In this document: one piece after another, positions 1 to 64,000 of the stretch
Position numbering within the stretch: position 1 is the first letter of the stretch
Layout of the letters: every line of letters starts with the position of its first letter
Assembly (NCBI GenBank): GCA_002049455.2
Contig: KV918888.1
Coordinates: 62,001 to 126,000 of the forward strand
DNA: 64,000 nucleotides
Source: Porphyra umbilicalis
Taxonomy: Eukaryota > Rhodophyta > Bangiophyceae > Bangiales > Bangiaceae
Reading direction: 5' to 3'
Translations under genes and position numbers: made by a program
The notes under the pieces: model-generated
What the model saw: the letters and a program-made list of their open reading frames with translations, nothing else
What the model was told of the DNA's origin: nothing
Database searches by the model: none

Positions 1-150
1 CCACACCGCCGACGGGCGGCAGCCGCACACACCACCGGCGAGCGGCCGCCGCCCACACAACCAGCGCGCGGCGGCCGCCCACACCGCCGACGGGCGGCAG
101 CCGTCCACACCACCGGCGCGCGGCCGCCGCCCACAGCACCACACCACCGG
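1..150. repeat. 78-bp G+C-rich tandem repeat, two imperfect units
   Basis: The phrase CCACACCGCCGACGGGCGGC begins at 1 and again at 79, followed both times by an ACCACCGGCG-type segment. The array runs off the left window edge, so its full length is unknown. No coding signal is supported here. Confidence 0.6.
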
Positions 151-273
151 CAAGCGGACGGAAAGCGCGCGCGCGCCAAGCGCGTCAACGCGTGCCCCCC
201 TCTGGCAGCGCAGGCGGCCGCCAAGCGCGCACTGGCGCGGCAGCCGCCCCCGCCGTGGCCGCACCCGCCGCAC

Positions 274-320
<47 letters not shown>
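274..320. repeat. (GCC)n microsatellite
   Basis: About fifteen consecutive GCC triplets. The flanks up to about 1000 are G+C-rich simple sequence with open frames on both strands, which is compositional; I see no recognisable protein. Confidence 0.85.
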
Positions 321-1510
321 CCCCGGAAGCCGCCCACGAAAGGAGGGGGGGGGGCCCGGGAGAGGCAAACCGACGTGGGAGACGGAACGGGGTGGTGGGG
401 GGGTATCGCCCCAGAAGGGGCCCACAAAGCAAGTCAAAAAGCGCGCGCAAGCTCGAGCCCAAACCCGCCGTGCACCGGCCGCTGTCAAGGGCACGGCCGC
501 CGCAAAAAAAGGGCGCGCAAAAAAAGCGCGCGCACGACGGGCAGCCGCGTCAGCGACGATGGCGCTGGCGGGGGTGTGACGATACCGCGCAAGAGAGGCG
601 GGTGCTGGGCGGCACGCCGTGGGGGGCACGAAGCAAGCTTCCAACACGACGGCACGCCCTGCGAGCGTATGCCCCACCACCGACGCCACCGCCACATCCA
701 CACCCCCCCCTCAGGGACACGCACCAGGGGTGGCCCGCGCCCGCGCGGGGCCCAAGACTAAACGCGTCGCCTCGAGCCCCGCCACCACACGCCTGCGCTG
801 GGCCTCGACGGCAGCCGCCGCCACTTTTCTCAGCACGAGGCCGACGATGCGGGGCGTGACGGCTGCCGCGCGCGAGCCCGCCCGAAGAGCTGACAACCCC
901 AGGCCGAGGCTGACAGACCGAGAAAAAGGTGCGAGCTAGAGCAAGGCTCCAGAAACGGGTCACGGGCACGGCGCAGAGAGAGCGCTCCAACGGTCGCAGA
1001 CATGAGCCAATCAAATGGAAGTCAGCTGGAGGCACGATTTCTGGAGAAATTGTCCTGCTGATGATGGTTCGCCTCAACCAATGAAAAGTGGCTGTACTGC
1101 TGACCATACGGAAGCGGCAGCCAGGCATCTTGGCCCAGGTCCCTCAGTGCTGTCGCGCCCACCTGTCGGCTGTCAGCCGTCACTAGGGACTGCGAGTCGC
1201 CTGCGGGGGGGCACGCCAGCGCGGCCTGCTCATGTCCGACGGGCGAACGGCCAGCAGCGCACGACGCGGCCGCGGTGGGGGGAAGTGGTGGACTCAGACA
1301 GCCTGGTCGGGGTGTCATAAGCAGGGCCTGCGGATCGTTCCTAAAACGATCCACGGCGCGCGCATGACGCGAGGCGATCGCGTGGCAAGCCGCCACGCGG
1401 TGGCGTTCGCGGCCGCCGTGTCTCGGTCGCGTCGTCAGCACGACGCGTGCCGGACACGAGACTCGATAGAGACCGGCCCTTCCCACACACAGTCGGACAC
1501 AGTGGGGCAC

Positions 1511-2112
1511 GACCACGCTCGCAGCTGTTGGTGGTGGGCCCTGCCCGGGAGGATGCGTGACGGGAGGGCACCACCACGCTCGCAGCTGTTGGTGGTGGGC
1601 CCTGCCCGGGAGGAGGTGTGACGGGAGGGCACCACCACGCTCGCAGCTGTTGGTGGTGGGCCCTGCCCGGGAGGGGGTGTGGCGGGATGGCACCACCACG
1701 CTCCCAGCTGTTGGTGGTGGGCCCTGCCGGGAGGGGGTGTGGCGGGATGGCACCACCACGCTGGCAGCTGTTGGTGGTGGGCCCTGCCGGGAGGGGGTGT
1801 GGCGGGATGGCACCACCACGCTCGCAGCTGTTGGTGGTTGGCCCTGCTGGGGAGGGGGTGTGGCGGGATGGAACCAACACGCTCGCAGCTGTTGGTGGTG
1901 GGCCCTGCTGGGGAGGGGGTGTGGCGGGGGGGCACCACCACGCTGCCAGCTGTTGGTGGTGGGCCCTGCTGGGGAGGGGGTGTGGCGGGGGGACACCACC
2001 ACGCTCCCAGCTGTTGGTGGTGGGCCCTGCTGGGGAGGGGGTGTGGCGGGGGGCACCACCACGCTCCCAGCTGTTGGTGGTGGGCCCTGCCCGGGCGATG
2101 TGTGGCGGGCGG
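1511..2112. repeat. 61-bp minisatellite, 10 units
   Basis: The anchor CACGCTCGCAGCTG recurs at about 1514, 1575, 1636, 1697, 1757, 1817, 1878, 1939, 2000 and 2060, a period of 60-61 bp. Each unit carries CACCACCACG and GTTGGTGGTGGG, which can pair as a short hairpin. Because 60/61 alternates, no single frame is kept through the array, so the open frames across it on both strands reflect absence of stops in the unit rather than a gene. Confidence 0.93.
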
Positions 2113-2968
2113 CCACGAAAAGTCTTGGCGCGCCTCTGCGCTCGCCACTTTGAACTGTCCTCCCAGGTGCTTGTCATTTTTCAGTCTCGAGCTGTATGCA
2201 ACAGCTGGTACGGCAGCGCCGCATCACAGAGAGCCACAAACAGGGATCTCAGGCGAAGACTCGTTGCCCTGGATCTGCCTCCTTTTCTCGATCTCGAGGC
2301 CCACGACACTCGTTCTGGGGCGGAGCACTCGAATGCCGGTCGATCATCTGAGACATCCGTGCCAACGTGCGGCTCCCATGCTCCGTGGTGTGGGCCGGGG
2401 GAGAATACGTCTCACTCTTCATTGTGATTCTCAGCGATTTCTCTCTGGCGAGAGTACCATTGGCTGGGAGAATACCTTCGCCGTGTGCCGTGGCAGCCCG
2501 TGGCGCCGCCATGTGGCGCTCAATCGACGTTTTTTAACGACGATCTCTCACTTTGTGTCATACATGTGCTTCGTGTCTGCATCGTGTCAAACGATCGCTG
2601 CCTTTCGTCGGCCTGTCGACCGCAATCTGCAGCGGATCTCGCGGATCGCCCCACCTCAGAGGCTCCGAGATTCCGCGGAAAGTTTACTCCAAGGGATTGG
2701 GCCACGGACCGCCCACCAACACGGAGGACTATCGATGGAAAAGTAGCCCGGTACGGAGTAACTCTATTGCACATATGGCCCATTTCAGGACCCTACAATA
2801 GGCGGCCCGTGAGGGGGCGCCACGTCGCAAGCCCAATTGAGATTTTAAGGATAGTCCTTTGACATTGCTAGGTTTGCTCTGATACGATGAAAATCGATCC
2901 AAGGCTTCGTGTCCAATCACAGCACGCCGCCAAATCAATCACATGTCCCAGAATGCACGGGTCATCTT
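2113..2968. other. Non-coding or unrecognised stretch
   Basis: Moderate G+C with short open frames only. I see no domain, no convincing start and no repeat beyond the edges of the neighbouring minisatellite and TIR element. Confidence 0.5.
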
Positions 2969-3683
2969 TTCCCTGGCCTTTAGGACAGGGTGCTCTCAAA
3001 GTGTAGTGATGCACACATATACTTAGATCCAGGGACTTGCTCTCCGTTTCAGAGGAGGCAGTCTGCATTCGTGTCCTCAGGGATCTGAGGGCGTGTCAGT
3101 GTGGGAAAGATCGCGATGACGCTAAAAGCAAATGGAGTTACATGGCAGAGAAGGACTGTCCTGCAAACGGGGTCACAGGGCCCGGACGGCCCCTGCCCCC
3201 CTGACCCCCCCCATCGCCCCGAGTTGCTCCCAGAAACCGCGCGCAGCGACATCCGGGGTTCGACGCGCACACGATGACCCGCGGGCGATCGTGCCTGCTC
3301 GCCGGCTTTTGTTGCGGCGGCTCGTCGGCGTATTCTGACGCCATCGAGCGGCGTGGTTAGAGGCGCCCCGTCGCGCGCGGTCGGTCCCACCAGCCCGCCC
3401 GTGCGCCGTGCCGACCGCCCCGTCCGCCGTGCGCAGGTGCGCTGCGCGGCGGAGTGACGGCCCCTCCCGTGGGTGTCGCGCGACGCCGGCGGGCCGCTGC
3501 CGCTGCGGTGGCGGCGGCAGCACCCCTCTCCCCGCCTCACGCGCCCTCCGCTACGGCAACATGACTGTACGTGCCCCCGTGCGCGCTCGAGGCTATGAAG
3601 CCGGCCGGCGTGTCCGGTATCGACGCGTCGCCGAGCACGCCATGGCCCTGAAGGCCAGGGTATTGCGCGCACGTGCCTGGAAT
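2969..3683. mobile_element. Non-autonomous TIR element, family CCCTGGCC, copy 1
   Basis: The element begins TTCCCTGGCCTTTAGGACAG and ends with the inverse CCTGAAGGCCAGGG followed by a conserved tail to CCTGGAAT. A second copy with the same ends and near-identical first 170 bp lies at 14460-15162, and a third, inverted and truncated, at 44242-44566. Both long copies are about 700-715 bp and contain no intact transposase; open frames inside are Arg/Ala-rich and not conserved. No clear target duplication was found, so the superfamily is unknown. Confidence 0.75.
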
Positions 3684-3822
3684 CTATATACTGTACAGTG
3701 CGTTCTCGTTACAAGAGACAGCTGATTCAGCTCAATATGAATCAAAGTGGCCTACACGGACTGGAATGGATGACTCGCGACCCATATTCCCTTGTAGACG
3801 ATTCTCTTGTGACGAGAACGCA
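3684..3822. other. Spacer between TIR element and foldback
   Basis: Lower G+C than the surroundings. No gene or repeat recognised. Confidence 0.4.
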
Positions 3823-3998
3823 ATGTATTGCTGTGTTCTCAATTTTGGCCGATGTTGTCGAAGTCAAGACAGGGTCTCGCCCATTGGTCGACCCACTGTA
3901 TCCGGCTGATCGGATGGCTGAGAAACAGTTTTATACAGTTGATTATCCCTCTTGACATCGACGGCATCGGTCAAAATTGGGAAGACAGCAATAAATTT
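3823..3998. repeat. Foldback (inverted repeat) with about 46-bp arms
   Basis: The left arm (about 3824-3870, ATTGCTGTGTTCTCAATTTT then GGCCGATG) is the imperfect reverse complement of the right arm (about 3951-3998, GGTCAAAATTGGGAAGACAG). The loop is about 80 bp. The length and moderate arm identity fit a small MITE or foldback element. Confidence 0.7.
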
Positions 3999-4774
3999 GG
4001 CAGCGAGCACTGCGGCGAAAAACGGATTGTCAGCAAGGCACCCTCGGGGCCCGAGCGTAGGCGCGGAGCGCCGGAGCCTCGTCAATCCCGTGACAGTATG
4101 TACTTTTTCTCGCCGCTCACCCTCCTCACCCTGTCCCACAAGCGCGCGCTCCACCTCCGCCACAGCGTGCGCCACTGCCATCCGTTTCGTGGGCCACGCC
4201 GCCCAGCGCGCCCCAAACTATTCGGGCGCCCGCCCGCTCTCTGTTGTGAGCGTAAAGTCCTACGCGTGCGGCACGACGGCTGCCCGCGCGCGTGTCATCC
4301 CTCTCAGCAGTCTCAGCACAAAGTAGAGAGGTCCAACGCTCTTTGTTTATCCGTGCGCCGGGGCTCGGCCCCAGCGTCCGCCTTCTTGTACCCTCTTGGT
4401 CATGCCCGCTCCCTCAGACACCCGCCCTCAGGGCTCCCCCCTGCAGCACCGCCTCGCCGCTGTCCTCCCCTGCCCGGGGGCCTCATTCAGGCTGGGCTCC
4501 CCCATGCCCGGTGCCCTCCACGCATTGGCGCCGTCGCTGGTTGAGTCGCTCCGCCTCGCCGCTCCCCCCGCCATGCATCTAGACCTACGGCGGCTCCCGT
4601 CGTAGGTGGCGCCCACCGTCCCGGTGGAGCCTCCCCCGTCGGCCCCCGCCTGCCGGCGCGGTGCCGTACCGGGTAGATCACCCCGCGTTGGGTGTGCGCA
4701 CCGCCCCGATGGCGACACCCACCCGCGGGGACTTGGCGGGTGCCGCGGGCACGGGGGGTGCACGTAGTAGTTGC
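3999..4774. other. Intergenic, nothing recognised
   Basis: The 3' flank of the NB-ARC/TPR gene on the opposite strand. Pyrimidine-rich on the plus strand at 4380-4640. No gene, RNA or repeat supported. Confidence 0.4.
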
Positions 4775-7240
4775 TCACTCCGTGTCCATAACACTCTCCA
4801 CCGCCGCCGACCAGCTCCCTCCGTCGACGAGCGCCTGGAGCAGGGAACAGTTTGCGTCCATCCATTGTTGCGGCGCCGCCTCGGGCGTGTACACCTTCAG
4901 TGCGCGGCTGTAGCAGGCCACCGCCACACTAACGTCAGCCGCCCCCATGGCGCCCTCCCCGTGGCGGCCGTGGTGCATGACCCCCATTTGATACTGCGTC
5001 TCTGCCCAATTTATGGGCGCCGCCGCACGCGTGCGGACGGCCAGGGCACTTTCAAAACAGGCCGCTGCCGTCTTCCTGTTGGTCGCCGGGTCCCCGAACA
5101 TGCGGTCGCGGAAGGCCATCCCGAGGTGGTGCTGGGTGCTTCCCCACCGGAACGGCGACGCCTCTCGCGTGCGCACGGTCAGCGCACTTTGGAAGCAGGC
5201 AATGGCCGACTCGATCGCCGCCGCCTTGTCGCCAAGAAGCCGGTGGTAGTAAGCAATACCGAGGTTGTGGTTTGCCATGCCCCATTGCACCGGCGTCAAT
5301 GACCGGGTGTGTTCTTCCAGCGCTTGGCTGTAGCATGCGATAGCCGCCTCCATGTTGATCGCCTGATCCCCGGCGTCGCGCTGATGGTAGGCAGCCCCGA
5401 GATTGATGTGCGTCGATGCCCAATCAAGCGGCGCGGCCTCCCGCGTCCACACCTCGAGTGCCTTGTAGTAGCAGGCGATGGCCGCCTCTATGCTGTTCGA
5501 CGCGTCCCCGACCACCCGGTCGATCAGTGCGTCGCCGAGGCTGACCTGCATCGCCGCCCACTGGAGTGGAGCCGCCCCCCGCGTGCTCGCATGCAGCGCG
5601 CGTTGGCAGCAGGCTATTGCCGCCTCCAGGCTGTCCGCCCGGACGCCGCCGACGAGAGCGCGGCACGCGCGACCGAGACCGGACTGCCACTCAGTCCACA
5701 ACACTGGTGCATCTGCATGCGGCACGAGCGCTACGGCACTGCCCCAGTGCATGACAGCCATCTCCATGTTGAGCCACCGACCCCCGGTAAACCGCTCTGT
5801 ATACGCGGATGCCAGCGCTGCGTGCACGCGGCCCAGTAGCACGGGCGGGTGGGTAACACCCGGGGTAGCGTCACGAATCACTGCCGTCAGTGCAGTGAGC
5901 ATCAACTCTACGTCCGCCTGGAAAGCCAGCAACGAACTCTCCCGCACGCGCGCGGCTTGCCACTCTGGGTCCATGACGGAAATGAGGCCGCACACATCAC
6001 CCGCCGCGGCAACATGCCGCACCACGTTGTCGTACCAGTAGCCGTCGTCCGGTACCTCCCAAAAGGGAACCCGCCGCCACCCGTGTGCGTCTCGGCTGAC
6101 AGCCCCCAACCCGTTCATGTAGGCGTCCACCATCTGCTGGTGGGTGGCGGGGGTAGCGTCGCCAAGCAGGCTCAACGCGTACTCGCCAACGACCGGGTGT
6201 ACGTTGACAGCGATGAGGTCCCCACTGGCGTCGTCTACGTCCCGACGTACGAGCCCCACCTGTATGAGTGCGTTGACTAGCTGCTCGACATTGCTAGTCA
6301 ACACGCCGTCCACAGGCCCCGCCGACGTTCCACCCGCCACGACCGACTCGCCGAGCGTCGACTGCCACAGTCGCGCCAGCACGGGCAAGCACACACGGGC
6401 GGGTGGGATGCCCAGCGCCGGAAAGACAGCGCGGAAAACCTCGTCCGAAAGGGTCCAGAAGCTCTCATCCAGTGCCGCGCGCACAGACGGCCACGGTGCG
6501 TCGCCGTCCGAGCACTCAAGACTGGGGTCCATCCACCGTCGCTGCAGCGCTTCCACCACTCCCCGCCATGCGCCGCCGCTGTCGCCAATCATGGAGCCGA
6601 CCGTAACCAGCGACAGCGCGTGGCACTCCGTCTTGGCCAAAACGCGACGCACCCAGGCGTTCTCTTCGCCCGACGAAAACGGGGGCACCCCCGCCGTCAC
6701 CGTCTTGCCCGCCCCCGCCGCCAACACCAGTTGCACGTTCTGTACAGGCAGCGCGTCGATGCGCATCAGCGTCGCGGCGGGCACGGACGCGAATACTGCC
6801 TCTGAGCGGGTGGAGAAGGGCATGGGCGTGGCTGAAGGGATCAGCGCGAGGAGCTGCTGCAGTAAGTCATGCGACGCGTCCGGCACGTCGTCAATGACGA
6901 CAAGCCACTCTGCCGCGTCCGCCACCGTCGCGGAGTTGATATAGCGCGCGGCCTCTGCCACAACACCCTCGTCGTCGCTCAGCGCTGCCAATCGTTGGGC
7001 GGTGGCGTACTGCCGCCCGGTCGACTGTGCCGCCTTGGCTGCGAGGGGGGAAGACGTAGATCGGCCCTTCGCACAGCCGTGGCAGCCGACCAACCCACCT
7101 GCCCACGACTCGGGCGCATACAGAGTCTGGGGCCGGATGGAGGCAGATACACTCGCCCCGGTGTCGCCCACCGCCGGTTTCAAAGAACCCCACACCACCC
7201 CTCGCCACCGCGCATTCGAGTGCAAACGCTGGGGGCACAC
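4775..7240 (-). CDS. NB-ARC/TPR STAND-type protein, 5' end incomplete
   Basis: An 821-codon open frame. The first third keeps later NB-ARC landmarks: a kinase-2-like hydrophobic run ending in two acidic residues (WLVVIDDVPD), a sensor-like FSTRSEAVF, a GLPL-like CHALSLVTVGSM, and a winged-helix-like segment ending near LPVLARLWQS. The C-terminal half contains about six TPR-like units of roughly 48 residues of the type EAAIACYxxAL...TREAAPLxWAxTxxNLGxAY. This arrangement is known in cyanobacteria, brown algae and red algae, where NB-ARC acts as a nucleotide switch and TPRs as a variable recognition surface. No GxGGxGKT P-loop is visible. The frame opens with GTG at 7240, and an in-frame ATG at 7339 is separated from it by a TAG, so the 5' end is spliced, truncated or decayed. 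Base composition is less extreme than in the housekeeping genes. Confidence 0.75.
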   Translation of the reverse strand: MCPQRLHSNARWRGVVWGSLKPAVGDTGASVSASIRPQTLYAPESWAGGLVGCHGCAKGRSTSSPLAAKAAQSTGRQYATAQRLAALSDDEGVVAEAARYINSATVADAAEWLVVIDDVPDASHDLLQQLLALIPSATPMPFSTRSEAVFASVPAATLMRIDALPVQNVQLVLAAGAGKTVTAGVPPFSSGEENAWVRRVLAKTECHALSLVTVGSMIGDSGGAWRGVVEALQRRWMDPSLECSDGDAPWPSVRAALDESFWTLSDEVFRAVFPALGIPPARVCLPVLARLWQSTLGESVVAGGTSAGPVDGVLTSNVEQLVNALIQVGLVRRDVDDASGDLIAVNVHPVVGEYALSLLGDATPATHQQMVDAYMNGLGAVSRDAHGWRRVPFWEVPDDGYWYDNVVRHVAAAGDVCGLISVMDPEWQAARVRESSLLAFQADVELMLTALTAVIRDATPGVTHPPVLLGRVHAALASAYTERFTGGRWLNMEMAVMHWGSAVALVPHADAPVLWTEWQSGLGRACRALVGGVRADSLEAAIACCQRALHASTRGAAPLQWAAMQVSLGDALIDRVVGDASNSIEAAIACYYKALEVWTREAAPLDWASTHINLGAAYHQRDAGDQAINMEAAIACYSQALEEHTRSLTPVQWGMANHNLGIAYYHRLLGDKAAAIESAIACFQSALTVRTREASPFRWGSTQHHLGMAFRDRMFGDPATNRKTAAACFESALAVRTRAAAPINWAETQYQMGVMHHGRHGEGAMGAADVSVAVACYSRALKVYTPEAAPQQWMDANCSLLQALVDGGSWSAAVESVMDTE

Positions 7241-8529
7241 CTATGTCGCACACGCGCTTGTCGACTAGCTCCAATGTGCAGCCATTCCAGCTGCCGCACT
7301 ATCCATAATATTCACCCGCACAAGCAATAGCTCGGCCATGGTGTCGACAACGTGCAGGCATAGGTGTCTAAAAGGCGCCAGGTACCCCCCCCGCGCGGGT
7401 CACGTCACGTCACGTTCTCCGTGGCTTGTTGAAGACTCCGAATTGTAGCCTGGGCCGAGTCCCCATTGACAAACGTCAGCTGACGTGTGAGTCCGCATTG
7501 TCAATCGTCACTCTGAATCTGACAACGTGGACTGGGAATGCCGTGTGGCCAATAGCTTTATGTCGTGTGACGACCAATCAATGAGAGCTCCAGCGCAACC
7601 GAAGCCTTGACGAAAGGGCAGCTGCCCCTGCAGCCACCTCCGCGATTCTGTGTGTCACTGTCCCTCTTCTGAAGGATGCCATCAGCAATGGGGGAAGTGC
7701 CATGCAGGGGGTGTTGGAAATGATGTGGTTTATTTCGCCCATCATTTGGCCCACTAAATACCACGACAGTAATGCCAGCAGGCGTACGACACACCTGAAG
7801 AAACCACACGGGCAGTTGGTTGTTCTACAACAGAGACAGGATACAAAAAATCAGATGCATCGTCGTAGCGTCGGTCGCTATCATATTCATAGCGTGGAGA
7901 GTGCCGCCGGGCGGCTCTTATCATGACCACTGTCAGTCACGCGCTGGGACGTACTCAAGAAGGCCTCGGCAGCACCGGGATGCGACTCACATCGCCTCCG
8001 CATGCCCAGTCGACGGAGGTCATGCGGATCGAGACACGTCACAAAAAGACAATGCACGCGTGAAACCTACCCTGCCTACACGGTGCCCCCAGAGCTAGCA
8101 GCCTACGGAGCAGAGAAAGAACGGAAAAGCAGACACATCTTTTACAGCCCGCGACGTGCAACGCTCGATCCTGGTTCTTCATGTGTCCGCCAGCGTGTAC
8201 CCTTTTTCGTGTTTTTTTGGCATGTACGTCGCATCTATGCTGGTACTGATGTCGGTGTGGCGCGGCAGGCCGCGGCGTCGACCACGTCGGCCGCCACGAC
8301 GGCCGCCGCTGTTTGGCGCCCCCGTCAGCAATCGATCGGTCCGCGGGCCGCCCTGTCCGGCAGGCGCGGCTCCCTTGCCGAGGGGACCGCGCTCCCGAGG
8401 CGGGGCGCCCACTGACGCGGCAGTGGCGGTGTCCCCACCGCCGCAGCTGGGTACACTCGTAGAGCCGGCGCGGGCGTTGCGGGCGGGGGTGATGGGCGAC
8501 GAGGGGGGGGCGCACCCCGGTGACGGCGC
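7241..8529. other. Intergenic, no gene recognised
   Basis: Lies upstream of the NB-ARC/TPR gene. It contains short direct repeats of CACGT near 7400 (GGTCACGTCACGTCACG) and moderate A+T. Open frames are short and without domain signals; G+C-rich simple sequence dominates after 8250. Confidence 0.4.
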
Positions 8530-9286
8530 TCAAGCGCGCGCCCAGCGGAAATGACGTCCTTGTCGTGCCACGGCGACCGCCACCGCCGTGGCGCACACCG
8601 CTGCGCCACCGGACCGCGCTTGCGGCGCACGCACCACGTGCGTGGGGCGTGCGTGCGTTACAGAGGGCCACCGCTGCCTCGCAGTCAATAAGCGCGAGCG
8701 CCGGCTGCACCACCGCAGGGATAGGGGTGATGACGGGCGGGTGGGGCATGGCGGCAGACGAGGTGGGGGGGGACGCTGCGGCGGCCGCAGGCGTGGCCCG
8801 CCGCCGCGGGCAAGGGGCAGGTGGCGCCGTCAACAGGGGGCGGGCGCCCTCGTCGCCGCGCCGAGGTGCCGTCACCGGCAGTGCCTGCCAGTGCCACGGC
8901 AGTAGCTGCGGTGCCGCGGCGCGGGGCGGGCCCGAGCCCCGCGAGCGCTGGTCCAAAGAGAGGCACGGCCGCCGTCATCACGGGGATGGCGCCCTGGAGC
9001 GACTCGACCAAGAAAAACAAGAATGTCGCGGGCTCGGGAGTTGCTCAGCGCCGCGGCCAAGTCGGAGCCGACGGCCGCGGTTGTGGCCAGTGCAGACGGC
9101 AGCCATGCGTCGGCCGCCTCGACGGCGGCGGCGTGGCAAGATTGGCGGCCGCGTCAAGGTGCGGGAGCTCCTCTCAGAGGGGGCGTTCGCGCCGTCTGAG
9201 ACGCCCACCCCAAGCACCGGCAAGCCCGCACATGCCAAGAGCATGATATAGCACGGCAGAGAGAGAAAACGGCACGGCAGTGCCAT
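8530..9286 (-). pseudogene. Decayed or frame-broken secreted-protein candidate
   Basis: A real ATG at 9286 starts a good signal-peptide-like leader: MALPCRF, then a hydrophobic stretch through about residue 28 ending near GVGVSDGANAP. Downstream, Ala/Val/Leu-rich coding-like segments appear in different minus frames (near 9115-9010 and 9020-8880), as if one protein were broken by at least two frame changes. I do not recognise the family. It could equally be a spurious leader next to simple sequence. A 302-bp dispersed repeat begins 285 bp upstream of the ATG (at 9571). Confidence 0.28.
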
Positions 9287-9398
9287 CGTATCGAATAGAA
9301 TACAAGTTAGCTTCCTCGGTCGCTATCGCCAGCCGTCGGCATCACGTTTTGGGTCCACCGTCAGCGTCACCCCCACTGGCGCGCTCATCCTCCCCCCA

Positions 9399-9418
9399 CC
9401 CCCCCCCCCCCCCCCCCC
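9399..9418. repeat. 20-nt poly-C tract
   Basis: Uninterrupted C run in the plus strand. One of many long G/C homopolymers in the window. Confidence 0.9.
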
Positions 9419-9570
9419 GCGGCTCCCCCGCCGCCGCCGCCGCCGCTGCCGCTGAGGCGTCGCTCGCGGGGCACTACCCTGGGGCCCGCCTCGGGGGGTG
9501 TACGTCCGCGGCTCGGCGGCGGGCCTTCCCGCTCTTGCCGGAGAAGCGCATAAAATAACGCACAAAAGAA

Positions 9571-9872
9571 CCCCTCCGTATTGTCTGTGTCCGACGGTTA
9601 TTCGTACCACGGGCGTTGACTTTAGGCGGGGTGGGGCGAAGAGATTTAGCGACGTGCGAGGAATGGGCCCGTTCCCATTCCTCACCGGGGATTAAGCTGT
9701 GGGATCGGATTCCGCCGGAGATCCATTTCCCGGCGGCACCTGCTGCCCCGAGCAGCAGCCAGCGCGTAGCCACACGCGTCGGCCGCCCGAGTCCACCCCC
9801 AGCCCGCATAAGGCGACGCCGCCCGCGTCTCCCGGTGCTGCTCCCCGGCTCCCCACGTCCGCTGTTTTTTCG
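9571..9872 (+). repeat. Dispersed 300-bp repeat, copy 1
   Basis: Starts CCCCTCCGTATTGTC and ends GCTGTTTTTTCG. Copy 2, 58362-58660, shares the start, internal blocks such as GGCGGGGTGGGGCGAA/CGCGGGGTGGGGCGAA and GGATCGGAT, TAGCCACACG, and the end CCGCTGTTTTT. Divergence is appreciable. No TIRs or target duplication are obvious, so the class is unknown. Confidence 0.7.
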
Positions 9873-11640
9873 CCTCCCTCCCTCCCCCCCGGGTCGGAGA
9901 GTTCGCGCGCTTTTGCGCACAACCATTGTTTTTTGGTACATGCGAGGGCACTCTCTGTACTGATTCTTACTCACTTCTGGACATTCCGGATTTTCTTTTT
10001 CGTCTGCAGCTCATCGATTAAATACACAACGTCACATGGCATACGCGGGCTCCTCTCCTCTTTTGTAGTAACCACAAAAAAAAACCCGACGGCTTCAAAG
10101 GGGGTTTGGGGGCGGTGTCGCTGCTAGCGGCGCGCTGCGGCCGCCGATGTACACGGCCAGGGAGTCGGCGGCCACGGCGGCTGCAGCGGAGGCGGTGCCC
10201 ACGGCAGTGGCCGCGACGGCCGCAACGGCGGCGACCGTGAGCATCGTGGCCATGGCGGCAGCGACGGAGGCGGGAGAGTGGGGGTAAGTGACGACCGGCT
10301 TGCAGGCGGCAGGGACGGGGTTGTAGGGGTGAGGGGCGGCGCAGACGTGGAGCGACTGTGTAGGCGCGCTGGTTGGGATGGATGGGCATGGGCACCTCCC
10401 CGCGCGGGGAGGTGCCCACTGACGGCGCGCCCTACGCCACCGCCCTTGCACAGCAGTTGACCACCCAGAGCGGCGGCCGCCCGTCGAGCGTGCAGCTGAC
10501 GACCGCCCGTCGGGCGTGCAGCCGACAACGCCGCCGCGGCGGTGCCGTCTGCCCACATCGTCCGCGCCGCTCGCGCACGGCAGTGCGGGCGGGCAGCCGT
10601 TGCCTGCCGCCGCTACCACCCGGCCACGCTGCCGCTCTGCTCCGCCGCCGCCCTGTCGTGCCGCTACCGCGCCTGCTCCACCACCCGCAACGCGGTTGCA
10701 CGTGCGCAGGGCACCCCGCAGGCCACAGTGCCCCCCCCCCCCGACACCTCCACGCTCCCTCCAAAAAAAAAAACGTCGGCGCAACGACCGACAAGGGGCG
10801 CACACGAGCCAAACGGCCGGCGGCAGCACGCGCCCACCGGCCGCGCGCCCGAGCCGGCGCGGACGACGCGGCCACCCCCCCCAAACACCGCGGCCGCCGA
10901 CCGCGGCACCGCCGCGTCCCCGCCACTGCCATCGGCGACGCGCCGTCGCGCCGCCAGCCAGCCACTGGGCACCCGCACCGCCCGCCTCGCTGCCGGGGCG
11001 CCCCGCACGCAGGTCGGTGGTGAACGGCGCCGTGGCCGCCACGGCGGGGTTCGGACCCCCCGCGGACGGGCGGGCTGGCGGGCGGGCGGGCGGGCGGGCG
11101 AGCGGGCGGCGCAACGGGGGGGCCGCCGGCCGCGCGGACGCGCGGTCGGCCCGTGGCGAGCAATCCCCGCCGGCCGCAGGCAGCGCCGTTGGTGGCAGCC
11201 CGCCGGCAAAAGGGGGAAGGGGGGGGGGAGGGGGGCGGGACGAGCGTGTGGAGGCGCGGCGAGGCGTCGCCGCGGCGTCGCCTCTGCGCCCAGTCATTGG
11301 GGCGTGGCCAAAGCCCCCGCGCCCCCACGCGCCGGCATCGCGCCGTGTGCCGGGACGCGGCGGCGCCCCGCGCGGTCGCGCCCAACGGCGGCGCGACGGC
11401 GGCGCGCGGCAGAGCCGGGGGGGTGCCGCCGCGGCTGGCGCGCACGGGCGGATGGCGACGCGGCGGCCGCCGCCGCGCGTGGGATGTCCGCGCCGCCGAC
11501 GCCCGCCGGCAACACGGACGGCGGTCGCGCGGGCGGGCGTGGCAGCAGCGGCAGCCGGCAAGACGCTCGCTACACGCGGTGGGCGCACTTGCGTCGACGC
11601 AGTCCGACGCGTCGGACCGTGGTCTAAAGGCCAGGGAAAG
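9873..11640. other. G+C-simple sequence, no gene supported
   Basis: From about 10100 this is G+C-rich simple sequence with long stop-free frames on both strands, an expected consequence of composition. It contains (GGGC)n at about 11075-11106, a 12-bp palindrome CCCCGCGCGGGG near 10398, and short A-tracts at 10077 and 10761. At 11624-11640 lies TCTAAAGGCCAGGGAAA, an isolated inverted end of the CCCTGGCC element family. Confidence 0.5.
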
Positions 11641-11689
11641 AGAGCCTTAATGTTGCAGCTGGAGGGGGATCTATTGATTTTGCATTTCG

Positions 11690-11775
11690 GACGGTCTAAA
11701 ACTGTCCAAAATGGTTTTGGACAGCCGTGAGGCCATAGGACAGTTTTGGACTGTCCGAAACTGTCCATAACGTCC
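11690..11775. repeat. Stacked palindromes built from CTGTCCAAAA
   Basis: CTGTCCAAAATGGTTTTGGA (continuing CAG) at 11704-11726 and GGACAGTTTTGGACTGTCCG (continuing AAACTGTCC) at 11738-11766 are near-perfect hairpins sharing the same half-sites. They lie directly against the small TIR element at 11780. Confidence 0.75.
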
Positions 11776-11779
11776 TATA

Positions 11780-11902
11780 TATTGTCGTTCCGCCAAAAAG
11801 TGGAGAGTCCAGGCCTGTCAAAGAGCAGCTTTTTCGCGTTTGATTGGCCCAAACGTCGATCCGCCTGTCTGGGACTGTCCAGCTTTTGGCGCAACGACCA
11901 TA
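11780..11902. mobile_element. 123-bp MITE with GTCGTTSCGCCAAAA ends
   Basis: Left end TATTGTCGTTCCGCCAAAAA and right end CTTTTGGCGCAACGACCATA are imperfect inverse complements. The same left end recurs at 49789. The internal GCGTTTGATTGGCCCAAACG also appears, inverted, in the spacer at 51775-51830. Too short to code. Confidence 0.75.
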
Positions 11903-12463
11903 ACAGCCCTACTGAACCGACAAGTCGCATTCCAGTTCCATTCCATCGTTCGGTTGGGCAACGAGCGCAGAGTCCAGATCGGACCCCGCACGAGGGTGGG
12001 CGGCCCGGTTTTTGCCGCGGTGCGTCGCCGGGCAGCCATTCATACCCCCGCTGGCGCACTGGGCCTCGTCGCGTAGACAACTTTTGCAGCTCTCGACGGA
12101 TTCTCCGTCGTGCCTGCGCCAACGCAGCCAAACGAGCGCGCTGCGCGCGGCGGGACCTTGACAGCCCACCGCACGGGTCGTGTTGGTGAGACTTTCCGCC
12201 GCAGAGTGTCTTCAGCGGCTCGCGTGGCAGACTGGGTGGCAGGTACAGCAGGGACGTGGCGCAGACATGAGCGGACAGCTGGTGGTACAGTAGGGCCGCC
12301 GTGCCAAAGGCTGTGCACTGTACAATGCCGAACGACAGCTTTGCTCGTATCCGATGGGTCGTTGATCACTGCCCACGAGACAGATCGACCACGCCGTGCG
12401 CCGTTGCCGCTTGTCCCCCTCCACCACCCAGTCTGCTCCTGCTTCTGTCTTCCTTCCTTGGAG

Positions 12464-13903
12464 ATGCTCACGCCGACCAACAAGCCCGGCCGCCGGTGCG
12501 GCGCTCGGCGCAGACGGCATGCCACCGCTGACGCCGCCGTCTTTGTCGCTGCCATCCTTGCAGCCGTGGGGGCGGTCCTTGCCAGGGCGAGGGCGCAGTT
12601 CCCTGGGTTGCATCCAACGTTGTCCCCACAAGAACCGCGACAAGCAGGGTCCTCTCCCGAGCGCCCAACGATCAACAATGTGCCCGCCGAGTACCATTTG
12701 ATGACCGTCGGCGCCACCGCAGCGGGCTGTCCCCGGGTCGTGAACATTTCCTACTCTGACCGCCCCGCCCCCGACCAGCCCCCCCCATGGAACGCCGCCA
12801 CGAAGATGGCCATGCCGGTGGTCGGGAAGGATTGTTCGACTCGCGTGTGGTACGTTGCCCCAGGCGCGTTGGGGAGCCCCTACAAGTTGGAGAGCAAGCC
12901 TCCGTTGAACACCCGCATCACGATGTCGAAATCACTTCAAGATGTCATGCGGATCATGTTTAGAGCCTCGGCCGGCTTCTTTCCGTTGCTCGGATGGACG
13001 GACGGGCCGTCGGAGGGCTTGCCGGCCGAGTGCCGCGAGTGGCTGCTGCCGACGTGGACTTTTTGGGCGTTTTTCACCGCTGGCTTGAATCCGATGCCGT
13101 TGCAGCTGTTGTCCATCTCTTATGGCACATTGCCGGCGGGCGCCAAGGGGGCGCTGCTCTCAACCCGCACAGGCAACCTTTGCGCGTATGCCGAGGCCGG
13201 CGCCGCGTCATCAACGCCGCCGCCGGTCTCCCGCGGCGAGGCCGAACGCATGTGGACGCCGCTGCCCACTGCCGCGGGGACGGGCAACGAGGGATCCTTG
13301 TCATGGCCCGTACGGCGGCGAGTGACCCTTGGGATTGGCATAGGATCGTCGCTAGTCGCGGCACTCGCTGTGGCGGCGGGTGTAGCGGTTGTCCGGCGGC
13401 GGCTGGCAGCCGCCGTCGCGGCACGCAACACCTCGGATGGAGACGGCGTGGACAGGAGCGACTCTCCCCTCCCCGTGGGAGGCTACGGCGCGGACGTAGG
13501 CGTCAGCTGCCTCGTCCACGCGGGCAGCGTCGACGGCAGCGACGGCGACGTCCGGCCCGCCGCCATTGGCACTCGTTCCCATAGCGGCAGGGGGGGGGTG
13601 CGGGAGGTGGGCACCGACGCAACGGGCGGCGGTGCGGCCCTTGGCGCTGCTGTTACCGTGGCGGACGAGCGGGTGCTTGACAGCAGCATGGTCGGCAGCA
13701 TCGGCGACGACTTGACCGTCGACGGCTTGTTCTACACGTATCCGCCAAGAGCCGTCCCCGCCGACAGTAGACCCAGTGACATCACTCAGAGCATTGGGAG
13801 CTCAGAGGGTAGCGCATGCGTCTCGTCCTTGTCGGACCACATGGACGTAGACGGTCTGGTGCGCGCGGCGTTGCAGCTGCCGCCGCCGCCGCCATCACCT
13901 TGA
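12464..13903 (+). CDS. Single-pass membrane protein with signal anchor, unknown family
   Basis: Encodes 479 aa from an ATG in context GGAGATGC; the frame is open further upstream, but this ATG places a hydrophobic signal-like segment at residues 23-41 after a basic stretch. A second hydrophobic helix at about 287-310 is followed by RRRLAAAV, giving a predicted ectodomain of about 245 residues and a Ser/Asp/Gly-rich cytoplasmic tail of about 165 residues that ends in a short proline run. The ectodomain has Cys near 79, 124, 190 and 240, spaced as two possible disulphides, and an NIS sequon near residue 94. The topology fits a type I surface protein. I do not recognise a domain. Codon use and lack of simple repeats make it a believable gene. 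Neighbours are transposon-rich on both sides. Confidence 0.65.
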   Translation: MLTPTNKPGRRCGARRRRHATADAAVFVAAILAAVGAVLARARAQFPGLHPTLSPQEPRQAGSSPERPTINNVPAEYHLMTVGATAAGCPRVVNISYSDRPAPDQPPPWNAATKMAMPVVGKDCSTRVWYVAPGALGSPYKLESKPPLNTRITMSKSLQDVMRIMFRASAGFFPLLGWTDGPSEGLPAECREWLLPTWTFWAFFTAGLNPMPLQLLSISYGTLPAGAKGALLSTRTGNLCAYAEAGAASSTPPPVSRGEAERMWTPLPTAAGTGNEGSLSWPVRRRVTLGIGIGSSLVAALAVAAGVAVVRRRLAAAVAARNTSDGDGVDRSDSPLPVGGYGADVGVSCLVHAGSVDGSDGDVRPAAIGTRSHSGRGGVREVGTDATGGGAALGAAVTVADERVLDSSMVGSIGDDLTVDGLFYTYPPRAVPADSRPSDITQSIGSSEGSACVSSLSDHMDVDGLVRAALQLPPPPPSP

Positions 13904-14279
13904 CGAGCGGTCAGAGGTGGAGGTAGTGGACGAGCAGGAGGGGGGTGAGGGAGGTTGGGTGGAGGCGCGGGGGGGAGTGAGGTAGGACGGCCGCCAGGTA
14001 GACTGGAGGGGAAAGAGAGATTGGGGCAGCGGGGTAGCACTCTCCACGCACGACGCCAGTATCGGCGGCGGTCGGCTGCGACGCCGGTCCCGGCTGCAGC
14101 GAATTCGAACGAGCGGTTGGCGTGGCGTAGCCGCGACGACGGGGCTCAACCGTGGCCGCCGCACCGGGGGCCTGTGCGTCGACGCCGGCCCTTCCAGGCT
14201 TCCGCCGCCGCCACCACCGCTGCCGTGGTCGTATCTGGGCTGCTACGTCTTCGCGAGCCCGTTGGCGGCGGCACCACGA
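13904..14279. other. 3' flank, purine-rich
   Basis: A G/A-rich stretch at 13915-14020 follows the membrane-protein stop. No gene recognised. Confidence 0.4.
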
Positions 14280-14459
14280 CCCTACAAGGAAAAAACCCGC
14301 GATATCGCGGGTTGTTTGTGGGTGGAAAATCGCGGGTAAGAATCGCGGGTTTTCCCACGATCCAAACCCGCGATCGGCCGGACTTTGATTCGCCCACAAG
14401 CCACCACGTTTGTGAATGCCGGCCAATAGATCGACAGGAGTTGAATATGCACTTACTTA

Positions 14460-15162
14460 TTCCCTGGCCTTTAGGACAGGGTGCTCTCAAAGTGTAGTGA
14501 TGCACACATATACTTAGATCACGGGACTTGCTCTCCGTTTCAGAGGTGGCAGTCTGCATTCGTGTCCTCAGGGATCTGAGAGCGTGTCAGCGTTGGAAGG
14601 GTCGCGATGACGCTAAAAGCGAATAGAGTTAAGTGGCTGAGAAGGACTGTCCTGCCACAGGGGTCACAGGGCGCCTGCCCCCCTACCCCGCCGCCCCGAG
14701 TTGCGCGCGGCGACCGCGCGCGGCAACTTCCGGGGTTCGACCCGCCCACGATGACCCGCGGGTGATCGTGCCTGCGGGCCAGCTTCTGTAGCGGCGGCTC
14801 GTCGGCAATTTCTGACGCCATCGAGCGGCGCGGTTGGAGGCGCCCCGTCGCGCGGCGGTCGGTCCCACCCGCCTGCCCGTGCGCCGTGTCGGCCGCCCCG
14901 CCCGCCGTGCGCAGGTGCGCTGCGCAGCGGAGTGACGGCCCCTCTGGTGGGTGTCGCGCGACGCCGGCGGGCCGCCGCCGCTGTCGTGGCGGCGGCGGCA
15001 CTCCTTTCCCCGCCCCGCGCGCCCCCCGCCACAGCAACGTGGCTGTATGTGCCCCCGTGCGCGCTCGCAGCCATGGGGTGGGCCGGCATGCCCCGTGTCG
15101 ATGCGTCGCCGAGCGCGCCACCGCCCTGAAGGCCAGGGTATTGCACGCATGTGCCTGGAATT
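14460..15162. mobile_element. CCCTGGCC-family element copy 2, nested
   Basis: Same ends as 2969-3683 (TTCCCTGGCCTTTAGGACAG and CCTGAAGGCCAGGG plus tail to CCTGGAATT) and high identity over the first about 170 bp. Lies wholly inside the 14280-16097 element, so it inserted later. Confidence 0.8.
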
Positions 15163-15479
15163 AGGTAAAAAAATAAAATGGTAATTTTCACGATGTTTGA
15201 ATTCACACTCGCAGTGGATTGTCATCGACTGCTCGGCCGAGCGCCTTCGCACTCGTCTATCGCTACCACACTCAGCGGTAAGCACGAAAGAGAGAATATG
15301 TACACAATAGCCATGTACTCCTTGTATTTTCTGAGCGGACCTAAATACAATCTTACTCCGTGTTGCCAGAGCCCTTGGGTCCCGCAACCCTTTTCAGCGC
15401 GTGTCCCAACATGGGCGTCCCCCCTCCCCGCTACCAGCAGCACTTTCCCCAAGTCTGTCAGCTCCCACTGCCCCCCCCA

Positions 15480-15652
15480 GCCACGGCCGCAACGCGACGG
15501 GCACGTCCACCACTGCCAGCTATGTGGCGATCAACGTGTCGGCCCTCGCGGGCTCTCCTGCCGCCCGCTGGTCGGCGGCGTACGGCAAAATCGCCCGCCC
15601 GCTGTCATTGGCGGACATCCCGGCCGCGTCGGGGCCGACCGCCAGGAGCTGA
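15480..15652 (+). pseudogene. Coding-like fragment, unknown origin
   Basis: A plus frame here reads as mixed-composition protein (ASYVAINVSALAG, then ARWSAAYGKIARPLSLADIP), unlike the Arg/Ala/Pro output of surrounding simple DNA. There is no ATG, and continuation requires a frame change near 15652. It may be a captured host gene fragment inside the composite element. Family not recognised. Confidence 0.25.
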
Positions 15653-16097
15653 CATTGTCGGCCGCGCCCACAGAGGTGGCGATAGTGAGAGGAGTCCACC
15701 CCCAGCCCGATAGCGGTGCGTTGACAGCATCCCCCCCCATCGAGCAGCTCTGGATGTGCTCTTCTTGTCCCCGTCCAACAGAGAGGCGGGTTCTTTCGAG
15801 CCTGCATAACACAGCTCCGGATGATTCTTGGAGGGAGCCAAAGAGCCCAGACAGCTGATGGCCATGGTGTACGCATTGAGAGGCAGACCCCATGGAAAGG
15901 AGTGTGTATCAGTTCCGTGCAACCTGATGTAGTCAGCGGCCCGTGCTCAGGAAGTATAAACACTTCCGCTGGGCACACTCAGATGACCTGCAGTCAAGGG
16001 ATCGGGACGCTCTGCAGTACGGGTGCCTACGGGGGATCGGAAATCCCGCGATTTTCGTGCCATTTTCCGCGATATCGCGGGTATATTTCTTGTAGGG

Positions 16098-16625
16098 CGA
16101 TCCGCCGCGGACTTTTCGCGACGTTGACTTGCGGCGGATGTGAGGCTCCTGCGAGACTAGCGCGGCCAGCTGCATCGCCTGAGCGATACGTGCGGCGCGG
16201 TGGCTTAGGGGGAAGTGAGAGCTCGACGAAGAGAGCGTGTGGTGCGGCGCAAGTATGTCTGCCCAACGCTACGGCTCTGTGCGTGCGGCAGCTGTGGACG
16301 GCGGCTGCGGGGGTTGGTGGGATGGGCGCTGCTTGAGCGATGTGGAGGGAGGGTTGTTGACTAGGGGCTTTTTTTACGGCCATGTATTGGTGTGAGCAGG
16401 GAGGGAGTGGACGAGAGAGGACGCCACTGTGGAGTGGTAGAACCACGGCGTGGGTGGAGGTGGCATTTTTTGTCTTGACTGTCATGCCTTGTTTATCGTA
16501 GCAATGCTCTGGGGCTGTTCTTCGCGCTCTGCGCTCTGTTTGGCGATGAAGAGCCAACGAACGGGTTGGAGCAAGTAAAAGAACTCTCTCTCCCACCGCC
16601 GTCACCCCGTTTTTACTGCACTTCT
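16098..16625. other. Intergenic, 3' flank of small secreted gene
   Basis: No gene recognised. Open frames are short; T-rich TTTTTTTACGG near 16368. Confidence 0.4.
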
Positions 16626-17114
16626 TCACGTGGTCAGCGTCCCATCGCGGGCGCGGTGTTGGGATCCGGGTATGAGCTCCTTCAATCTCAAGCCACACCT
16701 CGCCAAGAAGATGTTCCACCGTTTCAGCTCGTGCACGGGGCGGTCCATCAACACACGTGACAAATCGTACGCAAAAGCGCAGGTGTTCGTGCAATTCGCG
16801 CAGTAATGCAGCTTGCGCACAACCCCAATCTTGGGCGCCGCCGTCGTGCATAGCGCAGCGAGTTTGGTGCACGCGCTCATGGCGTCGGCCCAATCTGCGG
16901 CGGTGTAGACGGGCTTGTCTTCGCGCATCATTGACGCCCGTGCGACACCTTGGTTGGCCGTTGCGTCGGACCCGGCGGCAGCCATCGGCTGTGTGACCGA
17001 CGCTGTGACGGAGAGAGCCCCCATGGCTGCAGTGGGGCGGGTGGCGAACAGAATAGCAGCGGCCACAAAGGAGGCCGCGACGAGGAAGAGAGTGGATCCC
17101 ATGCGCAGCGTCAT
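16626..17114 (-). CDS. Small secreted or lumenal Cys-containing protein
   Basis: Encodes 162 aa from the ATG at 17114 (MTLRMGSTLF); a second in-frame ATG at 17102 is also possible. Residues about 6-35 form a strongly hydrophobic signal peptide with an Ala-x-Ala-like exit (TRPTAAMGA). The mature part has six Cys, including CxxxxxxC (CTKLAALC) and CANCTNTC, suggesting disulphides and export. No known domain recognised. Codon choice is balanced and there are no simple repeats, which favours a real gene. It stands alone between transposon-rich blocks. Confidence 0.55.
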   Translation of the reverse strand: MTLRMGSTLFLVAASFVAAAILFATRPTAAMGALSVTASVTQPMAAAGSDATANQGVARASMMREDKPVYTAADWADAMSACTKLAALCTTAAPKIGVVRKLHYCANCTNTCAFAYDLSRVLMDRPVHELKRWNIFLARCGLRLKELIPGSQHRARDGTLTT

Positions 17115-18056
17115 GTCGGAGGGAGAACGATGGAAAGCCGGGGGGCAATGGCAGGCGCACAGTGCCAGCCGTACGAAGCAGGTGAGCTGATACGGCTGGT
17201 GGGGGTGAGGAGGGTGAGGCTGCGCATGGTGGGTCGTTCGGCCTGGGGAACGGGCCAGGTCGTCCTCTCCATTGCTGCCCTCTACACCTCTTGTACCTAC
17301 CGGCTGCAACGTCGCCCGTGGTCGCTCGCATTAGAGCCGACCGTGGCCCCGTACCTCAATGAAGCGTGTAGCTAGGGCCGTTGGGGCCACCAGCTCGCAT
17401 GCCTCCATTGAGGGGGGGCATAGCATGCTGCCGTCACTGAAAAGGACGGACCCGTCAAAGGGGCTCCAACGTGCCCCGCTGCGTTCCCAGCACCGTCCGT
17501 ATCAACAGAGACAGGTGGAAAAAACACTGGGAGAGAGGAGCTTGTGGCTACCGCCTGTGAGCTGGGGCGTCCCCGGACGACCCCCCCGCAGGGACCACCT
17601 GCCGAGGCGACAGATGGCACTGAGGCGCGGTGCTCGACCGGCGCCAGGCCGAATGTGCTGTGGGTCACGAGATCTACCTCGATCCGTGGATCAGAGGTCT
17701 GTCGCGCTTTGGGCCGCGGTCACGATCTATCGAGACGCCAGTGATTGGCCGACTCCCTTTCAGACAGCATGTGTCAGAAATCTTTCCAGAGCCTGGGCGC
17801 GACGTCCTTTTTCTGGGGCGCGTTGTGCTTGCCATACGTTGTTGCCGAGGCAGACCGCGGTCCCCGCCTGCGGCGACGGGTTGGCGGACCCGAAAGCGCC
17901 CGCTTAGCACCCGTCCTATCTTAGCACCTCCGCCGGTCGGCGCCCTCTGCGCCGATCAACCCCGCACAGTTGATCTTGAAATCAGGCTGCTTGACCGGTA
18001 TGATCCAGTCGGCCTATGATCGCAACGCGGCGGAGATGATACTGGGAGGTTGCCTA
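17115..18056. other. Intergenic, nothing firm
   Basis: Contains the presumptive promoter of the small secreted gene. Plus frames at 17360-17900 are Arg/Pro-rich without domain signals. Confidence 0.4.
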
Positions 18057-18086
18057 TGGTGCGTGTCCCAAAAATGAGACATGGCG
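18057..18086 (+). mobile_element. Solo end of the TGGTGCGTGTCCC mariner-like family
   Basis: TGGTGCGTGTCCCAAAAATG, then AGACATGGCG, preceded by TA, is identical to the ends of the 628-bp elements at 51147-52458. No partner end was found nearby, so this is a truncated relic. Confidence 0.8.
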
Positions 18087-18724
18087 GGGGGGGAAGGCTG
18101 CAGGCCAAGGACAGACGTGGGGACGGGGGGCGCACGGGTGGGGGAGGAAGGGGAGCGGATGGGAAGGGGGGAGGTGGGTTAGGGGGGCTCAGGGGCTATC
18201 AGATGGACGATCAAATGATGAGTAAGCCTGTGCTAGTACGCAGGGAACTGGGACAGGGTTGTGCTGTGGTGACATAAAGGGCGGGGGATGGGGGGGGCGA
18301 TGGGCAGCCCTGAAAAACTCGCCCAGTACAGTGCGACCACGAAACTCGGGCTCCAGAGCCTCTCTCATGTGCTGAACACACCTCTTCGTCGACCTTGGCC
18401 GAGAAATCGGCCCATACAGCCACTACGGGGCTCCGGGGTGCATCGGAGTGACTCGACATCCGGATCCCTGCGGCGAACACTGGCGGGAGCAACACGCTCC
18501 GCTCGGAAATCACTGGAAGGGCTCTGTGGACGCGGAATTGCACCGAGCGCGGTCAGACGGAAGCCGTACGTCGCGTTTCGTAGGACGTCCGGGTCAGCTG
18601 CCTCAGAATGAGGGTGATGCGTTCAGACCCCCGGAAACGTCGATCTGGTCCGACGCGTGGACAGTATTTTATGGTTTAAGTCCGGCGACGGCGCTCCACG
18701 GGACAATCAAGGCACATTCTGTTC
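18087..18724. other. Intergenic, G-rich then mixed
   Basis: G-rich from 18075 to 18200, then mixed composition. No gene recognised. Confidence 0.4.
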
Positions 18725-20365
18725 GAACTGAAAGCGCGTTCGCGAAAACACCCTGGACTTGCGAAACGACAAAACCGTTTTCACACGACCAAAGATTGAC
18801 AAGAGCGTCACGTGCATCTTCTGAGGGTGCTCTGACAAGAGGCAACGCTGCTCAGACACAATGCCACCTACACCTACGCCACTGTCTCGCCACACCAAAA
18901 CGGCTTCTTCGTCTTTTTTCCACCCCTTTCTCACTCACACCACAGGGCGGCCACCACGGGAGCCCCGTACAATCGCCCTTGCGCAGTCTCCGCCACGCAG
19001 ACCACGCGAGTGGACGGCGGACCAGCGGGGCAACCGCGGGGGGCTTCGACCCCCCCCCCACCCTGTCTCCACGCGCTCCCACGTCCTTTGCGCCAGAGGG
19101 AATCCCCGCATCCCCCGGGTCGGCGTGGCGCTCGGCGCCGGCGCCCGCCGCGCCGCCGTGCCCCCACCGAGCCGCCGTCGGCGTCGCGGCCGCGGGTGCG
19201 CGGCGGCAGCGGCGCGCCGCTTCCGCCGCGTCCTCGCGCACACGCGCGACGCCTCGGCGCGGGAGGCGGCTCGGGGTGCGCCCGAACTCCTCGCCCCCGC
19301 CACTGTCTGACGGGAGACGAGCTCCGCCGCCGTTGGGAGCGGGGACCGGCGCCGTCAGCGCCGCCGCCGACTCCCCGGCCGCGGCTGCCGCTGCCGTCGC
19401 GCCCGCCATCGCCGCGACTTCGACGGGTGGTGGCTGCGCCGGTGGCGGCGGCGGCGGTGGGCTGTGGTCCATGTCCCCACCTTCGCCGCTGCTGCCTCTG
19501 GCGGGCGTGCGCACCGCCGCCGACGCGCCGGCGGGGGACGGCGGCGCGGCGCTCGGCGGCGGGCCACCTGCGGCGGTGGCGGCGGTGCCCAACGGCCGCG
19601 GCCGTGGCGACCGGGACGGGTACGACGGCGGGCCGGCGGCGGCGGCCGGGGACGGCGGTGCGGGGGAGCGGCGGGCCTACAGCGACGGCCGCGAAGACGG
19701 TCTTGGGGGAAGGGGGGCGGGGGGAGACAGCGGCTGCGGCGACGGCCCAGATGCGGCAGCGGCTGGGGCGGTAGCTGAAGGGGATACCCCGTTCAGACTT
19801 AGTGTCAGTGTGATGGCTGACCGTGGGTCGCTGCTGTACGAGGCCAGTGTACGTGACGGGCGCGGCGCACCCCCAGCCGGTTGGCGCGGGTTGGGGAGTT
19901 ACCTGAGGTCGCACTGGCTGCCGCGGCGGTCGATGTTGACGGGCTTGGGGCGCGCGGCGTCAAAATCGGTGCGGGGCGAGAATGACCTGCCCGTCTCTTT
20001 TCTTCCAAAGCTTTCTCGTGTTGCGCTCGTGTGTGCCTTGCTTGTGTGGCCCATCCGTTCTGTTTTTTTTCCAACACGTACTGGAGGTGCTTGCAGGCGG
20101 CGAGCCAAAACGTCGGAGGCGGCATGAATACTGTGCACGCCTGGCCTGGAGGTGCCAGGGTATTCGTCTGCTGGTGGCTGGGGGGGGGAGGCGCGGCGGT
20201 GACGGCGGCGGCGCGGGCGGCGGCGGTGGCGGTGCTTGTTGGCGGTAGCTTGCTTGCCGGAAACGCGCGGCCGCGCCAGGGGGGTCGGTCGCGTGGCCTG
20301 ATCGTCGGGCTGCTTCGTATGCTGTGAACAAGTTCAGGGTATTTCCGCAAACGCGTTTTCAGTTC
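18725..20365. mobile_element. Segment bounded by inverted GAACTGAAAGCG repeats
   Basis: The left boundary reads GAACTGAAAGCGCGTTCGCG then AAAACACCCTGGACTTG; the right boundary is its inverse with about six differences. A third, solo copy lies at 30087-30115. This geometry suggests a 1.64-kb TIR element, but no target duplication is visible. A plus-strand frame of about 559 codons crosses it; its last 120 codons are less repetitive (for example GSYLRSHWLPRRSMLTGLG), yet no family is recognised. Confidence 0.45.
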
Positions 20366-20399
20366 TGCGCGACGCTGCGTACCACTTCTCGTCGCGGTG

Positions 20400-23300
20400 G
20401 CGCCCGCCGCCTCGGCCGCCGGCCGTCCGTCCCCCCCCCCCCCCCCCACCCCGCGCCCGCCGCCCCCGCCCTGTCGCCGCCGCGCTTCCCCCCCCCCCCC
20501 CCCCCCCCCACCACATCAAGCCCATCGCCGCGTGCACCACAGGCGACTCGGTACCCCCCCCACCCCGCCCCCCCTTTGCTCCATTTTTTTTCTCCTTGTT
20601 TTCTTGCTTGTTCTCCCTCGACCCCGCCGCCCCCCCCACCCCCCCCCCCCCCCCCGCCCCCTCCGCGGCGCTGCCATGCCGCCCCCCCCCCCCGCCGCCC
20701 GCGGCGGCAGCGGCGGCGCGCCCGCATCGGCCGCCGGCGGCGGCGGCGCGCCCACGCCGACCCCCACCGCCGATTCCCCCCCCCCCCCAAACGCGCGCGG
20801 GTGTCCCCCCGCCCCCCCGCCCCCCCCGCGCCCGCGGCCGCGCCCGCCGGCGGGGGCACCCCGCCCCCCCCCCGCGCCCGCCGCCCGCCGTCGCGGCTCG
20901 CCGACTTGGCCGACGCGGCGGCCGCCGCGACGCCGTCGCCGCCGCGGCCGTCCACCCGCTCCGCGGCGCCGCCGGGGGCGGCGGCGGAGGCGGCAGCGGC
21001 GGCGGCGACGGCGGTGGCGCTGTCGCCGCCGCGGCCAACCACCCGCGCCGCGGCGGCGGGCGGCGCCGCGGCCGCGCCGGCGGCGGCGGCGGCGACGGCG
21101 GCGGCGGCGACGGCGGCGGCGCTGTCGCCGCCGCGGCCAACCACGCGCGCCGCGGCGGCGGGCGGCGCCGCGACCGCGCCGGCGACGGCGGCGACGGCGG
21201 CGGCGGCGACGGCGGCGGCGGCGGGGGCGGCGGCGCTGTCGCCGCCGCGGCCAACCACGCGCGCCGCGGCGGGGGCGGCGCCGCGACCGCGGCGGCGACG
21301 GCGGCGACGGCGGCGGCGACGACGGCGGCGGCGGCGGGGGCACCCGCCCCCTCCCCCGCGGCCGTTGGCGCGGCGGCGGGGGTGGCGGCGGTCGCGGCCG
21401 CCGCCGCCGCCGCGTCGGCCGCGGAGCGCGCCGCCTTTGCGTCGGTCGTGGCGGCGGCGACGCGGCCGGCGGGGCCGCCGGCGGGTGCCGCCGCGGGGGG
21501 GGGAGAGCGCGCGGCGGCGGGGGGGGGGGGGGGGGTGGGGCGGCTGCTGCCGCCCCCACCTCGGCCGCCGCCGAGCGCGCCGCGTTTGCGGCCATCGTTG
21601 CCGCCGCCACGCGGCCGGCGTCGACGGCGACGGCGACGGTGGCGGCGGCGGCGGCGGCGACGGCGACGGCAGCCGCCGGCCGCCGCTGGTCGACGGGCGG
21701 TCACACGCCGGCGGCGGCGGCCGGCACGGCGGCGGCGGCGGCGGCGGCGGCGCGCCCCCCCGTGACGCCGCCGGCCATTCGGGGGGCGGCGGCAACGACG
21801 CCGCCGGGGCGCCGGTGGCGCCCGGGCGCCGCCGCCGCGCGCCGCGCGCCGCCGCCGGCGGTGGGGGGGCGGCGGGCGGGGGGGGGGGGGGGGGGGGTGC
21901 CCCCGCCCCCAGTGCCGGCGGCGGCGGGCGCGGCGGCGGCAGCGGGGGGGGGGGGGTGGCGCCGGCGACGGCGCCGGCGCTGCTCGCGCGCCGCGCCGCG
22001 TCGGCACCGGCGCCGGCGCCGGCACCGTCGCCCGCGTCGACACCGGCGGCACGCCCGTCGCCACTGCCGTCGGGCGGGCGCCCGTGGCCGTCAATGCTCG
22101 CGCGCCGCGCCGCGTCGGCGGCGGCGGCGACGGCGGCGGCGGCGGTGGCGACACCGCCGCCGCTGCCGCCCACGCACGCGTTGCCACTGCCGTCGGGGGA
22201 GCGCCCGGCGCCGTCCGTGGCGGCGGTCGACGCGGCAGCGGCGGCGGCGGCGGCGGCACCGTCGCCGCCGCTGCCGGCAACGCCCGCGTCGGCGGTGGCG
22301 GCGGCGCTCGCCCGCCGCACCCCGGCGAGGGTGGCGACCGCGGCGGGTCGGCGCGCAGCGGCGCCGGCGCCGTCGTCCCCGGCGGCAGACGCGGGGACCC
22401 CACCGCCACCCTCGCCGGCGCCATCACCAACCGGGCGCCCGCTGCGGGCGGCGCGGGGGGGGGCGCCGTCGGCCACGGCGGCGGCCGCCCCGCCGGCGGC
22501 GTCCCAGCCCGCGGCGGCGGCGGCGGCGGCGGCAGCGCCGACGCGGCCCGCAACGCTGCCGGCAACGGCAAACCACCGGCCGTCGGCGCGGTCGGCCGCA
22601 CCGACGCCACTGGCGGCACCGTCGGCAGCGCCCACGCCGGCCGCGCCGTCGGGCGCGTCGACGGCGCCGCCGCCGTCGACGCTGCCGCGCGCGTCGGCGC
22701 GGGTGGCGACGCCGCCAACGTTGGCGACGGCCACGCCGCCCGTGCGGCCGGCCGCGCCGACGCTGCGCGTGCGGGCGGCGGCGGCGGCGGCACCGCCGCC
22801 AACCACAGCGGCGGCGGCGACGGCACCGCCGCCAACCGCAGCGGCGGCGGCCGCCCCCCGCCCCGCGGCGGCGCCCGCGGCGGCGACGCCCGCTCGGCCG
22901 GCCGCTGCCGCGGCGGCGGCGGCGCCCGCCCGCCCTCCGCGGGTGCCGTCGCCCGCCGCGCCGCCGCCGCCGGCCGACGCGCCGCCGCCGTCGTCGTCCC
23001 CGCCGCCCGCGCCGGCGGCCGTGACGCGGCGGTCCGCCACGCCCGCCCCCGCGCCGGCGCGGCCGGGGGGGGCGGCCGCCCGCGCGGCGACAGCGGCGCC
23101 GGCCGCGCAGGCAGCGCCGGCCCCGCCGGCGCGTATCGTAGCGGCCGCCAACGGCGCGGCGGGCGCGGCGGGCGCCCCCGCCGCCACCCCCGCCGCCGCC
23201 CGCGCGCCACCCGCCGCAACGGTGGCGGCGGCGGTGCCCGCGCGGGCGGTGGCGGCGGCGGCAGCGCCCGCCGCAGCACCAGCCGCGGCGCGGCCGTCGC

Positions 23301-23426
23301 CGCCCGCCGTGGCGGCCGCCGCGCCGCCCGCGGCGCGGCCGGCACCCGCCCAGGCAGCCCCACCGACGCTGACGGTGGCCCCGGCGGCGGCGGCGGCCGC
23401 CGCGCCGCGCCCCGCCCCCGCGCGCA
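20400..23426 (+). other. Ala/Pro/Arg-coding G+C repeat tract, possible 5' extension of the amine oxidase gene
   Basis: About 3 kb of nearly A/T-free sequence, open in most frames because stops need A and T. Evidence that the plus strand may code: the phrase giving SPPRPTTRAAA recurs at about 20932, 21019, 21121 and 21235 with spacings 87, 102 and 114, all multiples of three. Paralogous phrases ERAAFASVVAAATRPA and ERAAFAAIVAAATRPA occur near 21425 and 21575, and RPWPSMLARRAASA-like phrases near 22000-22110. These lie in different plus frames separated by G or C homopolymers (for example near 21515 and 21885). A start candidate is the ATG at 20676. Whether this is one protein fused to the oxidase or non-coding expansion cannot be settled by eye. 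Confidence 0.4.
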
Positions 23427-25997
23427 ATGCACCCGCGGCGGCGCCTGCGGCGGGGCGGCGGGCGTCCTTGCCCGTGCCCCCCCCGCCGCCGGCGCGCCCG
23501 CCGCGGCCGCCCCCGCCCGTCGCCGGCGCCGTCCCCCCGCCGGGCACCGACGCTTGCGCCGCGTCCCGCGGCGGCGGCGGCGGCCGCCGCCGCGGGCGCG
23601 CCCGCCGCGGGCGCGCCCGCTGCGCCGCGCGTCGCGCCGCGCCGCGCGCCGGCCGCCCGCGGCCGCCGGGCGGGGGGGGGTGGCGCCGCCGCCGCGGCGC
23701 GGCGCGCGCCGCCGCCGGCGGGGCTCGCCCCGGCCCAGACGGCGCCGGCGCCGACGCCCGCGGCGGCGGCCGCCGCGGCCGCCGGCGGGCGCGCCTCCCC
23801 TCCCGCCCCCGCCGCCCGTGTGTCTGCCACCCCCGCGGGTGTGGCGCTGCCACCCGCACCCGCCGCCGCCGCCGCTGCCGCCGCGGCGCCCGCCGCCGCG
23901 GCTGCGGTCGGCGCGGGGACCCGCCCCGGGGGGCGCCTCCCCCCCGGCGCGGCCCCCCCCAAGTCGGTCCTGATCATTGGGGCGGGCCTCGCCGGCCTCG
24001 CCGCCGCCCGGGAGCTCACCGCCGTCGGCTTTTCGGTGACGGTGGTGGAGGCGCGGCCGCGCCTCGGCGGCCGCGCCGTCACGGACTGGTCGCTCGGCGC
24101 GCCCGTGGACGTGGGCGCCGCCTTTGTGCACGGCGTCGACGGCAACCCGCTGGCGCCGCTCGTCATGGCGGCGGGCACGGAGGTGTACACGCCGCGGGAG
24201 GTGTCGTCCCTCTACACGTCGGGCGGGGCGACCATCCCCAAGGCGGACGACGCGCTCATGGGCTCTCTGTGGCGGCGCATGCTCAACGAGATGGACCGCT
24301 TTAGCCGCACCCCGCCGCTGTCCGCGTCGGCGTCGCTCGACGTGTCGCTCGGGGAGCTCGTCAACCAGCTGACGGCCGTGTTGGAGCTGACGCCCCCGCA
24401 GGCGGCCGCCCTGCGGTGGCAGGTGTGCAACGTGGAGATGCCGTGCGCGGCCGACTTGGCGGACCTGTCGGCCAAACACTGGGACATGGACGTGGTGAAC
24501 GCGTTTGGGGGGCAACACCCGGTGCTCTGCTCGGGCTACTCGTCGCTCGTCGCCAAACTCGCGGCGGGCACGACCGTGCACACGGGGACGGTCGTGCGGG
24601 GGATTGAGTGGGAGGTGCCCGTGGCGGAGGGCGGGGCGGCGGCCGCCGACGGGATGGACACTGGCGGCACTGGCGGCGGCGGCAGCCCCTCCTCCTCCCC
24701 CTCGCACCCCCCCCGCCTCGGCGTGCGCGTCACCGCCACCGCCGCCGACGGTTCCCCCCGCACCTACACGGCCGCGGCGGCGATTGTTACCCTCCCGCTG
24801 GGCGTCCTCAAAGCCGGCACGGTGGCGTTTGACCCCCCCCTCCCCCTCTGGAAGACGGTGCCGATCGAGCGGCTCGGGTGTGGGCTCCTCAACAAGGTCG
24901 CCCTGCGCTTTGCGGCGCCCTTTTGGCCGCCCACCGCCGACTATGTGGCACACGCCCCGTCGGCCGCGACCGACGCGTCGTCCCGCTGCGCGCACTTTCT
25001 TTTCCTCTCCCTCGCCGCCGCCACGGGCGCGCCCATCCTCGTTGCCTTCCTCGCCGGCTCCGCCGCCGAAGCGGCCGAGGCGCGCCCCGACGGGGACCTC
25101 GTCGACGCGGCGATGGGGGTCCTCCGCGGCATCTTCCCCGCCGCCCCCGCCCGACCGCTCGCCTACACGGTGACGCGCTGGCGGGCCGACCCGCACGCGC
25201 GGGGCAGCTACTCGTACCCGGCCGTCGGGTCGACGCCGGGGGATTACACGGCCATGGCGCTGCCGCTCGGGCGCACCCTCCGGTGGGCGGGGGAGGCGAC
25301 GAGCCGCGACGCGCCCGCCACCGCCCACGGCGCGTTTGCGTCGGGGTTGCGGGAGGCGGGGCGCCTCGGGCGGGAGGCGGGGGGGATGTCCCCGGCGGCG
25401 GGGGCGCTGTGGGAGCGGGAGCTGGCGGGCATGTTTTACCCGCCAGTGGGGATTGGCGCGCAGCTGCGGTGGCGGCGCCCGCCGTCGGGAGGAAGGCAGA
25501 GGGAGGGGGGGGGGGGGGGTCGCCGGCCGTCGGCAAGGCCGGGGGGGGGGGGAGGCCGCCGGTGCAAAGGGGGGGGGCGCCCCGCGGCGGCCCCCGCGGG
25601 GCAAGCGCAAGCGGTCGGCGGCCGCGTCGTGAGCGGCTGCCCGGGCGCCACTTTCGTGGCGCGCCGTGCGGTGGGGTGGGCTTTGCGACGCACGCCTCGC
25701 CCGTGCGTCGTCTTGTCATGGGGTGCGGGCGCCTGCCGGTGGTTGCCGGTCACTGGAAACGGCCGTCGATGTTCCCTGTTGCCTGTCGCACAGTGCCGTG
25801 CTCCATCCCCCCCGCCGCCATCCTGCGGCGCTCACCCCCCCCGGCACCCCCCACCGTCGCCCCCCCCCCCCCCCCCGCTCACCCAAACGACTCCAAGCGG
25901 CCGAGGAGGTGCCCAAAAGCGCCCTCAACGGCGGCCCCCCCCTCCCCCCCCCCCACCTCTGCCGCCGCCGCCACCCCCAACGCGCGCACGCCCGTAA
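23427..25997 (+). CDS. Flavin amine oxidase, LSD1/polyamine-oxidase type
   Basis: The FAD-dependent amine oxidase domain starts near residue 179: VLIIGAGLAGLAAARE (dinucleotide fold), VTVVEARPRLGGR (GG motif), VDVGAAFVHG and, near 371, YSSLVAKL. The segment GLLNKVALRF near residue 487 contains the Lys matching the conserved flavin-contacting lysine of LSD1 and plant polyamine oxidases. Near 617, TLRWAGEATSRDAPATAHGA closes the FAD site. The family oxidises polyamines or N-methyl-lysine using O2. No SWIRM domain and no LSD1-type tower insertion are visible, so substrate is open. The ATG at 23427 gives a 178-residue Ala/Pro/Arg leader that could continue a much longer upstream tract. The catalytic domain ends near residue 650 (about 25376); the remaining low-complexity tail to the stop is doubtful and overlaps the 3' end of the opposite gene. 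Confidence 0.82.
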   Translation: MHPRRRLRRGGGRPCPCPPRRRRARRGRPRPSPAPSPRRAPTLAPRPAAAAAAAAAGAPAAGAPAAPRVAPRRAPAARGRRAGGGGAAAAARRAPPPAGLAPAQTAPAPTPAAAAAAAAGGRASPPAPAARVSATPAGVALPPAPAAAAAAAAAPAAAAAVGAGTRPGGRLPPGAAPPKSVLIIGAGLAGLAAARELTAVGFSVTVVEARPRLGGRAVTDWSLGAPVDVGAAFVHGVDGNPLAPLVMAAGTEVYTPREVSSLYTSGGATIPKADDALMGSLWRRMLNEMDRFSRTPPLSASASLDVSLGELVNQLTAVLELTPPQAAALRWQVCNVEMPCAADLADLSAKHWDMDVVNAFGGQHPVLCSGYSSLVAKLAAGTTVHTGTVVRGIEWEVPVAEGGAAAADGMDTGGTGGGGSPSSSPSHPPRLGVRVTATAADGSPRTYTAAAAIVTLPLGVLKAGTVAFDPPLPLWKTVPIERLGCGLLNKVALRFAAPFWPPTADYVAHAPSAATDASSRCAHFLFLSLAAATGAPILVAFLAGSAAEAAEARPDGDLVDAAMGVLRGIFPAAPARPLAYTVTRWRADPHARGSYSYPAVGSTPGDYTAMALPLGRTLRWAGEATSRDAPATAHGAFASGLREAGRLGREAGGMSPAAGALWERELAGMFYPPVGIGAQLRWRRPPSGGRQREGGGGGRRPSARPGGGGGRRCKGGGRPAAAPAGQAQAVGGRVVSGCPGATFVARRAVGWALRRTPRPCVVLSWGAGACRWLPVTGNGRRCSLLPVAQCRAPSPPPPSCGAHPPRHPPPSPPPPPPLTQTTPSGRGGAQKRPQRRPPPPPPPPLPPPPPPTRARP

Positions 25998-26361
25998 TCA
26001 TGGCCGGGAGGGGCACGCCCAGCTCCCCATACAACTCGCCCATAATCGCGGATCCCGCGTCGGACGTCCAGCCCCCCCCCCCCCCCCCGCCACCGCGTAC
26101 GACGCGACGCGCACAAAGTGCCAAAAGTCGCGCCAGCAGGCGGCCGCCCGGAACGGCGGGTACAACCCCCCGCCGGCGTCAAAGATGCCGGGGTGCGCGT
26201 CGCCAACCGCCCCGCGCGCGTCTGCAATGAGCGCGTCGACGCGGTCGCGGAGGGCGGCGGCCGCGGCGGCGGTTGGCGGCGACGACGCGGCGGCCGCCAG
26301 CTCGGCGTCGGTGAGGAAGCGGCCGCCCGCCTGCGCGGCGGCGGCGGCGGCGGCCAGCGGC

Positions 26362-26398
<37 letters not shown>

Positions 26399-26697
26399 TG
26401 ACAGACGCCAGGAGCGCCGGGTCGCACAGCGGCGCCGCCCGCTGCGCGGCAATGAGCGCTTCGGCGCGGGGGGAGAGGCCGGGGGAGGTCCCCGCCGTCA
26501 CCGCGTCGGTGCGGGCGGGGCGGGGGGCGCCGGGGGGGGGGCGTCGGCCGACGCGGATGGCGTCGTGGCGACGCGGGGGGGGGGGGGCGCGTACAGACGC
26601 TGCGGCGGTGGGGGGGGGGGGGGGGGGGGGGGGGGGGCCGCGTGGCGCGGGGGAGGGCGCCGGCGGGGACAAAGGCGGCGGCGGGCGGGGGTGCCAT
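25879..26697 (-). CDS. Allophycocyanin-like phycobiliprotein, plastid-targeted, frame-broken
   Basis: The ATG at 26697 begins MAPPPAAAFVPAGALPRAT, typical of red-algal plastid transit peptides. The body follows the phycobiliprotein fold pattern: GRFLTDAELAAAA (helix A/B), LRDRVDALIADARGAVGDAHP, then GGGLYPPFRAAACWRDFWHF and VRVASYAVAGG, matching the allophycocyanin block around the bilin-binding Cys (C followed by R-D). The final block, AIMGELYGELGVPLPAMITG, then VRALG and a GAFGHLLGRLESF end, matches the C-terminal helices of allophycocyanin alpha/beta-like subunits. The first block, core and last block are in three frames. The breaks coincide with G/C homopolymers at 26610-26637 (28 nt) and 26072-26088 (17 nt); smaller runs lie near 26532 and 26577. 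Canonical ApcA-F/CpcA-B are plastid genes in red algae, so a nuclear paralogue is notable. Role unknown: rod/core variant, photoprotective or bilin-binding scaffold. Confidence 0.7.
26072..26088. repeat. 17-nt poly-C tract at a frame break
   Basis: On the minus strand this is a Gly-coding G17. The protein homology to phycobiliproteins changes frame exactly here: SYAVAGG upstream, SAIMGELYGELG downstream. Confidence 0.95.
26610..26637. repeat. 28-nt poly-G tract
   Basis: Uninterrupted G28 on the plus strand, a Pro run on the coding strand between the transit leader and the mature phycobiliprotein-like part. Strong G-quadruplex and slippage candidate. Confidence 0.95.
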
Positions 26698-27319
26698 GGC
26701 GGTGGCACAAGCGCGGTGGCACCGCCAAGAAGCGTCGTTGCCACGTACAGCAACGGGGCAAGACACGGACGGTGGCGGCCGCCGCAGCGCACCGACGTGC
26801 GCGCCACCACGGTCCGTGCCACGACAAGGATGCGCAGGGAGCGGGCCCCGCTGCCGCGAGCTGTTGGGGCGCGCGGGGCCTGGCCCAGCTCGCGCGGGCT
26901 CACGCGCGAGCGGCGCGTGGCGGTGGACCGCGGATCAACGGTGCCGTGGAGGTCACACCGTTGGCAAATGCACGCAATTGCAGACGCGTGCAAGTCGCCA
27001 GCCGTGCGCCTCGGCCGCGGTCGTTGTTGAGCCGCCGCCGCCCGCGCATGGCCGTCGCCCACGCGCTCTTTCTTCCACCGGCAGCCGCCGCTTTCATGGG
27101 TTGCCACTCCGTGTCCCGTGCGTGGACGCGCTTGGTGGACTGATTTTCCTTTCGACGGGCGCCTCTTCCCTCGCCCTCTTCTTTTCTGGTGGCTTCTTGG
27201 CCGACGACGACCCGCCGCCCGTGGCCGCGCGCGCCGACCCGGGGCCGGCCCTCTTTCCTCCCCCCGCCCCCGCGTCGCTCCTTGGCTCCTCCTCTTCCGG
27301 CGACCACCCCGCCGCCACC
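26698..27319. promoter_or_regulatory. Shared divergent intergenic region, phycobiliprotein-like / Pelota
   Basis: 622 bp separate the two divergent ATGs, so both promoters must lie here unless there are unseen 5' exons. The last 200 bp before the Pelota start is pyrimidine-rich (CTTTTCTGGTGGCTTCTTGG and similar). No TATA box is obvious. Confidence 0.35.
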
Positions 27320-28522
27320 ATGCGGGTCATACGAAAAGACATTGACAAGTCTGGGGAGGGCACCATGAAGCTCCTCCCCGAGTCGGCCGAAGACCTGTGG
27401 CACGCCTACCACCTGGTCCTCCCCGGCGACTTTGTGCGCGCGTCGACCTTCCGCAAGGTGCAACACGAGACGGCCACCGGCTCCTCCTCCTCTGAGCGCG
27501 TGCGCCTATCGTTGACGCTGGAAGTGTCGTCGGTGGCGTTTGACGCCCTCTCTGCGGCGATGCGCGTCACGGGGCGGGTGATTGTGGCCAACGCGTCGGT
27601 CAAGGTCGGCGCCTTCCACACCGCCGAGTTGGACGTCCACCGCGCGTTTACGCTCGGCAAGAAAAACTGGGACGCGCTCGCCATGGAGCGCGTCGCGCTG
27701 TCGACCGACGCGGCGGCCGACGCGGACGCGGCGGCGGTGGTCATGCACGACGGCCTCGCGCACGTGTGCCTCCTCTCCCGCTCCATGACGCTCGTGCGGT
27801 CGCGGGTGGAAACGCCCATCCCGCGCAAGGGCAAAAACGCGCTCTACAACCGGGACGGGGCGCTCGCCAAGTTTTTCGCGGCGCTCCTCCGCGCGCTGCT
27901 GCAGCACGTCGACTTGGGGGCGGTCAAGGTCGTCCTCCTCGCGTCGCCGGGGTTCACCAAGGACTCCTTTTTCGCCTATGCGATGGAGGAGGCGGCGCGC
28001 ACCAACTGCCGGCCGCTGTTGGAAAACAGGGGCAAGATCCTCCTCCTCCACTGCTCGTCGGGCTACAAGCACGCGCTGACGGAGCTCCTCGCCGACCCGG
28101 CGGTGACCGCCCGCCTCGCCGACACGGCGGCGGTCGCCGAGGCGCGGGCGCTCGACGACTTTTTCGCCATGCTCTCGGCCGAGCCCGCGCGCGCCGTGTA
28201 CGGGCCCAAGGCGGTGATGACGGCGGCGGAGCTCGGCGCCGTTGAGTCGCTCCTCGTCACGGACGAGCTGTTTCGGTCGGCGGTCGTGGCGACGCGCTCC
28301 CGCTACGTGGCGCTGGTGGAGGAGGTCAAGGCCGTTGGCGGCAAGGTGCACGTGTTTTCCACCCTCCACCCGACGGGGGAGCGCCTGCGGGACATGACGG
28401 GGCTGGCGGCGGTGCTGCGCTACCCGCTGCCCGACGCGGAGGATGAGGACGAGGAGGAGGAGAGTGAGGATGAGAGCGGGGCGGAGAGCGGGGGGACGGC
28501 AGATGACGGGGAGGGGGGGTGA
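27320..28522 (+). CDS. PELO: Pelota/Dom34, ribosome-rescue factor
   Basis: Encodes 400 aa, close to the family's about 380-400. The ATG lies in GCCGCCACCATGC, an excellent Kozak-type context. The N-terminal Sm-like domain starts MRVIRKDIDKSGEGTMKLLP with the family phrases EDLWHAYHLVLPGD and STFRKV. The eRF1-like central domain contains PIPRKG, the no-GGQ loop region, LLASPGFTKDSFF and LLHCSSGYKHAL. The C-terminal domain has VMTAAELGAVESLLVTDELF and VFSTLHPTGERLRDMTGLAA, followed by an acidic tail (DAEDEDEEEESEDE) as in eukaryotic Pelota. With Hbs1 it splits ribosomes stalled at mRNA 3' ends (no-go and non-stop decay). The frame is uninterrupted across the whole gene and no intron is needed. 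It is convergent with the Nudix gene 311 bp downstream. Confidence 0.96.
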   Translation: MRVIRKDIDKSGEGTMKLLPESAEDLWHAYHLVLPGDFVRASTFRKVQHETATGSSSSERVRLSLTLEVSSVAFDALSAAMRVTGRVIVANASVKVGAFHTAELDVHRAFTLGKKNWDALAMERVALSTDAAADADAAAVVMHDGLAHVCLLSRSMTLVRSRVETPIPRKGKNALYNRDGALAKFFAALLRALLQHVDLGAVKVVLLASPGFTKDSFFAYAMEEAARTNCRPLLENRGKILLLHCSSGYKHALTELLADPAVTARLADTAAVAEARALDDFFAMLSAEPARAVYGPKAVMTAAELGAVESLLVTDELFRSAVVATRSRYVALVEEVKAVGGKVHVFSTLHPTGERLRDMTGLAAVLRYPLPDAEDEDEEEESEDESGAESGGTADDGEGG

Positions 28523-28833
28523 GGTGTGGCGGAAGGGTAGCTCGGCCCCATCAATTGTAAATGTGAGCAGCCGGGGCTGTGCTGTGTTGCCATTGACCAG
28601 TTGTATGCGGCGCCGCACGCGGACGCGGCGGTGTCCATGCATGGGCCAGACGCCCTGTTACATGCTCGGACGCGGCAAGAGGGAACATATAAAACACGTT
28701 GGCAGAAAAATGGTATGATTGATGCCAAAACAACAAAAACCGGTGGTTCGTCAGCCTGCTTAGGTCGCCTGCCATCCCACAGCAGTGACGGCGGGCACCC
28801 CCCCGGCGGGCACCCCCCCCCCCCCCCACCCCC
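28523..28833. other. Convergent intergenic region
   Basis: The shared 3' region of Pelota and the Nudix gene. A+T-rich patches (AACATATAAAACACG and CAAAACAACAAAAACC) around 28683-28740 are possible polyadenylation regions. No gene. Confidence 0.4.
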
Positions 28834-29329
28834 CTACGGTCCTGGCGGCATCCGCCGCAGCGCCTCCCACAGCTGCTCGATATACTCGGGCGGCCGCGGC
28901 ACGAGCGCCGCGTCGCCCGACGCGAGGCGCGCGCGCAGCTCGCGCGCCCCAAACCAGGCGACGCCGTCGACCTCGGCGGCTTGGACGGCCCACCCCCCCC
29001 CCCTGGTGGGCTTCCACCTCCCCCGCCCCCACCACCACCGCGTACACGTCTTGGTGCTCCCGGTCGACAAACGCCCCGTGCGCCGCCGTCGAGCCGCGGC
29101 TGTCGCTGCGCACGACAAAGCGGCGGCCGCCGATGCGGGCGGCGGGGAGGCTCAGGCCGAGCTCCTCGGCCAACTCGCGGCCGGCCGTGTCGGCCGACGC
29201 GTCCCCCGCCGCAATGTGGCCCGCCGCCGACACGTCCCACCGGCCGGGGTAGGTGTCCTTGTCCGCCGCCCGCAGTTGGAGGAGCAGCTCCACGCGGCCG
29301 TCCACGTCGATGGGGGTGGCCGCCCCGTC

Positions 29330-29367
<38 letters not shown>

Positions 29368-29735
29368 CGCCGTCGGCGTCTGCGGGGGGGGCTTGTGCCG
29401 CGCGAGCCACACGTGGACGGAGCGGTGCCAGTCGCCGTCGGCGTGGACGCGGGAGCGGGGCTTGACGACGCCGGTCGGCCGCCCGTCGGCGTCGAGGACG
29501 TCAAAGCACTCCTCGCCGGCGACGCCCGCCGAGAGGGCAGCCACGCCCGCAGCAGCGTCCCCTGGTGGCGGCACCCGCGGGGTGGACGGCGGGAGGGGCG
29601 CAGTCGCGCGGGGGGGGGGCGGGCGGCGGCGGCCGCCGTGGCCGCCGCCCGCCCGCGGCCGCCGCGGGCCACCAGTCGGCGCGCGCCCGCCGCCGTGGCG
29701 ATGGCAAAACAAGGGATGGGGGGCAGGAACGCCAT
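28834..29735 (-). CDS. Nudix hydrolase (IPP-isomerase-like), plastid-leader candidate, frame-broken
   Basis: The ATG at 29735 begins [20 protein letters not shown], a red-algal-type plastid or organelle leader. Then follow [58 protein letters not shown] and AAGHIAAGD, a Nudix box ending [10 protein letters not shown], and a C-terminal [20 protein letters not shown] with [15 protein letters not shown]. This is the architecture of YfcD-like/plant Nudix proteins that resemble isopentenyl-diphosphate isomerase; substrate not assignable. The REXXEE core is intact, while the usual Glu of GX5E appears to be Asp/Ala (GDASADT). Segments lie in three or four frames; the changes map to G/C runs at about 29608-29616, 29386-29393 and 28990-29002. 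Confidence 0.75.
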
Positions 29736-30187
29736 GCTGTTTTTAGGCGCAGACAGTGGGGGGAGGGCCGCGGCGGCAGCGTCTGGACGCTTGCACGTCC
29801 CCAAGTCCGCAGCAGCGTGCGAGGTGCGGCGCCGTGGCGCGGCTGCCGCCTGGTCGCCGAGCGTGGGGAAGGCAAGGTCGCCGCGGCGGGGCCAGGTCCC
29901 TACGTCTCGGGGTTGAACTCAGATGAAGTGGTGGAAGCGCGCGGTCCACGGCATGATTGGCGAAAGAACGTGGCCAGCGTCCAACTGTGGCCATTCGAAC
30001 CTCAAATACGCGACTGCTTGTCACAAGAACTGCCAATGGGGCACTTCGTAAGTATTCAAAATAATTCAATACAAACGTTGATACTTGAACTGAAAGCGTG
30101 TTCGCGAAAACACCCAGGCTGAAAGTTGTGCGGTGATCGAAGACCACCTATTTGTGTAAGTTTCGAACCATCATTTAGACTTGAAAC
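29736..30187. other. Upstream region of the Nudix gene, with solo repeat end
   Basis: Contains GAACTGAAAGCGTGTTCGCG at 30087, a solo copy of the 18725/20365 boundary repeat. Otherwise nothing recognised. Confidence 0.5.
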
Positions 30188-30931
30188 ATGCCGCGTCGCG
30201 CTTCGTGGCTACATTTTTCATGCACTGCATTGGTTTTTATTTTCTTGTCCCTGCGGGCGTCCACATGCAGGCGCGCGCGCCCGAGCCGTCCGCCCCGGAG
30301 CGCGCCGGCCCCCCACCTGGGCAACGCCGTGCTTGCGACAGTCCCAAGTCACGCACGGCTCGCCGACAGCCTCACACCCCCCAGCCCTCCAGCCTCACAC
30401 CTACGTCCGCCTTTCCCACCGCTACCGCGCAGCCCACACGCTCCCCGGGGCAAACGGCACGCCACTCCCGCTCCCTCGTCCATGGTGGCTCGGTTTGTTC
30501 CCAGCAGCAAGCCTATCGCAGCAGGGGGCGCGGGCGCAGGGGCCGCCGCCGCTGCCGTAGGGGCTGCCACCGGCATGCCAGCGGCGTCTTCACCCCCCCT
30601 CCCCTCCAGCCCCACGGCCCCTCGGCCCCTCCACAACCCCCCGAACGTACCCCCCTGTCCGGTCTCGTCCCCCCACGACGTACCGCGCGGTCAGCTGCGC
30701 GACATTCCGCACGACCAGATCCGCCACCGCGACACCACCACTTCCTCGCACGGGCCACACACACGGCGCCGCCCTCTCTTCGTCACAGGCCCGCGCACAG
30801 CACCACGCGGGCAGTTGAGTCACGCCACTCGCGACTGCCCGCTTCAGTCACTGCGCGCCACGGGTACACCACATTCCACGCGTCTCGGCGGTCCCCGATC
30901 TTGGCGCTCTCCTGCGCGTTCAAAAATATGA
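30188..30931 (+). CDS. Pro/Ser-rich protein with N-terminal signal-like segment, hypothetical
   Basis: A real ATG starts MPRRASWLHFSCTALVFIFL, then SLRAST, a plausible signal peptide or anchor. The remaining 220 residues are Pro/Ser/Arg/His-rich with no recognised domain, and an Ala/Gly run (GAGAGAAAAAVGAA) near residue 115. Composition could reflect a secreted wall-associated protein or simple DNA. A stop (TGA) at 30929 precedes A-rich sequence. No neighbour supports a role. Confidence 0.3.
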   Translation: MPRRASWLHFSCTALVFIFLSLRASTCRRARPSRPPRSAPAPHLGNAVLATVPSHARLADSLTPPSPPASHLRPPFPPLPRSPHAPRGKRHATPAPSSMVARFVPSSKPIAAGGAGAGAAAAAVGAATGMPAASSPPLPSSPTAPRPLHNPPNVPPCPVSSPHDVPRGQLRDIPHDQIRHRDTTTSSHGPHTRRRPLFVTGPRTAPRGQLSHATRDCPLQSLRATGTPHSTRLGGPRSWRSPARSKI

Positions 30932-31998
30932 AGAAAAACAATACCGTCTGCAGCATCTCAGAGCGGGTTCCGCCAATTACGCCCTCAAATCCTCACCCGA
31001 CGCGGTCATATGCAGCACGCATCCTCGTTTCCAGCTCGTATGATGCACAGACCCCCCGTTTCAAGCCATCTGAAAGAGAAAAAAACCCTTCCTTCACATG
31101 GTTGGAACTCACAAACGCCCAACGTACGGCCATGCTGCCAAAAGACATGCACAGATACGTTGCAGAGTGACACTTCTAACCATGTCGGACTCACCCTACG
31201 GCCTAAGCCGTGCGAGATCTTTCCGCGGCCATCCCGCTGTTTCGCAAGTACTCCCGCAACGTGCACTAGCTCGAGAAATTGTTAGAATGGGGGCCCCTAT
31301 GCGCACGTCGGATAGTATCCTGTCCTAAAGGCCAGAGGAATGTTCTTGATTGCATCGCCCACCCAGATAATTGGTTGAATTTGGCAACCCTGGTCCTGTC
31401 GGGCCCCGCCGACAGGATAGGGTCCCGATCTCGTCGAAAAAAGGCCTTCGATCGGAGCATGATGAGAAAAACGTCCCCAGGTTGAGAATGCTAGCGCAGT
31501 CCAGCGCGCCGGCCTACCTTGTGTGGGCGGCGCTGGATGGTCCTACTTTAAAGGACTTCTTAGCGGCGAAGAGTACGTGCTGTGCAGGAGAGAGCCCTCT
31601 CAACAGCCCGCCACCCCTGGGCGACGGTCACATGGCCTGCCTGAGGCATGGGGGCCGGCCATCGAGGGCGTCTGGTACCCTGCGCTGTCCATGACAGCGC
31701 CGTTTGTGTGTCCTGGGCGTTGGTGCCCTGTGTCCCGCCAACGTACCGAGGCGGGTTTATCTGACGGCTCCGTGGCGCGCGATCATGGCGCCGAGTGCTT
31801 CCTGGCCGATACAGCGGCTTATATTGGCGTGCTTGTTAGGGGCCGCTTGCGCCTGACGGTCTCGAGCAGAGAATGAAAATATATAGTACATTGTAAGCGT
31901 GATGCAGCGTGCTGTGGTTGGTGCCGTTGTAACACTGCAGCGGCGAGAGCACAGGAACGGCGCCACCAGAACCCACACGGTGACAACTGAGCAGGAAC
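30932..31998. other. Intergenic with an isolated CCCTGGCC-family end
   Basis: Around 31323-31341 the sequence CCTGTCCTAAAGGCCAGAGG is the inverse of the family's left end, without a partner. Open frames are short. A region at 31520-31876 has mixed composition but no recognised domain. Confidence 0.5.
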
Positions 31999-32451
31999 TT
32001 AGTCCGATTCTGCGTCTTCGTCATCTCCACTGACCGCTCGCTTGGCCACCGCCCGCTCACGACGCCCATCATGCAACGCCGCGATTGTTGCAGCATATGT
32101 CACGCGTCGTTGCCGGCGCTCTGTGTGAAACCGGGGAAGCTGTGACAGCGCATCCACTGTGCTGCACACCTGGTCCAGCTTGGCGAGATGCAGGGCAGTG
32201 AGTCCGCGGTTGGCCTCCACCTTCTCCACCCTTGCCGCCAATGCCCACTCTGTCTGCGTGCGCAGCTTGCCGATGCGATGCGGCGCATGCTTGTACTTCA
32301 TCATTAAAAAGGCCAACCCCGTGACGTAAGCCGAAGTGCACATCAGTAGCAGGCAGACAGTCGCCGGCGTCGGGCCGGCATCCTTCGCTTCGCCGCCCCC
32401 CCGCCCGCCTGCCCCCCGCAAAAAAAGGACGCGGCCGGCGCCCTGGCGCAT
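31999..32451 (-). CDS. Small membrane protein, hypothetical (possible spliced 5' exon)
   Basis: The first real ATG of this frame is at 32451, giving 150 aa: a Gly/Arg-rich start, one hydrophobic helix (VCLLLMCTSAYVTGLAFLMM, about residues 32-51), then a charged helical segment with heptad character (ARVEKVEANRGLTALHLAKL) and an acidic C-terminus DDEDAESD. The open frame extends upstream without ATG. A good separate start at 32794 (MPLGPKPFLPPEPANDTRF...) ends 104 nt later at a GTGAGC donor-like site (intron from 32690), so the gene may have two or more exons; I could not fix the acceptor. Family not recognised; the size and single helix would fit an organelle inner-membrane subunit, which is speculation. 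Confidence 0.45.
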   Translation of the reverse strand: MRQGAGRVLFLRGAGGRGGGEAKDAGPTPATVCLLLMCTSAYVTGLAFLMMKYKHAPHRIGKLRTQTEWALAARVEKVEANRGLTALHLAKLDQVCSTVDALSQLPRFHTERRQRRVTYAATIAALHDGRRERAVAKRAVSGDDEDAESD

Positions 32452-34419
32452 CTTTTCCACACGGCCGACACCACAGCACCTCCAGGCCCCGGCGCCAGCG
32501 CGGCGCTGCCATGGAGTGTCTGGCAAGCGCGGCAGACTTGGTGTCGTGTGGCAAGTGCGGCTTGTGCGCGTTGGTGGGCAGGGAAGGGGCAGCTACTACA
32601 GCGGCACGGCTTGCCGTTGTTGGTGAGCGCGTTTGGCGTGCCATCGGGTGACGCGTCGGCCTTGTAGTTGACGACGGCGCCGGCGCTCACTGCCAACACG
32701 CCCGGCGAAACTCAACCGGGTCCTGCATGGGTGAGGTGAAGCGCGTGTCGTTCGCGGGCTCGGGGGGCAGGAAGGGCTTGGGCCCGAGTGGCATGTCCGG
32801 GTGACCATGAGCGGGGGGATCGCGAGCCGAAGGCGGAGGCAAGAGAGAGGCAGGCGGATAGAAGAGGACAATTTAACAAAAGGGAGGGGGGAAATACAAA
32901 CCGGTGGCGAACTTACGTGGGAAGTAGTGGATCACAGATGTGGAGCCATGGGGGGGAGGGGGGGTGGGGCCGGTTGGAGGGGGGATGCAGGGTGGAGGGG
33001 GTGCAGGTAGGGGGTGGATGCCGAGTGAAGGGGGTTCCGGGTAACGGCCGGCGGAATGGGGCGGGGGTGGTGGGTGGAGGGGACGGGCGTCGGAGGACGG
33101 TGATGGGACGATGACGATCGACAAAAGAGTGGAGAGGGGCAGCCGCCGCTGGTTTTATATCTATCCGGATCCCCCCGCAGTGCTGCAGAGCGGCGGCGCC
33201 GCTGTGTGGCGATGCTGAGGGCGGTGGCTGCACGCACCGTGCCTGCAGCCGCCGCGGTGACCGTGGCTGCCTTGCAGGAACATTCGTGGCCTTATGGCGC
33301 CAGGACGTTCGGTGGCGCAAAGCTGACAGCGTAACCACCGCTGTGTGGGGCGCCTCAGCCACGGATCTGTGGGAAGCGGAAGCCTCAGGTTCGCTGGGCA
33401 CGTGCGCAGAGACGCAAAAATGCTGTCGAGCGACCACTTTGGAAAAGCAACAACGACAGAACACTTCAAGATAAAGGCAAAACAGTTCACCGATTTGGAG
33501 TATCAGGAAGTTGGTATGATGGCGAGGTATATCCTTCGAGGTGCCGAGGTTTACCCTGGGAAAGGTAATCTGACGGGTACCGTGGAGACATTCAGAGTAT
33601 ACTGGAGATTCAATCTGACAGTGATTCTAGTGGGTAGTATCAGGTTTATTGACTTGTTCTCGTCGACCGACTGTGGCCCTCTGCGTCGGCGTACGACACA
33701 AGAGCCTTCCGCCCCAACCAGAGAAGAAAGAAACAGCCATGAAGATACAGAAAGAGATCAAAAGTGGAGGTGAGAGAGCAAGTAAGGTGCACTTGTCAAC
33801 ATCCTTCTCTGCACGCGGCACCATCACAACGGCACCCCCCTCCCACACGGGATTCGCACTCAGAGAAATGCAGATGCACGTCGTAGTCCCTGACACGTAC
33901 CATTGGGCGAGAGATGGAGGAGGCGATGCCCCGGTGGCGTCAGTGGCCACTGAAGGGGGGGGAAGCCCGGCGCCGCCACCGTGGCCGACGCGGGGCGCCA
34001 CAGGAACTGATGCCTCAGTCGCCGATTCACGGACGCGGGGCCGCGGGAGGAAGGAGAAGGGGTGGTCAGAAGGGGGAGGGGGTGGGCAGAAGGGGGGGGG
34101 CGGGGCAGAAGGGCGGGGGATGGGCAGAAGGGGGGGGGGGGGGCGGAGGTGGGGAGGGTGGACAGAAGGGGGGGGGGGTGGGCAGAAGGCGGGGGGGGGT
34201 GGGCGGAGGTCGGGAAGGTGGGCGGAGGTCGGGAAGGTGGGCGGAGGTCGGGAAGGTGGGCGGAGCCAAGCGGGGTGGGTTCAGGTACGGGGGGTGTGCG
34301 CAGAGAGGGTGGGTCCCGGTGGCGGCGACACTGGCGGTGGGTGAAACACCGCCGCGCGCCGCGCCATTCCGGTCGAGGACCTACGCCAGCAGCGAGGAAG
34401 CGCCGCCGTGGAGCCACCG
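32452..34419. other. G-rich degenerate repeats and unassigned sequence
   Basis: At 32940-33110 and 34055-34270 the plus strand is almost pure G/A with GGGGGTGGGCAGAAGG-type units. A 19-bp tandem GGAGGTCGGGAAGGTGGGC lies at 34205-34264 (three copies). Between them (33345-33770) is non-repetitive DNA with an open plus frame lacking a usable ATG at its 5' end. Confidence 0.5.
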
Positions 34420-36252
34420 TCAGTTGCGTGGATTGCTTGTGACGGCCGACCGCCCCCCCGCCGGCGCCACACGGTACGGCCCGACGCGTCGAGGCGGAGC
34501 ACGGGGCTCATGGGCGAGCGCACCTCCTCCCGCCGCCCCCTTGCCGCTTCCCCAAATCGCGCCACACCAGCCCTCCCGCGCCGCCGCGCAATCGCCCCGT
34601 ACTGCACCTGCGGCCAACAGCAGGGACCGCCGCAACGCGGGAGCACGTGTGGCGTGCGCACGGGTCGGTGGTACGGGCGTCGCCAGAGGGGACGCGTGGA
34701 CGAGACACAGCCTGGGGAGGCATGGAGCGCGTGAGCGCCGGGGCGACATGGCGGCCGGCCGCCGTGGCCGCCGCCGCCTCACCGCCGCCCGACCGGCGCG
34801 TGACGTGCCGCCCGCAGCCGCCGCCTGTGCAGTGTCCGCCACACCAGTGCCGCTCGCCACCGACGCAGCGGCGCTCCCCAGACGCGCGTCGGGGGGCGGC
34901 GGCCCCGCGGCGGCTGCTCGGCGTCGGAGGCGCCCCCCCCTACGGCCCCCCCGGGCGCCGCGGGCGCCCGCGCGCCCGCCCGCACCGGCGCGGGCGGGGG
35001 CACCCCCCCCCCGGCGGGCCAGCGCCCCCCCCCCCCCCCCCCCCCCCCCACCGCGCGGCGGTTCGGGGCGGCGCCCCTGTCGCCACCGCTGCCGCGACGG
35101 GCGCCGCGCGCGGCCCCCCCCTGCGCCTGCAAACGCGTCGCCGTCGGCCGCGCCGCCGCCTCCATCCCGCCCGCCACTGCCGCCGTCGCTGCCGCCGGGC
35201 GGCCCGCCGCCACCGTCCGACGTGGAGCCGCCCGTGGCGTCGGCGGTGCCACCGTCGGCACGCCGCCCGTCGTCGGGGACGGAGGCGCCCGCCGCCCCGC
35301 TGCCGTGGCGCCGACCGTCTTGCCCGCGGGGAGAGGTGCCCCGTGACACGCCGTCGCCCCGCCCGTGTCGGTCGGTCAGCAGGGTGACCCACGTGCGCAC
35401 GTCGACAGACGGCTGGCCGCTGGTGGACCGGCCAGTGAACCACCAGTCTCCAGAGCCTGGCGGCGAACCCCAGTCAACGGGAGTATCGGTCACTGCTGGG
35501 GGGCCTCGGACGTCGCCGCCGCCGCCATCATTGGGCGTCAAAGCGTGCGCGGGGCGGCGGCAGGTCGGGCAGCTCGGGTTGCGCGCGAGCCACCGCGCCG
35601 CGCAGGGGCGGTGCAGGGCGTGCGCACACGGCAGGGTGTGGATGGCGGGGAGGGGGGTGTCGGCGCCACCACCGCCGTTGCCGTCCCCGTCGAGGCCGCC
35701 GCCGTCAATGGCGTCGCCGTCCGAGTCGTCCCCACTGGTGCCGCCGCCGTCTGCGGGGCCACCGTCAATGCCACCACGGTCGGTGGCGCCCCCGTCATTG
35801 CCGCCGCCGTCGGTGCCGTCGGCGCTGTCGGCGGCGGCACCTCCCCCCCCCCCACCGCCGTCGCGGTCCCCCCTGCCGCTGCCGCCGCCGTTGCCACCGT
35901 CGCTGCCGTCGCCGCCCCCGTCAGTGTCCCACTCCCCCACGTCGTCGCCGCCGTCGCCCCACGCCCCGTCGGCGGGCCAATACGCGGTGGGGTTGGACGA
36001 GCTCCCGCTCCCGCCCGCCCCTACGCTGCCGTCGCTCGCAAAGCCCCCCGCCGCGGAGAGGGGCTCCCAGCAAATCACGCACGGCGCGGCGGCCGCGTCG
36101 CCGTCGGCGCCGGCGACGGGGGGTGACGCCGGCAGGGCGGCGGGTGGCGATGGGGGCGGCGATGGGGGGGGGGACGGGGGGGGCCCCGACGCCCCCGCCA
36201 ACGGCGGTGAGGGGCGGGCCACGGGGGGGTCGCCGCCCGACGGACCGCTCAT
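34420..36252 (-). CDS. RING-H2 protein with a long Asp/Gly insertion in the RING
   Basis: ATG at 36252 (MSGPSGGDPP). A Pro/Ser-rich N-terminus leads to the first zinc pair CVIC (C58, C61). The second half of the RING, LPCAHALHRPCAARW and then NPSCPTCR, supplies C209, H211, H214, C217, C228 and C231: a full C3-H2-C3 set. Between C61 and C209 lies a 147-residue insertion rich in Asp, Gly and Ser, far longer than the usual 9-39 residue loop. RING-H2 proteins are mostly E3 ubiquitin ligases. After the RING are more Asp/Gly/Ser repeats and an Arg/Ala/Pro tail crossing a C24 tract at about 35026-35049, so the true C-terminus is uncertain and may lie well before 34420. Confidence 0.65.
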   Translation of the reverse strand: MSGPSGGDPPVARPSPPLAGASGPPPSPPPSPPPSPPAALPASPPVAGADGDAAAAPCVICWEPLSAAGGFASDGSVGAGGSGSSSNPTAYWPADGAWGDGGDDVGEWDTDGGGDGSDGGNGGGSGRGDRDGGGGGGGAAADSADGTDGGGNDGGATDRGGIDGGPADGGGTSGDDSDGDAIDGGGLDGDGNGGGGADTPLPAIHTLPCAHALHRPCAARWLARNPSCPTCRRPAHALTPNDGGGGDVRGPPAVTDTPVDWGSPPGSGDWWFTGRSTSGQPSVDVRTWVTLLTDRHGRGDGVSRGTSPRGQDGRRHGSGAAGASVPDDGRRADGGTADATGGSTSDGGGGPPGGSDGGSGGRDGGGGAADGDAFAGAGGGRARRPSRQRWRQGRRPEPPRGGGGGGGGGALARRGGGAPARAGAGGRAGARGARGGRRGGRLRRRAAAAGPPPPDARLGSAAASVASGTGVADTAQAAAAGGTSRAGRAAVRRRRPRRPAAMSPRRSRAPCLPRLCLVHASPLATPVPPTRAHATRAPALRRSLLLAAGAVRGDCAAAREGWCGAIWGSGKGAAGGGALAHEPRAPPRRVGPYRVAPAGGRSAVTSNPRN

Positions 36253-36269
36253 CGTGGCGGCTCGGGGGC

Positions 36270-36291
36270 GGGGGGGGGGGGGGGGGGGGGG
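36270..36291. repeat. 22-nt poly-G tract
   Basis: Lies just upstream of the RING gene ATG (on the coding strand a C22), in the presumptive 5' untranslated region. Confidence 0.95.
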
Positions 36292-37255
36292 AGGGAGGCC
36301 GTGACGCCGCTGCCCCGCCACCGGCCCCCGCGTGCGCCACGCGGCCGACGGTACGGCGCCCGTGACGGCGGTGACGGCGGGAACCGCGGGGCCACGGCGG
36401 CGTGCGAGCGGCGCCGCGGTCGGCGGCCCGTGACGGGCGGTGGGGGCCGTCGCCCACCGCCCGTCGAGGGGGGATTAAGGGGGCGGCCGCACCGCGCGGC
36501 GGGCGGCGCGGCCGCCGGCCGCCGCCGCCGCCGCCGCCGGGGCGGCGGCCTGCACCCCGGCCGCCGCCGCCGCCGCGTCGCCGCCGCCGCGGCGCAGGCG
36601 CCCCCGCCCCGCGACGGACGGGGGGGCGGCGCGGCGCCCGTGCCGCGGGTGCGGCCGCCGCCGCTGCCGCCACGGCCGGCCGCTGCGCGCACGTCGTCGG
36701 CGCGGGCAGCGCCGCGGCGGGGACCGCCGCCGCCGCGCCCGCCGCCCGCGTCGGCCGTGCCACGTCAGCCTGCGTCGCCGACGCGGACGCACAGCGGTAC
36801 ACACCGCTGTACACACCGCTGTACAGCTGTGCGCGTGTGTGCCGTGCAGAGACTTGCGCGGCGCCCCGCCGCCGTTGGAATTGTGCAGCAAGTGCCTTTT
36901 GCCTGTAGAGTACGTTTGCTGACGACCCGCGCCCGGGCCCGCCTGCAGGCGGGCAGCTGCCCGCCCGCGCGCCTCGTGGTCGGCGGGCGGCGCGAGAGCG
37001 GACGCGCGCCGGCGGCGGCCCCGTCGCGTGGCGGCACACCCCCGTGACCCGCCGACCCGGCGGCGATCCCCCCGCCAGCCAGACGCGGCCGCGTCGCGCG
37101 CGCCGCCGCGCCGCCGTCCCCCCACACCCCGCCGCCGGCCGCTGCCGCCGCCGCCACCGTCACGGCACGCACGACGACGCCCTCGCGTCGCCCGCCACCA
37201 CCGCCGCCCGCCCCCGCCGGCGCTGAAAATTTCTTCGGGGCCGACGCGCGCCGCC
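36292..37255. other. G+C-simple intergenic with a small palindrome
   Basis: No gene recognised. At about 36791-36830 there is ACAGCGGTACACACCGCTGT followed by a further ACACACCGCTGTAC unit, a perfect 8-bp-arm hairpin with a tandem copy. Confidence 0.5.
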
Positions 37256-38033
37256 ATGGCCTTCCTCCCCCCCCCCCCGCCCCGCCGCATCGCGCGCGCG
37301 GCGCGGCCGGCGGCGGCGCGGCGCCCCCCCCCCCCCGCACCACCCCCACCGCCGGCGCGCGGACGGCCGCATCCCCCCCACCCCCCCCCCCCCCCCCCCT
37401 CCCCCCCCCCCCCCCAGCGGCACACTGGCCGCCGACCCCCCCCCCCCCCCCCCACCACGGGGGCCACGTCGCCGCCGCCGCGCCGCCGCTGCCGCGGCGG
37501 CGGCACCCCCCCCCCCCCCCCCCCCTCCCTCCTCCCGCGCCTGGCGGCGGCGGCCGGCGGCGCCATTGCCGGCGGCGCCCTCGCAGCGGCGGGCGGCGTC
37601 GCGGCCGCCGCGGGGCGTGCCGCCGTTGCGGCCGGCGGCGGCCTCGTCGCCCCCCGCCCGTCGGGGCGGCGCACGCGGCGGCAGGCCGAGGCGGCGGCCG
37701 CCGCCGCCGCCGCCGAGCGCCGCGCCGCAGCGGCAGCGGCAGCGGCCGGGCGGCGCGCGGCGGCGGCGGCGGCGGCGGAGCGTGCGGCGGCACGCGCGGC
37801 GGCGCGGGCGGCGGCCGCGCCGTCGCGGCGTGCGCGCGAGGCGGCGGCGGCGGCAGCGGCGGCGGCGGCGGCGGCGGCGTCCGCCGCAGCGGCGCCGTCG
37901 GCGGCGCCGTCCCCGCGGCGGCAGCGGCGGCAGCGGCAACGGGGGGGGGGGCGGCGCCCGCAGCGGCGGCCGTCAACGCGGGTGCCGCCGCCGCCGCCGC
38001 CGACGGCGTCACGGCGGCCGCCCGAGCAGACGC

Positions 38034-38064
<31 letters not shown>

Positions 38065-38600
38065 GCCCCCCCCTCCTCGCGTCGCTCCTCGCCATTGCCG
38101 CTGCCGCCGCCGCGGACGCGTCGCTCGCGTCGACGGCGCCCGAAAAGACGGCGCGCGTGCGCGCCGCCGCCGCCGACGCGCGGGCGGCGGCGGCGGCGGC
38201 CGCCGCCGAAGCGGCCATGGTGCGCCGCCTGGCGGGCATGGCCGCCGCCGAAGCCGACCGCGCGGCGGCGGGGCGGGCGGTGGCCGACGCGCTGCTCGCG
38301 TCGTTGTCAACGGGGGCGGGGGACGCGCCGCCGGCGTCGGGGCGGGGGCGGGGGGGGGGGAGGGGGGGGCGTCGCCGCTGCTGACGCGGAGGGCTGCGCG
38401 GACGAGCGCGCGCGCCTCTGCCGCGCGCGCGCGGAGGTCGTCCGCCTCCGCCACGTGCTGCGGCGGCGTGAAGCGACGCGCGACGGGCTGGTGGCGGCGA
38501 TTGCGGCGGCCGAGGCGCGGGGGGGGGGAGGGGGGGGGGGTGAGCTGTGGGATGGGGGGGGCATCGCACCGGCGGGCGGCGGGAGAGTGGGGGGGGGGGG
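37256..38600 (+). CDS. Candidate plastid-targeted membrane/coiled-coil protein, frame-broken
   Basis: The ATG at 37256 begins MAFLPPPPPRRIARAARP, resembling the other MAF-type leaders here. A small-residue hydrophobic segment near 37545-37640 (LAAAAGGAIAGGALAAAGGV) could be a membrane helix. It is followed by Ala/Arg/Glu-rich helical sequence ([16 protein letters not shown]...), then, in another frame after a C26 tract (38039-38064), STAPEKTARVRAAAADARAA and MVRRLAGMAAAEADRAAAGR, and in a third frame near 38397-38515 DERARLCRARAEVVRLRHVL with RRREATRDGL. The heptad-like pattern continues across frames, suggesting one coiled-coil protein interrupted by homopolymer frame changes. No family recognised; low-complexity DNA can mimic this. 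Confidence 0.35.
38039..38064. repeat. 26-nt poly-C tract
   Basis: Uninterrupted C run at a presumed frame change within the coiled-coil candidate. Other long C runs lie at about 37378-37417 and 37505-37526. Confidence 0.9.
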
Positions 38601-40120
38601 TGCCCACCCGCCGCGCGGCGGCGGGCGGTGCAGCGGCACAGCGTGGGGGTGGGTGGGCGCTCGTGGGCAATGGCACCCCGATTTTGTCTTTGTGTGTGTT
38701 GCCGTCGGCGGTGGGCGGCGCGCACCCGTGGTGGCAGGGCGGATGCGTAGCGCCACTGCGGTCCCCTGCGCTGCGCACGCAGGCGGGGGGTGGAGCCGAC
38801 ACGGGTGGCGGGCGGCGTCACGGCCGCGCAGACCCGCCGTGGCGGGCTGGCGGGGCGTTCCCCCCGCCGCCCCGCCGGGGCGGCTGCGTCCCACGGGCGG
38901 CCACGCCGCGCTGCCGCGCGGCCGCGCGGCCGCGCACCCCCCCGCCGCCGCCGCGTCGACGGGCGGCGGCCGCCGCCGCCGCCGTCGCCGCCCGCCGTCG
39001 GTGACGCGCCGCCGCAGCGGCGGGGGGCGCCCCATACCCCGCCCGCGCCCGCCTCGGAGCGGCGCGTCGGTCGGCCGAGGCGTCGACCGCGGCGGGGCGG
39101 CGGCGGCGGCGGCAGCGGCGGTGGCGGCGGTCGCGCGTCGCCGGCGGGGGCGTGGCGCGTCGGGGGGGCGCGTGGCGGCCGTCGCGCGAGTGGGGACGAT
39201 GCCCGCAACCGTGTGCGGCGGCGTGGCGGCGCCACGCGCCGATGGTGTGGTGGCGCGCTGGCGCGGCGGTGGTCGCCGAGGGGGGGGGGGCGGCGCCCAC
39301 CGTTGGCAGGACGTGGATAGTCCCGGTCAGCCGCGCACCGGCGGCCGCCGGTTGGTCGGGTGGTGCGGCCGCCGCTGCCGCCGCCGCCGCCGCCGCGGTG
39401 CGCACCCCCGGGCGAGCGAGCGGGCGAGCGGGCGGGCGGGTGGGCCGGCGGGCGGGCCGGCGGGCGGGCGGGCGGGCGACGGCGGCGGGCATGGCACAAG
39501 CGGCGGTGGGCGCGCCTCGCATCCGTGCGGCGGGGCGAATGGACGGCGACGGTGGGCGGCGCCGCCGCGGGGGTGTCGACGCCGACGTCAGGGACGGCTG
39601 ACGTCGGGGCGGCGGCGACCGACGCGGTGGGTCGGGCCGACACGTGCTTCTCCCGCTGTGGGCCAGGGGCGGGGCACGCCCGCAGTCCGCGGGAGCTGGC
39701 CCTGTGTGACAACCCCGGGGGGGGCCGTGGCCGACCGGGGAGGCAGCCGCCGCCGACCGCCGCCGCCGACGGGCGTGGCGGTGGCGCGCAGCGTCGGCGG
39801 CGCACCCCGCCCGCCGCGCGTGGACTGCGGAGCTCGTCGGGGTTGACTGTTCGTCGCCGCTGCGGGCGGGCGGGTTTGGGCGCCTCGGCACGCGAGGCGC
39901 CACAGACGGCATGCCGGCACGGAGCAAGGTCGTGGCGAGCCGTCAAACGAAACGGGATTTGTATTGGTGCGCAGCGTGGCCCCGCCTCGCGCTCTGCCCA
40001 CCTCCCCGCCAAAAAAACACGAATTTCAACCATCGCGCGTGCCCCCTCGGTGTGTCACCCGCCCAAGGAGTTGTTTGGCTCCTCGTGGCGCGTCGGATGC
40101 ACGGTCGGTCGCTTGCCTGG
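38601..40120. other. G+C-simple sequence with (GGGC)n tract
   Basis: Contains GCGAGCGGGCGGGCGGGTGG-type tetranucleotide repeats at 39410-39478 and long stop-free frames on both strands explained by composition. No gene supported. Confidence 0.5.
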
Positions 40121-41385
40121 CTACTTCTTTGACTTCTTCTTGCTCGACTTGTTCGCCGACTTCTTGGACTGGGCCGGCTTGCTGCCCTTCTTGTTCTTGG
40201 CGCTGTTCGGCTTCTTCGATGGCTTCTTAGCCGGCTGGCTGCTATTCTTGTTCTTGTCTTTGTTCTTTTTGTTCTTGGTGTTGCCCGGCTTCTTCGATGG
40301 CTTCTTGGCCGGCTTCTTCGATGGTTTCTTGGTCGGCTTGTTCGACGGTTTCTTTGCCGGCTTCGATGGCTTCTTTGTCGGCTTGGATGGTTTCTTGGCC
40401 GGCTTGTTTGACGGTTCTTTGGCCGGCTCCTTTGATGGTGTCGGGAACGGCTTGACGGTGACCAGCTTTTGAGGCGGTTTTTTCGGCGTCTCCTGCCGTG
40501 GCCGTGTTCCCGCCCAGCAGCAGCCAAAGCTAGACGGCCGCCGCCCCGGTACCCTGCACTGGCGGCAGCACGCGTCCCGACGGTCGTACGTCGGCAGCAG
40601 CATGCAGCACTGGGCGGCGGTGCCATACAATTTGCACGCGCTCAGACGCACGACCATGCGATGGTAGCGGGGCCACTTGTCGGCGCATGCTGTCATGTCG
40701 TACTTGGTGTAGACAGTCGGATCCCACGATGAGCGTCTGGCTGACACGTTCAAGGCAGCGATGGGCACCTTTATAGCGGCGGGAGGCACCTCGACGGTGG
40801 CGTCGGGCGCCGCGCTGGCGTTGGTGAGCGCATCGAGGATGGTGGAAGGTGCCTCTGTTGCATCGGCGAGTACCTTCGCGGAAGCCTTGAGGGGCACCGC
40901 TGAGCCGTTTGTCGGCCGCGGCGGCAGCTGGGCTGTCGCCGGACACACCCTCGGCCTCACGCAGGTGACTGCTAGTCGGGGCGGCGCGCGCTCCGTGCCA
41001 TACACTCCCCGCGACAGAGGCGGCTCGGTACGCCCGTCGGCGGCACGGAAGCAACACTGCTGACCGCCCAAGGGTGTCCAATTGAACGTGCACACGTCTG
41101 CTTGGCGGGCATACTCCAAGCCCGTCTCGGAACAATAGCCGAGCGACGGGTCGACGCAGCAGAGGTAGGCGGTCGCGTCGCCCGTGGCCTCGTAGGCGGC
41201 AGCACAGGCGGGAACGTCGATCGTCTCCGGTGGCGGGCGGGGGGGGGGGTCCCCGGCACGAGCGACGACAGCAGCGACGCGCATGCGGGGAGGGCGGCGG
41301 CGGTGATCATTGCCACCGTCATGAAGGCGGCCAGTGAGGCGGAGGTGAACCACCACCGGGGCAGCGGGCCGGCGGCCAATCGCAT
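40121..41385 (-). CDS. Secreted Cys-rich protein with Lys/Pro repeat tail (wall-like)
   Basis: The ATG at 41385 starts MRLAAGPLPRWWFTSASLAA followed by a hydrophobic run ending PACASLLSS, a clear signal peptide. The mature domain has many Cys in two blocks, first ACAAAYEATGDATAYLCCVD...QQCCFR and later CADKWPRYHRM...QCCMLLP...DACCRQCR. This suggests two copies of a small disulphide module joined by an Ala/Pro/Val linker. The C-terminal about 120 residues are KPSKKPAKKPSK-type repeats with KNKKNKDKNKN, highly basic. An extracellular matrix or polyanion (sulphated galactan)-binding role is a reasonable inference for a red alga, not shown. The signal peptide and first Cys block are in different frames, joined at a G11 run (41239-41249). 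Family not recognised. Confidence 0.65.
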
Positions 41386-43186
41386 GGTGGGGGATGTGGA
41401 AGAGGGTGGGAAGGAAGGGACAGAAGGAGCGACGCGCGACTTGGACGGCGTTCTGGTGCCGGCGCGGGGGAGGCGGTGGGAGGATGCTGCCGAGCTCTTT
41501 CCTGCCAGAAGCATTGACGGGAGGGGCTCTTGTACCGTGAGGGAGCCCACCAACAGACGAGGACGCCCAGCAGAGGAGGGCGCCCGCGGGTGGTGGTAGG
41601 CGGCCCCTCGACCGCCCGTGGGCGTGCCAGGCGACTCTCCGCCGTCCCGCCCGCCCGTTTGGCTCACCGGTTCTCTCGCCGTTGCCCCATCGCCAGCCGG
41701 TTGGCTGCACCGCCAGCCGCGGCGACGTGAGTGGCGGCCCCTTCCACGCCTCTTGTCCGAAGGCGTGGAATGCACTGTTGCCCCCTGCGCCTTTCTTCTT
41801 CGTTCAATATCTACCGCCATGAATGGCCGCCTTTGGACTACCCCTTTCAACGCTGCCAGTGCCTCCTCCATTTGCCTAGGCGGCGCGGTAGAAAACGCAG
41901 GCGCCCCCTGCTTGACGTCGGCCACCGTCAATGCTGATGGCATCGTCACTGTATCACACTACTCGCCCCAAGCTGGCGGTCTGTGGGGGAGAAGCACGGG
42001 CGAGCGTTCTGTCATCTGCTTTGCACACGCGACTCGACCACGGTGCGTGCGGGCTCTTGCATGTGGCTCCACATGAACGCACGCACCACGGAGACCCTTG
42101 CACAACTAGAAGTGGATCCCGGCGACACGTGCCGACCCGCCGCCACCTCCCGCCCGCCACGCCGCCGCTGCCCGTTCGTGGTTCCCGACGCGCCAACCAC
42201 GCAGGCAAAAGGACTGCAGCGGCGGCGCCCTGCCGCCACCCAGCGTTGGACCTCGGACCCCCTGGTGGAACAATGAGCTTCAGACACGAAGCTGCCAGAC
42301 CGGTACTGATACGTGGCGGTCCCCACGGGCGCTTCTTTACAACCTCCCCGTCGGACCTGCCACTGCACGTCGCACGCCTGTCTGGCTCTGCGACGCCATC
42401 GGTCGAGCCACCTCGAGACTGGGCTCTCACCACCGACGAATTGCAGGAGCGCCGCTCGCGGTGGGGCGGGGCGGCCGCGGGCGCAGTGCGGGTGCCGTCG
42501 GCAGAGGAGGAGTAGGTGAAGCGAACAGTCTGACCGCGCACCCCCTCCCTCCCTCCTTCCCCGCCTGACATAACACGGTCGGGCCCGTCGCCGACCGCAC
42601 GCACACGTCGGTCGGCACAGTGCAAAGGCGGTGCCTGAAGGCGCGGGGATCGGAGCAGATTGATGCGGCGCGCGAGCGCCGTGGTCGGTGCCGGCCGGGT
42701 CCCCGCACCGACTATCGCGGCTGCGGCCGGCCCGTGGACAGCCGTGCCGTCGGTACGACCACGGCAGTTAGGGGGGCCCCGGGCCCTGACACGCCCCGGT
42801 GCGTCTGGGGCGGAGAGTCGCACCTGCCGCCCGCGTGGCGACTCTCCGCCCGCGTGGCAACACACAGAACACGGATATCGATGGGCAATCGCCAGAAGAC
42901 TGCAACTCGGGCTTCATTTGAGACTGGCATCCATGGGGCAACTCCAAAGGCGACACCCCGGCCAGACCTGTTGTGCGGCCACGAAGCGAGCCTGCAATCC
43001 AAGTACGGGTCGCACGATCAAGTGGAGGGGCTCAGGCATGTTGGCACACGGGTAGACGTGCTCTCACCGGGCGCGGCGTGATGTGGGCGTTTGGTGCGAC
43101 GCGGTAAGGGGTGGACGACGTAGTGCCACGCGCGCAACTTCAATGGCGAGAGAGAGAACGTCGAGATGCGCGGGCGGCCTCTCGAT
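41386..43186. other. Intergenic, no confirmed gene
   Basis: A minus frame at 41949-41700 reads as ordinary protein for about 70 residues (MTMPSALTVADVKQGAPAFS..., EEALAALKGVVQRRPFMAVD) before turning Arg-rich. It could be an upstream short gene or a fragment; no domain recognised. The rest holds only short or shadow frames. Confidence 0.3.
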
Positions 43187-44097
43187 TAGGGTTGTGCAAC
43201 ACGCCCGGGGCGTGCTAAATTGCACGCCTGGGGCGTGCAATTTCACGTGTTTTGGGCGTGTCACGCCCTGCACGCCCAGAATTTTAGGGGCGTGATTGGG
43301 GCGTGCTTGATAAAAAAAGTACATCATTTCAAATGCGCTCTTGGGGCGCCAGTCCACCGAATATTTTTCGGTGCAGTTCCGTGCCACCTTCGTTACTTTT
43401 TCAGGGCGCGGTGTCTTCCTGCTCCGCCGAGCGTCCACAAACAAGGTGCTCGACGCTATGAGGAGTTGGAACCATTTTTCCGTCGTGCGCCCACAAACAA
43501 GGTGCTCGACGCCATGATGCGCGGACGCCATCTGTGCGGAATGGCACAGCAACGGCCACCTGCTGTCATCAGCCAGGGAGGACGCAGAGGGGCTCCTTGA
43601 CACGGGCGCCAGTGAGGACGTTGAATGCAACGCATCGCGCGCCGGCGACGGCCAGGCCGACGGCAGTGATGGAGGTCGTCCCGGCGACGAGGACGCCCCC
43701 GCGGCCACGACCGAGAATGATTTGATGACCATCTGCTCTGGCTTTGTGCGCGGTGAGATGGGTGGGACAGCGGGCGGTGGGGCGGCCGGTGGAGGCTAGG
43801 CGAGCCGACGTCCCATGATGCTGCAAAGCATCTTTGACGCAGAGTGGCAGAGGCCAAGAGAGTGTATCGCATGCAGCTGTTTCCTTCATGTTCTCTGGCA
43901 TTTTTGTGGTCCTTTGAACCATCCAAATTGCAAGAATATTGGGTACTTTGAATCGCTTATCAAGTAAGTGCCAAAACTTGGGGGCTACATTAGGGGCGTG
44001 AAGAGGGGCGTGCCAATGTTGGGGGCGTGCAGAAGGGCGTGATTAGGCGTGCATCGCCCACCCCGCCACCCAAAAAGGGGCGTGATGCACAACCCTA
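43187..44097 (-). mobile_element. hAT-superfamily element, non-autonomous, 911 bp
   Basis: The ends TAGGGTTGTGCAACACGCCC and (inverse of right end) TAGGGTTGTGCATCACGCCC differ at one position in 20. They are flanked by a perfect 8-bp target duplication CTCTCGAT (43179-43186 and 44098-44105), diagnostic of the hAT superfamily. GGGGCGTG/CACGCCCC motifs are repeated just inside both ends (about six on the left, five on the right), as expected for subterminal transposase-binding sites. On the minus strand a segment near 43880-43840 (CDTLSWPLPLCVKDAL) resembles the hAT C-AHTLNLxVKDAL block, so this looks like an internally deleted former autonomous copy. Confidence 0.92.
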
Positions 44098-44241
44098 CTC
44101 TCGATATCGGCTTCTGGCCGATCGCCCAAGTAAATACAAAGGGTGAATATATGTTCAAACAGTGTTTCTAAATCGGTGCCACGAGCACGGCTGTCCGTGC
44201 TGGACACGGGACCAGTGGCAGCAGGCCCGCAATGGTCATCA

Positions 44242-44566
44242 ATTCCAGGCACGTGCGTGCAATACCCTGGCCTTCAGGGCGGTGGCGCGAGCGGCGACGC
44301 ATTGACACCGGGCGCGCCGGCGCTGGCGCGCCCGGCCGGCTCAATCATGGCCGGCTCCATCATGGAGCCGACCGGCACGCCCGGTGTCAATGCGGCCATG
44401 ATGGCCGCGAGCGCGCACGGAGGCACGCACAGCCACGTTGCCGTGGCGGGGGCGGCGTGGGGTGGTGTCGCCGCCGCCACCGTAGCGGCGGCCGCCCGCT
44501 GGCATGGCGCAACGCCCACGGGCGGGGCCGTCACCCGGCCTCGCAGCGCACCCGCGCTAAGTGCGC
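44242..44566 (-). mobile_element. CCCTGGCC-family element copy 3, truncated
   Basis: Inverse copy beginning ATTCCAGGCACGTGCGTGCA, then ATACCCTGGCCTTCAGGG. Homology to 2969-3683 and 14460-15162 fades near 44566, with an extra palindromic insertion (GCCGGCTCAATCATGGCCGG region) at 44310-44390. Confidence 0.7.
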
Positions 44567-45547
44567 ATCGGATGGGCTCCGGTCGGGCGAGGGAGGGGGC
44601 GCGGCGGATGCCACCGCCCCCACCGCCCCCGCCGCCGCCGCACCTGACGGTCGCTGGTGGAGGGGCCCGGCGCGCAAGCGGCGCGCCGCGGATCAGCCGC
44701 GCGGTCCCCGTCCACGGGAGCGCCCGCTCCGCCCGCCCTACGCCGGGACGGGGGTAACGGTGGCGTCCTCCGCCCCCCCCCCGAGCCGGCGTGGCCGGCA
44801 CGCCTGCTCGGGCCGCGCGGACCCACCACGCGCCCGGCGTGCAGTGTCGCCGCTCGGGGCACGCGCCACTGCGGGGCCGGGCGGTGTGGTCTGGGGGCGG
44901 GCGTGGAGGTGGGCGCGCGCAATGGGCTGGTGGACACGCCGGGGGGGGGGTGGCGGGACGTGGGCGCCCCTGGCGGTAGCGTGGGAACGAAAAGCGTGAC
45001 GACAACGCTCGGGTAAAGCGCACACGCCTGCGCCCGCCCCCCACCGACCACGGGCGCCGTCGCACGTCGGCGCGCGGACGGCGCGCATCGTCCGCAAGCG
45101 CCTCCGTGGCATCGCCGGCGGCGCGTTGTCTCTTTGAGCCCTGACGCTCCCGCCGGGCGCCCGCCGGTGGGCACCGACACGGGGTGCCCCCACCGCAGCG
45201 TGTCGATGTAGAAGCAGGGAGGCGCGTCACCCACCACAGACCCGACCGCAGGCCAAACAATGCAAGTGGCACATGGCCGGCGCGCGCACCAGCGAGGCAA
45301 ACAGAGAAACAACGTGACTTGTACGACACGGCACCCGGCACAGCAGACAGAGGCGCTAGAGGCACGTCCGCGGCGGCCAGACCCCCACACGACAAAAGCA
45401 GGGCGGCACCACGCAGCGCACACCACCGTGGAAGTCGACCAGCACACACACCAGTCGACCTCCCCACACTACCCCCCGACAGTAAAGATACACACGCTTG
45501 ACAGCAGCCCCCCCCGCACATCTCCCTCCCCCCCGCCACACTCCCGC
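44567..45547. other. 3' flank of fatty-acid hydroxylase gene
   Basis: G+C-rich with a GCC run (44605-44640), then less biased sequence from 45220. No gene recognised. Confidence 0.45.
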
Positions 45548-46722
45548 TCAAGCCCGCGGCGGCTTGGCCGCCGGGTTCCGCAGCGTCCCCAGCAGCACGT
45601 CGACGACCCCGTTGCTAATCCCATAGTTGACCCGCGGATTAAAAAAGTGGTGCAGCGTGTGCCGCCGCTTTTGCGCCTTGAGCCACGCCCACGACGGCTC
45701 CGACCGGTGGATCCAGTAGTGCGTCATGTCGTAAACGAGGTAGCCGATGAGGAAGCCCGCAAGCCACGGGTACCCGCGCGCCACGCCGAGCAGCGCGGGC
45801 GCCCCAAAGTAGATGGGCCACCCAACGAGCATCGCCGGCACGGGCGGGAAGACGAGCCGATCGAAATCCATCGGCGTAATGTGGTGGTGCCCGTGCAGCA
45901 GAAAGTGGAGAATGTTGCCCCAGTAGCCGGTCGGCACCGCGTGGAACACCCACCGGTGGAGGGCGTACTCAAAGAGGAGCCACCCGGCGCCGCCGGCGGC
46001 GCCCCAGCACGCAAAGGACACGGGGTCGACGGCAGCGAGCCCCCCCATCATGCGCACGTAGCGGGTCATCTCCACGGCGAGGACGGGGAGCCAAAACAGC
46101 AGCGGCACGTACCAGGGGCACTTGGTCAGGCCCTCCACCCACGGGATGGGGAACATGGCGACGGTGCCGTCGGCGGTGGGGAAGGCGTGGATCCACGTGT
46201 CGTACTTGTCGCCGAGCAAGCCGACCTGGTGCAACAGCGGCCGCTCCCAGTCGACAAGCGCCTCGCCCGTCGCCGGGTCAACGTTGCCGTCTGCCTCAGC
46301 GGCGGCGGCGGCGCCGTCGACCGCCGCACCCGCCGCGTCACCGCCGGCGAGCGCGCCGACGCGGTACTTGGCGAGCGTCTGGTAGGCAAACTTGGAGTGC
46401 GTGTGCGGCGCCCCCTCCCCGCCCATGAGCGCCGTCACGTCGCCGCCGAGGTGGGGGGTCAAGGCCGCCGCGCCGCCAGGGTGCGCGTCGAGGAAGCCCG
46501 TCACGTCATAGACGACGCCCGAGGCGATGACCCACGCGTGCGTCGGCGTGCGGTGTTGGGTGACGAGCTTGCGCGTCAGCACGTACGCGTCTGCCTCCGC
46601 GTCGGCGGGGGGGGGGGGGGGGGGGTCCCGGTCGCCGTCGAGGCCTTGGCGCCCCCGTCGGCGGGCCTGGCCGCCGCCTGCCGCCGCCGCACGGCGGTGG
46701 AGGAGTCACCGCCCGAGCCCAT
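45548..46722 (-). CDS. FA2H: Sphingolipid fatty-acid 2-hydroxylase with cytochrome b5 domain
   Basis: The cytochrome b5 domain retains VVYDVTGFLDAHPGGAAAL with the heme-ligand HPGG and a second HTHSKFA-type His. The membrane-bound di-iron hydroxylase part has the His clusters HRWVFH, HFLLHGHHHITP, HYWIHR and HTLHHFF, with hydrophobic helices such as VPLLFWLPVLAVEMTRYV before them and YPWLAGFLIGYLVYDM between clusters. This is the Scs7/FAH1/FA2H family, ER enzymes that 2-hydroxylate the N-acyl chain of ceramides using cytochrome b5 electrons. The best start is the ATG at 46722 (MGSGGDSSTAV), a 40-residue leader in another frame; the join falls in a G19 run at 46607-46625. The internal ATG-less frame after that run is continuous to the stop. 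Downstream neighbour in the same orientation of an IFRD-type gene. Confidence 0.93.
46607..46625. repeat. 19-nt poly-G tract at a frame break
   Basis: Coding-strand C19 (Pro run) between the N-terminal leader and cytochrome b5 domain of the fatty-acid hydroxylase. Confidence 0.95.
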
Positions 46723-47673
46723 GGCGGCGGGCACGGTTGGCCGAGGTGGGGTTGGAAAATCGGGAAAATGGGGACAGCCAATGGAGGAGGGGAAGCGGGA
46801 GCAAGGGCAGGAGGCAACCAACCGGGGGGACAATGGTGTACCGCCACGCAGAGCAATATGGGGGAGGCGGGGGGAGTAGTGCACAGGCGTCGGGGCCACG
46901 GCGGAGGCGCCGCGCCGGCTGCGGCCGGGACAGCGGGACGGTGGACGGGCGGGCGGGGCGGACACTGCGAGCACGAGGCACGGCGGGGGCGGTGCGTGAC
47001 GCACCCACCGATACCTCAACGAGTGGGGTGCCGATGCAGGGTGCACGCGAGGGGGGGCCGACGTGCCGCACCAGGCCCAACGCCGTGGCGGGAATGACGG
47101 GGCGGACACCCCTCACGACGGGCCGGCCGAGGGCGGTTTGGGTCAAAAGTCGTGGGCCTCCACGGCGTTGACAAACGGGGGCTTCTCCAAGCGGCCATCC
47201 GCCAGCCATCCCTGGTTTACAGTGGGGCCATGCGGCTTGCTGGTCGAGCGGGCGCCCCCGGGGCCATTGCCAAATATGGGATATCTGCGCGAAACTGGGC
47301 TCCACGTGAATCTGCGTGGGTTATTCCGTGGCGCTTGGCGATCATCGGTGGTGGAGCCGACACGGCCCTGGGCCGACGAGCGCGCCCGCAATGGCCTGGT
47401 GCACCTGCGTCCACGGCAGCTGGGTGTGTGAAACACAATGTTGCCGTTGCTGTTCTACGACCTAGCCACACAGCAGCCGCTATCGCCAGAGGACAAGGAG
47501 ATGTAGAAGAAGAAAAGGGAACGGAACCCAGAGTAGACCAACGAGGGGAACATCCTAGACGAATGCGTCCGACAAACAAGCGGCAGCATCTGCCACGAGA
47601 CAAAAAAAACAAGCAAAGAAAACGTTCTCTACACCGCAAAAAACGAGCAGCAGCCCCACGGCCATCCCCAGCC
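46723..47673. other. Intergenic between two minus-strand genes
   Basis: The 5' region of the hydroxylase and the 3' region of the IFRD-type gene. A+T-richer near 47430-47650 (AAGAAGAAAAGGGAACGG). No gene recognised. Confidence 0.4.
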
Positions 47674-48018
47674 CTAGGCGTCCTCATCCCCAAATACACT
47701 CAACTGTTGGCCCCGCGTCACCCGCCGCCGGCTGATATCCTTCTGCCGCACCTTGCCCGCCGCCGCGCGCCCCGCAGAGCGGGCGCTCTTGGCCGCAGCG
47801 CGGCCGCCGCGGTCCCCCCCCCCCCCCCTCCCCATCGTCGACAAACCCAGCGACAGCCGGTGGCAGGTCAAAGATGCCGCGGAGGACGCTGTTGGCCTCC
47901 AAGTGCGGGCGGAGGCCCGTCCCGAGCAGCCGCCGAAAGGCGTCGAGGCGCCGCCGGTCGCCGACCGTCTCGGCCACCACCGTCTCCCCGTCGCAGAGCG
48001 TCACCGCGTCCACCTCGT

Positions 48019-48049
<31 letters not shown>

Positions 48050-49216
48050 CGCGGTGGCGGCGAGCGCCCGCCGGCCGGCGCGTTGGGATTTGGGCACCCG
48101 CGCCCGAGACGTGCTGCTGCCGAGCGCCACGTCGGCGAGCGCGGCGGTGACGACGCCGATCGAGTCGGCTTCGGCTTGCCGGCGGGCGGCGCGGGCGGCG
48201 GCGGCGGCTGCGGCCGCCGCCGCCGCCGCCGCCTTGGCCGCCTCCGACCGCCGGGGGCGGCGCCCAAAGCCGTCGCCGGCGCCCCCCTCCGCCTCGTCCT
48301 CGTCGGTCGAGTCCCCCCCCCACGGCGCGTCGCCGTCTGACGTGTCGTCCCCGTCGCCGCCGCCCGCCTCGCGGAGCTCGAGGATGAGCGCGAGTGCCTG
48401 CGCGGCGGCGAGCTGCGCGTCCGCATCCACCACCTGCGTGGCGAGCTTCCGCAACGAGGCCGCCACGCTCACGGGCGGGGGCCCCGACGGGGGCGGCCCC
48501 CCGGGGGCCACCCGCACGTACGAGCCGCGGGCGACGCGCGCCACGACCGCCGCCGGACCGAGCGCCGACGCGAGGAGCGTCCACGCACGCGCGGCGGGGG
48601 CGGCGGCGGCCTTGGACGCCCGCACCCCCGCGGGCGTCAGCATCCGCTCCAAGGCGCCGAGCGCCTCCTCCGACTCGGTCGCGTCGTCTGAGGCGACAAA
48701 GAGGGCGAGCGCCGCCGCTTCGGCGGCGGCGCCGGGGTCTGCCACCGCCGCGGAGCGGCCGCGAAAGAGGAGCGCCTCGGCCGACCGCGACGCGATTGAC
48801 GCTGCCGCCGTCGGGCCGCCGGCGTCCCCGTCGGCGAGCGTCAAGACGAGGAGGCCGAGGAGCCGCGCGGCGGCCGCCGCCTCTGCCCCGTCCCCACGCT
48901 TGAGGCCCCCGCGGAAGAGGCCGTCGGCGAGCGCCTCACCGACCGAGGCGGCCTCGAGCGCCGCCGACGGGACGCCCGCGCAGAGGCGGGCGGTGAGGCG
49001 GGCGACCGCCTCGTCGCGCACCCACCGGCGCTTGTCCGTGAGCGCGTCCGCTTCGGCGAAAAAATTGCCGTCGGTCGCCTCCACGTCCGACACGCCGTCG
49101 CCGTCGGGGCCGACCGTGTCACCGACGCCCGAGGCGGTGGATACGGTCGCGTTGCTCCCGCCGCCGTCACTGTCGTCCGAGCCGCGGCCGCTGCGGCGGC
49201 GGGCCTTGCGCGCCAT
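47674..49216 (-). CDS. IFRD-type (interferon-related developmental regulator) HEAT-like protein
   Basis: ATG at 49216: MARKARRRSGRGSDDSDGGG, a basic/acidic leader. The N-terminal IFRD domain follows: ADALTDKRRWVRDEAVARLT, ADGLFRGGLKRGDGAEAAAA, RLLGLLVLTL, ALALFVASDD. A helical repeat middle and a low-complexity acidic insertion (DTSDGDAPWGGDSTDEDE) come next. The C-terminal IFRD block DAFRRLLGTGLRPHLEANSV, LRGIFDLPPAV is well conserved. The expected basic tail (KSARSAGRAAAGKVRQKDIS) is found only in another frame, reached through a C15 run at 47814-47828, giving the stop at 47674. IFRD proteins are eukaryotic regulators linked to transcriptional co-repression and, for yeast/animal members, ribosome-associated translation control; plant and algal members are poorly studied. 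Confidence 0.85.
47814..47828. repeat. 15-nt poly-C tract at a frame break
   Basis: Separates the IFRD C-terminal block from the expected basic tail, which continues in a different frame. Confidence 0.95.
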
Positions 49217-49788
49217 GGCGAGGGGAGAGGGGGGAGGGGGGCGATGAGAGGAGATGGAAACGAACAAGGCGGGCGAGCGAGAAAAGGCGGGGGGTGGTAA
49301 AGGTTGACGAAGAAGCAGAGAAACGCCGCGGGTTGAGGGAGGTGCAGCGTGTCGCCGTCCGGGCCGACGAGGGCGGCGTCGCCGGACCCCGCACAGATAT
49401 AGACAGCGTCCGAGCGCAGCGGCCGGAAAACCCAAAAACCGCCTCCAGCAACGTCGACCGACGTCGACCAAGAGGCACAGCTATGAAAGAGCACGGATGT
49501 CACCGGGAACGCGGCCGCACGTGCCACCGCCAGGCCGTGACGACGGCCGCCGCGGGCGCGTGCGCATGCGCGTGCACGCGCCGCACGCGGCGCTGGCGCG
49601 CGTGGCACGCCCTTCGAAACGAGGGACGAGGCATACGCATCGAGGAGGTGCGCACTTGGATCGTCAGGACACTGGCAATCTCGTGGAATGTGACGGCCGC
49701 ATCAAATGGTACTGGGGAGCTACATTTAGACATTATATTTACTGCTGTTCTCAACGAGCCCTCCCAGTTCATGGTCACCCACCTATCC
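49217..49788. promoter_or_regulatory. 5' region of the IFRD-type gene
   Basis: Upstream sequence on the minus strand; contains pyrimidine-rich leader-like DNA (49217-49300 read inversely). No defined element. Confidence 0.3.
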
Positions 49789-49832
49789 TATTGTCGTTGC
49801 GCCAAAAAGTGGAGAGTCCAGGCCTATGTATG
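49789..49832. mobile_element. Left end of GTCGTTGCGCCAAAA MITE, interrupted
   Basis: TATTGTCGTTGCGCCAAAAA then GTGGAGAGTCCAGGCCTATG matches the left end of the 11780-11902 element, then stops where the 49833-50830 element begins. Confidence 0.8.
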
Positions 49833-50830
49833 CCCGACGGGAAATGCCGGATCAAAAAAGCACGATCTCTTAGGGTTAGGAAAGCTCGATACCCCACCAG
49901 GTTGGGAACCGGGGGTGAGACCGAGGAAGGCTCCCCATTGGTCCGATGATGGAAAAAGCACGCCAAATGGAAAGGGTCTGTGACGCACCCTGACAGATTG
50001 TGCGGCTGTCATTGATTTGATTGCATGGCTGCTGTTGATCCTGGGACCATGACCCGACGAATAGCATGCCCCCATGACGGCATGATGCGGCCTGGCCTCT
50101 GTGTCATGGCCAATGGAAGACAGATACGTTTGTCGAACGTGTCATGGAAAGTTTGTATCTTACACTGCGTGGCGGCGCACGCTTCGCCCCCGCACCCCCC
50201 CCTACCAGCCGGGACGCCCGCCTTCCCCCCCCTTCCTCCGCCCTCCTTGATCGCCCCCCGGTCCCCCCACTCCTTCCGCCCCGCCCCGCCCCGGCCTACC
50301 CCGCCTCACACCGAGCACGCGACGGAAAACTCATGGTGGGTGCTACAGAGCTGCGTTCTTGTAGTCACGCGGACCACGGCCTGCGGGGCGCGAAGGAAGC
50401 CGTCGGCGGCGGAAGCCGACAGTTTGGAGAACAAAGCCCCCCTGAAGTTGCAGGCCGGATGGGGTGGCCAGGTCTTCGCATGCGGGACACCTGTCCAGCA
50501 ATCTACTCCGGCAGTCGGTCCGTGAAGACGGTGAAGCCAGCAGCGGGGACGAATTCATATAGGAATGGAACAGATCTGTGTCGAGATCAGTCGCGTAGGC
50601 CACTTCCGTCGTCACGCTCTGAAACCCAGGCTACTTGAGTTGGCAGTGTGTGGCTCATGCAGGCTCATTGATTCCGAGTCGGCAGCGATTGTTGTTCATC
50701 GTCAAGTCGGATCAAACCGACTGGTGCGCTCTACTGCCCAAGCCACTTTGGGTAGCGGGTCAACATACGGGATTCTGATTGGCCAGCTCTTGGGATATCG
50801 TGCTTTTTTGATCCGGCATTTCCCGTAGGG
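49833..50830. mobile_element. 998-bp TIR element with CCCKACGGGAAATG ends
   Basis: Left end CCCGACGGGAAATGCCGGAT, then CAAAAAAGCACGAT; right end inverse CCCTACGGGAAATGCCGGAT, then CAAAAAAGCACGAT. ATG flanks both sides, consistent with a 3-bp target duplication. A second copy lies at 63060-63554 but is truncated. No transposase is recognisable inside. The ends begin CCCTAC like the 14280-16097 element (CCCTACAAG, also 3-bp duplication), suggesting one superfamily. Confidence 0.85.
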
Positions 50831-50831
50831 A

Positions 50832-51146
50832 TGGTGCGTGTCCCAAAAATGAGACATGCGCGTTTTCTGAAGGACTGACACATCACTGCACGGGGGCAGG
50901 CGGCGTGGGGTACGAGAAAATTCTCGACTGGCCTCCATGGAAACAGCCGCTCCCGACGCGTGCTTGGCTGACAACTCCTTAATACCCGCCTGTGGGCCCT
51001 GTTCTGTGGTCCTCTCAGATAGCCCCGATTTTGGAGCCAGTCTTTTTCAGGTTCTTGGGGTTAAAGGTTTGCAACGCCAAAGCTCATGTGCTAACTGGAG
51101 CTTCGAAGAGGGGTGTCCCAAATCGTGTTTTCCTCACAGGGGGCTA
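50832..51146 (+). mobile_element. Left half of a mariner-like MITE (unit A)
   Basis: Starts TGGTGCGTGTCCCAAAAATG and is homologous to the first 315 bp of 51147-51774, ending GGGGGCTA exactly where the next copy begins. Unit B therefore appears to have inserted at a TA inside an older copy, whose right half is now missing. Confidence 0.85.
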
Positions 51147-51774
51147 TGGTGCGTGTCCCAAAAATGAGACATGCGCGTTTTCTGAAGGACTGACACATCA
51201 CTGCACGGGGGCAGGCGGCGTGGGGTACGAGAAAATTCTCGACTGGCCTCCATGGAAAGAGCCTCTCCCGACGCGTGCTTGGCTGACAATTCCTTAATAC
51301 CCGCCTGTGGGCCCTGTTCTGTGGACCTCTCAGATAGCCCCGATTTTGGAGCCAGTCTTTTTCAGGTTCTTGGGGTTAAAGGTTTGCAACGCCAAAGCTC
51401 ATGTGCTAACTGGAGCTTCGATGAGGGGTGTTCCAAATCGTGTTTTCCTCACAGGGGGCTACATGGGGGTCTTTTTCACGTTTTTATTGGTAAGGTGGTG
51501 GCCTTTTCTTCGTGCACAAATTGTCAGCATATGCCGGCTCTAGTATCTGTGCATTTGATTGGGCCGCGTGATTGTCACCTGTCGAAGTTGCAATGAATGA
51601 CACTTTCCCCCATGACACGTCAGGATGTGCCGCGTCTGTTAACACTGTCAGGGGCTGTTCTGGAATCACAGTGGGAACGAGTGGGTCACATTACATTACC
51701 GGACCGTTGCAGAAGGCCAGTGGGCCGAGAGAAAAAGAAAAAACCGCCATGTCTCATTTTTGGGACACGCACCA
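51147..51774 (+). mobile_element. 628-bp mariner-like MITE (unit B)
   Basis: The ends TGGTGCGTGTCCCAAAAATG and its inverse are followed and preceded by TA, as for Tc1/mariner insertions. The interior is not coding. Nearly identical in sequence, but opposite in orientation, to unit C. Confidence 0.9.
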
Positions 51775-51830
51775 TAGTCAAGCCGATCGATGTCTGGGCC
51801 AATCAAACGCAGACTAGCGCCGCTTTGTCA
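51775..51830. other. 56-bp spacer between the inverted MITEs
   Basis: Carries the inverse of GCGTTTGATTGGCCCA...CGATC, seen inside the 11780-11902 MITE, so the pair appears to sit in or beside an older copy of that family. Confidence 0.6.
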
Positions 51831-52458
51831 TGGTGCGTGTCCCAAAAATGAGACATGGCGGTTTTTTCTTTTTTTCTGGGCCCACTGGCCTTCTGCAACG
51901 GTCCGATAATGTAATGTGACCCACTCGGTCCCAATGTGCTTCCAGAACAGCCCCTGACAGTGTTTGCAGAGGCGGCACATCCTGACGTGTCATGGGGGAA
52001 AGTGTCATTCATTGCAACTTCGACACATGACGATCACGCGGCCCAATCAAATGCACAGATACTGGAGCAGGCATGTGCTGACAATTTGTGCACGAAGAAA
52101 AGGGCACCACCTTACCAATAAAAACGTGAAAAAGACCCCCATGTAGCCCCCTGTGAGGAAAACACGATTTGGAACACCCCTCATCGAAGCTCCAGTTAGC
52201 ACATGAGCTTTGGCGTTGCAAACCTTTAACCCCAAGAACCTGAAAAAGACTGGCTCCAAAATCGGGGCTATCTGAGAGGTCCACAGAACAGGGCCCACAG
52301 GCGGGTATTAAGGAATTGTCAGCCAAGCACGCGTCGGGAGAGGCTCTTTCCATGGAGGCCAGTCGAGAATTTTCTCGTACCCCACGCCGCCTGCCCCCGT
52401 GCAGTGATGTGTCAGTCCTTCAGAAAACGCGCATGTCTCATTTTCGGGACACGCACCT
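51831..52458 (-). mobile_element. 628-bp mariner-like MITE (unit C, inverted)
   Basis: An inverse copy of unit B over its full length with few differences. B and C share substitutions absent from A (for example GGAAAGAGCCTCTCCC against GGAAACAGCCGCTCCC), so they are the younger pair. Right flank is TA; left flank is CA. Confidence 0.9.
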
Positions 52459-53076
52459 TATGGTGCTTTGCTAATGAATGGCCAGCAGTCCGGGGATGCA
52501 GTTTTCCCAAATAAAACCACACCCTCTCTAAGGGTTCAAATTTGGCGATGTCGCGTGCGAGAGAGAAAACAGCGCGTCTGTTTCGTGACGACGGGCTCCA
52601 TGTCTGGTGAGAATTTCAGGACGCAAGCCATGTCTTTGTGGCCCAGTCCCACAGGAAACCTGATCAGGTGCCCCCACAGCAACTCCCATCGCACGCCGGA
52701 GGCCCTCTCTCAAATGGGTGGGCAAACCATCGAGTGCCAGAATTGCGAAGAGCAATGTTATTAATCGATACCCTTAGCATGAGCACTCTGGGAGGGGCAG
52801 TACTTTGGGTTGTCGTCTGACGGCTGAAATGGGTGGGCAAACCACGCAGTGCGGTTCGAATGGCTGACAGCCCAAGATCTTGAGGCGTCGAGCTGCACGC
52901 ACTTTCATTGGACGGATCAATGTGTCGCTTCGTGGTAATCGACTAAGACGTCCTGGCTGCGTAGCCGTCTGTTTTCTCTCGTTCGATAAACCATAGCTGT
53001 CTTTTTGGCATCCACGTGGCCTTCCTTACGGCATTGATTCCAAGCAGCAGCGGTACGTGAGCCACACGAGAATTGC
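52459..53076. other. Intergenic with small dispersed repeats
   Basis: The phrase AAATGGGTGGGCAAACCA occurs at about 52711 and 52826. GAGAGAAAACAGCGCGTCTG near 52560 has an inverse partner CGTCTGTTTTCTCTCG near 52967. These may be ends of further degraded elements. No gene. Confidence 0.45.
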
Positions 53077-53385
53077 ATGCTCGTCACCAGCTTTGCGCTC
53101 ACACTGTTGATCCTCTCTACGCCCGCCGCGTCGAGTGCTGTGTGTAAGACGTTTCACAGACGCTTTTCAAACAAGCATGTCGAGGAAGCGCCCTTGTCAC
53201 GGTCGGTGCAGAAGGCGCCTCCATTGCTGCGTGCGGGTTCTCAGCGACGAATGGGGAAGTCGTCAAGGGGGACGAGCAAGACGATGTGTTCATTCATGGC
53301 TGCGTGTGCAGGGGGTAGTAGGAGGACTTTGAAGAGGTCAACTGCGACGTTTTCGGCCATGGCAGGTGCTACGCGCGCCACATGA
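53077..53385 (+). CDS. Short secreted-protein candidate (low support)
   Basis: An ATG at 53077 starts MLVTSFALTLLILSTPAASS, a convincing signal-peptide-like leader, followed by about 80 Lys/Arg/Ser-rich residues without a domain. The opposite strand over 53241-53420 also reads as mixed-composition protein (VIFSDHVARVAPAMAENVAV), so strand assignment is uncertain and only one can be real. Confidence 0.25.
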   Translation: MLVTSFALTLLILSTPAASSAVCKTFHRRFSNKHVEEAPLSRSVQKAPPLLRAGSQRRMGKSSRGTSKTMCSFMAACAGGSRRTLKRSTATFSAMAGATRAT

Positions 53386-54006
53386 TCAGAAAAAATCACG
53401 ACCGCAGTAGCGGTAGGGGCTTCAGGTCGGAGGACATGTTGGGCAGTGCCTTCGAAAGAGTGTGACGCACGTCGTCGCCGCCGCCCGCACGTCGTCGCCG
53501 CCGCCCGCACGTCGTCGCCGCCGTCGCCGCGCCTTCGCCGCCGTTGCTGCCGCGCCTTCGCCGCCGCCCCCGCGCCGTCGCCGCCGCCGCCGCTGTCCCG
53601 GCCACTGCACCCCTCCCCGCCCCACCATCGGGTCATGAACGGCGGCAGACCGAAACCCCGGGTCGATGACGCCACTCGGCGTGATGCACAGGACAGCGAT
53701 GCAGCCCCATTTTGCAGCGTTCAGGCTCACTGTGCCACGCCAGTACCTCCCTCCTGCGACCTCCCTCATGAATGCCTTCCACACAAGAGACAATTTGTGG
53801 ACGGGAGGGGTTGCCGGGTTGGTCGCGACGCTACCCCAGTCGCAAAAACGCGCGGGCGTGGCCGTCTGGAGGGACTGCCAAGCTAAGTCTGCGTCACCTG
53901 GATGAGGTGGCTTGACTCGTCTACGTAGAGCTCGCCTTTGTCCGTCGGCAGACAGCAAAAGTTTTGCCGACATTCCAAAGCGCTTTGAAAAGATGTAAGG
54001 TGCCAC
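53241..54006 (-). pseudogene. Broken minus-strand coding segments split by GCC-type repeats
   Basis: Mixed-composition protein is seen at 53930-53645 (LVWKAFMREVAGGRYWRGTV, SLNAAKWGCIAVLCITPSGV) and 53420-53241 (AVVIFSDHVARVAPAMAENV, AVDLFKVLLLPPAHAAMNEH). The two are separated by CGCCGCCGC/CGTCGTCGC simple repeats (53470-53600) and lie in different frames. One protein interrupted by a repeat expansion is the simplest reading. Family not recognised; proximity to transposons suggests a transposase-related or captured gene, which is not shown. Confidence 0.3.
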
Positions 54007-54193
54007 GCGTCACCTAATTGGCCGATTTGGGCTCGCACGGGCGCTCGCATCGTACGAACCCGGGGAATTAGAGGCCGTTTTTGGGGGAGGGCTTGTACAA
54101 TGCGAACGAGTCTGCAAACCACGCCTGAGTTATCCGGTTGTAAGTACATTCTTCTTTTTAACACGTTCCGTGGGTCCCGCACCGTTTGTGAAG

Positions 54194-55170
54194 CAGGGGT
54201 CTTCAAGCGTACTTTTCCCCAAGCGTATTCGCGCGTTTTTTTCCGGGTATATACCCACACGCTTGGATTTCTGCCTTCCTGCAGTTGTACGCTACCCGAA
54301 GAAGAGCCATTGACTCAAAAACGCTTGGACCCGCCGCAACCGGGTATTTTTTGGAAATACCCATACCCGGTGACTTCTGTCAGGAAGTACGCTGGCCTGA
54401 TCACCTCCAGCGTACTTTACCCCCTATCTACATTACGTGGCCTACACCCGCGCGCGGCGGGTGGGGGCGGCGTCCACCGCCGGTTTCGGCGTTGCCGCCG
54501 CGCCAGTCGCCGACGCGGCGGTGGGCAGTGGACGGCCGCGCCCACGAAGCGCGCCCGCACGCGGCAGCGGGCGGTGGCGGCGGCCGCGGTGGCGGCGGCC
54601 GCGGTGGCGGCGGCCGCGGTGGCGGCGGCCGCGGTGGCGGCGGCCGCGGTGGCGGCGGCCGCGGTGGCGTGGCACCCCTGCTCTTTTCTCCCCTCACCCC
54701 CCCCCCCCCCCTTCCGCCATCCACGGCTTCTTTCCCTTCCCCCCCCCCCTATAGCCCCCCCGTACTCCCCCCGCCCCACCCACTACCGCGGCGGCCTCGA
54801 TGCGCGGCGGCGGCCGCGTGCCTGCCCGACCGACCGGCGGCTACCGCCGCGCGCCTGCCCGACCAACCGCCGGCGGCCGCTGGGCGAGTATGCCCGCCAG
54901 CAGTGGGTCGGGTCGCTCCCACGCCAGACAGATGGCCGAGGTCGAGTCCGGCCGTGAAAAATACCCGCAGAATACGCGGTGTGTTTCCTGGGAACAAAAT
55001 ACCCAGTCACACATCTCGGTCGAAAAATATCCACAAAAAAACGCTTACTGTTCACCGGTTGACATTGTACGCTTGGGTGGAGCTCCCTCTTTCCGGCACG
55101 CGGTTGCTTGACAGGAAAAATCCCAAATACGCAGACGCTGGCAGAAATTGAGTACGCTTGAAGACCCCTG
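54194..55170. mobile_element. hAT-superfamily element, non-autonomous, 977 bp
   Basis: Perfect 20-bp terminal inverted repeats CAGGGGTCTTCAAGCGTACT are flanked by a perfect 8-bp target duplication TTGTGAAG (54186-54193 and 55171-55178), diagnostic for hAT. AAGCGTA/TACGCTT motifs recur subterminally on both sides. The interior holds a 15-bp minisatellite and C-rich DNA and no transposase. Intact TIRs and duplication imply fairly recent insertion. Confidence 0.95.
54570..54668. repeat. 15-bp minisatellite GCGGTGGCGGCGGCC
   Basis: About six to seven perfect units inside the hAT element, open in all frames because the unit lacks stops. Confidence 0.93.
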
Positions 55171-55277
55171 TTGTGAAGCCGGAACGAACGCCGAAATTGC
55201 TAGGTTGTGTGTATGTCTTCCACGTGGACAACGTGGCACGAATATCGGCTACGTGTGTGAACTGGCGACATTAGAGA

Positions 55278-56027
55278 CTTTCGGCATGTCAAATGTGGGT
55301 CGACGGCGTGGGTTGGGGACACGTTTCACGCCACGTTAAGCCTTGGACCCACATTTCCATCCCACATATCGCTAAGGAGGCCACCCACGTCAAAAACCGG
55401 TACCGACCGAGGTGACCGCAGCCACGTAGCAGTCCATCCGTAGCTTACATGGCTGTTTCCGCCAATCGCTGGCATCCTTTGGCCTTCGATGCCCGGTCTT
55501 ATGGGTTGCAAAGGACAGTCGCCCGATCGCTCTTCTCGCACATGTCCGGCGCCGTTCCCCTGCCGCGTCTCCTCGGTGCCATTGATACCCGTTCCCCCAC
55601 CACCCACCCACCCACCCACCGACGATCTTTTTTGTTCCATTCTTACCACGCTGCTTCGATCATGGTCTTCTACAGTCTACCCGTGATCGCAGGCGTACGC
55701 ACAGGGCGCCGTCACCGGCGCCGTCGGCAGTCCACCCGCGATCGAAGGCGTACGCACAGGGCACCGTCACCGGCGCCATCGGCAGTACACCAGCAATCGC
55801 AGGTGTACGCACAGGGAGCCGTCACCGGCGCCGTCGGCAGTGCACCCGCGATCGCAGGCGTACGCACAGGGCGCCGTCACCGGCACCGTCGGCAGTGCAC
55901 CCGAAATCGCAGGCGTGGGCGCATGGCGCCGTCACCGGCGCCGTCAGGAGTCTCTACCCCGTCACACTGTAAGCGCATCCGCAAGGAGTGTGGCAGACTG
56001 CCGACCCACATTTGATACATGCCGAAG
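55278..56027. mobile_element. TIR element with TTCGGCATGT ends enclosing a minisatellite
   Basis: The left end TTTCGGCATGTCAAATGTGG (then GTCG) and the inverse of the right end CTTCGGCATGTATCAAATGT (then GGGTCG) match apart from a 3-bp indel. About 750 bp. No target duplication recognised and no transposase. Confidence 0.6.
55683..55960. repeat. 55-bp minisatellite, five units
   Basis: AGGCGTACGCACAGGGCGCC-type units begin at 55691, 55746, 55801, 55856 and 55911, an exact 55-bp spacing. Because 55 is not a multiple of three, the frame cycles, so a plus frame through it (ATG at 55449) is not good evidence of a gene. Confidence 0.93.
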
Positions 56028-56182
56028 CTCCGAAGGGTGGATGTGGCTTTCTTAAAAAACCAGTCGGGCGACCCACAAATTACCCACATCCGATACCCAC
56101 GTCGCAGTTGCCGAAGGTCTCTATTGCTGACTGTGCTCTCAGGCCCGGTCGCAGTTGCACATGACGGGACGGTATACTGGTA

Positions 56183-56428
56183 CAGTATGGAGCGTCGCCA
56201 AAGAATGATCGGATCCGAGCAAGTTCCACAGCAAGTTACAGCATGTTCTGACCGTGCTGTGACTGTGCTTTGAATTAAAGTTGCATGCTAAGGGCTCCTG
56301 GATGGCTCTGTGGGAGGCAAGGGCGATCACAGCAATATTAAATTCTGTGATGTGAGCTGCTGTGAACTGCTGTGACTTGCTGTGACCGTTTCTCAGATCT
56401 GATCATTCTTTGGCGACGCGCCGTATTG
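56183..56428. mobile_element. 246-bp MITE with CGTCGCCAAAGAATGATC ends
   Basis: Left CAGTATGGAGCGTCGCCAAA, then GAATGATCGGATC; right end inverse CAATACGGCGCGTCGCCAAA, then GAATGATCAGATC. The interior has repeated TGCTGTGA motifs (56340-56390), possible subterminal binding sites. Non-coding. Confidence 0.75.
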
Positions 56429-58056
56429 TGGGGGAAACCCCCTGTCCTCTGGTGACGCGATCCCCCCGGTATGGGCCGGGGGAGGGGCCGCGAGCACACA
56501 TGTAATGCCCCCAGAGGAAGCGGTGTGCGGTGCCCCCTTGGGGCGCATGCCAGGTGGGGCTTAGCGCCGCCTCCGAGGCTTACATCTCTCTCCCCCAGGG
56601 CCCGAGTGAGGGCAGGGCCTGACACGGACGGGGGGACACGCGACCCCTCGATCCGGGCCCCCCAGAGGGGCCTGGAAGCTTGTGGAAGCTTCTTTGACCG
56701 GGGTAAATCCCGGGGGCGAGATTAGATCTCGGCCACGGTCGGTATCCCACGAAGACTTCGATCGCCGCTTGTGCTGGGTTCCCTTATAGAGATGTGCATT
56801 CTTATGCCACGTTGTGAAATTTCAATGAAACTTCAAGGCCCCTCGCACAGACCCTTTCCTCCATGAATTTCACGTAACGTGAAATTCTTACGCTGTCTTA
56901 CAAACGTGTCTCCTTTGGAGTGGCTCGAGCGTCCCAGCGGCGCTTTACAGGTGCAGATTTGCATCTCGCCGCGCCGCTGCCGCGGCCACCGTCGAGACAA
57001 CCGGCGTCGCAGCCCGACGTCAATGTCCATGACACACGGACCAGTCGTCGACTGTTCTTTCGGTGCTTCCATACACCCATCCCTGTCTCCCACACCTCTT
57101 TGTCACCATGGTGCCTTTCCTTTTTGAGTTCTAGCGTGAGGATTTCCTGTGATGGAGGTCCCTTTGGGGGGGGGGGGTGTGGGGGTGCAGGTGTGGGCGC
57201 GGTGGGGTTGCTGGGTGGAAGTGGGGTGGTGGAACATGGGTTACGGCGAGATGGGCGACGCAGTGGGCCGTTTCCTCAACGTAGGGCAAAGAGTACATCT
57301 TTTGTCGTTGCAGATGGCAGAGGGAGACGGGGTGGGAAAAGGGAAAAATGAGGGAGAACAACGCGCCCACCACAGCTCGGTCGGGGTTGGGGCCACCATG
57401 TGCCTCGCACAGACCGCTCTCAGGAAGGGGGAAAAAATATGCACGACCTTCCCCTACAATAGAGGCGTCCGAGTACGTGTGGAGATACCCTCTAGCAAAA
57501 GTGGAGCGCCTCCGAGGTGCAGGTCCACCCTGTGGGGCGAGTCTGTCGCGACGAGGGGGGGGGGCGGGAGCAAGGAGGCGGGTGGCGACGGCGATCGGGC
57601 GACCGCACGAGTCGGACGCTGCAACGAGTACCCATATTATGCAAGGAACTCCGGGCAGTGAGTGGTGGAACGTGTTTTTGTGACGACAGATGGTTGCCGG
57701 CTTCGGACTTAGAATCGCTCTGGGGGCCCTTCTTACGGCCTTTCGCCCGTCGCAAGGGGAAGGGAAGACGAAACTTGTCACTCCGGAAGACAGCGTACCT
57801 CTATTCCCTTACCCGCCCAGAGTCTACCATCGGCATGAAGGTGCTGCGGCATGGTCCAGGGAGCCTCTCACACGCCCATCGATGCATACAAAAGGGACTC
57901 GCGCTCAGATCGCAGGGCCGCCTTTTGTCTCCATCACCATTCCACATCGCGCTTTCTGTCCCCGACCGCCCTCGTAACTATCCCTGCCCCTTGTGGTCGG
58001 CGTCTATCCGCCGCTGTGTTCCCGACACACTACCCTGCCCAGCCACATCCCACAAG
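56429..58056. other. Intergenic, no confirmed gene
   Basis: Mixed composition with short open frames. A G-rich run at 57165-57240 and GAATTTCACGTAACGTGAAATTC-type palindrome near 56862-56886 are the only notable features. The last 60 bp are the leader of the fragment at 58057. Confidence 0.45.
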
Positions 58057-58361
58057 ATGGGCTTCACCACGACGCTGGCCGTCGCGGCAGCGCTGGCGAT
58101 TGCCGCGGCCCCCGCCGCCACCGCCCACTCGCCCTCCGCCGCGGCCGCCTCCTGGTCCGACTCGGGCCCACGTGGCCCACCCCAGTGGGAATACCTCCTC
58201 CCCGCCTCGATCTTTGCCATGTGCGCCCCGTCGGCGCCGTATCCGAGCCCCATTGACGTGCCCCAACGGACGCTCCGCGCCGCTTCGGGCCGCTCTTCGG
58301 TCGGTGACGTGGCGCGCCAAGAGGCCACCCGCCTGACCGCCGAGGCGGTGGCCAATGGAAT
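58057..58361 (+). pseudogene. Alpha-carbonic-anhydrase-like 5' fragment
   Basis: An ATG in CACAAGATGG starts MGFTTTLAVAAALAIAAAPA with signal-peptide character (to about residue 24). It is followed by WSDSGPRGPPQWEYLLP, then CAPSAPYPSPIDVP, matching the start of alpha carbonic anhydrases (W-x-Y-x-G-x-x-GP-x-x-W ... C ... SPIDI). No downstream zinc-site region (HxH) was found: after about 100 residues the frame runs into the 300-bp dispersed repeat at 58362. The fragment is thus a truncated gene or a repeat-disrupted gene. Alpha-CAs are secreted/periplasmic enzymes interconverting CO2 and bicarbonate. Assignment rests on a short match. Confidence 0.45.
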
Positions 58362-58660
58362 CCCCTCCGTATTGTCTTGTCCAACGGATATGATACCACG
58401 GGTGTCGACTTACGCGGGGTGGGGCGAAAAATTCAGCAACGTGCCGGGGATTGGGCTAGTTTCCAATTCCCACCTGGGATTGTCTGAGAGGATCGGATCC
58501 CGCAGGAGATCCGTCTCCGGCGGGGCCCAGCTGCCTCGAGCAGCCCCCCCACCCGTAGCCACACGGGCGGGGTGTCCGGACCGACCTCACAGCCGCTTAA
58601 GGGCGACGCGCCCGCGTCACCCCCTGCTTCCTCTGGCTCCGCACTTCCGCTGTTTTTCCG
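58362..58660 (+). repeat. Dispersed 300-bp repeat, copy 2
   Basis: Homologous to 9571-9872 along its length. Its start abuts the coding-like end of the carbonic-anhydrase-like fragment, suggesting insertion into that gene or joint mobilisation. Confidence 0.7.
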
Positions 58661-59134
58661 TCCTGGCGAAAAAACGGCGTGCACCCGCTCGGGGTGGGCG
58701 TGACGGAGCTGCGGACCTTATGGTGTCACTCTCGGCATCTACACCCCATTTGGGGAGCGGCTTCTTTGACTTTTGTCTCGCCGCGCCAGCGGCTTTCAGG
58801 CTACGGGTACAACTGGGGCGATCACCCCCACCCCTGTCCTCCTGTTCTTTCTCCTGCTCCTTGGTGTGGGCTTGGCGACCGCGTCGCCCTCGCTCGTTCT
58901 CCCCCCCCAGAACCCCCCTCATTCCCACCCTATGGCCTCCGTGGCCTCGTTCGGTGCTGTTTCGGGCGCGGGTGTTGGGCCGGGTAGCAGCCTTGTCGTC
59001 TTAGCGTGTGTCGGTTCAGGCTCAGCTGGGGGCCGCTGCGACACGGGCTGCGGCCACAAGGATGGCCTTGGCGGCATCGCCGATGACGGGGGCGGGCGCC
59101 CACCCGACCGGCCATCCCCACTCCCCGACAGGGC
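58661..59134. other. Unassigned, pyrimidine-rich
   Basis: No recognised coding continuation of either neighbour. YGYNWG-like reading in one frame near 58800 is too short to interpret. Confidence 0.35.
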
Positions 59135-60420
59135 GTGACGGCCGACGGTCGTGGGGGGCACGCCGGCGCGGGCACGGTCGCGACGGCCGTGGACGGCGTC
59201 GGCTCGGATGACGGCGAGCACGTCGAGGTCTACGACTCGACGGGCCCGTCGTCGCCTTGGCGCCGACACGCCGCCCGTCGGGACGCCTTCCGCCCCGTGA
59301 CCATCCGCGCCGTGCGGGCCACCAGGCCCGCCATCTTTAGATTTTCGCTCCCGCCCGACCACTCGGCCTTCCTGGCTTTCTTTGAGGTAGTTGGGGACAC
59401 TTGATTTGCGGGCGTGGTCGCGCGTCTCGGCAACACGGCGACGGCGGAGCTGTCCTTTGTCTACAACGTGGCCGCCTGGTTGCAGCAGCTGCACAACAGG
59501 CAGCGGTCGCGCGAGTGCGCCGAAGAGCGGGCGGGGCGGGCCGTCTCGTCCTTCGACATTCGCACCCGGGTGGCTTTGCACCAGCTGTTCACGTTGGTGA
59601 GCACTAAGTACAAGGCTGTTTCTCAACATGGGAGAACCAAATATACTAGCCCTCGGCACCACCTCTGAGCCGCTGGCGTCGGGCTCGGCCGACTTTGTGC
59701 GCCGCGTCGACGCGGCCATGGTGCTCGGCGGGACCAAAACCTACTGCTTTTGGCCCCGCGCCTGGTGGTTGGCCGACCTCGGCCTCACGACGGGCCGCGC
59801 CATTGCCGATACGACCGCGGTCGTGCGCCCGCGCTACCACGACGGCCCCGCGCGGTGCGCCGACCCCGCCAATGTGACCACCTGCCGCGGCGGCTTGCTC
59901 ATCTCTTACTCCTTCGACGACCCGACGGGCACCGCCGGCGCATTTCACGCGTCAAGCTGCGTGGACGCGCCCAACTCGCCCCGCTCGGGCGCAGAGCCGA
60001 AGACCGTCCTGGTCGCCAACAGCACGGTGCCGAGGCACCGCCTCGTCCTTTTGGCCATCCATGACGGCCTCCGCGCCGCGCCCGCGCCCGTCCTCGACGC
60101 CCTTGGCGTGTCGCCGTCGGTCATCACGCGCCCCGACGTGTGCATCGTCGCCGCGTGGTTCGACAACGGCCTTCACATCCACTGGCCGGTGCCGCGCCTC
60201 TCCCCCTTCGCGCCGACCGAGTTGCTCGCGCGGCCCGTGCCGGGGCTCAACGTGCACCTCGTCAACAAGGCGTGAGGGGACGCCCACGGCTGGTCCGAGG
60301 GCAGCCTCCAGTCTGCCGAGCGGGCGCTGCGCACGGCAGGCGCGCCGGCACCCAAGTGGTTGAAGTCGGGCGTGTACGACGCGGTGACTGCGCGGTTCAA
60401 CAAGGGCGCGTTTGCGGGCG
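59135..60420 (+). pseudogene. Flavin amine oxidoreductase (L-amino-acid-oxidase-like) pseudogene
   Basis: A nearly continuous protein: DAFRPVTIRAVRATRPAIFR, DHSAFLAFFEVVGD, then after an in-frame TGA at 59402, RLGNTATAELSFVYNVAAWL. A frame change near 59665 leads to MVLGGTKTYCFWPRAWWLAD, GRAIADT and GGLLISYSFDD; finally ELLARPVPGLNVHLVNKA, another in-frame TGA (60273), then GDAHGWSEGSLQSAERALRT and WLKSGVYDAV. The K-x-Y-x-F-W-x-x-WW block and the terminal N-x-A-Y-G-D-x-x-GW-x-EGSLQ-AE block are typical of L-amino-acid-oxidase-like flavoproteins; the second TGA sits where Tyr is expected. The N-terminal FAD dinucleotide motif is absent. At least two stops and one frameshift make this a pseudogene unless TGA is recoded, for which there is no other evidence. 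Confidence 0.7.
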
Positions 60421-60642
60421 CGGGGGAGGGGGAGGGGGGGGGCGCTGCCGCCGTACCACTGCTGCGAGGGGCGGGGGCTCGCAAGCTGGTGCCACAAGTG
60501 GCGCCCTTGTCCTGTACAGGAAAAGAACGTATTTTGCTGGTGCTTTTGGGGCGGGACGAGGGGTTGGGACGCGCCCCTACAATGGTCGGGTGCGCTGACA
60601 GAGTCGCACTGCGTGACGAAAAGGTGTGAAGCGAGACACTTG

Positions 60643-60668
60643 CTTTGAAAAAAAAAAAGAAAGAAAAA
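60643..60668 (+). repeat. A-rich tract downstream of the amine-oxidase pseudogene
   Basis: GAAAAAAAAAAAGAAAGAAA follows the pseudogene by about 220 bp in the sense orientation, compatible with the poly-A remnant of a retrocopy. Simple coincidence is possible. Confidence 0.5.
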
Positions 60669-60779
60669 CACAGACCGGGGTGCGCGGCGACTGGGCCGCG
60701 CGACCGCCGCCGCCCCCTGAAACAACCGCCTCCCCACCAGTCCGACCGCGCGCCGCGACCGTGTCGCGGCCACGCGTGG

Positions 60780-61385
60780 CACTGGGGTGCGGCATCGGCC
60801 ACCCACCCAGCCCCGACGGCGCGAAGGACCGACGGGGTCGACGAGCGCAGCCGCACGCCGCGGTCCACCGCCGCGGCGACGTGCCTGTCCCCCCGACCGC
60901 CGCGCCGGCGCGCCCCCCCCCTCCCTACGGGCGCGGCCGCGCACCCCGCGGCCCGCCCCCCCAACGGCGCCCGCCGCGCCGTGCGTCGCGCCGCCGCCCC
61001 GCCGCCGCGCGCGTGCGGGCGGCGTCGACCGCCGCCGCGCGCGCCCGCGCCGGGGTGGCAGCGGCCAACGCGGGCGTCACGGCCCTGCTGCCATCGCCGC
61101 TGTCGGTCGCCGGCGCGTCGCCGGCGGCCGCCGCCCCGCCCGCCCACCCGCCGTGGCGCAGCGGGGAGGCACGAAACAAGAAAACAGGGGGCCTCGCCGC
61201 GAGCCGCCCGGCCCCCCCCCGAGGCGGAGGGGCTCCTCCTCGGGGTTGTCGCCGCCACCGGGGATTGGATGAACCCAGAGGACGCACGGCATCACCGTGA
61301 GGCCGTCAGGGCGGAGTGTTTGGCGTGGGTAGAGACGGAAGACGATGAGCTGTTCGCGGTCGACCTGTCGCTTTATGAACACTGA
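60780..61385 (+). CDS. Small hypothetical protein, Ala-rich N-terminus, conserved-looking C-terminus
   Basis: The C-terminal 50 residues read as real protein: GLLLGVVAATGDWMNPEDAR, EAVRAECLAWVETEDDELFA, then VDLSLYEH and a stop at 61383. Upstream in a different frame an Ala/Arg helix (AARVRAASTAAARARAGVAA, NAGVTALLPSPLSVAG) could be its N-terminal part or an organelle leader; the frames are separated by C-runs near 61213-61219. No initiator can be fixed with confidence. Family not recognised. Confidence 0.35.
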   Translation, partial: HWGAASATHPAPTARRTDGVDERSRTPRSTAAATCLSPRPPRRRAPPLPTGAAAHPAARPPNGARRAVRRAAAPPPRACGRRRPPPRAPAPGWQRPTRASRPCCHRRCRSPARRRRPPPRPPTRRGAAGRHETRKQGASPRAARPPPEAEGLLLGVVAATGDWMNPEDARHHREAVRAECLAWVETEDDELFAVDLSLYEH

Positions 61386-62339
61386 AGGGGGGCACAGTAT
61401 GGAGGGGGAGGAAAAGGGAAGGACTGCTCGTGCCCATTGGCGCTGTCTCCTTCCCACCAGTGTTTGTTGCTGGCAGCAACTGTGACCGTCGCCAGCCCGT
61501 CGCCAGATGTTGCTGCCTATTATCCCTGACGCGATTCTGGATCAACGACGCCCAAAGTGGATCACCAGAATGGTCGATTCCAGCTTGTTTGCCCATTGCT
61601 TTTTCTCCCCACGAACGCCGTTGCCTCGATATATAGCCGAACAGGGAATAAACACACCTGCAGGAAGCTCTGGGGAAGACGCTTCTTTTGGTGCCAGTTG
61701 CGCTCGTAGGCTCGAAAAAAAAGGGCAGTGATCGATGAGTTGAGCGCACAAAACGCTTCTCAGCGTCGAAGTGCCCGAAACATTACGGATAAAGTCGATC
61801 GATCGGGATCAAGCTCGCACCAGGTGGTGGCAGTCTGCGAGCGCACGCGCTTTCTCGCGGCAGCGTCGGCACATTGTGCGGCACTGGCCATTGTCTCTCA
61901 GCCTACAGGAAAAACGACAGTCCCGCCAGCCGCACCCTCCCGCGCCAACCTTCGCTCCCGCTCGGTCCTCCCCACTTGCGCAGCCTCCTCACTTGTCAAG
62001 CAGCGGCTCAGCATGAAACGTGTATAAGAAAAACCGCCGCCTATCCTGCCGAGAATGAGTCTCCCCCCCCCGCCACAACTGTCTTCCTCGCCGCCGCCGC
62101 TGCCTCCCTCGCCCCCACCGCCCCCAACACTGCCTGCACTCTCTTAGTCCGCACAAGATGGCTCGATGGCGGTAAAAACCAGCATGCCGCCTCGTCGCCC
62201 GATGCCCCCCGCCCCAAACACCGCCCCAGGTCCCACCTCATACGCCCCACCTCGTACCTACCCGCGACGCAGCACGGGGCCGCCGACAGTGCAATTGTGG
62301 CTCCACCGACACCTGCAACACAGCACCGTCATCCCGCAA
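61386..62339. other. Intergenic, nothing recognised
   Basis: Mixed composition, short open frames, no repeats noted. Confidence 0.4.
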
Positions 62340-62700
62340 CTGACGCCCCCCCGTCGCTGCGGCCCCGCCCGCCCGTCGCCGCGGCCTCGCCCGCCCGTCG
62401 CCGCCCACTTGCCACCCGCCGCCGCGGCCTCGCCCGCCCGTCGCCGCTCACTTGCCGCCCGTCGCCGCCCACTTGCCGCCCGTCGCCGCCCACTTGCCGC
62501 CCGTCGCCGCGGCCTCGCCCGCCCGTCGCCACCGCCTCGCCCGCCCGTCGCCACCGCCTCGCCCGCCCGTCCCAGACGCGTTTCCCCGCCGTCGCCACCG
62601 CCTCGCCCCCCCGTCGCCACCGCCTCGCCCGCCCGTCCCAGACGCGTTTCCCCCCCGTCGCCGCCGCCTCGCCCCCCCGTCGCCGACCGCCGGCGACGGC
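62340..62700. repeat. CGCCCGTCGCC-type tandem repeats
   Basis: Degenerate 16-23 bp units TCGCCCGCCCGTCGCCAC, organised late in the array into a 66-bp higher-order unit (CCCAGACGCGTTTCC at 62571 and 62637). Open frames on both strands are compositional. Confidence 0.85.
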
Positions 62701-62779
62701 CACAGCGTAGCTGTGTGCGATCAAGCTGCCGGCATCTTCCCCCCACCGGCGGCTGCTGCCAGTGTTCGAAAGACGTCTA

Positions 62780-62930
62780 GGGGGGGGCGGGGGGGAAGAA
62801 AGCGGAGGGGAGCCGCGCGGGAGGAAGGGGCGGAAGGAAGGGGAGGGGGTGTGGGCGGGGGGGCAGAAAGCGGAGGGGAGCCACGCCGGAGGAAGGGACG
62901 GAAGGAAGGGGAGGGGGTGTGGGCCGGCGA
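62780..62930. repeat. Purine-rich 68-bp tandem repeat, two units
   Basis: AGCGGAGGGGAGCC begins at 62801 and 62869, each followed by GGAGGAAGGG...GGAAGGAAGGGGAGGGGGTG. Strongly G/A-asymmetric. Confidence 0.8.
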
Positions 62931-63059
62931 TGGCGCTTGGCGAGGAACAGCAGCAACTCGGTGTGAAGGGCGCGGCGTCCGCGTGGTGGACCATCGATGC
63001 AGAGGACTCGATCGGACTGCTCAGAATCATGATCGCCATCAGTTATCAAGTAGCCCGTG

Positions 63060-63554
63060 CCCTACGGGAAATGCCGGATCAAAAAAGCACGATCTCTTAG
63101 GGTTCGGAAAGCTCGATACCCCACCAGGTTGGGAACCGGGGGTGAGACCGAGGAAGGCTCCCCATTGGTCCGATGATGGAAAAAGCACGCCAAATGGAAC
63201 TCTGGAAAGGGTCTGTGACGCACCCTGACAGATTGTGCGGCTGTCATTGATTTGATTGCATGGCTGCTGTTGATCCTGGGACCATGACCCGACGAATAGC
63301 ATGCCCCCATGACGTCATGATGCGGCCTAGCCTCTGTGTCATGGCCAATGGAGGACAGATACGTTTGTCGAACGTGTCACGGAAAGTTTGTATCTTACAC
63401 TGCGTGGCGGCGCACGCTTCGCCCCCGCACCCCCCCCCACCAGCCGGGACGCCCGCCTTGCCCCCCCTTCCTCCGCCCTCCTTGATCGCCCCCCCGGTCC
63501 GCCCCACTCCTTCCGCCCCGCCCCGCCCCGGCCTACCCCGCCTCACACCGAGCA
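63060..63554 (+). mobile_element. Truncated copy of the CCCKACGGGAAATG element
   Basis: Starts CCCTACGGGAAATGCCGGAT and matches 49833-50320 closely (with a 9-bp insertion ACTCTGGAA near 63203) until CACCGAGCAC at 63554, where it gives way to C-rich simple repeat. The right TIR is absent from the window. Confidence 0.88.
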
Positions 63555-64000
63555 CCCCGCTCGACCCCGTCCCGCCCCGGCCCCACCCCGCCCAGCAACG
63601 ACACGCCCTCCCTCGCCTCGCCCCGCCCCGTCCCGCCCAGCGACGCCCCGACCCACCCAGCCCAGCTCCGTCCCGCCAAACATCTACAAACCCCACCCCA
63701 CCCCGCCCCGCCTCGCCCCACCACACCCCGCTCTACTCCACTCCGCCCTACCCCGTCCCGACCCGCCCCGCCCAGCACCGCCCCGCCTCGCCCCGCCCCG
63801 CCGCGCCCCGCCGCGCCAAACCCGACCCCGCCCGGCAGCGCACCGCCTCGCCCTGCTCCGCGCCGCCCCACCCTGCCCAACCCCGCCCCACCCCGCCCTG
63901 CAACGCCCCCCTACCCCGCCCCACCCGGCTCTGCCCCATCCTGCCCAGTCCTGCTCTGCCCCCCCCCACCGAGCCCCGCCCCGTTCCGCTGCGCCCCGCC
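63555..64000. repeat. (CCCCGCCY)n-type C-rich satellite, runs off the window
   Basis: About 445 bp of degenerate CCCCGCCCCGYCCCG units with very few plus-strand G outside CpG; long Gly/Arg frames on the minus strand are artefacts of composition. It begins exactly where homology to the 49833 element ends. Confidence 0.85.

Follow-up and report, generated by a model that had tools for sequence, protein, structure and literature searches.

The nuclear genome of the red alga Porphyra umbilicalis contains a gene that we interpret as a plastid-targeted member of the Apl/AplA family of cyanobacterial phycobiliproteins. The gene is probably intact, and its product would act outside the phycobilisome and serve the phycoerythrin system; we put the probability of this reading at roughly 0.6. 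The features of the gene are collected in Table 1, with positions counted in the window, that is, the whole 64-kb stretch of DNA that was analysed. An earlier note on this DNA had given the coordinates of the gene exactly but no strand, and the gene was found to lie on the minus strand. The leader MAPPPAAAFVPAGALPRAT described in that note was recovered, and so were its blocks AAACWRDFWHF and LYGELGVPLPAMITGVRAL; together they are spread over two alternating frames.

Table 1. Features of the Apl-like gene in the window.
Feature	Position	Strand	Basis or remark
Whole Apl-like gene as read through	25879..26697	-	ATG 26697-26695, stop 25881-25879
Leader MAPPPAAAFVPAGALPRAT, transit-peptide-like	26641..26697	-	Likeness to nuclear phycobilisome-linker leaders
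28-base G run, frame change from leader to central frame	26610..26637	.	Sequence
Central frame, with a low-complexity stretch, the LSPRAEALI block (N-terminal extension of the family) and the first portion of the phycobiliprotein domain	26089..26609	-	
Bilin-site block CWRDFWHF	26115..26138	-	All residues identical in 80/80 cyanobacterial homologues, partly by ascertainment (ACWRDFWH was among six search patterns)
17-base C run, frame change	26072..26088	.	Sequence
C-terminal frame with WTSDAGSAIMGELYGELGVPLPAMITGVRAL, ending in ..LLGRLESFG	25879..26071	-	14/18 family-conserved columns identical

Joined across the two frame changes, the gene reads through 271 codons with no stop apart from the terminal one, and GC by codon position peaks at position 3 in both gene frames (0.92 and 0.85). 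Homopolymer runs are frequent in the window, which holds 32 runs of at least 12 G or C. Judged from the sequence, errors or polymorphism in homopolymer length are the likeliest cause of the frame breaks, and the gene is therefore probably intact. Membership in the phycobiliprotein family, as proposed earlier, was confirmed with the Pfam model PF00502, and the match is well past chance. The joined frames reached 92.1 bits (E=4.4e-26; Pfam cut-off 22.2) and the unbroken frame 62.1 bits; E was 7.9e-17 for the central frame as printed (P0001) and still 2.2e-16 after trimming to 81 unbroken amino acids. The C-terminal 63 amino acids alone stayed under the cut-off (18.6 bits, 0.0019). The bilin cysteine is retained, again as claimed: Cys is followed by W-R-D in the C-x-R-D site CWRD (26127-26138, minus strand).

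The nuclear location that had been assigned to the gene holds. Pelota and a FAD amine oxidase adjoin the locus on its contig, and GC is 0.69 in the window vs 0.31 and 0.34 at two plastid loci. The locus is the sole nuclear PF00502 match found in the genome, and the alpha/beta gene pair that marks canonical subunits is thus missing from the nuclear matches. The plastid contig holds its own set, consisting of eight separate phycobiliprotein genes and pieces of a long ApcE-type frame. Plastid cytochrome c6 agrees with 1gdv of Porphyra yezoensis at 82 of 85 residues, and the GC of the window is close to the 70.06% printed for N. haitanensis; both fit a likely place in the Bangiales. Plastid ApcA speaks against it, with 91% identity to 1kn1, likewise of P. 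yezoensis, and 96-97% to Gracilaria 5tjf. No second nuclear copy or allele was seen among the DNA matches listed (40 of 95 candidates scored); the other matches listed, at 67-100% identity, cover query segments judged to be low-complexity. Viral contigs scanned with the 89-amino-acid core gave no confirmed relative among 135 candidate stretches. The leader looks like a transit peptide, as the earlier note had it, and resembles leaders found in frame at two of the eight nuclear loci that encode phycobilisome linkers in this genome (MAAFIPAGG... and MAFITS...). At another linker locus, the third of the eight that could be read, the leader MAFVST... lies upstream in a different frame.

A search for orthologues in cyanobacteria returned homologues that are 46-56% identical to the algal protein in 80/80 loci compared (the best 80 of 141), and identity to the plastid phycobiliproteins of the same alga is 26-33%. 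In a tree, 46 rows (the algal protein, 42 cyanobacterial and three marine-type sequences) were separated from the eight plastid phycobiliproteins by a 100/100 split. The protein therefore belongs to a separate cyanobacterial family, and the earlier suggestion of a divergent paralogue in the nucleus, perhaps acting as a core subunit, is not supported. Since the algal branch is very long (3.32) and its composition odd, and the bootstrap of the tree had not settled, the exact place of the protein within Apl is provisional. Homology extends over the whole domain, and of 57 columns that are at least 95% conserved in 80 homologues the algal protein keeps 44, at like rates before (27/35) and after (14/18) the second break. 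It differs from the cyanobacterial proteins in being nuclear-encoded, in its leader and low-complexity inserts, and in the loss of the conserved Asp of the N-terminal A-D-D motif. A start giving an extension of 23-29 residues, most often 28, is present in 40 of 42 cyanobacterial members; the algal N terminus keeps the LSxRxxxLI block, but a glycine-rich insert is present.

Apl/AplA proteins carry an N-terminal extension of about 28 residues relative to allophycocyanin, and their hallmarks are a covalent bilin and absence from phycobilisomes. The founding paper on AplA is said to be that of Montgomery and colleagues from 2004. In marine Synechococcus, aplA is described upstream of cpcGII and beside unk4 and unk5 (PMC2246261). 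Three marine-Synechococcus-like loci have apl between a small gene and a linker plus pentapeptide gene; two of them (L090 and L092) match the published order gene by gene, and L091 has one extra linker in between. This synteny anchors the cyanobacterial family and not the red-algal locus. Because the family gene occupies the published place of aplA in these genomes, we call the algal protein a nuclear Apl. The family is thus probably Apl, as judged by synteny and by general features of AplA.

The distribution of the family points to phycoerythrin. A first census profile (A1, E 1e-40) recovered 36 of 386 cyanobacterial genomes, but the majority of marine forms escaped it. The second profile (A2, E 1e-32) recovered 52, all at 173 bits or more, and other phycobiliproteins scored at most 97 bits with it in the 29 genomes examined; up to eight candidates per genome were scored in these large scans. 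CpeB exceeded its cut-off in 60 of the 386 genomes and occurred together with Apl in 47 (Fisher p 1.4e-42, kinship ignored). Five genomes have Apl without CpeB over the cut-off. Among the 13 with CpeB and no Apl, ten hold few phycobiliprotein candidates (at most five first-look CpeB) and are presumably Prochlorococcus-like, given their size; G096, G277 and G303 are true exceptions. Phycoerythrin alone is insufficient for Apl, because those ten genomes lack Apl. In 60 of 79 loci, apl has one or more further phycobilisome-type genes nearby, if pentapeptide genes are included, and linkers, CpeS, CpeT, Peb reductases and HEAT proteins recur there. Of the 69 cyanobacterial loci that extend far enough upstream, 42 have an NblB-like HEAT gene that lies upstream of apl at a distance of up to 2.5 kb and runs in the opposite direction. 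The corresponding candidate in the alga was rejected: its HEAT match is weak (E 9.4e-5, 31%), in the reverse search it matches best to other apl-linked HEAT genes, and it reaches 52 bits with the NblB model (cut-off 300). We therefore claim no partner gene in the alga.

Structural comparison was made with a model of a cyanobacterial Apl, the Crocosphaera homologue (pLDDT 94.5), and not of the algal protein. Apl shares the PF00502 globin fold and the C-x-R-D bilin site with the allophycocyanin chains ApcA, ApcB and ApcD. It differs in having 19-28% identity in structural alignment of the family member, in its N-terminal extension and in a predicted other placement of its N-terminal helices. For the globin part of the model, superposition on smURFP gives 2.1 A over 135 residues. 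As a whole, the model fits most allophycocyanin chains only at 3.5-4.5 A over 141-149 residues; an ApcA control modelled by the same method, likely part of the predictor's training set, superposes on most allophycocyanin alpha chains with 1.0-1.8 A over some 160 residues. By rmsd, two kinds of chain fit the model better than ordinary allophycocyanin does: 9ka8_C, which is a recombinant allophycocyanin (2.7 A over 142), and cryptophyte beta-type chains, of which 11 of the 13 listed fit at 2.5-2.9 A over 145-151. The helix placement may therefore leave room for a partner of some kind. No PDB chain, the red-algal structures 5y6p and 6kgx included, scores as a family member; the closest is ApcD with 110 bits, vs 140-340 for members. 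To our knowledge, the phycobilisome of this alga has no solved structure.

A likely relative has been described. Lee et al. (2019; PMC6811547) report a nuclear-encoded, plastid-targeted PBS protein from Porphyridium purpureum that groups with cyanobacterial APC-like globins (cd12130). From this description we infer that it belongs to the same family as the algal Apl. They report the protein only from Proteorhodophytina and cryptophytes, and none in Porphyra umbilicalis, Chondrus or Gracilariopsis. The genome analysed here contradicts the absence from Porphyra. Our search of mainly freely accessible literature found no named Apl protein from Bangiales.

The gene could also be a nucleus-inherited Apl pseudogene whose frame breaks are real, which we consider unlikely. 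Besides the two breaks, the 13 of 57 conserved columns that are altered, the long branch and the published absence of a relative from Porphyra umbilicalis (PMC6811547) would fit such decay. Against it, both breaks coincide with homopolymers of 17 and 28 bases, a run type common here, the joined codons hold no further stop, the bilin-site octapeptide is intact and the two sides of the second break are similarly conserved. Decay of a plastid-DNA insertion, which the earlier note had considered as a refutation, and recent insertion in general would explain a nuclear phycobiliprotein gene in an alga whose others are plastid-encoded. This origin is ruled out for practical purposes because the plastid genes are so dissimilar (26-33% identity at the protein level); moreover, the coding sequence is GC-rich and no plastid-contig match appeared among the DNA matches listed.

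It is improbable that a specialised core subunit of the ApcD, ApcF or ApcE type was re-encoded in the nucleus. The common fold and the position of ApcD as nearest solved chain speak for this, but the plastid has its own set, the tree keeps the algal protein apart from ApcD and ApcF of the plastid, solved chains stay below the members' scores, and the NCBIfam equivalog scores of the algal protein are far below the cut-offs for the six phycobiliprotein models listed (at best 38.7 bits vs 270, for ApcA). Assignment to the bilin biosynthesis-associated globins (BBAG), phycobiliprotein paralogues of which some have C-x-R-D motifs and bind bilin according to PMC10151467, is highly improbable. The same paper gives V4R and iron-sulphur genes as neighbours of cyanobacterial BBAG, unlike the neighbours of apl listed above, a distinction drawn from published descriptions.

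According to the reading we prefer, a nuclear Apl, the protein would be imported into the plastid and would bind one bilin at the CWRD cysteine. Its N-terminal helices would be placed otherwise than in allophycocyanin, so that it would not form an alpha/beta protomer in the manner of allophycocyanin, and it would remain outside the phycobilisome. It may serve the phycoerythrin system as a sensor of bilin or light status, or as a bilin carrier in phycoerythrin assembly.

The near-coincidence of Apl and CpeB in 386 genomes, together with the presence of a nuclear Apl gene in a red alga that has phycoerythrin, leads to the hypothesis that Apl serves phycoerythrin and not the core. This suggests that Apl is a long-lived helper or sensor of the phycoerythrin system and not one of the usual antenna components. 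More tentatively, Apl might be a non-antenna, phycoerythrin-linked bilin sensor or carrier that was kept from cyanobacteria to red algae (and, from print, cryptophytes) and moved to the nucleus while the antenna subunits stayed in the plastid; in seaweeds it might have been overlooked because homopolymer runs break the gene model. The absence published for Porphyra (PMC6811547) is corrected accordingly. If Bangiales have Apl, the gene moved to the nucleus before the two mesophilic red-algal subphyla diverged, or did so more than once.

Reading of the Apl-like gene from ATG to stop required two reading-frame changes, one at a run of 28 G and the other at a run of 17 C. The earlier note had proposed a phycobiliprotein here, and a profile search of the frame-corrected product bore this out: with the frames joined, PF00502 matched at 4.4e-26, and the unbroken central frame by itself gave 7.9e-17. 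Since the C-terminal piece by itself scored only 0.0019, it was assigned to the gene by position and conservation. The gene retains 44 of the 57 columns that are at least 95% conserved among 80 cyanobacterial homologues (27 of 35 ahead of the second break, 14 of 18 past it and, by subtraction, 3 of 4 in the N-terminal region), a pattern that agrees with the C-terminal piece being part of the gene. Mononucleotide runs are very long across the window (32 runs of at least 12 G or C), and the assembly frames of other genes there may likewise be broken at such runs.

Features and loci discussed in the text
Feature	Sequence	Position	Orientation	Remark
Apl-like gene, ATG to stop	window	25879-26697	minus	phycobiliprotein with short leader
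FAD amine oxidase	window	23373-25496	convergent with Apl-like gene	PF01593 4e-66
Long G/C runs (examples)	window	20431-20509, 35025-35049, 38039-38064
NblB-like HEAT gene (example)	L052, cyanobacterial locus	2055-2717	opposite to apl	upstream of apl
HEAT-repeat frame	L108, own genome (C349)	886-2403		nuclear
Apl without CpeB over cut-off	L089, cyanobacterial locus (G041)	9824-10408

The gene is nuclear. Its contig, C128, belongs to an assembly of 83.8 Mb in 665 contigs. Next to the gene lie one for Pelota, with eRF1 domains 1-3, and the FAD amine oxidase. The latter has a long, low-complexity N-terminal part rich in alanine and proline. PF00502 matched 11 times in the whole assembly, once at the Apl-like gene and ten times on contig C665, which by gene content is the plastid; of these ten, eight are separate genes and two are fragments of a single long frame, taken to be ApcE. 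The leader resembles those found on phycobilisome linkers that the alga's nuclear contigs encode. Leaders were resolved at three of eight such linker loci: MAAFIPAGG (L100) and MAFITS (L102) share the frame of the linker, and MAFVST (L098) lies upstream of it in another frame.

The core shares 46-56% identity with one protein per cyanobacterial locus (80 fetched loci, the best 80 of 141) and 26-33% with the alga's own plastid subunits. In five genomes, a family profile found one gene each at 297-340 bits, and the other phycobiliprotein matches listed reached at most 109 bits. The octapeptide CWRDFWHF is common to the window and all 80 loci, partly by ascertainment, as the pattern was used in the search; aligned marine-type members have CWRDC. 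A 54-row tree separated 46 rows, including the window, from eight plastid subunits (split 100/100, bootstrap not settled). The window sequence sits on a very long branch and takes no settled position within the family. Therefore, the gene may derive from the plastid ancestor or from a later transfer out of a cyanobacterium, and the tree fits either origin.

We call the family Apl because of its gene order, flanking genes and extension length. The extension ahead of the allophycocyanin start measures 23-29 residues in 40 of 42 family rows, most commonly 28, in agreement with the 28 residues of Apl. Phycobilisome linkers flank the gene in 43 of 80 loci of larger cyanobacteria, CpeS-type genes in 40, pentapeptide genes in 31, Peb reductase in 27 and CpeT-type genes in 26 (labels name one representative per cluster). 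In three loci from 2.3-Mb marine-Synechococcus-like genomes (L090-L092), the family gene lies between a small gene and, on the other side, genes for a phycobilisome linker and a pentapeptide-repeat protein, with one extra linker in between in L091; the linker and pentapeptide labels were Pfam-checked in L090. This order matches the published aplA surroundings, where unk4 lies upstream of aplA, aplA upstream of cpcGII, and unk5, a pentapeptide gene, in general downstream of cpcGII (PMC2246261).

Of 69 testable cyanobacterial loci, 42 have an NblB-like HEAT gene no more than 2.5 kb upstream of apl and in the opposite direction; it is a candidate dedicated lyase or partner. A nuclear HEAT-repeat frame in the alga (L108) has about 27-36% identity to these proteins and resembles NblB at 52 bits, where the cut-off is 300; it is possibly a nuclear lyase or NblB-like protein.

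The predicted model of a Crocosphaera homologue, not of the window protein itself (pLDDT 94.5), has a bilin-globin core that superposes on smURFP at 2.1 A over 135 residues. Most allophycocyanin chains fitted the whole model at 3.5-4.5 A over 141-149 residues, and Foldseek placed most of those chains at 8.2-8.7 A. In contrast, an ApcA control of the same method and alignment depth came within 1.0-1.8 A of most allophycocyanin alpha chains over some 160 residues. The N-terminal helices, which dock the partner in antenna subunits, are therefore predicted to be placed differently from allophycocyanin. This reading is limited by the recombinant chain 9ka8_C (2.7 A) and by cryptophyte beta-type chains (11 of 13 listed at 2.5-2.9 A over 145-151 residues), since the helix arrangement is thus similar to the one in another phycobiliprotein that has a partner. 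The model agrees with a protein that builds no allophycocyanin trimers, as is reportedly the case for AplA. The article on aplA refers to AplA as a photosensor of unknown function without link to the phycobilisome (PMC2246261).

Among 386 cyanobacterial genomes, Apl occurs in 52, CpeB over cut-off in 60 and both in 47 (Fisher p 1.4e-42, kinship ignored). Where a CpeB genome has 11 or more first-look CpeB candidates, Apl is present in 47 of 50 cases. Thirteen genomes have CpeB without Apl, ten of them with at most five such candidates; these ten, phycoerythrin-bearing yet lacking Apl, do not fit the link. Five genomes have Apl without CpeB over cut-off (G041, G238, G240, G256, G315). In G041, of 2.8 Mb, apl lies outside any rod-gene cluster, and a single CpeT-like gene occurs in its vicinity. 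Cryptophytes retain phycoerythrin-type biliproteins. According to Lee et al. (2019), they also have the nuclear relative, and Cyanidiophytina lack both it and phycoerythrin (PMC6811547), a distribution that fits the link. Judged from gene context and co-occurrence, Apl would act as a sensor or bilin carrier.

In that article, Porphyridium was already shown to have a relative that is nuclear and plastid-targeted; it is confined there to Proteorhodophytina and cryptophytes, and blastp found none in Porphyra umbilicalis (Lee et al., 2019; PMC6811547). The genome with the Apl-like gene looks to be of the Bangiales by its GC content and by its plastid cytochrome c6, identical to 1gdv (Porphyra yezoensis) at 82 of 85 positions, although the identities of its ApcA point another way. 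If homopolymer runs break the gene model, a protein search would miss the gene. The main new fact is the Apl-like gene in this probable Bangiales genome, together with the link to phycoerythrin.
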